A stretch of 38,272 nucleotides of DNA from an uncultured Bacteroidales bacterium (GTDB taxonomy: Bacteria > Bacteroidota > Bacteroidia > Bacteroidales > F082), in NCBI GenBank assembly GCA_900318465.1, contig ONKQ01000039.1:1-38272 (forward strand). The letters are read 5' to 3'. Both the position numbers and the translations under genes were made by a program. Under the pieces are notes generated by a model. It was not told the DNA's origin and made no database searches. It saw only the letters and a list, made by a program, of their open reading frames with translations. Positions 1 through 38,272 of the stretch are shown here, in pieces (the first letter of the stretch is position 1; every line of letters starts with the position of its first letter).

Positions 1-71
1 GCGAACAAGGATCGAACTTGTGACCTCATGCCTGTCAAGCATGCGCTCTAAACCAACTGAGCTACCGTCCC
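1..71 (-). tRNA. tRNA-Val (anticodon GAC), 3' end cut by window edge
   Basis: On the minus strand the sequence folds as a tRNA. The acceptor 5' strand starts at 71, the D arm has GCTC/GAGC, and the anticodon stem CATGC/GCATG encloses the loop TTGACAG, which gives anticodon GAC (valine). A 5-nt variable loop and a T arm ACAAG-TTCGATC-CTTGT follow. The last few acceptor bases lie outside the window. The visible part of the 3' acceptor strand pairs only partly with the 5' strand (one A-C mismatch), so the very end could not be checked. Confidence 0.9.
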
Positions 72-82
72 AAATGCGGGTG

Positions 83-112
83 CAAAAATACGGCTTTTTG
101 GGAAACCGACAA
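83..112 (-). promoter_or_regulatory. Promoter of the tRNA-Val gene
   Basis: Reading the minus strand, TTG (112-110) is followed by a 19-bp spacer and the -7 element TATTTTTG (90-83), the standard Bacteroidota promoter layout. The sequence continues as CACCCGC into the tRNA start region, so the primary transcript would carry only a few extra 5' bases. Confidence 0.8.
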
Positions 113-142
113 CTTTTTTTCTTCTTTTTTTTGAAAAAATTC

Positions 143-150
143 TATCTTTG
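143..150 (+). promoter_or_regulatory. -7 promoter element for the DPP IV/tricorn operon
   Basis: TATCTTTG matches the Bacteroidota TAnnTTTG consensus and ends 20 bp before the ATG at 171. A clear -33 TTG at the ideal spacing is not visible; the upstream DNA is T-rich. Its position argues against the in-frame GTG at 150 as start codon, since that codon overlaps the promoter. Confidence 0.6.
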
Positions 151-170
151 TGCAATTAAATCTATTTGCT

Positions 171-2390
171 ATGAAAATTAAATACCTATTAATCAGCATG
201 TTCCTTGTTTTTGGAACGCTTTCGGCTTCGGCCCAGGAAAAAAAGAATTTCGAATTGGAAGACCTTTACATGCGCTCGACCTTCTATGCCAAGAGTGTTC
301 GTGGCATGAATTCCATGAAGGATGGCAAGTCATACGCCTCCTTCGAGAAAGGCCAACTCAACATCTACAACTACAAGACAGGAAAACTCGTGAATACCCT
401 GTTCGGCATCAGCGACCTCGTTTTGGAAGGCGAGGACATGCCCATCGGTCTGCAAAACTACGAGCTGAGTGCCAATGAGGACAAGATGCTGTGTATCACT
501 GATATGGAGAGCATCTATCGTCACTCTTACCACGCCACCTATTATATATATGACTTCAAGACCAAGACCTTGCAGCCGCTTTCGGAGAATGGCAAGCAGC
601 GTCTCGCCACGTTCTCGCCTGATGCAACCAAGGTGGCCTTTATGCGCGACAACAATTTGTTTGTCAAAGACTTGGTGACGGGTTCGGAGAAGCAATTCAC
701 CAACGATGGCCTCTACAACCATATTATTAATGGTGCGCCCGACTGGGTTTATGAGGAGGAATTCAGCTTCTCGCAAGGCTTCTATTGGTCGCCTGACAGC
801 AAGAAAATCGCCTACATGAAGTTCGACGAGAGCAACGTACGCGAGTTCCAGATGGAAGAGTTTGAAGGGCTTTATCCCGACTGGTACAGCTTCAAATATC
901 CCAAGGCGGGCGAGGACAACTCCATCGTTGGCATTTATGTCTATGACCTCGAAACTGGCAAGACGGTGAAGATGGACACGGGCAAGGAGACCGACATTTA
1001 TCTGCCCCGTATCGCTTGGACGAAGGATGCCAATGTGTTAGCCATCCAACGCCTCAACCGCCATCAGAACCACTTGGAGATTCTGGCCGCCAACGCCACC
1101 ACAGGCAAGAGCCGTGTGTTCTATGATGAGACCAATGACTATTACATCGACATCACCGACAACTGGCACTTCCTCGACGATGGTAACAGCTTCCTGATGA
1201 CCTCCGAAAAGAGCGGCTACAACCATATCTACCTCTATCTGCTTGATGGCACTTTGGTGAAGCAACTCACAGACGGCCCTTGGGACGTGACCGAGGTCTA
1301 CGGCTTCAATGGCAAGGAAGTGTTTTTCCAAGCCGCCAAGAAATCGCCTGTTGAGAGGCAGATTTACGCTGTCAATTTGAAAGGTCAGATGCGCGAGGTG
1401 ATTGGTCGCGAGGGCACTAACCAGGCGCGTTTCAGCAACGACTTCAGCTACCTTATTAATATTAATAGCTCCATCACGCAGCCGCGTCAGTTTGAACTTT
1501 ACACCAACAAAGGCAAGCTGGTGCGCGTTTTGGAGGACAACCACGAGTTTGCCGAGAAGCTGAAGACCTTCAATCTCGGTGAGAAGAAACTCTTGAAAAT
1601 CAGCGACCCTGCCTTCACATTGCCCGATGGCACCCAAGTGGATGTGGATGCTTGGCAAATCCTGCCTCCCGATTTCAACCCCGCAAAGAAATACCCCGTG
1701 CTGATTTACGTCTACGGTGGTCCCGGCCATCAGACCGTGAACAATTCCTGGGCCGACAGCGACTATTGGTGGATGCAACTGCTTGCCCAACATGGCATTA
1801 TCAGCGTGTCCATCAACAACCGTGGTAGCGGCGCGCAGGGCGAGGTGTTCAAGAAGATGACTTACCTGCAACTCGGCAAGTACGAGACCGAGGACATGAT
1901 TACCCTTGCCAAGTACATGGCCAAGCAACCCTACGTGGATGCAAGCAGAATTGGCATCTACGGCTGGAGTTACGGAGGCTTCATGGCCGCCAACGGCATC
2001 ACCAAGGGCGCGGATGTCATCAGCACAGCCGTTTCGGTGGCTCCTGTGACCAACTGGCGCTATTACGACAATGTCTATACCGAGCGTTTCATGCGCACGC
2101 CGCAGGAAAACCCCGATGGCTATGACCTTAACTCACCTGTACACAATACCAAGCTCATCAAGGGTAACTACCTGCTTTGCCACGGTAGCGGCGACGATAA
2201 TGTCCACTACCAGAACGCGATGGAACTCATCAAGGCCATGATTTCCAACGGTAAGCAGTTCGACTTGATGATTTATCCCAACAAGAACCACGGCATCTAT
2301 GGCGGCTATGAATACGGCGACGGCGAGTGCCGGATGCACCTGTTTAACAAGATTGATAATTTCCTGTTCAAACACCTCTTGGGAGAATAA
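171..2390 (+). CDS. Dipeptidyl peptidase IV (S9B family), exported
   Basis: A serine exopeptidase that removes N-terminal Xaa-Pro or Xaa-Ala dipeptides, probably in the periplasm or on the cell surface. It has 739 residues from the ATG at 171, close to the usual family length. A signal peptide (residues 1-21, ending ASA before Q) is followed by a DPP IV-type beta-propeller. This carries the DWVYEEEF motif at 191-198, whose acidic residues bind the substrate amino group in this family. The C-terminal alpha/beta hydrolase domain holds the triad: Ser600 in GWSYGG, Asp675/676 in GDDNVH, and His707 in NKNHG. The ATG at 171 is preferred because it directly precedes the signal peptide and lies below the -7 box. 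Only 5 nt separate it from the next protease gene, so the two are probably co-transcribed and serve peptide scavenging (inference). Confidence 0.95.
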   Translation: MKIKYLLISMFLVFGTLSASAQEKKNFELEDLYMRSTFYAKSVRGMNSMKDGKSYASFEKGQLNIYNYKTGKLVNTLFGISDLVLEGEDMPIGLQNYELSANEDKMLCITDMESIYRHSYHATYYIYDFKTKTLQPLSENGKQRLATFSPDATKVAFMRDNNLFVKDLVTGSEKQFTNDGLYNHIINGAPDWVYEEEFSFSQGFYWSPDSKKIAYMKFDESNVREFQMEEFEGLYPDWYSFKYPKAGEDNSIVGIYVYDLETGKTVKMDTGKETDIYLPRIAWTKDANVLAIQRLNRHQNHLEILAANATTGKSRVFYDETNDYYIDITDNWHFLDDGNSFLMTSEKSGYNHIYLYLLDGTLVKQLTDGPWDVTEVYGFNGKEVFFQAAKKSPVERQIYAVNLKGQMREVIGREGTNQARFSNDFSYLININSSITQPRQFELYTNKGKLVRVLEDNHEFAEKLKTFNLGEKKLLKISDPAFTLPDGTQVDVDAWQILPPDFNPAKKYPVLIYVYGGPGHQTVNNSWADSDYWWMQLLAQHGIISVSINNRGSGAQGEVFKKMTYLQLGKYETEDMITLAKYMAKQPYVDASRIGIYGWSYGGFMAANGITKGADVISTAVSVAPVTNWRYYDNVYTERFMRTPQENPDGYDLNSPVHNTKLIKGNYLLCHGSGDDNVHYQNAMELIKAMISNGKQFDLMIYPNKNHGIYGGYEYGDGECRMHLFNKIDNFLFKHLLGE

Positions 2391-2395
2391 ACGCC

Positions 2396-5300
2396 ATGAA
2401 AAGACTATTTCTCTGCGCCATTTTGATGGCCGCTCTCAATCTCTCGGCTCAGCCTTTGTGGATGCGCTACAACGTCATTTCGCCTCAGGGCGACAAAATC
2501 GCCTTTTGTTATAAAGGCGACATCTATGTGGTGAATGTGAATGGGGGAAAAGCCCTGCAAATCACCACTAACCCTTCGTATGAGACCAGGCCTGTTTGGT
2601 CGCCAGATGGCAAATCCATAGCTTTCGCCTCTGACCGTAACGGCAATTTTGATATCTATGTGGTTTCGTCGGAAGGTGGTGTGGCACAGCGTGTTACGAC
2701 AAATTCTATCGGCGAATCACCTCGCGCTTTTTCTTCCGATGGAAAGGAGATTTATTTTACTGCGCAGATCCAGAAGTCGGCAAAGAATGTCCAGTTTGCC
2801 ACAGGTTGGATTACTGAATTATATAAGGTGAAAGTGGAAGGCGGTCGCCCCGAGCAGGTGGTGGCCGTGCCGGTGTCGGGCATGTCGTTCGACAAGGACG
2901 GCAAGTCGTTCCTATACTACGACCGCAAAGGCAGCGAGAACGTTTGGCGCAAGCACCACACCTCATCCGTGGCCCGCGACATCGTGTATTACAACGCCAA
3001 TAAAAAGACTCATACCATCCTGACAACCAATGTGGGCGAGGATCGTGACCCTTGTTATTTGCCTGGTTATAAGGATGTTGTGTTCCTGAGCGAGCGCAAT
3101 AATGGCAATTTCAACGTGTATAAGGCACCCGCCAACGATTTGGAAAAGGTGGAGCAAGTGTCGCACTTCGAGACCCATCCTGTACGTTTCCTTTCGGTGA
3201 GCAATGATGGATTGTTGTGCTACGGTTACATGGGCGAAATCTACACGCAACGCATTGGCAGTGAGCCACAAAAGGTGAACATTGAAATTGTGAACGACCA
3301 AGAAACGGAGCAGTTGGTGAAGCAAGATTTCAAGGGCGCGGGCAACTTCGCCCTGAGCAGCGATGGCAAACTGATTGCCTTCGTTTCACGCGGCGAAGTC
3401 TTCGTGACGGGCGTGGATGAATACGCCACCACCAAGCAAATCACGCACACGCCGCAGGCCGAGCGCAGCCCTTCGTTCTCGAAGGACGGTCGCACCGTGG
3501 TTTATGCCTCGGAGCGCGACGGCTATTGGAACATTTACCAAGCCACAATCGAGCGCAAGGAAGACTTCAACTTCGCATACGCCACTTTGATTGATGAGAA
3601 ACCGCTGTTCCCCAACGACGGCATCGAGCGCAGCAATCCCGACTATTCGCCCGACGGCAAGGAGATTGCTTTTGTAGAAAATCGCAACATTCTGAAAGTC
3701 TATAACATAGCAACCAAAGAAGTGCGCCAAATCACTGATGGCACACAACATTACGGCAGCATAGGTTATGAATGGTCGCCGGACGGAAAATGGTTCGCCA
3801 TATCCTTGATTACCCACATGCGTGACCCCTATTCCGATGTCGGTATCGTGTCAGCCAATGGCGACAAGAAGATTTACAACATCACCGAGAGTGCCTACTT
3901 CGACGATGACCCGCAGTGGGTGTTGGATGGTAATGCAATCATATACAATTCAGATAGATACGGTATGCGTTCCCATGCCTCATGGGGTAGCCAAAGGGAT
4001 GCTTTCATCGCTTTCTTGAACCAAGAAGCGTATGACAAATTCCGCCTCAGCAAAGAAGAATACGCCCTGCTGAAGGAAACCGAAAAAGGCAAGAAGGACG
4101 ACAAGAAAGATGAGGCGAAAAAGGACGAAAAGAGCGACAAGAAAAAGGGCAAGAAAGACGAGAAAAAGGATGAAACAGAGGATAAACCAAAGGAAGACAA
4201 GAAGATAGAAGTGGATTTGGAGCACCTGCAAGACCGCGTTATCCGCTTGACACCGATGTCGTCGAACCTGAGCGGTATGGCTTTATCAAAGGACGGTGAG
4301 AAACTCTATTTCATGACTTCGTTCGAAAAGGGTTACGACCTCTGGGAACTCGACGTGCGCGAAAAGTCGATGAAGGTGTTGAAGAAGATGGGACAAGGCG
4401 GAGCGCGTTTGGCCGTGAACGGCGACAACATTTTCCTGCTTTCGGGCAGCAACCTGCAAAAGGTGGACAAGGGCGGCAAGTCGACTTCAATTAAGTACGA
4501 CGCCACCATGGAACTCGACCTCGCCGCCGAGCGCGAATACATGTTCAACCATGTGTTTTTGCAAACCGAGAAGCGGTTCTTCATGAAAGACCACCACGGC
4601 GTTGACCTCGAAATGATGAAAGAAGCCTATCAGCCTTTCCTCGCGCATATCAACAACAATTACGACTTCAGCGAAATGCTGAGCGAGATTTTGGGCGAAT
4701 TGAATGTGTCGCACACGGGTTCGGGCTACCGTCCCTCAAGCAAGGGCGATGCCACGGCTGAGTTTGGTGTTCTCTTAGACCTCGACTACAAAGGCGACGG
4801 CCTGAAAATCGATGAGGTGGTGGAAGGCGGTCCCTTCTATAAGAAAAACTCCAAGGTGAAAGCGGGTTGCATTATCGAAAAGATTGATGGCGTGGAGATT
4901 ACGAAGGGTATGGACTATTATCCGCTGCTCAACAATAAGCGCGACAAGACTGTTTTGGTGACCATTTCCGACGGTGGCAAGACTTGGGACGAGACCGTGA
5001 AACCCATCAGCCACGGCGCGATGAATGAGTTGCTTTACGACCGTTGGGTGAAGCACAACGAGGAAACGGTGAAAAAAATGTCGAAAGGACGATTGGGCTA
5101 TGTGCATATTCGCAGCATGGGCGATGCCAGTTACCGCGACGTGTATTCGCAAATCCTTGGCAAGTACAACCTTTGCGATGGCATCGTCATCGACACGCGC
5201 TTCAACGGCGGTGGTCGCCTCCACGAGGACATCGAAATCCTGTTCAGCGGCGAGAAATACCTCGAACAGGTCGTCAACGACAGTGTGGCCTGCGTGATGC

Positions 5301-5662
5301 CTTCGCGACGCTACAACAAGCCCTCGGTGATGATCATCGGCGAGGCCAATTACAGCAACGCGCACGGCACGCCGTGGGTCTACAAGTACAAGAAGATGGG
5401 CACTCTCGTTGGTATGCCCGTTCCCGGTACTATGTCGAGCGTGACTTGGGAAACCTTGCAAGACCCGTCGCTGTATTTCGGCTTGCCCGTGGTTGGCTAC
5501 CGCACCGAGCAAGGCAATTGGTTGGAAAACACACAATTGGAGCCTGACTTAAAAGTGCGCAACACGCCTGAAAAGATGGCGAAGGGTGAGGATGAGCAGT
5601 TGGAAGCCGCTGTTCAGGAGTTGCTGAAAGAGGTGAAGGCTTTCCATTATTGGGGAAAATAA
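2396..5662 (+). CDS. Tricorn-like S41 protease, exported, with PDZ domain
   Basis: A 1088-residue exported protease of the tricorn/S41 type. After a signal peptide (residues 1-19, ending SAQ) come two stretches of TolB/PD40-like beta-propeller repeats (about 25-560 and 610-700; SPDGK-type motifs). A helical and PDZ-like segment (about 760-880, with VVEGGPF and GCIIEKIDGVEI) precedes the S41 catalytic core. Family comparison suggests His773 (SH pair at 772-773), nucleophile Ser987 in ANYSNAH, and possibly Glu1019; DTRFNGGG is the usual S41 core motif. Residues about 560-605 form a low-complexity Lys/Asp/Glu linker between propellers. Tricorn homologues cut oligopeptides left by other proteases, which fits the DPP IV gene 5 nt upstream. 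Substrate and exact location are unproven. Confidence 0.9.
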   Translation: MKRLFLCAILMAALNLSAQPLWMRYNVISPQGDKIAFCYKGDIYVVNVNGGKALQITTNPSYETRPVWSPDGKSIAFASDRNGNFDIYVVSSEGGVAQRVTTNSIGESPRAFSSDGKEIYFTAQIQKSAKNVQFATGWITELYKVKVEGGRPEQVVAVPVSGMSFDKDGKSFLYYDRKGSENVWRKHHTSSVARDIVYYNANKKTHTILTTNVGEDRDPCYLPGYKDVVFLSERNNGNFNVYKAPANDLEKVEQVSHFETHPVRFLSVSNDGLLCYGYMGEIYTQRIGSEPQKVNIEIVNDQETEQLVKQDFKGAGNFALSSDGKLIAFVSRGEVFVTGVDEYATTKQITHTPQAERSPSFSKDGRTVVYASERDGYWNIYQATIERKEDFNFAYATLIDEKPLFPNDGIERSNPDYSPDGKEIAFVENRNILKVYNIATKEVRQITDGTQHYGSIGYEWSPDGKWFAISLITHMRDPYSDVGIVSANGDKKIYNITESAYFDDDPQWVLDGNAIIYNSDRYGMRSHASWGSQRDAFIAFLNQEAYDKFRLSKEEYALLKETEKGKKDDKKDEAKKDEKSDKKKGKKDEKKDETEDKPKEDKKIEVDLEHLQDRVIRLTPMSSNLSGMALSKDGEKLYFMTSFEKGYDLWELDVREKSMKVLKKMGQGGARLAVNGDNIFLLSGSNLQKVDKGGKSTSIKYDATMELDLAAEREYMFNHVFLQTEKRFFMKDHHGVDLEMMKEAYQPFLAHINNNYDFSEMLSEILGELNVSHTGSGYRPSSKGDATAEFGVLLDLDYKGDGLKIDEVVEGGPFYKKNSKVKAGCIIEKIDGVEITKGMDYYPLLNNKRDKTVLVTISDGGKTWDETVKPISHGAMNELLYDRWVKHNEETVKKMSKGRLGYVHIRSMGDASYRDVYSQILGKYNLCDGIVIDTRFNGGGRLHEDIEILFSGEKYLEQVVNDSVACVMPSRRYNKPSVMIIGEANYSNAHGTPWVYKYKKMGTLVGMPVPGTMSSVTWETLQDPSLYFGLPVVGYRTEQGNWLENTQLEPDLKVRNTPEKMAKGEDEQLEAAVQELLKEVKAFHYWGK

Positions 5663-5678
5663 CTATGGCTTATTGCTT

Positions 5679-5721
5679 ATGGCCAATGGCTGATCCACGG
5701 TAAGGGCAAGCCATTGGCCAT
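5679..5721. repeat. 13-bp perfect inverted repeat downstream of the tricorn-like gene
   Basis: The arms 5679-5691 (ATGGCCAATGGCT) and 5709-5721 are exact reverse complements around a 17-nt loop. The left arm is preceded by iterated GGCTTAT/GCTTAT words. It begins 16 nt after the tricorn stop codon. There is no T-run after it, so a classical intrinsic terminator is not obvious; a 3'-end stabilising or terminating hairpin is possible. Confidence 0.75.
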
Positions 5722-5778
5722 TCGCATAGGCAACAATTAGCACGATTTTTGCGTTAATCAAGGAAAAATGATTCTATT

Positions 5779-6813
5779 ATGCGCAACATTTGGCTGGTTG
5801 TATTGCTATTGCTGGTTTCCAATCTGACTTATTCCCAATGGGTTGCGTTGGATGAAGGTGAATATTTGGTTCATCATGTTTGGCTGTACAATGATACGGT
5901 AAGGGTGTGTGAAACCAGAGTTGCGGAAGAACTGTACGATTATTATCAGAAGGAGCGGGACCATTACTTTTATCGTTATGAAATGGATGGGAAACAAATC
6001 GGAGACAATCGCAAAAGTTTTGTTTTTTCCGAGCGTGGCAAGCCTATTGTAAGGGATTTGGCGAGGAAGTTGGAAGCCATAGCAAGTTCTGAAACTGATA
6101 GAGTTGAGGCCGCGCTCACTTATGTTCAGTCATTGCCTTATTCGTATGATTCCACGTCGAAAGGGAAGGATGAGTATGTTCGCTATCCTGTTGAGACTCT
6201 TGTAGATGGCTGTGGGGATTGCGAGGATAAATCAGTATTGTTGGCAGCAATCTTGCATGAAATGAACATCGATTTTGTGCTGTTGATGGCACCTGACCAC
6301 ATGGCCGTTGGGGTGAATTGTGAGCCTCATTATGACGCGACAGGTTTTATGTTCAATGGAAAGAAATACTATTATGCGGAAACAACTGAGATTGATTTTA
6401 AGATTGGGCAAGTTCCCGATAATGTCGCTTTGGCCCGAATTGAAGTCTTGCCTTGTGATGCCGCTCCTGCATTGATTGTTAAGGATGTGCGTTTTGAATC
6501 CCAGCCAGCCTTGCTTTTTGAGAAGACTCCATGTGTGTTGGAAATGGTTTTGCAGAATCTTGGGCCAAGCAAGATTTCTGGGTTACGGATTTATGTGGCG
6601 TTGGTTGCAAAAAGTAGAAGAGGTGAACGAGTTTTGGCCGAAGAGCATAGGGAATTAGTGGATTTGCCTGAATGTGAGCAACGCTCAGAACGGATTTCTT
6701 TCAAGAGTTTGATTAAGGAAAAAAGTGTGCTTCGAGTTGAACTTTCTGGTGACAATAATGCTACGCAACACTTTGAATATGAATTGAATTATAGTCATAC
6801 AAGACGCTTTTAA
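5779..6813 (+). CDS. Secreted transglutaminase-like domain protein
   Basis: 344 residues with a signal peptide (about 1-20, MRNIWLVV...TYSQ). A transglutaminase-like cysteine fold follows: Cys148 in GCGDCEDKS is the expected nucleophile, His174 in PDHMAVGV the second triad member, and an acidic residue near YYYAETTE could complete it. The C-terminal third (about 230-340) resembles a CARDB/Ig-like beta domain (MVLQNLGPSKISGLRIYV). Members of this superfamily include proteases and peptide N-glycanase-like proteins; the substrate here cannot be told. The gene looks more AT-rich than its protease neighbours. Its stop codon directly abuts the stop codon of the convergent hexosaminidase gene. A poor -7-like GATTTTTG lies at 5744-5751. 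Confidence 0.75.
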   Translation: MRNIWLVVLLLLVSNLTYSQWVALDEGEYLVHHVWLYNDTVRVCETRVAEELYDYYQKERDHYFYRYEMDGKQIGDNRKSFVFSERGKPIVRDLARKLEAIASSETDRVEAALTYVQSLPYSYDSTSKGKDEYVRYPVETLVDGCGDCEDKSVLLAAILHEMNIDFVLLMAPDHMAVGVNCEPHYDATGFMFNGKKYYYAETTEIDFKIGQVPDNVALARIEVLPCDAAPALIVKDVRFESQPALLFEKTPCVLEMVLQNLGPSKISGLRIYVALVAKSRRGERVLAEEHRELVDLPECEQRSERISFKSLIKEKSVLRVELSGDNNATQHFEYELNYSHTRRF

Positions 6814-9429
6814 TCACTCCACCACGATTTCATCCATAAAAATCCAAGAATCAAACCCCGCGCCGGGAAGACCATCGGGAAGTTTTCCGGGGTTCTTCAC
6901 AACGATGCGAAGCAGACGGGTGGAAATCGGTATCTCAAAACGCTCGCGGAAGGTGAAATTGCCCTCGCTGGTTACTTTGGTGGTAAGGGGGAAGGTGCCG
7001 CGCAGGGTGTAGTCTTTCCCGTTGTAGGAACCGTAAACTTGTATCGTGTCAGGGCGCAGAATCCAGTCGTGGGCGTTCACCAAGAAGCCGATATTCAATG
7101 CATTAACTTTCGTCCAAGTGCCCAAGTCGATTTCAATGTCGGCATCCGTGCCGTAGAAACCTTGCCAGCGTCCGTCTTTGTAGTCGTCGCCGCCGAGCGT
7201 ACCATCCACGAGGGCATTGTCGCCGCCGCCGGAATATTCGGGACGGTAGTTGCCTGCGGGGCTGTTCAACTGTTTCAGCCGTCCCATTGCCTTGTGGTAG
7301 CAGAAATAACGCTCGGCGCAAATCGGCTCGCCCACCTCATTGAAGCAAGCCGCCTTCACGATGCAAGGCCGCTCCAAAACGATGGGGCTTTGATAGATGG
7401 AATCATTTGGCGTAACTTCTTTTCCGTCAAGGGTATAACGGATTTCCTTGTCACAGAAAATGGTTTTCAAAGCAATGGCAGTGTGACCTTTTTCATTGGT
7501 TGTGGTTTCGATAAACGGCAGATATTCAAGTTGTTGCAGTTCGCGTGCAATGTCATCGTATTTCTTCAAATTGACATCCAACCAATATGGGCGGCTTTCG
7601 ATGTTCCATACTTTGACATATTCTTTCTTTAATTGATGAAGGTGCCACAACAATCCATTTATCATGTGCTGACTGAAATCAACGTTTTCCTCTGTTGGAT
7701 CATTGTATGTTTTGTATAATTGACAACGCGCAATATTGCGGAGGGTACACCATTTCATTCGCATAATCGAATAGATGGCATTGTCTATCATGCCCCTGTT
7801 TTTTTTGATTTTTTCGACCGTAGCCCATTCAATTAGTTCTAAACGATCCAGTTTTTCAAAAAGTAATTGGTTGGCCTTCTTAGTGGAATCAGTGATTTGA
7901 GATGGGTAAAAAGGAGTGATATGTTCAGTCAATGCGCTAAACTTACCGATGTCGTCAATTTTGGAGATTTCGGAGATGCTGTCAAGATAGTTGATAAATG
8001 TGTCAGAGGTGCTTCCAAAGAAATGGTTGGCAAAGTTGGTTTCGGTATTGCGTTCATCGGTGGAAACCGCATTCCAGCTCATCTCAGCACCCAGAGCCAA
8101 TCCATATAACGCACTGTTAATCAACGACTCGCCAAAGTCATCCCAGCAGGTGTTGATGACACCCAAAGCACCGTTTTTGTAACCGTCGCGGCAAAGGTTG
8201 CTGATGTTCTTTCTGAACTCGTAATGCTTAGGCCAAACCCGTTCCGAAAGGCTCACGCCAGGCGCGACGAAAAAACTCCGCCCCGATTCTTTGTAAGGTT
8301 TCAGGAAGTCGTCGAAATCGTTTTTGTCCACATAACTCCACGCGATGAGGAAAATGTCGTCATCCAAATTCTCAAGGATTTCGGGGTGCTGGTCGGCAAT
8401 GTCGCCCCACATCATCACACGCTTGCGATAGGGGCGAAGCATCCGATTGACGCGGTTAATATGCTGGTAATAAACCTTTTCAGCGCCGATGGAATCAACG
8501 TATGCTTTGGCATAGCCTTGGCCAAGGCTTTCGGTTTCGTCGCAATTGATGTTGAAATAGGGTGACTTGTAGGCATTTGCTACCTCGCGAAGATGGTCTT
8601 CGAGGAATTGATAGGTTTCCTCTTTGGCGGGGTTGAGGTTCCATTTTGTGTCGGCCAAATGGCTGTAGAACGGGTTGCATAGAATCTCCTCAAAATGCCC
8701 AAAACATTGCTGATTGCCAATGATTTGGATGTGATACGGCCTGCAAAACTCCTCCAATTCCTTGATTTCCTCGGCAGTGAAGGCGTCGGTGGGGGCAATG
8801 TCGGGGTGGCATTGGGTCTTGAAGGTGTGTTCGGTGTAGAGCGAGAACGCATTGAGCTTGCACTCAGCCATTTGCGGGATGAGGCGCTTCAAATAATCCA
8901 TACTGACGATGGGTCCTCGGCTGATGTCGTCTTGCCAAGCGCGAATCTTGAAGTTGGGCCAGTCGGTGATGGTCATGCAGGGGAGGGCGATCTCGTTTCC
9001 CTTGCTTTGCAGGAAGGCGTATCGGTAGAGTTGTTTGAGGCTTTGCGTGGCGTAGAAAAGTCCCGTGTTGGTTGTGGCTTCCATTCTCACAAAGTTAGGA
9101 TTGATGGTCAGGCGGTAGGCTTGGTCCTCGTTTTCGCTGATGCCGAGGTGGTCGGTCTTGATGAGTTCGATGAAGTGTTTGCCCTTGACGGTGCCTCTCG
9201 CAAATTGCAGCGGCTTGCCGTTGATTTGGTCAAGGTCTTTCCGTAACATGGTCACAATTTGGCTGATTTCGGTGTCGGAGGCATCGTAAGCTAAAACTAC
9301 ATCGTTGTCCCAAATGAATTGGCCTTCATGGGTTTTCACTTGTTGTGGGGTGGGAAGGATGTGGATATTTTGTGCCAATCCGCATACAGTCAGAAAGATA
9401 CAGCTGATAAAAATGAATATTTTTTTCAT
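6814..9429 (-). CDS. Beta-N-acetylhexosaminidase (GH20), exported
   Basis: 871 residues from the ATG at 9429, which directly begins the signal peptide MKKIFIFISCIFLTVCGLAQ; an upstream in-frame extension to 9477 lacks export features. Domain order: GH20b-type N-terminal domain (about 22-150); GH20 barrel (about 155-500) with the hallmark Asp297-Glu298 pair in NCDET, which stabilises the oxazolinium intermediate and donates the proton; a helical region; a chitobiase C-terminal-like beta domain (about 650-715, RYTLDGKEVTP); and a discoidin/F5-8 type C-like domain (about 730-871, IDLGTW...). It should release terminal GlcNAc or GalNAc from glycans or peptidoglycan fragments in the periplasm or at the surface. 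It has its own promoter in the gap after the upstream minus-strand gene, so it need not be co-transcribed. The central part (about 7.6-8.2 kb) looks more AT-rich than both ends. Confidence 0.9.
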   Translation of the reverse strand: MKKIFIFISCIFLTVCGLAQNIHILPTPQQVKTHEGQFIWDNDVVLAYDASDTEISQIVTMLRKDLDQINGKPLQFARGTVKGKHFIELIKTDHLGISENEDQAYRLTINPNFVRMEATTNTGLFYATQSLKQLYRYAFLQSKGNEIALPCMTITDWPNFKIRAWQDDISRGPIVSMDYLKRLIPQMAECKLNAFSLYTEHTFKTQCHPDIAPTDAFTAEEIKELEEFCRPYHIQIIGNQQCFGHFEEILCNPFYSHLADTKWNLNPAKEETYQFLEDHLREVANAYKSPYFNINCDETESLGQGYAKAYVDSIGAEKVYYQHINRVNRMLRPYRKRVMMWGDIADQHPEILENLDDDIFLIAWSYVDKNDFDDFLKPYKESGRSFFVAPGVSLSERVWPKHYEFRKNISNLCRDGYKNGALGVINTCWDDFGESLINSALYGLALGAEMSWNAVSTDERNTETNFANHFFGSTSDTFINYLDSISEISKIDDIGKFSALTEHITPFYPSQITDSTKKANQLLFEKLDRLELIEWATVEKIKKNRGMIDNAIYSIMRMKWCTLRNIARCQLYKTYNDPTEENVDFSQHMINGLLWHLHQLKKEYVKVWNIESRPYWLDVNLKKYDDIARELQQLEYLPFIETTTNEKGHTAIALKTIFCDKEIRYTLDGKEVTPNDSIYQSPIVLERPCIVKAACFNEVGEPICAERYFCYHKAMGRLKQLNSPAGNYRPEYSGGGDNALVDGTLGGDDYKDGRWQGFYGTDADIEIDLGTWTKVNALNIGFLVNAHDWILRPDTIQVYGSYNGKDYTLRGTFPLTTKVTSEGNFTFRERFEIPISTRLLRIVVKNPGKLPDGLPGAGFDSWIFMDEIVVE

Positions 9430-9445
9430 GGATGGAAAGTTTTGG

Positions 9446-9453
9446 CAAAAATA
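9446..9453 (-). promoter_or_regulatory. -7 promoter element for the GH20 gene
   Basis: On the minus strand TATTTTTG (9453-9446) lies 17 bp before the ATG at 9429. A TTG at 9477-9475 is 21 bp upstream, slightly longer than the usual 19-bp spacer, just before the stop codon of the preceding gene. Confidence 0.6.
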
Positions 9454-9478
9454 GGAATAAAAAGCATTGGGCCGCAAG

Positions 9479-10273
9479 TCAGTACTTGTTGAAACGCGAC
9501 CCCCAGCTGTAGGAGAGATGCAGTGTGAGATAGAGCCAAGGATTGCGCTGCCCGTCCATGATTGGAGCGCCTAAAGGGAAACCCTCGGCGATAGCTTTCA
9601 CGTTGACGGCTTGCACATGGGTGCGCGATCGACCAAACTCGAAACTGAGCCCTATTGAAGCATAAACGCCTGGCGAGAGTTTGGTCTGATTGAGGCCCTT
9701 CGTAAAGGAAGCTTTGCCGACAATGTCAACCCATTGGTCTTTTTGGTCAAAGGTCTGTTCTTCAACGATTTCTTCATAACCTGTGCTGGTTGGCGCATAT
9801 ACGACAACATAGTAATAATAGGGTTTCAGCAAGGCCAAAGAAGCTCCACCAGCGTAGGTCCAGCGGGTTTCCACGCCGCCCCAATACGGCTTGCCATAGA
9901 TGCGTCGCTCTTCACCATATCCGAAACGGACGACATAGGCACTGTTGAGTTTTCCGTAAATATAAGGCTTTGTGTAATAAGTCGATACGTTTACGGTTTT
10001 GATTTCTTTCAAGGCGTGAAGTGAAATGACTTCTGCCTCCCAGTGGGTTGTGCGATTGATGGTTCTGATGCGTCCTATCTCGAAGCCCGCACCAAACCCC
10101 TGCGAATGGATAGCCAAATGGGTTGTATTTTGGTGGCTGTAGACGATTCGCTCCTCAAGAGGCTTGCCGTCATCGGATTGAATGTCAATCTCTTGCGCAT
10201 CCAATAAAAAAGCATACGCTCCGAAAAGCGTGAGCATAGCGATACGCAACACGGACCTCAAGTGAGCATTCAT
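9479..10273 (-). CDS. Putative outer-membrane beta-barrel-like envelope protein
   Basis: 264 residues, family not recognised. An N-terminal hydrophobic stretch (MLTLFGAYAFLLDAQ) fits a signal peptide ending near residue 27. The rest consists of alternating polar/aromatic segments rich in Tyr, Gly and Trp (GGASLALLKPYYYYVVVY, SPGVYASIGLSFEFG, PWLYLTLHLSYSWGSRF), as seen in small outer-membrane barrels. It starts 22 nt after the stop codon of the tiny lipoprotein gene on the same strand, so the two are likely one envelope operon. A barrel fold is inferred from pattern only. Confidence 0.6.
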   Translation of the reverse strand: MNAHLRSVLRIAMLTLFGAYAFLLDAQEIDIQSDDGKPLEERIVYSHQNTTHLAIHSQGFGAGFEIGRIRTINRTTHWEAEVISLHALKEIKTVNVSTYYTKPYIYGKLNSAYVVRFGYGEERRIYGKPYWGGVETRWTYAGGASLALLKPYYYYVVVYAPTSTGYEEIVEEQTFDQKDQWVDIVGKASFTKGLNQTKLSPGVYASIGLSFEFGRSRTHVQAVNVKAIAEGFPLGAPIMDGQRNPWLYLTLHLSYSWGSRFNKY

Positions 10274-10294
10274 GGCTCCCGATGCATAGGTGCG

Positions 10295-10426
10295 TTAATA
10301 GCGCGTCTCTTTTACGTATTTTTGCGATTCGCCGTAGGCCGGGCAGCTCTTGTTTGATCCGCAAGATGTCATGATAATGCCTGATACAAAGGCGATTAGC
10401 AATGCGATGGCAACTCTTCTCTTCAT
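10295..10426 (-). CDS. Small lipoprotein, 43 residues
   Basis: A short gene: ATG at 10426, TAA at 10297-10295. The product begins MKRRVAIALLIAFVSGIIMT and has a lipobox-like IMTSC with Cys22, then GSNKSCPAYGES and a charged tail ending ETRY. Basic residues, hydrophobic core and lipobox Cys predict lipid attachment after signal peptidase II cleavage, leaving a mature part of only about 22 residues. Small Cys-Pro-rich lipoproteins of this look are common in Bacteroidota; the function is unknown. It is first in a probable operon with the envelope protein 22 nt downstream and is divergent from ung. Confidence 0.75.
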   Translation of the reverse strand: MKRRVAIALLIAFVSGIIMTSCGSNKSCPAYGESQKYVKETRY

Positions 10427-10445
10427 TTGAATGAAATTTGGTTTG

Positions 10446-10453
10446 CAAATTAA
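10446..10453 (-). promoter_or_regulatory. Candidate -7 element for the small lipoprotein gene
   Basis: On the minus strand TTAATTTG (10453-10446) has one mismatch to TAnnTTTG and lies 19 bp before the ATG at 10426. No convincing -33 TTG is seen. Confidence 0.35.
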
Positions 10454-10478
10454 CGGAATTTTATTGGAATTATTATCC

Positions 10479-10486
10479 TATCTTTG
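10479..10486 (+). promoter_or_regulatory. -7 promoter element for ung
   Basis: TATCTTTG fits TAnnTTTG exactly and ends 17 bp before the ung ATG at 10504. A TTG at 10464-10466 is too close for the usual 19-bp spacer, so the -33 part is unclear. Confidence 0.6.
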
Positions 10487-10503
10487 CGGAAATTTTTTGA
10501 GTC

Positions 10504-11184
10504 ATGCAAATCCGAAAACCCGACATCGATGAAAGTTGGTACCAAGTGCTGCAACCGCAGTTTGAGGCACCGTATTTCTCCGACCTCAAGTCATTCCTCG
10601 TCAACGAGAAACGGCAATATGCCGTTTTTCCTCCTGGGCCATTGATTTTCAACGCGTTCAATCTTACGCCTTTTGATAAGGTGAAGGTTGTGATTCTCGG
10701 CCAAGACCCATATCATGGCCCTGGCCAAGCGCATGGCCTTTCATTTTCGGTGCCCGATGGCGTTCCATTTCCGCCGAGCTTGCAAAACATTTTCAAGGAA
10801 TTGCATGACGATGTCGGCATGGCCATTCCGCGTTCTGGAAATCTTGAGAAGTGGGCGCGAGAGGGTGTGTTGCTGCTCAACGCTTCACTGACAGTGAGGG
10901 CTGGACAGGCGGCTTCGCACTCGCATCACGGCTGGGAACAGTTCACTGATGCGGCCATCCGCGCCTTGTCGGAACAACGGGAACACCTTGTATTCATCCT
11001 TTGGGGCAACTACGCCATCGCCAAGCAAGCCTTGATTGACCCGTTTAAACACTTGATTTTGAAATCGGTACACCCGTCTCCACTTTCCGCAAGCCGTGGC
11101 TTCTTCGGTTGCCACCATTTCTCGCAAACGAACAGATATTTGGAGAATCATGGCATCACGCCTATTGATTGGAGTTTAAACTAA
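10504..11184 (+). CDS. ung: Uracil-DNA glycosylase, family 1
   Basis: 226 residues, the normal size. It removes uracil from DNA as the first step of base-excision repair. The water-activating motif GQDPYHG has catalytic Asp68, the uracil-binding segment NAFNLTPF precedes it, and the minor-groove intercalation loop HPSPLSA starts at His190. The family region around [10 protein letters not shown] is intact. It has its own promoter and is divergent from the lipoprotein gene. The next gene, rdgB, also keeps abnormal bases out of DNA, 103 nt downstream on the same strand. Confidence 0.97.
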
Positions 11185-11188
11185 GTAC

Positions 11189-11216
11189 ACGCTTTGCCTC
11201 ATTGCAAGCGAAGCGT
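11189..11216 (+). terminator. Weak hairpin after ung
   Basis: ACGCTT at 11189-11194 pairs with AAGCGT at 11211-11216, and TGC/GCA extends the stem with a bulge. It starts 5 nt after the ung stop codon and is followed by TAAAA rather than a T-run, so termination is only a possibility. Confidence 0.3.
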
Positions 11217-11287
11217 TAAAACCTAATTGTTTGGATTGTTTCGTCGTTTTTCCACGCAATGGCGTGAAACGACAAAAAGATTAAAGA

Positions 11288-11863
11288 ATGAAACAGATAG
11301 TATTTGCGACAAATAACAAAAATAAACTGCGCGAGATGCGCGAAATCATGGAAGGCCTTTATGAGGTGCTGAGCCTCGAAGATATTGGCTGCCATGAGGA
11401 AATCATTGAGGATGCCGACACCATCGAAGGCAACGCAAAAATCAAGGCGGACTTTGTGACGAACAAGTTCCACGTGGACTGTTTCGCCGACGATACGGGC
11501 CTTGAAGTAGAAACCTTGGGTGGTGCTCCTGGCGTGTATTCGGCGCGATATGCGGGTGAGCATTGTAGCTATCAGGACAATGTGAACAAGATGCTAACTG
11601 CGATGAAAGGCCAAACCAACCGTAAGGCGGCGTTCCGCACTGCTATTGCCTTGAACCTCAACGGGAAATTCTATCTCTTTGAAGGTCGATGCGATGGACA
11701 AATCACTGAAACGCAACGTGGTACAGAAGGTTTCGGCTATGATCCAATATTCCAGCCCGACGGTTATGACCAGACCTTTGCAGAACTGGGCCACGAAGTG
11801 AAAAATGCCATCAGTCACCGTGGCCGCGCCACGCAGAAACTGATAGCGTTTCTCAAGGAACAA

Positions 11864-11869
<6 letters not shown>
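11288..11869 (+). CDS. rdgB: XTP/dITP diphosphatase (RdgB/HAM1 family)
   Basis: 193 residues, the normal size. It hydrolyses non-canonical purine triphosphates (XTP, ITP, dITP) to monophosphates plus pyrophosphate, keeping deaminated purines out of nucleic acids. The N-terminal substrate motif FATNNKNKLREM and the catalytic acidic motif ADDTGLEV (Asp68/Asp69) are present, followed by GVYSARYAG and the C-terminal FGYDPIF and SHRGRA motifs. No clear promoter was seen in the 103 nt after ung. Its last 6 nt overlap the end of the convergent uvrA gene. Confidence 0.96.
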
Positions 11870-14828
<2,959 letters not shown>

Positions 14829-14836
<8 letters not shown>

Positions 14837-15815
14837 CAACGTTCCTCATTGGTTTGTGTGTCTCCGCATATTTCCCCGTCGGGATTTTTATATCGTAACT
14901 TTTTCCCGCCGAAACTGTCAATGAGTTCGAGCGTAGCCAAGGGTTGAAATACTTCAGCATTTTGTAATTCGTCCCTTGCTCAAAGGCGAAATCCATCAAA
15001 TTGTGAATCGACTCAGTGACGGTGACGGTCTTGTATTCGTAGGGACGGTACCAGCCGTTGTCCCCGATTTGGAAGCCGTATTTTTCGGGGTTTTCGGTGA
15101 TGAGTTTCAAGGCAAGAATACGGTAAACATAGCGTTGCGTCTCCTCGGGCAGCAACATGTCGAAATAGGAATCCACACGCTGGTCGTCCATCGTCCTTGA
15201 AATGCGTCCATTGCCGCAGTTGAAAGCTGCTGCCGCTGAGATCCAACTGCCGAACTTTCGGTAGGAATCCTTCAAATACTTGCAGGCCGCAACGGTTTCT
15301 TTTTCAACATTGTAGCGCATATCCACCTCTCTGTTGATTTCGAGGTTGTATTCCTTTCCAGTGCCTTCTAAAAATTGCCAAAAACCGACTGCTTTTGAAG
15401 GCGAAACGGCATTGGTCAGTTCGCTCTCAATCATGGCCAAATACTTGAAATCCTCAGGCAGACCGTATTGCTCCATGATGGGTTCCATGACGGGGAACCA
15501 TCGCGTAGTGCGCTTCAACTGCAATAAGGTGGTGGAGTGCCTATATGTGTTGATCAATAGTTCCCTTTCCAACCGCTCGCGGACATAGAACAGGTGCAAC
15601 GGCACTTCCTCGCCGCAAAACTCCATTGTTTCAGGCAGTTCGATGTCGTGCGCGATATGGTCGATGCGGTCGAAAGCAAGGTATTCACGTTCCGTTCCCT
15701 CGTATTCTTCCAACTGCTCTTCGTTGGATTGGGCTGGCAATAAGGTGATGGCTGCGGTCACACCTATTAATATAATAGCCATGCCGCAGGCCAAGAGAAT
15801 GTTTCTTGTTCTCAT
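14829..15815 (-). CDS. Lytic transglycosylase (GH23, MltD-like) with degenerate LysM-like tail
   Basis: 328 residues from the ATG at 15815; a TTG-led extension to 15836 runs into repeat-like DNA and is unlikely. An N-terminal membrane or signal segment (about 8-30, [20 protein letters not shown]) exports the protein. The SLT domain spans about 100-250: catalytic Glu130 in AMIESEL, then [11 protein letters not shown] and [12 protein letters not shown], the usual GH23 blocks. The C-terminal 60 residues ([13 protein letters not shown]...[10 protein letters not shown]) resemble a LysM-type peptidoglycan-binding repeat. It cleaves glycan strands to 1,6-anhydromuropeptides for wall remodelling. Its stop codon overlaps the start of uvrA by 8 nt, suggesting translational coupling of two unrelated functions. 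Confidence 0.9.
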
Positions 15816-15870
15816 ATCGCAAATTTCAAATTTCAAGATTTTATTATTTCAAGATTGGCTTTTAGCTTTT

Positions 15871-15918
15871 AGCCGTTAGCTGTTAGCTCGGCAGCAACTT
15901 AGCTTACAGCTTATGGCT
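15871..15918. repeat. Imperfect inverted repeat of TTAGCT-like words after rfbC
   Basis: The arms 15871-15888 and 15901-15918 match in 15 of 18 positions as reverse complements, around a 12-nt loop. Both arms consist of iterated words (GTTAGCT, GCTTAT), and the left side is preceded by GGCTTTTAGCTTTT (from 15857). The array begins 18 nt after the rfbC stop codon and lies upstream of the transglycosylase gene. Nearby 15819-15856 has repeated TTTCAA words. Confidence 0.75.
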
Positions 15919-15935
15919 TATACCTCACTAGTGAA

Positions 15936-16478
15936 TCAAAACGGCGTGACAAAGTCCTTGAACATCGGCGAAACCTTGTCCTTTTCAGAAAGAATCGGGT
16001 TTTCGATGTCCCATTTGATGTTCAAGTCGGGGTCGTTCCAACGGATGCTGCCTTCTGAGGCTTTGTTGTAGACATTGGTGCACTTGTAAGTGAACACCGA
16101 ATGGTCCTCCAAACAGACGAATCCGTGTGCGAAACCTTCAGGAATCCAGTACATGAATTTGTTTGCTTCAGTCAGGATGACCGACTCCCATTGTCCGTAG
16201 GTGGGTGAGCCTTTTCTTATGTCGACGGCCACATCCATCACGGCACCCTTCACCACGCGCACCAATTTGCCTTGTGCGAAAGGAGGTTTTTGGAAATGCA
16301 AACCACGCAACACACCCTTCATCGACTGCGACTCGTTGTCTTGCACGAAATTCATCTCCAAGCCATGCTCAGCGAAACGCTCCTTATTGTAACTCTCAAA
16401 GAAATAGCCACGCTCGTCCGAAAAAACATCCGGTTTGATGACCAACAAGTCTTTGATTTTTGTCTCTATGATTTCCAT
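15936..16478 (-). CDS. rfbC: dTDP-4-dehydrorhamnose 3,5-epimerase
   Basis: 180 residues, normal size. It epimerises C3 and C5 of dTDP-4-keto-6-deoxyglucose in dTDP-L-rhamnose synthesis for surface polysaccharide. The cupin signature is clear: DERGYFFESY near the N-terminus, catalytic His61 in RGLHFQ, GKLVRVVKGAVMDVAVDIRKGS, IPEGFAHGF, and the catalytic Tyr region FTYKCTNVY. The ATG at 16478 is the only sensible start. The partner genes rfbA, rfbB and rfbD are not in the window, so this is an orphan copy here. It lies 102 nt after lpdA, separated by an inverted repeat. Confidence 0.96.
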   Translation of the reverse strand: MEIIETKIKDLLVIKPDVFSDERGYFFESYNKERFAEHGLEMNFVQDNESQSMKGVLRGLHFQKPPFAQGKLVRVVKGAVMDVAVDIRKGSPTYGQWESVILTEANKFMYWIPEGFAHGFVCLEDHSVFTYKCTNVYNKASEGSIRWNDPDLNIKWDIENPILSEKDKVSPMFKDFVTPF

Positions 16479-16489
16479 GGTAATCTAAA

Positions 16490-16582
16490 TTCGGAATTAT
16501 GAATTCGGAATGCGGAATAGGTGCAAAGCCCAGCGTCGCATCGCGATATTCCGCATTCATCATTCCGTATTCCGCATTAATT
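16490..16582. repeat. Inverted repeat of ATTCCGCATT-like words between lpdA and rfbC
   Basis: GAATGCGGAAT at 16508-16518 and its exact complement at 16548-16558 form the inner stem around a 29-nt centre. Outwards both arms continue with iterations of the same word (AATTCGGAAT on the left, CATTCCGTATTCCGCATT on the right), about 22 of 29 positions complementary overall. The right arm reaches the lpdA stop codon, so it starts right at that gene's 3' end. Confidence 0.8.
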
Positions 16583-17972
16583 AAAGGTGCACACATTCGT
16601 TAAATGCTGCCGCCGCCGCTTCCATAATGCCTTCCGACATGGTGGGGTGGGGGAACACAGCATGAATAATATCCTCGCCCTTGGCGCCCAGCTCGCGGCA
16701 TAGCACAGCCGAGGCCACCATTTCAGTCACATTGTCGCCGACCATGTGGCAGCCAAGCCAGTCGCCGGTCTTTGCATCGAAGACGACCTTGATGAAGCCG
16801 TCGCGGTTGCCGGCAGCGGTGGCCTTGCCCGAAGCGGTGAAGGGGAACTTGCCGATTTTCACCTCATAGCCCGCAGCGATGGCCTTGGCCTCACTCAAGC
16901 CGACGGAGGCGATTTCGGGCGTGGTGTAGGTGCAGCCGGGGATGTTGGCGTAGTTCAGCGGCTTGGGATTCAGGCCGCAAAGCTTTTCCACGCAGATGAT
17001 GGCTTCGTGGTCGGCCTTGTGTGCTAATGCTGGACCGTGTACGATGTCGCCGATGGCATAGATGCCCGGCACATTGGTACGGTACCATTCGTCGACATTA
17101 ATCTTTCCGCGTTCAGTATTGATTCCAAGTTCCTCAAGGCCGAGGTTGTCGATGTTGGTCTGAACGCCCACGGCGCTGAGAACGATGTCGGCCTCCACGG
17201 TCTTCTCGCCCTTCTTGGTGGCGATGGTACACACGCACTTCTCGCCAGTGGTGTCGACGTGCGTCACCGAGGCTTCGGTCATCACCGTCATCTTCAGTTT
17301 CTTGAAGGCACGTTCCACTTGCTTGGAAACTTCCTCGTCTTCATTCGGGACAACGTTTGGCAAAAATTCCACCAATGTGACCTTTACACCCATTGAGGTA
17401 AAGAAGAAGGCGAATTCCGAACCAATAGCACCCGAACCAACCACCACCATGCTTTCGGGCAGTTTGTCCAAGACCAATGCCTGACGGTAGCCGATAATTT
17501 TCTTGCCGTCGATGGGAAGGGCTGGCAGTTCGCGCACTCTCGAACCCGTAGCCAAAATAATGTCGTCGGCTTCATAAAGGGTGACATTGCTTTCGGCATC
17601 GGTCACTTCCACCTGTTTGTCGGCAGTCAGCTTGCCGTAGCCGGCAATGACTTCCACGTTGTTTTTCTTGAAGAGGTATTGCACGCCCTTGCTCATGGTG
17701 TCGGCCACGCCGCGGCTACGTGCCACGACGGCTTCCATGTCGGGTTTCACTTCGCCTTCCACCTTGATACCGTAGTTCTCGGCGTGATTAATATAAGTGT
17801 AGACCTGTGCGCTTTTCAGCAAAGCTTTGGTGGGGATGCAGCCCCAGTTGAGGCAGATACCGCCCACTTCGGCCTTCTCGACCACGGCCACTTTCTTGCC
17901 AAGTTGTGATGCTCTGATGGCAGCCACATAGCCCCCGGGGCCGCTGCCGATAACGATGATGTCGTATTTCAT
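16581..17972 (-). CDS. lpdA: Dihydrolipoyl dehydrogenase
   Basis: 463 residues. This FAD flavoenzyme reoxidises dihydrolipoamide with NAD+; it is the E3 component of 2-oxo acid dehydrogenases and of the glycine cleavage system. Visible features are the FAD-binding GSGPGGYVAAIRA (residues 9-21), the redox disulfide Cys40/Cys45 in GGICLNWGC, the NAD-binding GSGAIGSEFA, the second FAD segment GIYAIGDI, and the active-site His-Glu pair in HPTMSE near the C-terminus. The ATG at 17972 is preferred over an in-frame TTG two codons upstream. No E1 or E2 genes are nearby, so the partner complex is not revealed. A weak -7-like AATCTTTG (18009-18002) may drive it. Confidence 0.96.
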   Translation of the reverse strand: MKYDIIVIGSGPGGYVAAIRASQLGKKVAVVEKAEVGGICLNWGCIPTKALLKSAQVYTYINHAENYGIKVEGEVKPDMEAVVARSRGVADTMSKGVQYLFKKNNVEVIAGYGKLTADKQVEVTDAESNVTLYEADDIILATGSRVRELPALPIDGKKIIGYRQALVLDKLPESMVVVGSGAIGSEFAFFFTSMGVKVTLVEFLPNVVPNEDEEVSKQVERAFKKLKMTVMTEASVTHVDTTGEKCVCTIATKKGEKTVEADIVLSAVGVQTNIDNLGLEELGINTERGKINVDEWYRTNVPGIYAIGDIVHGPALAHKADHEAIICVEKLCGLNPKPLNYANIPGCTYTTPEIASVGLSEAKAIAAGYEVKIGKFPFTASGKATAAGNRDGFIKVVFDAKTGDWLGCHMVGDNVTEMVASAVLCRELGAKGEDIIHAVFPHPTMSEGIMEAAAAAFNECVHL

Positions 17973-18037
17973 ATTCAAGTATTTAATGATGATTTAATAT
18001 TCAAAGATTTAAAATTAAAAATTCAAAAGTTCTGGTC

Positions 18038-18163
18038 TTAGTTTTCTGCTTTTCGCTTTTCTTTTCTCTCGCTAATCCGTTTAATAACCTTGAGCAAAAT
18101 CGCCCAAAGCGAGAAAAACGCCACTACTCCAAGTGCCCAATGGATGATTAACTCGATAACCAT
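18038..18163 (-). CDS. Putative 41-residue single-pass membrane protein
   Basis: ATG at 18163, TAA at 18040-18038. The product begins MVIELIIHWALGVVAFFSLW, continues AILLKVIKRI, and ends with a strongly basic tail (SERKEKRKAEN). This fits one transmembrane helix (about 4-25) with a cytoplasmic positive tail. An excellent promoter (TACCTTTG, 18191-18184) lies 20 bp upstream, which supports real expression. Family not recognised. It is immediately upstream of lpdA on the same strand. Confidence 0.6.
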   Translation of the reverse strand: MVIELIIHWALGVVAFFSLWAILLKVIKRISERKEKRKAEN

Positions 18164-18183
18164 TTTGCTTCTGTTTGCGGGTG

Positions 18184-18191
18184 CAAAGGTA
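18184..18191 (-). promoter_or_regulatory. -7 promoter element for the 41-residue membrane protein gene
   Basis: Minus-strand TACCTTTG followed directly by CACCCGC (18183-18177), the same block seen at the tRNA-Val and rpsL promoters. No clear -33 TTG was found. Confidence 0.65.
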
Positions 18192-18232
18192 CGAAATTGG
18201 CGGTGCTATATTAATAAAGGTAAGAAAAAAAG

Positions 18233-18262
18233 TTGCGCGTTATGAGAAATTCCCTATATTTG
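18233..18262 (+). promoter_or_regulatory. Promoter for the 109-residue protein gene
   Basis: TTG (18233-18235), a 19-bp spacer and TATATTTG (18255-18262) give a canonical Bacteroidota promoter ending 25 bp before the ATG at 18288. It diverges from the promoter of the small membrane protein, the two -7 boxes being about 65 bp apart. Confidence 0.85.
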
Positions 18263-18287
18263 CACCATCAATCAAAACAGAACAGAT

Positions 18288-18617
18288 ATGAATTACGACG
18301 CAAATCCCGTACACCTCCTCTACAACGCAGAGGAAATGAGAGACAGAATCAACATGATTATGGACAGCCGCGACCACACTACCGGCATCACCTTCGTCAA
18401 CCTTTGCTACCAGCTTATCCAGATCGCCTTTCAGGAAAACAAGGTAAAAAAGACCGAGGGCGTAATCATCACCAGTGAAGAGCTGGCCCCCGAGGAGCAG
18501 GTGCAAGTGAGCCGCATCCTTTGGGAACTCATTTGGAACCATAAGGTGTTCCTCCTCTTCGGACGCAGCGAATTGCTCGGTTTGAGCAATGGTGAAGACC
18601 GTTTCGTGAAGTATTAA
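18288..18617 (+). CDS. Unrecognised 109-residue cytoplasmic protein
   Basis: Family not recognised. The protein has no signal peptide or membrane segment. It is mixed alpha/beta by eye, with an N-terminal helical stretch (NAEEMRDRINMIMDSRD), a hydrophobic helix (FVNLCYQLIQIAFQ), an acidic ITSEELAPEEQ segment, and a C-terminal ILWELIWNHKVFLLF. A canonical promoter precedes it and a strong terminator follows, so it is a monocistronic unit. It sits just upstream of the str operon, a place where some related genomes carry rpoC or small conserved genes; no functional link can be read from the sequence. Confidence 0.75.
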   Translation: MNYDANPVHLLYNAEEMRDRINMIMDSRDHTTGITFVNLCYQLIQIAFQENKVKKTEGVIITSEELAPEEQVQVSRILWELIWNHKVFLLFGRSELLGLSNGEDRFVKY

Positions 18618-18641
18618 TGCGGGTTTTTATCCTGAAAATGG

Positions 18642-18681
18642 CGTCTTTTTTGGCTGAAAAAAGTCAAAAAAGACGTTTTTT
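18642..18681 (+). terminator. Intrinsic terminator after the 109-residue gene
   Basis: A perfect 11-bp stem (CGTCTTTTTTG at 18642-18652 with its complement at 18665-18675), a 12-nt loop and a following TTTTTTATT tract. It closes the monocistronic unit before the ribosomal promoter. Confidence 0.85.
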
Positions 18682-18778
18682 ATTGTAAAAATGTGATATT
18701 TTTCAATATTTAATCATTTGACAATCAGTGATGTAGTGAATTGTTGACATGAGTTGTTGAAAAAAATGAGAAAAATGA

Positions 18779-18808
18779 TTGCCAGTTCAGAAAATTGTTG
18801 TACTTTTG
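18779..18808 (+). promoter_or_regulatory. Promoter of the ribosomal protein supercluster
   Basis: TTG (18779-18781), exactly 19 bp, then TACTTTTG (18801-18808), continuing as CACCCGC. The rpsL ATG is 273 nt downstream of the -7 box. This is the main visible promoter for the genes from rpsL onward. Confidence 0.9.
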
Positions 18809-19081
18809 CACCCGCTGAATTGAATGAGGGCTTGCCCTTGAAAATGATATAGTTAAGGAACCTGATAAGTTAAACGTAATAGGTTTCTACACGAAGTGAC
18901 ACCAAAATCAAGCGTAAAAATTGTCACGGAGTGGGTTTTATAGACTTCTAAGCCGTCAGTGGCTTACCATGTTTCCCTGACTACATCTTGAAAAGTGCGC
19001 CCTCGGCCAGTTTGGTATGAGTTTGTAACTAATTCCATTACAACGGATTAAATAACTAACTAATTAACTAACAAATCAAAA
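18809..19081 (+). promoter_or_regulatory. Long 5' leader of the rpsL operon, possibly structured
   Basis: About 265-270 nt of untranslated leader with no credible reading frame. Local pairing includes AGGG/CCCT near 18827-18838, GTGACA (18896-18901) with TGTCAC (18922-18927), and TAAGCC (18949-18954) with GGCTTA (18961-18966) around loop GTCAGT. The last 60 nt are AT-rich and look unstructured up to the start codon. Autogenous control by a ribosomal protein is typical of str operons, but no known leader motif is recognised here, so regulation is inference. Confidence 0.5.
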
Positions 19082-19471
19082 ATGCCGACTATTCAACAAT
19101 TAGTGCGCAAAGGGCGCCAGAAATTGATCGACAAGAGCAAGTCGCCTGCATTGGATGCCAGTCCGCAACGTCGCGGTGTGTGCGTGCGTGTTTACACGAC
19201 GACCCCCAAGAAGCCTAACTCAGCTATGCGTAAGGTTGCCAGGGTTCGTCTGACCAACCAAAAGGAGGTCAACGCCTACATCCCCGGTGAGGGTCACAAC
19301 TTGCAGGAACACAGCATTGTTATGATCAGAGGAGGTCGTGTTAAGGATTTGCCGGGTGTGCGTTATCACATCATCAGAGGTGCTTTGGATACCTCTGGTG
19401 TTGATGGCCGCCGCCAACGCAGGTCGAAGTACGGTGCTAAACGACCCAAACAAACAGCCGCAAAGAAATAA
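19082..19471 (+). CDS. rpsL: 30S ribosomal protein S12
   Basis: 129 residues, first gene of the supercluster. S12 lies at the decoding centre and influences translational accuracy. The loop TTPKKPNSA (Lys43) and the [11 protein letters not shown] loop (Lys88) are both present with the lysines that normally confer streptomycin sensitivity, so no resistance substitution is visible. The start is preceded by an AT-rich stretch without Shine-Dalgarno sequence. rpsG follows after 30 nt. Confidence 0.98.
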
Positions 19472-19501
19472 CGATTAGTCAAAACAGAAAGACTTAAAGA
19501 C

Positions 19502-19969
19502 ATGAGAAAAGCTAAACCAAAGAAGAGAATTATCCTTCCCGACCCGAAGTACGGTGATGTGCAAGTCACGAAGTTCGTGAACAACATCATGCTTGAGGGC
19601 AAGAAGAATTTGGCTTATCAGATTTTCTACGAAGCAATGGACATCGTTGAAAGTAAGCTCAACGAAAATCCAGTTGAGGTGTGGAAGAAGGCTTTGGCCA
19701 ACGTTACCCCTCAAGTGGAAGTAAGAAGCCGTCGTATTGGTGGTGCCACCTTCCAGATTCCTTCAGAGATCCGTCCCTCGCGTAAGCAGAGCATCGGTAT
19801 GAAGAACCTGATTGGCTACGCCCGCAAACGTCACGAGAAATCGATGGCCCTGAAGCTCGCTTCGGAAATCATGGCAGCTTACAAGGAAGAAGGTTCTGCA
19901 TTCAAGAGAAAAGAAGAGATCCACAGAATGGCAGATGCCAACAAGGCATTCTCGCACTTCAGATTCTAA
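19502..19969 (+). CDS. rpsG: 30S ribosomal protein S7
   Basis: 155 residues. It nucleates assembly of the 30S head on 16S rRNA and contacts E-site tRNA. It begins [20 protein letters not shown] and contains the conserved [16 protein letters not shown] block and C-terminal [16 protein letters not shown]7 is the classic autogenous repressor of the str operon in enterobacteria, which makes it the first candidate ligand for the leader upstream. fusA starts 24 nt later. Confidence 0.98.
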
Positions 19970-19993
19970 TAATAGAAGAAGAGACAACGAATT

Positions 19994-22114
19994 ATGCAAA
20001 ACGTCCAAGGAAATATGAACCCGCTTAGCCTCACGCGCAACATCGGCATCATGGCACACATCGATGCCGGTAAGACGACGACGACGGAGCGTATTCTGTA
20101 TTACACCGGACGTAGTCATAAGATAGGTGAGGTTCACGACGGCGCAGCCACCATGGATTGGATGGTTCAGGAGCAGGAGCGTGGCATCACCATTACCTCC
20201 GCTGCAACAACGGTGTTCTGGCACCTTAATGATGAGGCCTATAAAATTAATATCATAGATACCCCCGGCCACGTCGATTTCACCGTCGAGGTGGAACGTT
20301 CACTGCGCGTGTTGGATGGCGCCATCGCCATCTTCTGCGCTGTCGGCGGTGTCGAGCCTCAGTCGGAAACCGTGTGGCATCAGGCCAACAAGTACAACGT
20401 TCCCCGCATCTGCTACGTCAACAAGATGGATCGCGCAGGTGCCGATTTCTTTAAGGTAATGGATCAAATCAAGGAGAGGCTCCACGCCAATCCCGTTGCC
20501 ATCCAATTGCCCATCGGTGCCGAAGACGACTTCATCGGCGTGGTTGACCTGCTCAAGAATAAGGCCTACGCTTGGGAAGAACAGGACAACGGCTCAGTTT
20601 ACGACGAAATCGAAATCCCTGAGGACATGAAGGACATGGTTGCTGAATATCGCACCAACCTCATCGAGGGGGCCGTCGAAGACGATGAGACCTTGTTCGA
20701 AAAGTATTTGGAAGACCCCGACAGCATCACCGAAGCCGAACTCATCGCGCAAATCCGCAAGGCAACGCTTGACCTGCGCATTTGCCCCGTGCTTTGTGGC
20801 TCGTCGTTCAAGAACAAGGGTGTGCAGCCCCTGCTTGACGCCATCGTCAACTACCTGCCCAGCCCGCTTGACATCGACCATGTGAAGGGTATCAATCCGA
20901 AGACCGAGCAAGAGGAAGTGCGCAAAGCCGACCCCAAGGAGCCTTTCTGCGCCTTGGCGTTCAAGATTGCCACCGACCCCTTTGTCGGTCGTCTCTGTTT
21001 CTTCCGTGTCTATTCCGGAACGTTGAAAGCCGGCGATATGGTACTCAACGTGTCGACTGGCAAGCGCGAACGCATCGCCAAGATTGTTCAGATGCATGCC
21101 AACAAGCAAAACCCACTCGATGAGATTTCGGCTGGCGACATTGGTGCCGCTGTCGGTTTCAAGCTCATCCGCACGGGCGACACGTTGACTGTTGAAAACA
21201 AGCCACTTGTGCTTGAGAACATCAAGTTCCCCGAGCCGGTGGTGAATATTGCCGTTGAGCCTAAAGTCACTGCAGACTTAGACAAACTCGATCAGTCCTT
21301 GGCCAAGTTGGTCGAGGAGGATCCCACGCTGTTTGTGCACACCGACGAAAACTCGGGACAAACCATACTGTCAGGTATGGGCGAACTACACCTTGACATC
21401 ATCATGGACCGCCTCAAGAGAGAGTTTGGCGTTGAAGTCAACTCCGGCCGTCCGCAGGTCGCATACAAGGAAGCCTTTACTCAAACAATTCAGCATCGTG
21501 AAGTCTATAAAAAACAGACCGGTGGAAAGGGTAAGTTTGCCGATATCGAGTTCACTATGGGTCCCGCCGAAGACGGCGTGCAGGGACTGCAGTTTGTCGA
21601 CGAAGTGAAGGGTGGCGTCATCCCTCGCGAGTTCATCCAAGCCACGGAGAAAGGCTTCAAGGGAGCCTTGACCAATGGCGTGCTGGCCGGTTTCCCGGTC
21701 GAGAACCTGAAAGTGACCCTTACCGACGGTTCGTTCCATCCTGTCGATAGTGACGCGCTCTCGTTTGAGACCGCTGCCCACATCGCCTTCAAGGAGGCTG
21801 GCCTCAAGGCCGGTGCCATCCTGATGGAGCCCGTCATGAGAGTTGAAATCCATTGCCCCGACGAGTACCTCGGTGACGTCACGGGCGATTTGAACAAGAA
21901 AAGATCAATATTGCGTGAAGTCATCGCTGACATTGGTTTCCAGGTCATCAAGGCAGACGTGCCGCTGGCGGAGATGTTCGGTTACATCACCTCGCTGCGT
22001 TCGCTGACCTCGGGCCGCGCCACCTTCAACATGGAGTTGAGCCACTACGCCCCCGTGCCTGAAGCCCTTGCCGACGTGGTGATCAAAAAGGCAAAAGGAC
22101 TATTATTCATTTAA
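19994..22114 (+). CDS. fusA: Elongation factor G
   Basis: 706 residues. This translocase GTPase moves tRNAs and mRNA after peptide transfer and helps recycle ribosomes. The G domain shows the P-loop AHIDAGKTT (residues 21-29), [11 protein letters not shown] switch I, DTPGHVDF and NKMDRAG. Domains II-V follow, with domain IV containing [10 protein letters not shown] and the C-terminal [15 protein letters not shown] segment. Length and motifs match the usual bacterial enzyme. It sits between rpsG and rpsJ, and no tuf gene follows it, unlike in many str operons. Confidence 0.98.
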
Positions 22115-22141
22115 GCAAACAATTCAATAAACATAATTATT

Positions 22142-22447
22142 GTGAGCCAGAGAATTAGAATTAAACTGAAGTCGCACGACCACAACTTGGTTGACAAGTC
22201 AGCCGAGAAGATCGTTAAAACCATCAAGGCGACTGGAGCTATCGTCAGCGGTCCCATTCCGTTGCCGACCAACAAGAAGATCTACACGGTCTTGCGTTCG
22301 ACCTTTGTCCACAAGAAGTCAAGAGAGCAGTTCGAGCTTTCGACCTACAAGCGCTTGCTCGACATCTACAACTCGACCTCGCAGACAATCGACGCACTGA
22401 TGAAGCTGGAGCTCCCCAGCGGTGTGGAAGTAGAAATCAAATTGTAA
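22142..22447 (+). CDS. rpsJ: 30S ribosomal protein S10, GTG start
   Basis: 101 residues, the normal size. It is a 30S head protein that also takes part in transcription antitermination with NusB. It reads [20 protein letters not shown], then [10 protein letters not shown] and the C-terminal [13 protein letters not shown]. The only start consistent with the conserved N-terminus is GTG at 22142, unusual beside the ATG starts of its neighbours. It opens the S10 part of the cluster 27 nt after fusA. Confidence 0.97.
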
Positions 22448-22486
22448 TTAAACCTATCTAGTACAAACAATTAAAAGCAAGACAGC

Positions 22487-23116
22487 ATGTCAGGATTACT
22501 AGGAAAAAAGATTGGGATGACGAACATCTATGACGAAGCCGGCAAGTTCGTTCCGGTGACCGTCATCGAGGCAGGTCCCTGCGTCGTCACCCAAGTCAGA
22601 ACAGTAGAGAAGGACGGCTACAGCGCAATCCAGTTAGGTTTCGACGAAAAGAAGGTGAAGAACACCTCTAAGGCCGAGCAAGGTCACTTTGCCAAGGCCG
22701 GTACGACCCCGAAGAAACTGGTGCGCGAGTTCTCGCGTTTCGAAGAAGGCCACAGAAAACATTTGGGCGAAACGCTTACCGTCGATGTGTTCATGGAAGG
22801 TGAGTTTGTTGATGTCAGCGGCATCAGCAAAGGTAAAGGCTTCCAGGGCGTGGTGAAACGCCATCATTTCAATGGCGTCGGTCAGGCTACTCACGGCCAG
22901 CACAACCGTTTGAGAAAGCCGGGTTCTATCGGTGCTTGCGCTTACCCCTCAAGAGTGTTCAAGGGCTTGCGCATGGCCGGACAAATGGGTAACCATAAAG
23001 TGAAGGTGACGAACCTGCAAATCATGAAGATCGTCCCTGAAAAGAATTTGTTAGTGGTGAAAGGCGCCGTTCCGGGCCACAAGAATGGATACTTAATGAT
23101 TGAGAGATGGAGTTAA
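22487..23116 (+). CDS. rplC: 50S ribosomal protein L3
   Basis: 209 residues, full length. It is an early assembly protein whose long loop reaches the peptidyl-transferase centre. The start [17 protein letters not shown], the loop [18 protein letters not shown] and the [15 protein letters not shown] block are intact. The last 10 nt overlap the start of rplD in another frame, so translation is likely coupled. Confidence 0.98.
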
Positions 23117-23733
23117 CAGTCTATAACATCAAAGGCGAAGATACAGGCCGCAAGGTTCAGCTGAACGACGACATTTACGGCATCGAACCCAACGAGCATG
23201 TCATGTATCTGGCAGTGAGACAGTATCTTGCCGACCAACGTCAAGGTACGAGCAAGTCAAAGGAACGCAGCGAGATTTCGGGCAGCACCCGCAAGCTCTT
23301 CCGTCAGAAGGGCACCGGTGGCGCTCGTCGTGGCGACATCAACTCGCCCCTGCTGAGAGGCGGCGGTCGTGTGTTTGGCCCCAAGCCGCGCGACTATAGT
23401 TTCAAACTGAACAAGAAGGTCAAGGTTTTGGCCCGCAAGTCGGCTCTGTCGAGCAAAATCACCGACGGCGCTATCCGCGTGGTTGAGGATTTCAACTTCG
23501 ACGCCATCAAGACCAAGCAAATGGTCAAGGTGCTCGACTCCTTCAAGGTGAACGGCAAACGCAACCTCTTCGTGTTTGCTGAGCCCAACAAGAACGTCGT
23601 GTTGTCCGCAAGGAACATCCAACGCACCGAGGTGGCTTTGGCCCGCAACCTGAACACTTATGATATTCTGAAAGCCAAGAACATTTTCTTCACCGAGAGC
23701 GCACTGAAGCCTGTCGATGAGATTCTTGGATAA
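23107..23733 (+). CDS. rplD: 50S ribosomal protein L4
   Basis: 208 residues. It lines the nascent peptide exit tunnel. The tunnel loop is recognisable in [38 protein letters not shown]. In E. coli L4 represses the S10 operon; no matching leader is seen before rpsJ here. The ATG at 23107 lies inside the end of rplC and gives the conserved N-terminus [14 protein letters not shown]. Confidence 0.98.
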
Positions 23734-23760
23734 TGTTTAACTATTAAAACACGAAAAGAG

Positions 23761-24051
23761 ATGATTATCATAAAGAAACCCGTCATTACTGAAAAGATGA
23801 CCGCAATCAGCGAGAAGCTGAACAAGTACGCATTCATTGTTGACAAGAACGCCAACAAGATCGAGATCAAGAAAGCCGTCGAAAAGCTTTATGATGTGAA
23901 GGTTGAGGCCGTCAACACGATGAACTATCAAGGAAAGAAGAAGTCGCGCTACACGAAGGCTGGTGTCGTCACCGGACGCAGACCCGCTTTCAAGAAGGCT
24001 GTCGTGACTTTGAAGGAAGGTGATACAATTGACTTTTTTAGCAATATCTGA
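23761..24051 (+). CDS. rplW: 50S ribosomal protein L23
   Basis: 96 residues. It sits at the tunnel exit and docks trigger factor and SRP. It shows [36 protein letters not shown] and a basic GKKKSRYTK loop. It ends 2 nt before the rplB start codon. Confidence 0.97.
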
Positions 24052-24053
24052 TC

Positions 24054-24878
24054 ATGGCTTTAAAGAAATATAAACCTACGACACCCGGTCAGCGCTTTAA
24101 GGTTATCAGCGCTTTCGACGAAATTACGACCGACCGCCCTGAAAAGTCCCTGTTGAGACCCAAGAAGAGCACTGGCGGCCGTAACAGCAGTGGTGAGATG
24201 ACCGTGCGCTACAGAGGCGGCGGCCACAAGAGACAATACAGAATCATTGACTTCAAACGCGACAAGGACGGTGTTCCGGGCGTTGTGAAGACCATTGAAT
24301 ACGATCCCAACCGCACGGCGCGTATCGCCCTCGTGTTCTACAAGGACGGCGAGAAGCGTTACATCATTGCCCCCGCTGGCCTCAAGGTCGGTCAGGAGAT
24401 CCTCTCTGGCAAGGGCATCCAGCCCAATGTGGGCAACACCCTCTACCTGAGCGAGATTCCGTTCGGTACCATCATCCACAACATCGAGCTTCGTCCTGGC
24501 CAAGGCGCCAAGATGGCCCGCAGCGCCGGCAGCTATGCCCAGCTGATGAGCCGCGACGGCAAGTACGCCATCCTGCGTATGCCCTCAGGCGAAACCCGTA
24601 TGATTCTTCAGGCTTGCAAAGCCACTATCGGTAGCGTTTCGAACGCCGACCACAACCTCGAGAAGTCAGGTAAGGCTGGCCGTAGCCGCTGGCTTGGTCG
24701 CCGCCCGCACAACCGTGGTGTTGTCATGAACCCGGTCGACCACCCGATGGGCGGTGGTGAAGGTCGTGCCTCTGGCGGTCACCCGCGCTCACGCAAGGGC
24801 TTGCCGGCAAAGGGCTACAAGACCCGCTCGCCGAAGGCTGCTTCCAACAAGTACATCATCGACAGAAGAAAGAAGTAA
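24054..24878 (+). CDS. rplB: 50S ribosomal protein L2
   Basis: 274 residues, full length. It is a core 50S protein needed for subunit joining and peptidyl-transferase function. The [20 protein letters not shown] block, the Gly/Arg-rich [27 protein letters not shown] region with the conserved His, and a basic C-terminal tail are present. Confidence 0.98.
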
Positions 24879-24904
24879 ACTAATCAGGAAAATCGCATAA
24901 CACT

Positions 24905-25183
24905 ATGAGTAGATCATTAAAAAAAGGACCGTATATCCACTACAAACTCCAGCAGAGAGTGATGGAAAACGTCGAAAGCGGCAAGAAGACCGTTATCAAG
25001 ACATGGTCGAGAGCATCGATGATTTCTCCTGATTTCGTCGGTCAGACCATCGCCGTCCACAATGGCAACAAGTTCATCCCCGTCTACGTGACTGAGAACA
25101 TGGTGGGCCATAAGCTCGGTGAATTTGCCCCGACCCGTATCTTCAGAGGTCATGCCGGTAACAAAGATAAAGGTAACAAGTAA
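24905..25183 (+). CDS. rpsS: 30S ribosomal protein S19
   Basis: 92 residues. It is a 30S head protein that forms a complex with S13 and contacts A-site t[18 protein letters not shown] and the conserved [22 protein letters not shown] are clear. rplV starts 13 nt after the stop codon. Confidence 0.98.
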
Positions 25184-25196
25184 AACTTAGGTAACC

Positions 25197-25604
25197 ATGG
25201 GAGCAAGAAAACATAAAAGAGCAGAAGCTTTGAAAGAAGCTCGCAAGACTGTCGCCATCGCGCGCCTGAACGATGTCCCGACATCGCCTTTCAAGATGCG
25301 CCTCGTGGCCGACATGATCAGAGGACAGAAGGTTGAGATCGCCCTGCACTCGCTGCAGTATTCGACCAAGCATGCCGCGAAGCCGGTCTACAAGCTGCTT
25401 CGCTCGGCCATCGCCAACTGGGAAGCCAAGAACGAAGGAAAGCGCGTCGAGGAAAGCAACCTCTACGTGAAAGAGATTTGGGTCGACGAAGGCCGCACAC
25501 TGAAGCGTATCCAAGCCGCCCCTCACGGTCGCGCCTTCCACATCCGCAAGCGCTCGAACCACGTCACAATCATTGTTGACAGCAGAATCGCTAACGAAGA
25601 ATAA
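25197..25604 (+). CDS. rplV: 50S ribosomal protein L22
   Basis: 135 residues. It contributes the second tunnel-constriction loop beside L4. [18 protein letters not shown] and the C-terminal [22 protein letters not shown] hairpin, which reaches the tunnel, are conserved. Confidence 0.97.
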
Positions 25605-25627
25605 TTGGAGAATAAAAAGTTTAAATA

Positions 25628-26359
25628 ATGGGACAAAAAACTAATCCTATAGGTCTTAGGTTGGGAATCATCAAAGGATGGGATTCCAACTGGTATGGCG
25701 GAAAAGACTTTTCAGCCAAGCTCGTGGAGGACGACAAGATCCGCAAGTATCTGAACGCCCGTCTCGGCAAGGCTGGCATTTCAAAGATCGCCATCGAACG
25801 TTCCTTGAAATATGTCACTGTCACCATTTTCACAGCCCGCCCCGGCATGATCATCGGCAAGGGAGGCGAGGAAGTTGACAAGCTGAAGAAAGAACTGGTG
25901 AAACTCACCGGCAAGGACATCCAAATCAACATCAACGAAATCAAGAGACCTGAACTCGACGCTTACATCGTTGCCAGCGGCATCGCCAAGCAGATTGAAG
26001 GCCGCGTGTCGTATCGCCGCGCCATCAAGACCGCAGCCCAAGGCACAATGCGCATGGGCGCCGAAGGCATCAAGATCCTCATCTCGGGCCGCGTGGGTGG
26101 TGCCGAAATCGCCCGCTCCGAAGCCTACAAGGAAGGCCGTATCCCGCTGCACACGCTGCGCGCCGACATCGACTATTCCTTGGTTGAAGCCCACACTTCG
26201 TACGGACGTCTGGGCGTGAAGGTCTGGATCTGCAAAGGTGAAATCTATGGCAAGCCCGAACTGGTGCCCACCAGCGTTGCGGCTCCCGCGAAGAAGCCGG
26301 TCGGAGCCCCGCGCCCCGCAGGCCGTGGACCCCGCCGTGGCGAAGGAAAACGTAAATGA
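25628..26359 (+). CDS. rpsC: 30S ribosomal protein S3
   Basis: 243 residues. It forms part of the mRNA entry tunnel and has helicase activity together with S4 and S5. The N-terminal [20 protein letters not shown], the KH domain [11 protein letters not shown], and the C-terminal [22 protein letters not shown] block are complete. A Pro/Arg/Gly-rich tail ([20 protein letters not shown]) ends the protein. Confidence 0.98.
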
Positions 26360-26387
26360 TTGTGTAAACCTTAAAAGTTGACAGAAA

Positions 26388-26807
26388 ATGTTACAACCTA
26401 AAAGACAGAAATACAGAAGGCCACAGAAAGGCAAGATGAAGGGCAACGCGTTCCGCGGCCACCAGATTGCCTTCGGTTCCTTTGGCATCAAGACCTTGGA
26501 AGAGGCGTGGATTACCGCCCGCCAGATTGAGGCCGCCCGTCAAGCCGTCACGCGTTACATGAAACGTGAAGGCCAGATTTGGATCAGGATATTCCCCGAC
26601 AAACCCATCACCAAGAAGCCTCTTGATGTCCGTATGGGTAAAGGTAAGGGTGATCCGGAATACTTTGTAGCTCGTGTCACGCCCGGCCACATGCTGTTCG
26701 AAGCTGATGGTGTGCCGTTGGCAGTCGCCAAGGAAGCTCTCCGCCTCGCCGCGCAGAAGCTCCCCGTGGCCACGAAGTTTGTGGTAAGAAGAGATTACGT
26801 CGAATAA
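26388..26807 (+). CDS. rplP: 50S ribosomal protein L16
   Basis: 139 residues. It helps organise the A-site tRNA region and 50S late assembly. It begins [19 protein letters not shown] and contains the [23 protein letters not shown] and [15 protein letters not shown] segments, the normal family layout. Confidence 0.98.
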
Positions 26808-26826
26808 ACGTTGGAGGTAAAGAACA

Positions 26827-27030
26827 ATGAAAAACAAGGAATCCATCAGAGAAATGAGCACCGCCGACCTGCAGGAAAAGCTTGAGCAGACCCGCGAACA
26901 GCTCGTGAAAATGAGACTCAACAATGTGGTGTCGCCGTTGGAGAACCCCAACCAGATCCGCAACACCCGCAAGAACATTGCCCGTTACCTCACCGAACTG
27001 AGGAGACGCGAACTCGAAGGAATCAAATAA
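26827..27030 (+). CDS. rpmC: 50S ribosomal protein L29
   Basis: 67 residues, normal size, a two-helix hairpin protein near the tunnel exit. LQEKLEQTREQLVKMRLNN and the NPNQIRNTRKNIARYLTELRRRE helix are typical. Confidence 0.96.
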   Translation: MKNKESIREMSTADLQEKLEQTREQLVKMRLNNVVSPLENPNQIRNTRKNIARYLTELRRRELEGIK

Positions 27031-27047
27031 CTTAAACGACGACAGAA

Positions 27048-27311
27048 ATGGAAGAAATCAAGAGAAATCTCAGAAAAGAGAGAATCGGCGTGGTGGTCAG
27101 CAACAAGATGCAGAAATCCATCGTCGTGGAGATCGAACGTCGTGAAAAACACCCGATCTACGGCAAGTTCATCAAGAAGACGAGCCGTTTCATGGCTCAT
27201 GACGAGAAAGAAGAATGCAACATCGGCGATACCGTGCGCATCATGGAAACCCGTCCGCTGAGCAAGAGAAAACGTTGGAGATTAGTAGAAATTATCGAAA
27301 GGGCTAAGTAA
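27048..27311 (+). CDS. rpsQ: 30S ribosomal protein S17
   Basis: 87 residues, an OB-fold primary 16S-binding protein. Conserved [19 protein letters not shown], then [19 protein letters not shown] and the basic C-terminus. A single base separates its stop codon from the rplN start codon. Confidence 0.97.
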
Positions 27312-27312
27312 T

Positions 27313-27681
27313 ATGATACAACAGGAAACCAGACTCGCAGTAGCCGACAATAGCGGCGCAAAGGAAGTCCTCTGCATCCGCGTGTTAGGCGGCACCAAGA
27401 AGCGCTACGCCCACACGGGCGACATCATCGTCGTCACCGTCAAGAGTGCCATCCCGAGCGGCAACGTCAAGAAAGGCACCGTCTCGAAGGCAGTCGTAGT
27501 CCGCACCAAGAAGGAAACCCGTCGCGCCGACGGCTCCTACATCCGTTTCGATGACAACGCCTGCGTCCTGCTCAACCAGGCCGGCGAACTCATCGGCACC
27601 CGTATCTTTGGCCCTGTGGCCAGAGAGTTGCGTGAAAAGCAATTCATGAAAATAGTTTCGCTCGCTCCGGAAGTGTTGTAA
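27313..27681 (+). CDS. rplN: 50S ribosomal protein L14
   Basis: 122 residues, full length. It sits at the subunit interface and forms bridges with 16S rRNA. It reads [19 protein letters not shown], with the [13 protein letters not shown] block near the end. Confidence 0.98.
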
Positions 27682-27706
27682 TTCTAATCTTAAAAACCGA
27701 AAGACA

Positions 27707-28027
27707 ATGAGTAAGTTACACGTAAAGAAAGGCGATACTGTTCTGGTCCTTTCAGGCAACGACAAAGGTAAGCAAGGCAAAGTGTTGAGAGTTGACGTGA
27801 AGAACAACCGCGCCGTCGTCGAAGGCGTCAGGATCATCTCGAAGCACACCCGCCCCAACACCGAGCATCCCCAAGGTGGCATCATCAAGCAAGAAGCCCC
27901 TATCCACATCTCCAACCTGATGGTGGTCGGCAAAGACGGCAAACCCTCACGCATTGGACGTAAGATTGACGAAAGCACGGGCAAACTGGTCCGTTATTCA
28001 AAGAAAACTGGTGAAATCTTAAAGTAA
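27707..28027 (+). CDS. rplX: 50S ribosomal protein L24
   Basis: 106 residues, a KOW-fold assembly initiator near the tunnel exit. [30 protein letters not shown] and the [12 protein letters not shown] segment are clear. One base separates it from the rplE start. Confidence 0.97.
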
Positions 28028-28028
28028 A

Positions 28029-28496
28029 ATGAACTATCAACCCAGACTTAGAGGACAATACAAGAGTGAAATCGTGCCTGCATTGATGGAAGAATTCCAC
28101 TACAAGAGCGTGATGCAGGTTCCACGGACCGGTCAGAAAGCCGTACCGACCATCTCCCGACACGACGTCAGCAACTTCAAGCTGCGCCGTGGCAACCCCA
28201 TCGGCGTCCACGTGACGCTGCGCGGCGACAAGATGTACGAGTTTCTCGAACGCTTGGTCTGCGTGGCCCTGCCGCGTGTCCGCGACTTCAGGGGTATCAG
28301 CGACAAAGGCTTTGACGGCCGCGGCAACTACAGCTTCGGCATCACCGAACAAATCATCTTCCCCGAAATCGACATCGAAAAGGTCGTGAAGATGAACGGT
28401 ATGAACATCACCTTCGTCACGTCAGCCAAGACCGACCAAGAGGCCATGGCTTTGTTGAAGAAATTTGGTCTTCCCTTCCAAAATCAAAAAAAGTAA
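28029..28496 (+). CDS. rplE: 50S ribosomal protein L5 with an apparent 30-residue internal deletion
   Basis: L5 binds 5S rRNA and forms the central protuberance. The product is only 155 residues, against about 180-185 for the family. The N-terminal helix ([27 protein letters not shown] split over residues 6-32) and everything from [11 protein letters not shown] (residue 34) to the end ([24 protein letters not shown]) match normal L5. Missing is the conserved block of about 30 residues normally found between MQVP and TGQK, including the KIVINxGLG strand and the following helix. The break is at 28127/28128, in frame, with no stop or frameshift. L5 is essential in most bacteria, so a natural deletion here would be remarkable; an assembly or consensus error is the main alternative. 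Confidence 0.93.
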
Positions 28497-28499
28497 ACC

Positions 28500-28769
28500 A
28501 TGGCAAAAGAGTCAATGAAAGCGCGTGAGCGCAAAAGAGCGAAAATGGTCGCGAAGTACGCTGAGAAACGTGCGGCCCTGAAAGCCGCCGGCGACTACGA
28601 GGGATTGCAGAAACTGCCGAAGAACTCGAGCCCCGTCCGCCTGCACAACCGCTGCAAGCTGAGCGGCCGCCCGAAAGGCTACATGCGCCAGTTCGGCATC
28701 TCCCGTATCGATTTCCGCGAAATGGCCCTCAAAGGCCTGATCCCGGGCGTTAAGAAAGCTAGTTGGTAA
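28500..28769 (+). CDS. rpsN: 30S ribosomal protein S14 (zinc-free type)
   Basis: 89 residues, the longer form lacking the two CxxC zinc motifs (a single Cys in [17 protein letters not shown]). It is a 30S head protein needed late in assembly. The conserved C-terminal [22 protein letters not shown] is intact, and 3 nt separate it from rplE. Confidence 0.97.
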
Positions 28770-28788
28770 ACATTAAGCAGACAGAAAG

Positions 28789-29193
<405 letters not shown>

Positions 29194-29216
29194 TCAAAAG
29201 GATAGGAGATAGTATT

Positions 29217-29774
29217 ATGTCAAGAATTGGTAAAATGCCTATCGCCATCCCCGCAGGCGTAACGGTCGACATCAAAGACGGTGTCATCACAGTTAAAGGT
29301 AAGTTAGGTGAACTTTCGCAGAAGTTCGGCGACAGCGTCATCCTCGAGATGGAAGACGGCCATTTGCACGTGAAGCCCAACGAGGCTACTACCGCCGGCA
29401 AGCCAGGCGCCATGCACGGACTTTATCGCGCCCTCATCGCCAACATGGTGAAGGGCGTGAGCGAAGGCTTCGAAACCGTTCAGGAATTTGTCGGTGTCGG
29501 CTACAAGGCCGAAGCCAAGGGACAAATCCTCGAAATGGCACTCGGATTCTCCCACAACGTCTTCATGGAGATGCCTCCGGAGATCAAAATCGAAACCATC
29601 AACGAAAGAGGTAAGAACCCCATTCTGAAGATGCGTTCGTACGACAAACAACTTCTTGGTCAGGTGGCCGCAAAGATCCGCTCGATGCGTAAGCCTGAAC
29701 CTTATAAGGGTAAGGGTATCAAGTTCCAGGGCGAAGTCCTGAGACGTAAGGCTGGCAAGGCTGCCGGTAAGTAA
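29217..29774 (+). CDS. rplF: 50S ribosomal protein L6
   Basis: 185 residues from the ATG at 29217. An in-frame upstream start at 29178 would overlap rpsH and add residues not found in L6. An AGGAGA sequence 10-15 nt upstream, rare in this window, also supports 29217. L6 binds near the sarcin-ricin loop. MSRIGKMPIAIPAGV, the GVSEGFETVQEFVGVGYKA block and the C-terminal KPEPYKGKGIKFQGE are typical. Confidence 0.97.
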   Translation: MSRIGKMPIAIPAGVTVDIKDGVITVKGKLGELSQKFGDSVILEMEDGHLHVKPNEATTAGKPGAMHGLYRALIANMVKGVSEGFETVQEFVGVGYKAEAKGQILEMALGFSHNVFMEMPPEIKIETINERGKNPILKMRSYDKQLLGQVAAKIRSMRKPEPYKGKGIKFQGEVLRRKAGKAAGK

Positions 29775-29796
29775 ACATTAATACCTCAGTAAGAAA

Positions 29797-30153
29797 ATGG
29801 CAAAAACTAAAGAAGAGAGAAGACAGTTCATCAAGAAGAGCATCAGAAGGAAGATTTCCGGCACTGCTGCCCGCCCGCGCATGTCTGTCTTTAGAAGCAA
29901 CAAGCAAATCTATGTGCAGCTGATTGACGATGAGGTCGGCAAGACCTTGGCTGCCGCCAGCTCTCGCGAGAATGGCATCGAGAACGAAAAGATCACTAAG
30001 GTTGAGCAAGCCGCAAAGGTGGGCGCCCTGATCGCCGAAAAGGCCAAGGCCGTCGGTATCACCACGGTGGTGTTCGACCGCAATGGTTATTTGTATCATG
30101 GTAGAGTGAAGTCGCTGGCCGACGCAGCTCGTAACGGTGGATTAAAATTCTAA
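29797..30153 (+). CDS. rplR: 50S ribosomal protein L18
   Basis: 118 residues. It binds 5S rRNA together with L5, whose gene lies 1.3 kb upstream and is shortened; L18 itself looks complete. [20 protein letters not shown] and the C-terminal [20 protein letters not shown] are conserved. Confidence 0.97.
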
Positions 30154-30158
30154 TTGTC

Positions 30159-30677
30159 ATGGCAGAAGTTAATGTAAAAAGAGTCAAGTCTAGCGAGATC
30201 GAGTTCAAGGAACGCCTCGTTAGCATCAACCGCGTCACCAAGGTGACCAAAGGCGGTCGTACCTTCACTTTCGCGGCTCTGGTAGTCGTTGGCAATGAGA
30301 ACGGTGTGGTGGGCTACGGCCTTGGCAAGGCCAAGGAAGCCACTGCCGCCATCCAAAAGGGTGTCGAGGATGCCAAGAAGAACCTCGTTAAGGTTCCGGT
30401 GCTCAACGGCACACTGCCCCACGAGCAATATGGCAAGTACAGCGGAGCAAGAGTCTACATCCAGCCCGCTACTCCTGGTACCGGCGTCATCGCTGGCGGT
30501 GCCATGCGTGCCGTGCTCGAAAGCGTTGGCGTGAAAAACGTGTTGGCAAAATCGAAAGGCTCGTCCAACCCCCACTCGGTGGTGAAGGCTACCTTCGATG
30601 CCCTCACGCACATGCGCGATGCCTATACCGTCGCCCAGCTTAGAGGCGTGGATTTGGATACTGTGTTTAACGGATAA
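30159..30677 (+). CDS. rpsE: 30S ribosomal protein S5
   Basis: 172 residues. It works with S4 at the mRNA entry and in accuracy control. [20 protein letters not shown], the [14 protein letters not shown] loop (spectinomycin-site region) and the C-terminal [17 protein letters not shown] block are present. Confidence 0.98.
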
Positions 30678-30689
30678 AACTTTTGAGAG

Positions 30690-30872
30690 ATGAAGAAAGT
30701 AAGAATCACCCAAGTCAGAAGTGGTATCGGAAGACCACAAGACCAAAAAGACACGTTACGTTCACTCGGTTTGAAGAAGATGCACCGCTCAGTTGAAGTC
30801 GACATGGACGACCCCAGCATGGCCGGCATGGTCTACAAGATCCAGCACCTGCTCAAGATCGAAGAAATTTAA
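30690..30872 (+). CDS. rpmD: 50S ribosomal protein L30
   Basis: 60 residues, normal size. MKKVRITQVRSGIGRPQDQK and the conserved LRSLGLKKMHRSVEV segment identify it, followed by MVYKIQHLLKIEE. Confidence 0.96.
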   Translation: MKKVRITQVRSGIGRPQDQKDTLRSLGLKKMHRSVEVDMDDPSMAGMVYKIQHLLKIEEI

Positions 30873-30900
30873 TTGTTGAACCCACAAAATCAGCATTATC

Positions 30901-31353
30901 ATGGATTTAAGTAATCTCAAACCAGCAAAAGGTTCTACAAAGGAAAAGAAAAGATTAGGTCGTGGCCAAGGCTCAGGAAGAGGCGGCACGTCAACGCGCG
31001 GTCACAAGGGCGCAAAGTCCCGCTCTGGCAACAAGAGCAAGATCGGCTTCCAAGGCGGTCAGATGCCTCTCCAGCGTTTGGTCCCCAAGTTCGGTTTCAA
31101 GAACTTCAATCGCGTTGAGTATTGCCCGGTTAACCTCTCCACTTTGCAGAAACTTGCTGACAAAGGCGTTTCGGTGATCACTCCTGAAGTGCTCGTCGAA
31201 CAAGGAGTCACCCACAAGAAGGAACTCGTCAAGATCCTTGCCAAGGGTGAACTGACTGCAAAACTGGATGTTAAAGCCCACGCTTATTCTGCCAAGGCCA
31301 AAGAGATGATTGAGGCCGCCGGTGGAACCTGCGAAAAATACGAGACGAAATGA
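30901..31353 (+). CDS. rplO: 50S ribosomal protein L15
   Basis: 150 residues. It is a late assembly protein with an extended Gly/Arg-rich N-terminus (RLGRGQGSGRGGTSTRGHKG). FEGGQMPL-type sequence appears here as FQGGQMPLQRLVPKFGFKN. The stop codon overlaps the secY start codon (ATGA), suggesting translational coupling. Confidence 0.97.
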   Translation: MDLSNLKPAKGSTKEKKRLGRGQGSGRGGTSTRGHKGAKSRSGNKSKIGFQGGQMPLQRLVPKFGFKNFNRVEYCPVNLSTLQKLADKGVSVITPEVLVEQGVTHKKELVKILAKGELTAKLDVKAHAYSAKAKEMIEAAGGTCEKYETK

Positions 31354-32702
31354 ACAGACTGATAGAAACCATAAGGAACATCTTCAAGATTGAGGAACTG
31401 CGCAAACGCATTCTGTTTACCATCCTCATCATCTTGGTCTACCGCTTCGGATCCTTCGTGGTCATCCCAGGCATCGACCCAAATCAGCTGTCAGCTTTGC
31501 GCAATAGTAGCTCGCAAGGTCTGCTTGGTTTGCTCAACATGTTCTCGGGCGGCGCCTTCGGCAATGCATCCGTCTTTGCCTTGGGTATCATGCCTTACAT
31601 CACCGCATCCATCATCATCCAATTGCTTGGCATGGCAGTGCCTTACTTCCAGCGCCTGCAAAAAGAAGGTGAGAGCGGCCGTAAGAAGCTGAACCAAATC
31701 ATGCGTTACCTGACGGTCATCATTGTCATCATCCAGGCTCCTGGTTACATCAAGAACGTGCTCGTGCAACTGCCCAATCAGGCTGTGACGCCCTTCGACC
31801 CCAACGTGTCGAATCCAGGCTTCTTCTTCTGGTTCTCGTCGGTCGTCTTGCTCGTCGCTGGTACCCTGTTCATCATGTGGCTCGGTGAGAAGATCACCGA
31901 CCGTGGCATCGGCAATGGTATCTCCCTCATCATCATGATAGGTATCATCGCCCGTCTGCCCGGTGCCTTCGCTGGCGAGTGTGCCGCTCGTTTTGCCCAA
32001 GGCGGAGTTGGAATGTTGTGGCTCGTTATTGAGCTTATCGTCCTCTTCTTCGTCATGGTTGGAACGATTGCCCTCGTGCAAGGCACCCGCAAGATTCCGG
32101 TACAGTATGCCAAGCGTGTGGTTGGCAACCGCCAGTACGGTGGTGTCCGCCAATACATCCCGCTGAAAGTGAATGCCGCTGGCGTTATGCCTATCATCTT
32201 CGCTCAGGCTATCATGTTCCTGCCCATCACCATCGCTGGTTTCAGGCAGTCAGAGGCCTTGACGGGATTTGCCGCTGCCTTCACCAACGTGAACGGTTTC
32301 TGGTACAACTTAGTGTTCTTCGTCATGATCATCGCCTTCACCTATTTCTATACGGCTGTGACGATGAACACCAACCAAATGGCTGAAGACATCAAGAAGA
32401 ACGGTGGTTTCATTCCTGGCGTGAAGCCTGGCAAGAAGACCGCCGAGTACCTCGATACCATCATGTCGCGCATCACCCTTCCCGGTTCCATCTTCCTCGG
32501 TCTCGTGGCCATCATGCCCGCCATTGTGTCGCTCATGGGTGTAAGCTCCGCGTTCAGCCACTTCTACGGCGGAACATCGCTGCTGATTCTTGTCGGTGTT
32601 GTGCTCGACACGTTGCAGCAGATTGAGAGCCACCTCCTGATGCACCACTACGACGGCTTGACCAAGACGGGGCGTATCAAGGGGCGCATTGGCAGAATGT
32701 AA
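31350..32702 (+). CDS. secY: Preprotein translocase channel subunit SecY
   Basis: 450 residues, inner membrane. It forms the protein-conducting channel with SecE and SecG. Ten hydrophobic helices can be traced, starting with LFTILIILVYRFGSFVVIP. Conserved blocks include GIMPYITASIIIQLL, the cytoplasmic loop GTRKIPVQYAKRVVG and the FIPGVKPGKKTAEYLD loop. It overlaps rplO by 4 nt. In many Bacteroidales map follows; here the gene is followed by a 238-nt gap with a long hairpin and a new promoter. Confidence 0.98.
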   Translation: MNRLIETIRNIFKIEELRKRILFTILIILVYRFGSFVVIPGIDPNQLSALRNSSSQGLLGLLNMFSGGAFGNASVFALGIMPYITASIIIQLLGMAVPYFQRLQKEGESGRKKLNQIMRYLTVIIVIIQAPGYIKNVLVQLPNQAVTPFDPNVSNPGFFFWFSSVVLLVAGTLFIMWLGEKITDRGIGNGISLIIMIGIIARLPGAFAGECAARFAQGGVGMLWLVIELIVLFFVMVGTIALVQGTRKIPVQYAKRVVGNRQYGGVRQYIPLKVNAAGVMPIIFAQAIMFLPITIAGFRQSEALTGFAAAFTNVNGFWYNLVFFVMIIAFTYFYTAVTMNTNQMAEDIKKNGGFIPGVKPGKKTAEYLDTIMSRITLPGSIFLGLVAIMPAIVSLMGVSSAFSHFYGGTSLLILVGVVLDTLQQIESHLLMHHYDGLTKTGRIKGRIGRM

Positions 32703-32735
32703 TTGAAAATCAGTTCTTTGCTTAACAAGCAAACT

Positions 32736-32793
32736 CCTTAGTCTTTGGGAAACTTTCGGTCTGTTGAGGCCGGAAGTTCCCCGAAGTCAAAGG
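32736..32793 (+). terminator. Long hairpin between secY and infA
   Basis: The arms 32736-32759 and 32770-32793 can pair over 24 positions, with about 21 pairs including two G-U, and a 10-nt loop. No T-run follows, so it may be a processing site, an RNA-stabilising structure or a weak attenuator rather than a standard terminator. Confidence 0.6.
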
Positions 32794-32853
32794 CCAAAAC
32801 GGTGAGGATGAAGAAAATCCCAAAAAAACAACCTCCGTTTGGAAAAGAATTGC

Positions 32854-32879
32854 TACTTTTGCAGCCCGAAAAATTCGGG
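32854..32879 (+). promoter_or_regulatory. Internal promoter for infA with hairpin at the transcript start
   Basis: The -7 element TACTTTTG (32854-32861) matches the consensus; no TTG at ideal spacing is seen. It is followed by a perfect 6-bp hairpin, CCCGAA-AAA-TTCGGG (32865-32879), which would lie at the extreme 5' end of the transcript. The infA start codon is 79 nt after the -7 box. Confidence 0.65.
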
Positions 32880-32940
32880 TCGCCCGAAGCGAGGAACAGA
32901 AGACAACAACGAACAACAAGTATTTGAAAGATAGAAAAGT

Positions 32941-33162
32941 ATGGTAAAACAAATGTCAATAGAACAAGAAGGCACCGTGGTCGAAGCGTTGGGTAACGCC
33001 ATGTTTCGCGTCGAACTTGAGAACGGTTTGGTGATTATCGCCACCATTTCGGGCAAGATGCGTATGCACTACATCAAGATACTGCCCGGCGACAAGGTCA
33101 AGTTGGAAATGTCTCCTTATGATTTGACGAAAGGCCGTATCACCTTCAGATACAAGAGTTAG
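32941..33162 (+). CDS. infA: Translation initiation factor IF-1
   Basis: 73 residues, normal size, OB fold. It blocks the A site during initiation. [22 protein letters not shown] and [18 protein letters not shown] are diagnostic, as is the C-terminal GRITFRYK. It begins the second half of the cluster under its own promoter. Confidence 0.97.
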
Positions 33163-33188
33163 GACATAAAGCAAAAACGAATATCGAA

Positions 33189-33305
33189 ATGAAAGTTCAA
33201 GCATCAGTCAAGAAAAGATCTGCCGACTGCATCATCGTGAAGCGCAAGGGCAGAGTGTACGTTATCAACAAGAAAAACCCGAAGGAGAATCAGCGTCAGG
33301 GTTAA
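33189..33305 (+). CDS. rpmJ: 50S ribosomal protein L36 (Cys-poor type)
   Basis: A 38-residue gene: ATG at 33189, TAA at 33303-33305. It starts [14 protein letters not shown] and continues [20 protein letters not shown]. Only one Cys (residue 14) remains of the zinc-binding set, so this is the zinc-independent form. It lies between infA and rpsM, its usual place. Confidence 0.96.
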
Positions 33306-33345
33306 TCGAAGTGAAATCATTAAACATTAAGCAATAAGATAAATT

Positions 33346-33723
33346 ATGGCAAGAATCGCTGGTGTAGATATCCCGAGCAACAAAGCCGGAGAAATCTCGT
33401 TAACCTACATTTACGGCATCGGCAGGTCGCTGTCGAAGGAAATCCTGAGCAAGGCTGGTGTTGAGCCCGCCAAGAAGGTGCAGGACTGGACCGACGACGA
33501 GCAGAAGACCGTCCGTGACATCATCGCTGAGCAGTACAAGACCGAAGGTGAGCTGCGCGGTGAAGTTCAGATGAACATTAAGCGTTTGATGGATATCGGT
33601 TGCTACAGAGGCATCCGTCACCGTGCTGGCCTGCCCGTCCGCGGACAGAGCACGAAGAACAACGCTCGCACCCGTAAGGGTCGCAAGAAGACTGTGGCCA
33701 ACAAGAAGAAAGCTACCAAGTAA
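33346..33723 (+). CDS. rpsM: 30S ribosomal protein S13
   Basis: 125 residues. It is a 30S head protein bridging to the 50S subunit and L5. [36 protein letters not shown] and the C-terminal [22 protein letters not shown] are intact. Confidence 0.98.
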
Positions 33724-33775
33724 TCGATGAGGTAGTTGGATCATATCTAATCACAAAAATCACACATCAAAAAAA

Positions 33776-34165
33776 ATGGCAAAGACCAACAAAGTCACAA
33801 AGAAACGTGTTGTGAAGATCGAAGCGAACGGAATGGCTTTCGTGAAGGCTTCTTTCAACAACATCATTGTCTCGCTGACCAACAACGAAGGACAAGTCAT
33901 TTCTTGGGCATCAGCCGGTAAGATGGGCTTCAAGGGATCGAAGAAGAACACTCCTTATGCCGCACAGATGGCCGCTGAAGAATGTGCCAAGACTGCCTAT
34001 GACTTGGGATTACGCAAAGTTAAAGTTTATGTTAAGGGACCTGGCGCAGGACGTGAATCCGCCATCCGTGCCATCCACTCGATGGGCGTTGAAGTGACCG
34101 AAATCATCGACGTCACCCCGCTGCCGCACAATGGCTGCCGTCCTCCAAAACGTAGAAGAGTGTAA
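33776..34165 (+). CDS. rpsK: 30S ribosomal protein S11
   Basis: 129 residues. It is a 30S platform protein near the E site. [31 protein letters not shown] (across residues about 25-55) and the C-terminal [18 protein letters not shown] are diagnostic. Confidence 0.98.
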
Positions 34166-34191
34166 GTTGAACAAATTAAAATTGTAGAATT

Positions 34192-34800
34192 ATGGCAAGA
34201 TATACAGGTCCAAGAACGAAGATTGCACGCAAGTTCGGAGAACCCATCTACGGCTCCGACAAGTACTTCGAAAAGAAAAACTATCCTCCCGGGATGCACG
34301 GCGCCAACAAGAGAAGAAAGAAAGTCTCGGAATACGGCATCCAACTTCAGGAGAAACAAAAAGCTAAATATACTTACGGAGTCCTTGAAAGACAATTCCG
34401 TAAGACTTTCGATCTGGCCCGCCGCAAGGAAGGCGTCACCGGCCTTATCCTGATGCAGCTCCTTGAGTCGCGTCTCGACAACGTCGTCTACCGCCTCGGC
34501 ATCGCACCTACCCGCGCCGCCGCCCGCCAGTTAGTCAACCACCGTCACATCGTTGTCAACGGCAACGTCCTCAGCATTCCTTCCTATCTCGTTAAAATCG
34601 GCGACGTCGTCGGTGTTCGCGAGAAGTCGAAGAGCCTCGAGGTCGTCACCAACTCCCTCGAAGGCCGCAGCGGAGGCAAATTCGCTTGGCTCGAATGGGA
34701 TGGCGAGAAGATGAACGGCAAGTTCCTCAACTACCCCAACCGCGAAGAGATTCCGGAAAACATCAACGAACAGCTCATCGTTGAATTGTACTCCAAGTAA
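34192..34800 (+). CDS. rpsD: 30S ribosomal protein S4
   Basis: 202 residues. It is a primary 16S-binding protein and a translational repressor of alpha operons in other bacteria. [19 protein letters not shown], a zinc-free N-terminus, [18 protein letters not shown], and the S4 RNA-binding domain ([29 protein letters not shown]) are clear. Confidence 0.98.
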
Positions 34801-34833
34801 TAGTTGATTGTTAACCTGGTAAATAATAAGAAT

Positions 34834-35826
34834 ATGGCAATATTAGCGTTTCAAAAACCTGAAGAGGTTATCATGGTTGAAGGCTCCGACACCAAAGGCG
34901 TTTTCGAGTTTCGACCTCTTGAGCCAGGTTTCGGCATCACTATTGGCAATGCGTTGAGAAGGATCCTGCTTTCGTCGCTCGAAGGTTTCGCCATCACTTC
35001 CATCCGTATCGACGGAGTCAGCCATGAGTTCGCTTCCATCGACGGCGTTATCGAAGACGTCGCCGACATGGTGCTGAACTTCAAGCAGGTGCGCCTCAAG
35101 CAACTTGTTCCTACCGAGACGCAGGAGAAGGTTAGCTTCACCATCACCGGACAAGAGCAGTTCAAGGCTGGCGACATCAACAAGTACCTCTGCTCCTTCC
35201 AAGTCCTCAACCCCGACCTCGTCATCTGCAACCTCGAACCCACCGTCAAGCTCAATATCGACCTCACCATCAATAAGGGTAGGGGATATGTGCCTGCCGA
35301 CGAGAACAAGGTGCTGGATGCCCCCGTCGACACCATCGCCATCGACTCCATCTACACGCCTATCCGCAATGTGAGCTACAAAGTGGAAAACTGGCGTGTT
35401 GAGCAGAAGACCGACTACGAAAAGCTCGTCATCGAAATCGACACCGATGGCTCCATCAACCCCAAGGACGCTTTGAAAGAAGCCGCAAAGATTCTTATCT
35501 ATCACTTCATGCTGTTTTCCGACGAGAACATCAATCTCGTTCCCGAAGAGAAAACCGTCACCGAAGAGTTTGATGAGAGTTCGTTGCACATCCGTCAGCT
35601 TCTCAAGACCAAGCTCGTCGACATGGATCTCTCCGTGCGCGCGCTTAATTGCCTGAAGGCTGCCGAGGTTGAAACGCTTGGCGAACTTGTCGCCTTCAAC
35701 AAAGCAGACCTGCTCAAGTTCCGCAACTTCGGTAAGAAGTCGCTCACTGAGCTGGATGAATTGGTCAGAAGCCGCGGCCTCGAGTTCGGTATGAATGTCA
35801 GTAAATATAAATTGGATAAGGAATAA
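34834..35826 (+). CDS. rpoA: RNA polymerase alpha subunit
   Basis: 330 residues from the ATG at 34834; an in-frame TTG at 34804 right after rpsD would add ten residues not found in the family. The N-terminal dimerisation domain has [26 protein letters not shown] (about residues 26-51). The C-terminal domain (about 255-325) contacts regulators and upstream DNA, with [15 protein letters not shown] and [13 protein letters not shown]. It is the platform for polymerase assembly. Confidence 0.98.
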
Positions 35827-35831
35827 TCAAG

Positions 35832-36332
35832 ATGAGACACAATAAGAAATTCAATCACTTAGGAAGAAAGAGCGCTCACCGTAAGGCTATGCTCTCCAAT
35901 ATGGCTAACTCGCTGATTCTCAACAAACGCATTATTACCACCACGGCCAAGGCCAAGGCTTTGCGTATGTATGTGGAACCCCTGATTACCAAGGCGAAGC
36001 CCGAAAACAACGCCACTACCGAGGATGGCAGCAGCAACCGCCGCGTTGTGTTCAGCTACTTGCAGAACAAATACGCTGTGACCGAGCTGTTCCGCGAAGT
36101 CGGACCTAAGGTGGCCAACCGTCCGGGCGGTTACACTCGCATCATCCGTATGCCTGAAAACCGTCTTGGCGATGCCGCTGAGATGGCCATGATGGAGCTT
36201 GTGGACTACAACGAGGTTTACACTCGTGAGGACAAGAAGGCTGCCAAGGCCAAGACCACTCGCCGTGGCCGTGGCAAGAAGGAAGCCGCTCCTGTAGCTG
36301 AAGCCCCTGCCGAGGCCGAGGTGAAGGAATAA
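35832..36332 (+). CDS. rplQ: 50S ribosomal protein L17 with charged C-terminal extension
   Basis: 166 residues; the core of about 120 residues is typical ([20 protein letters not shown], then [17 protein letters not shown]). The last 35 or so residues are a Lys/Arg then Ala/Pro/Glu-rich extension ([20 protein letters not shown]), often seen in Bacteroidota versions. It is the last gene of the cluster, 5 nt after rpoA, followed by a hairpin. Confidence 0.97.
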
Positions 36333-36355
36333 GCAGCGCATTGGAAATGCTGAAA

Positions 36356-36393
36356 AAGAAAATGGCTGTCTCGTTGGAGGCGGCCATTTTCTT
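36356..36393. terminator. Bidirectional terminator between rplQ and the antiporter gene
   Basis: AAGAAAATGGC (36356-36366) pairs perfectly with GCCATTTTCTT (36383-36393), an 11-bp stem with a 16-nt loop. A-rich sequence lies to the left and T-rich to the right, so it can serve both converging transcripts. The antiporter stop codon begins within the stem's right edge. Confidence 0.75.
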
Positions 36394-38054
36394 TATATCT
36401 TCTTTCCAACAAACCGTACAATCAACCCCAACACCGCGAAAGCAATAAGGAACGCCACCCACGAAGGAATACCGAGGGCTGAGGGCAGAACGCCAAACAA
36501 CAAGGCAGTCGTACCCACGGTCAGGGCGTATGGCATCTGTGTGCTGACGTGCTGCAAATGGTCGCATTGGCTTGAGAGCGAGCTCATGATGGTCGTGTCT
36601 GAGATGGGAGAACAGTGGTCGCCCATTACGGCTCCTGCCATCACCGAGGCCACCACATTGTAGAACAAAGGCATGGTGGCATCTGTCGTCAGGCCGTTTT
36701 GCTGGCACAAGAGCCACGAAGCTGGAAGGATAAGCGGATAGAGGATGGCCATTGTACCCCATGAGGTGCCGGTCGAGAAACCGATTAATGCGGCCAAAAT
36801 AAATGTAAGTGCAGGTACCAATACTGGTGACAGCGACCATTGCAGTAGCAGATTCGAAACAAATTCTGCCGTGTGCATGTCTTTGGTGACCAAGGCGATA
36901 GACCAAGCCATAGTGAGAATCAACACGGCGTTGAACATTGATTTGAATCCCTCCACCATTTCTCCCATGATTTTACCCAATTTTATTGTTCCCCGAGCAA
37001 GCGTGATAATGATCGAGGTGAGCAATGACAACAGTGAAGCCCAAAGCAGTGCAATATAGGAATTGGCTTCACCGATGGTCGTTGATAGTTTGGAGAAGAA
37101 TCCCAGTTCTGTATGACCCCAAACCGATGCGTTGTATCCCGTAGCCAACAGGCCTCCAATAGTGCCTAAAATCAGTACGGCTAAAGGAATCAAAGCGTCG
37201 ATGGCGTGGTTTTTCACTTTGTTGTCGTGGGCCGTTGTTGAGTTGGCAGTTGCCACAGCTTGTGCTTTTCGTTCAGCTTTCAGCATCGGGCCGAAATCGC
37301 GCTTGCTTAGGATAATCATCAAAACGAAGCTTAGGGTTAGGAAAGGATAAAAGCTGTAAGCCAAAGAATTGATGAATACCGAATATGCCGAAGAGTCGAG
37401 ACCTATGATGTTGATGCCGTCTTGGATGTAACTTAGTTCGGCACCAATCCAAGTGGTGATGAAAGCCACAGCCGCCACGGGTGCCGAAGTGGAATCGATG
37501 ATGTAAGCCAATTTCTCTCGTGATACTTTCAGTCTGTCGGCGATGGGGCGCATCGTGTTGCCTACTACCAAAGTATTAGAGTAGTCGTCAAAAAAGATGC
37601 AAAGATCCATGAAGAAAGTCATTAGTTGTCCCGACCGTGGTCCTCTTGCTTTCCTTGAAAGCCATCCGATAATGCCTTGCATCCCGCCGTTGGTAGTGAT
37701 GATGCGAACCATTCCGCCAATCATAAGGGTGAAAACGATGATGAGCACATGGTCTTGGTCGGTCAATGAGCCGACGATGTAGGTGTCGACGGTTCGCAGA
37801 AGGCCGCTTCCCAATGCCGTAGCGGGGGCTTGTCCGCCAAACAACGCCATAATGAACGTGCCAGTAAAGACACCTATAAAAAGCGATGATAGCACTTCTT
37901 TCGATATAAATGCCATCATAATGGCGACCAACGGGGGGAGTATTGACATCCAAAGTGGCATGGGGCCTGCGATGGGACCAATCAAATAAAGTATCGCCAT
38001 ACCTATTATGAAGGTGGCCAAAATTGCTATTATTCCGGTTTTTCTTCGTTTCAT
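36393..38054 (-). CDS. NhaC-family Na+/H+ antiporter
   Basis: 553 residues from the ATG at 38054; an upstream extension to 38105 would run through the promoter. It is a polytopic inner-membrane protein with about 11-13 hydrophobic helices, starting GIIAILATFIIGMAILYLIG. Family hallmarks are FFDDYSNTLVVGNTMRPI, DSTSAPVAAVAFITTWIG and the C-terminal GFSTGTSWGTMAIL and GDHCSPISDTTIMSS. It exchanges Na+ (or another small cation or organic anion) for protons; NhaC relatives also include substrate antiporters such as malate/lactate types, so specificity is open. It converges on rplQ and diverges from the promoter at the window end. Confidence 0.88.
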   Translation of the reverse strand: MKRRKTGIIAILATFIIGMAILYLIGPIAGPMPLWMSILPPLVAIMMAFISKEVLSSLFIGVFTGTFIMALFGGQAPATALGSGLLRTVDTYIVGSLTDQDHVLIIVFTLMIGGMVRIITTNGGMQGIIGWLSRKARGPRSGQLMTFFMDLCIFFDDYSNTLVVGNTMRPIADRLKVSREKLAYIIDSTSAPVAAVAFITTWIGAELSYIQDGINIIGLDSSAYSVFINSLAYSFYPFLTLSFVLMIILSKRDFGPMLKAERKAQAVATANSTTAHDNKVKNHAIDALIPLAVLILGTIGGLLATGYNASVWGHTELGFFSKLSTTIGEANSYIALLWASLLSLLTSIIITLARGTIKLGKIMGEMVEGFKSMFNAVLILTMAWSIALVTKDMHTAEFVSNLLLQWSLSPVLVPALTFILAALIGFSTGTSWGTMAILYPLILPASWLLCQQNGLTTDATMPLFYNVVASVMAGAVMGDHCSPISDTTIMSSLSSQCDHLQHVSTQMPYALTVGTTALLFGVLPSALGIPSWVAFLIAFAVLGLIVRFVGKKI

Positions 38055-38072
38055 GGTTCTGAAATTGCCTGC

Positions 38073-38080
38073 CAAAGTTA
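38073..38080 (-). promoter_or_regulatory. -7 promoter element for the antiporter gene
   Basis: Minus-strand TAACTTTG (38080-38073) matches TAnnTTTG and is 18 bp before the ATG at 38054. Candidate TTG sequences lie 15 or 22 bp upstream, neither at the ideal spacing. Confidence 0.6.
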
Positions 38081-38195
38081 GTGATATATATAATACAAGG
38101 TGCAATTTGTGATGTTTTTCTTTTTGCTTTGAAATTTTTTCTCTTTGATTATCAAATATTTGGTTAAGTTTAGGAAAAATATTTTCGAAAAGTCA

Positions 38196-38225
38196 TTGCG
38201 GGTAAGGAAAAAGGTTGTACTTTTG
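38196..38225 (+). promoter_or_regulatory. Strong promoter reading out of the window
   Basis: TTG (38196-38198), exactly 19 bp, and TACTTTTG (38218-38225), followed by CACCCGC. It matches the rpsL promoter in -33, spacing, -7 and start region, so the next gene outside the window is probably highly expressed. Confidence 0.85.
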
Positions 38226-38272
38226 CACCCGCTAAGGACGAGGGGGGAGGACGAAGGGTTGGATGTCCGAGG
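38226..38272 (+). other. Purine-rich start of an unidentified leader
   Basis: After the promoter the transcript begins with a GA-rich stretch (GGACGAGGGGGGAGGACG) and contains GGAC and GTCC words that could pair. No start codon or known RNA family is recognised before the window ends. Confidence 0.4.

Follow-up and report, generated by a model that had tools for sequence, protein, structure and literature searches.

Does the gene for ribosomal protein L5 (rplE) of this uncultured Bacteroidales bacterium encode a protein that works without part of its core, or has the assembly lost a piece of an ordinary gene? The gene lies in the window, by which we mean the whole stretch of DNA analysed, a complete contig (C17) of 38,272 nt. 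The contig belongs to a draft assembly of 3.67 Mb in 132 contigs, and the draft genome is rated 98.87% complete and 2.73% contaminated.

The rplE open reading frame (28029–28496, + strand) encodes 155 residues and is located between rplX (L24; 27707–28027, +) and rpsN (S14; 28500–28769, +), with no loss seen in either neighbor. Within it, MQVPR abuts TGQKAV at 28127/28128. An earlier note on this DNA had reported both the length and this join, and both were borne out by the reading frame and by alignment to relatives. According to the alignment, the window gene corresponds to nt 1–99 (28029–28127, +; codons 1–33) followed directly by nt 190–558 (28128–28496, +; codon 64 to the stop in the relatives' numbering) of a gene that is 558 nt long in the relatives. 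Absent are nt 100–189 (codons 34–63), cut precisely between codons and with the frame kept; the in-frame deficit, put at about 90 nt in the note, is exactly 90 nt. Compared to the nearest relative, the two edges of the junction share 0 bases, and slippage between direct repeats was rejected on the grounds that there is no microhomology at these edges in an intact relative.

As assembled, the gene resembles other bacterial uL5 genes in its operon position between rplX and rpsN, in its C-terminal domain, and in being single copy, but, unlike its relatives, it lacks 30 residues in the N-terminal half. The L5 C-terminal domain (PF00673), encoded by the part downstream of the junction, is complete, with a full-length match of 140.6 bits (cut-off 27.8). 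In contrast, the N-terminal domain (PF00281) is matched only over positions 38–57 of 57, at 18.5 bits, below the cut-off of 34.9; at an E value of 0.001, the window genome as assembled has no PF00281 match, whereas 14 of 14 control genomes do. The NCBIfam model NF000585 still calls the 155-residue product L5 (221.8 bits, cut-off 186). A second, full rplE elsewhere in the genome, for which the note had proposed a search, was not found across the 3.67-Mb assembly. The missing piece was likewise not found anywhere in it, one search returning two matches at chance level (E 0.58 and 0.999).

We then compared the locus to its relatives. Among the matches listed, the nearest named relatives are Bacteroidales genomes assembled from metagenomes, most of them of ruminant or horse gut origin. 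The 100 near-full rplE loci among these matches, in which some records are counted twice and for which one source list comprised the best 80 of 561, have lengths of 558 nt (78 loci), 543–555 nt (21 loci), and 468 nt (one locus, the window's own). An rplE match was present in 61 of 99 genomes of the genus, and the surroundings of all 61 were compared with intact L5; the 38 genomes without any rplE match are uninformative on the gap. The 90-nt gap occurs in one of the 61 records, that of the window genome, and the block is present in relatives with sequence at this position. When searched with a degenerate pattern, the joined motif was found in one of 173 genomes of the family, many of them incomplete, and again this was the window's own; the exact junction was found in 0 viral contigs. 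On these counts we rejected a shortened L5 as a trait of the clade, and the sequence comparisons make it unlikely that the gap is a trait of the group.

Four other records among the 61 were flagged at rplE. Three of these (G083, G049, and G004) involve contig ends, and rplE breaks off at nt 97 in the G083 contig and at nt 95 in the G049 contig, suggesting that this spot troubles other assemblies too. The fourth, G056 (contig C286; locus L113, 597–962), shows a different in-frame loss of 192 nt that leaves 121 codons of rplE, as well as a frame-breaking loss in rpsK.

The note had placed a strand-helix block with the motif KIVINxGLG between the two joined motifs. A block of this kind is indeed what is absent, although its sequence in the nearest relatives reads KISLNQGIG and not KIVINxGLG. 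The structure modelled for an intact relative places a core strand (34–44) and most of a helix (50–64) in the lost codons 34–63, and in an alignment of 42 relatives the block is almost invariant. AlphaFold2 gave a pLDDT of 49.6 and a pTM of 0.42 for the protein without the block, compared to 74.5 and 0.74 for an intact relative with it; the underlying alignments were shallow (43 and 42 sequences, respectively) and drawn from one phylum, and this predicted drop in confidence is support for an assembly error, not proof of one.

If the gap were a genuine in-frame deletion fixed in the species, the ribosome would have to function with a minimal L5 lacking the first core strand and second helix, and part of the core of an essential ribosomal protein would be dispensable. 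The intact frame, start and stop codons, the whole adjoining genes, and the lack of another rplE in the assembly are all consistent with this possibility, and a structure search with the shortened, low-confidence model still finds L5 as its top match (TM-score 0.61, compared to 0.81 for the intact model). There is also a partial precedent: a study in Escherichia coli reports that L5 is essential and required for building the central protuberance, and that eight residues of its P-site loop (73–80) can nevertheless be deleted, yielding viable, slow-growing, cold-sensitive cells (PMC10531944). That mutant likewise has a shortened L5, but the residues it loses lie outside the block missing here, and its ribosomal protein composition is described as normal (PMC10531944).

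Against a working minimal L5 stand the near invariance of the lost block and the poorer predicted fold, and the retained part of the protein carries no sign of a compensating change. Set against its nearest relative, G021, the retained rplE has 19 synonymous and five nonsynonymous codon differences. It encodes one private residue, and the average across 44 genomes is 0.3 (the comparison used 43 relatives with exactly 185 residues, out of 51 found). Furthermore, the only tuf gene of this genome is broken by the same type of junction. We therefore consider a fixed deletion very improbable. The corollary, that the species makes a 155-residue L5 and holds its 5S rRNA with a reduced protein, would additionally leave the broken tuf as a separate and unrelated assembly error, and we give it hardly any credence. 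The minimal-L5 reading, which the note had entertained, is thus not supported, for three reasons: relatives with sequence at this position contain the block, tuf is broken in the same way, and the retained L5 carries no sign of adaptation.

The tuf result comes from a control within the same genome, in which we compared 20 kb around rpoB and 16 kb around tsf with five relatives each. Where the tsf stretch could be aligned, no comparable loss was found. The rpoB stretch contains two losses, both in tuf (locus L187, 14907–16134, corresponding to approximately 152906–154133 of contig C90 of the window genome, G000). One is an internal, frame-breaking loss of 26 nt; each of the four relatives whose sequence extends over this position has the stretch. 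The other removes 67–70 nt across the 3′ end of the gene and the spacer before tRNA-Trp; this stretch is present in four relatives, and for the fifth we judged the loss to be ~65 nt from the edges of the matches. Both are blunt, with zero microhomology in the four relatives examined, and they leave tuf (EF-Tu) as two open reading frames of 231 and 205 codons instead of one of 396. No other EF-Tu gene was found in the window genome, the remaining matches having at most 40% identity. We know of no bacterium that lives without EF-Tu, and since its only gene is broken here, we conclude that this assembly does contain such errors.

To see such losses across the genus, we searched 61 genomes for internal losses of at least 9 nt in 31 genes of these operons (1613 gene copies, with fusA and one open reading frame without matches left out), counting only losses that are absent from the four nearest intact copies. 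The screen returned 20 events, four of which (three in rplQ and one of 12 nt in secY) probably reflect natural variation in length and were excluded. The remaining 16 are singleton losses in conserved genes, spread over eight genomes. Nine keep the frame (rpsL, rpsC, rplN, rplE twice, rplF twice, rpsE, and rpsK) and seven break it (rplD, rpsS, rplP, rplN, rpsE, rpsK, and rpoA). As a living cell could hardly carry losses that destroy the frame of such genes, drafts of this genus carry a class of false losses that are clean and blunt. Microhomology, measured in a relative at 15 of the junctions, amounts to 0 bases in nine, one base in four, two bases in one, and four bases in one; the 16th loss adjoins a run of N and was left out of this test and of the match-length test described below. 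The in-frame share (9/16, compared to ~5 expected by chance; P ~0.05) is somewhat above one third, which is a point against pure chance. Several losses can occur in one genome: G053 (contig C61; L171) has lost 102 nt of rpsC and 90 nt of rpsK, and G004 (L141/L114) has losses in rpsL, rplP, rplN, rpsE, and rpoA, one of them at a run of N.

The flanks of the junctions share a specific length. Comparison of the window to seven relatives gave 67 exact matches of at least 70 nt, of which those of exactly 99 nt fall in only two places. One is the start of the contig (1–99), matched by three of the seven relatives; the other is 28029–28127, matched by G021, G065, and G066 and ending at the rplE junction. 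On the right flank of this junction, the longest shared stretch is 26 nt. In the rpoB/tuf stretch, 35 exact matches of at least 70 nt were found to five relatives, and the only two of exactly 99 nt end precisely at the two junctions in tuf. Three other places in the window have exact matches of 98 nt, and several have longer ones, with no associated defect; if shared sequence is the cause of the junctions, kin of those particular relatives would have to be absent from the sample. Across the genus, the exact 99-nt mark was present at one of the 14 other control junctions, rpsK of G053, where closer relatives blur the test. Separately, we note that many species of the genus have 98–100% identity over the first 99 nt of rplE, while the adjoining operon DNA is ~85–93% identical.

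True contig ends show nearly the same lengths. We examined 83 of the 264 contig termini of the window genome, of which seven read as N and were left out. Six pairs of termini share at least 20 nt at their tips: the overlap is 99 nt in three pairs, 98 nt in two, and 96 nt in one. Exact continuation into a compared relative beyond 30 nt was seen at just two termini, extending for exactly 99 nt in each case. Because the junction flanks are exactly 99 nt and true contig ends overlap by 96–99 nt, the junctions in rplE and tuf resemble contig ends that lie hidden within contigs. The exact 99-nt pattern is what a de Bruijn graph with an overlap of 99 leaves behind, and this overlap suggests a final assembler k of 100. 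A final k of 100 is the default of IDBA-UD.

Given that no relative seen has the gap, that sister losses disrupt the only tuf, that the flanks match relatives over exactly 99 nt, and that singleton losses occur throughout the genus, these comparisons indicate, with near certainty in our judgment, that the 90-nt gap arose through local misassembly of a metagenome-assembled genome and does not reflect a small L5 in the organism. In the cell, L5 is most likely an ordinary protein of ~185 residues. Weighing against an assembly error are the kept frame with its cut exactly between codons, the excess of in-frame losses in the genus, the short match on the right flank of the rplE junction, the defect-free matches of 98 nt and longer, the rarity of the 99-nt mark at the other control junctions, and the tsf stretch without a comparable loss. 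The note's other reading, a collapsed assembly, stands insofar as the exact 99-nt flank, the contig-end overlaps, and tuf all support an assembly error, but the defect looks like a blunt join at a hidden contig end rather than a collapsed repeat.

We propose the following sequence of events. The first 99 nt of rplE, being common to several related species, would cause the assembly graph to branch at that point, and some of these species were probably present in the same sample. The upstream contig would have run 99 nt into the common stretch and halted at the branch. It may then have been joined end to end with a contig resuming 90 nt further on, with the middle piece dropped. This joining most likely took place during scaffolding or local assembly; IDBA-UD is a candidate program. 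The kept frame in rplE would be luck. We also rejected the idea that the contig is coarsely chimeric, with one species on each side of the rplE junction, as identity to the relatives is similar on both sides.

A further explanation is that a deletion in a subpopulation, or a chimeric molecule in the library, was assembled in place of the main form. It is generally known that a few real reads across a junction are sufficient for a graph assembler and that microhomology-free junctions also arise in cells and libraries, both of which fit this idea. It offers no account, however, of why three junctions in one genome should all end an exact 99-nt shared stretch, and we regard it as highly unlikely.

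Literature searches found nothing on topic for in-frame deletions in rplE or ribosomal protein L5, and none for misassembly-derived deletions in ribosomal-protein or single-copy genes of metagenome-assembled genomes. The closest description is that of Chen et al. (2020), whose account of local assembly errors raises the suspicion that these are prominent in IDBA-UD assemblies and cautions that, if left uncorrected, they bring incomplete protein genes into databases (PMC7111523). The rplE case is similar to these errors in its wrong local sequence, its incomplete protein gene, and in contigs stopping at non-unique stretches. It differs in that theirs were tested by missing read support, whereas the rplE case was judged by sequence comparison; a blunt join with missing sequence is our own description and not a class that we found named in that paper (PMC7111523).

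A highly rated draft can thus hold clean, in-frame losses in essential genes that mimic biology. Shortened essential proteins from metagenomes can be tested cheaply by looking for exact cross-species matches of overlap length together with frame-breaking sister defects.

Elsewhere in the window, we observed an in-frame, low-complexity insertion of ~125 nt at 13964–14116, composed of two arrays of 14-nt repeats, in an open reading frame (11864–14839, − strand) that we take to be UvrA-like from reading its sequence. Six relatives have only ~26–29 nt between the same flanks, and a single copy of the insertion was found in the genome. It may represent a repeat of variable length within a repair gene.
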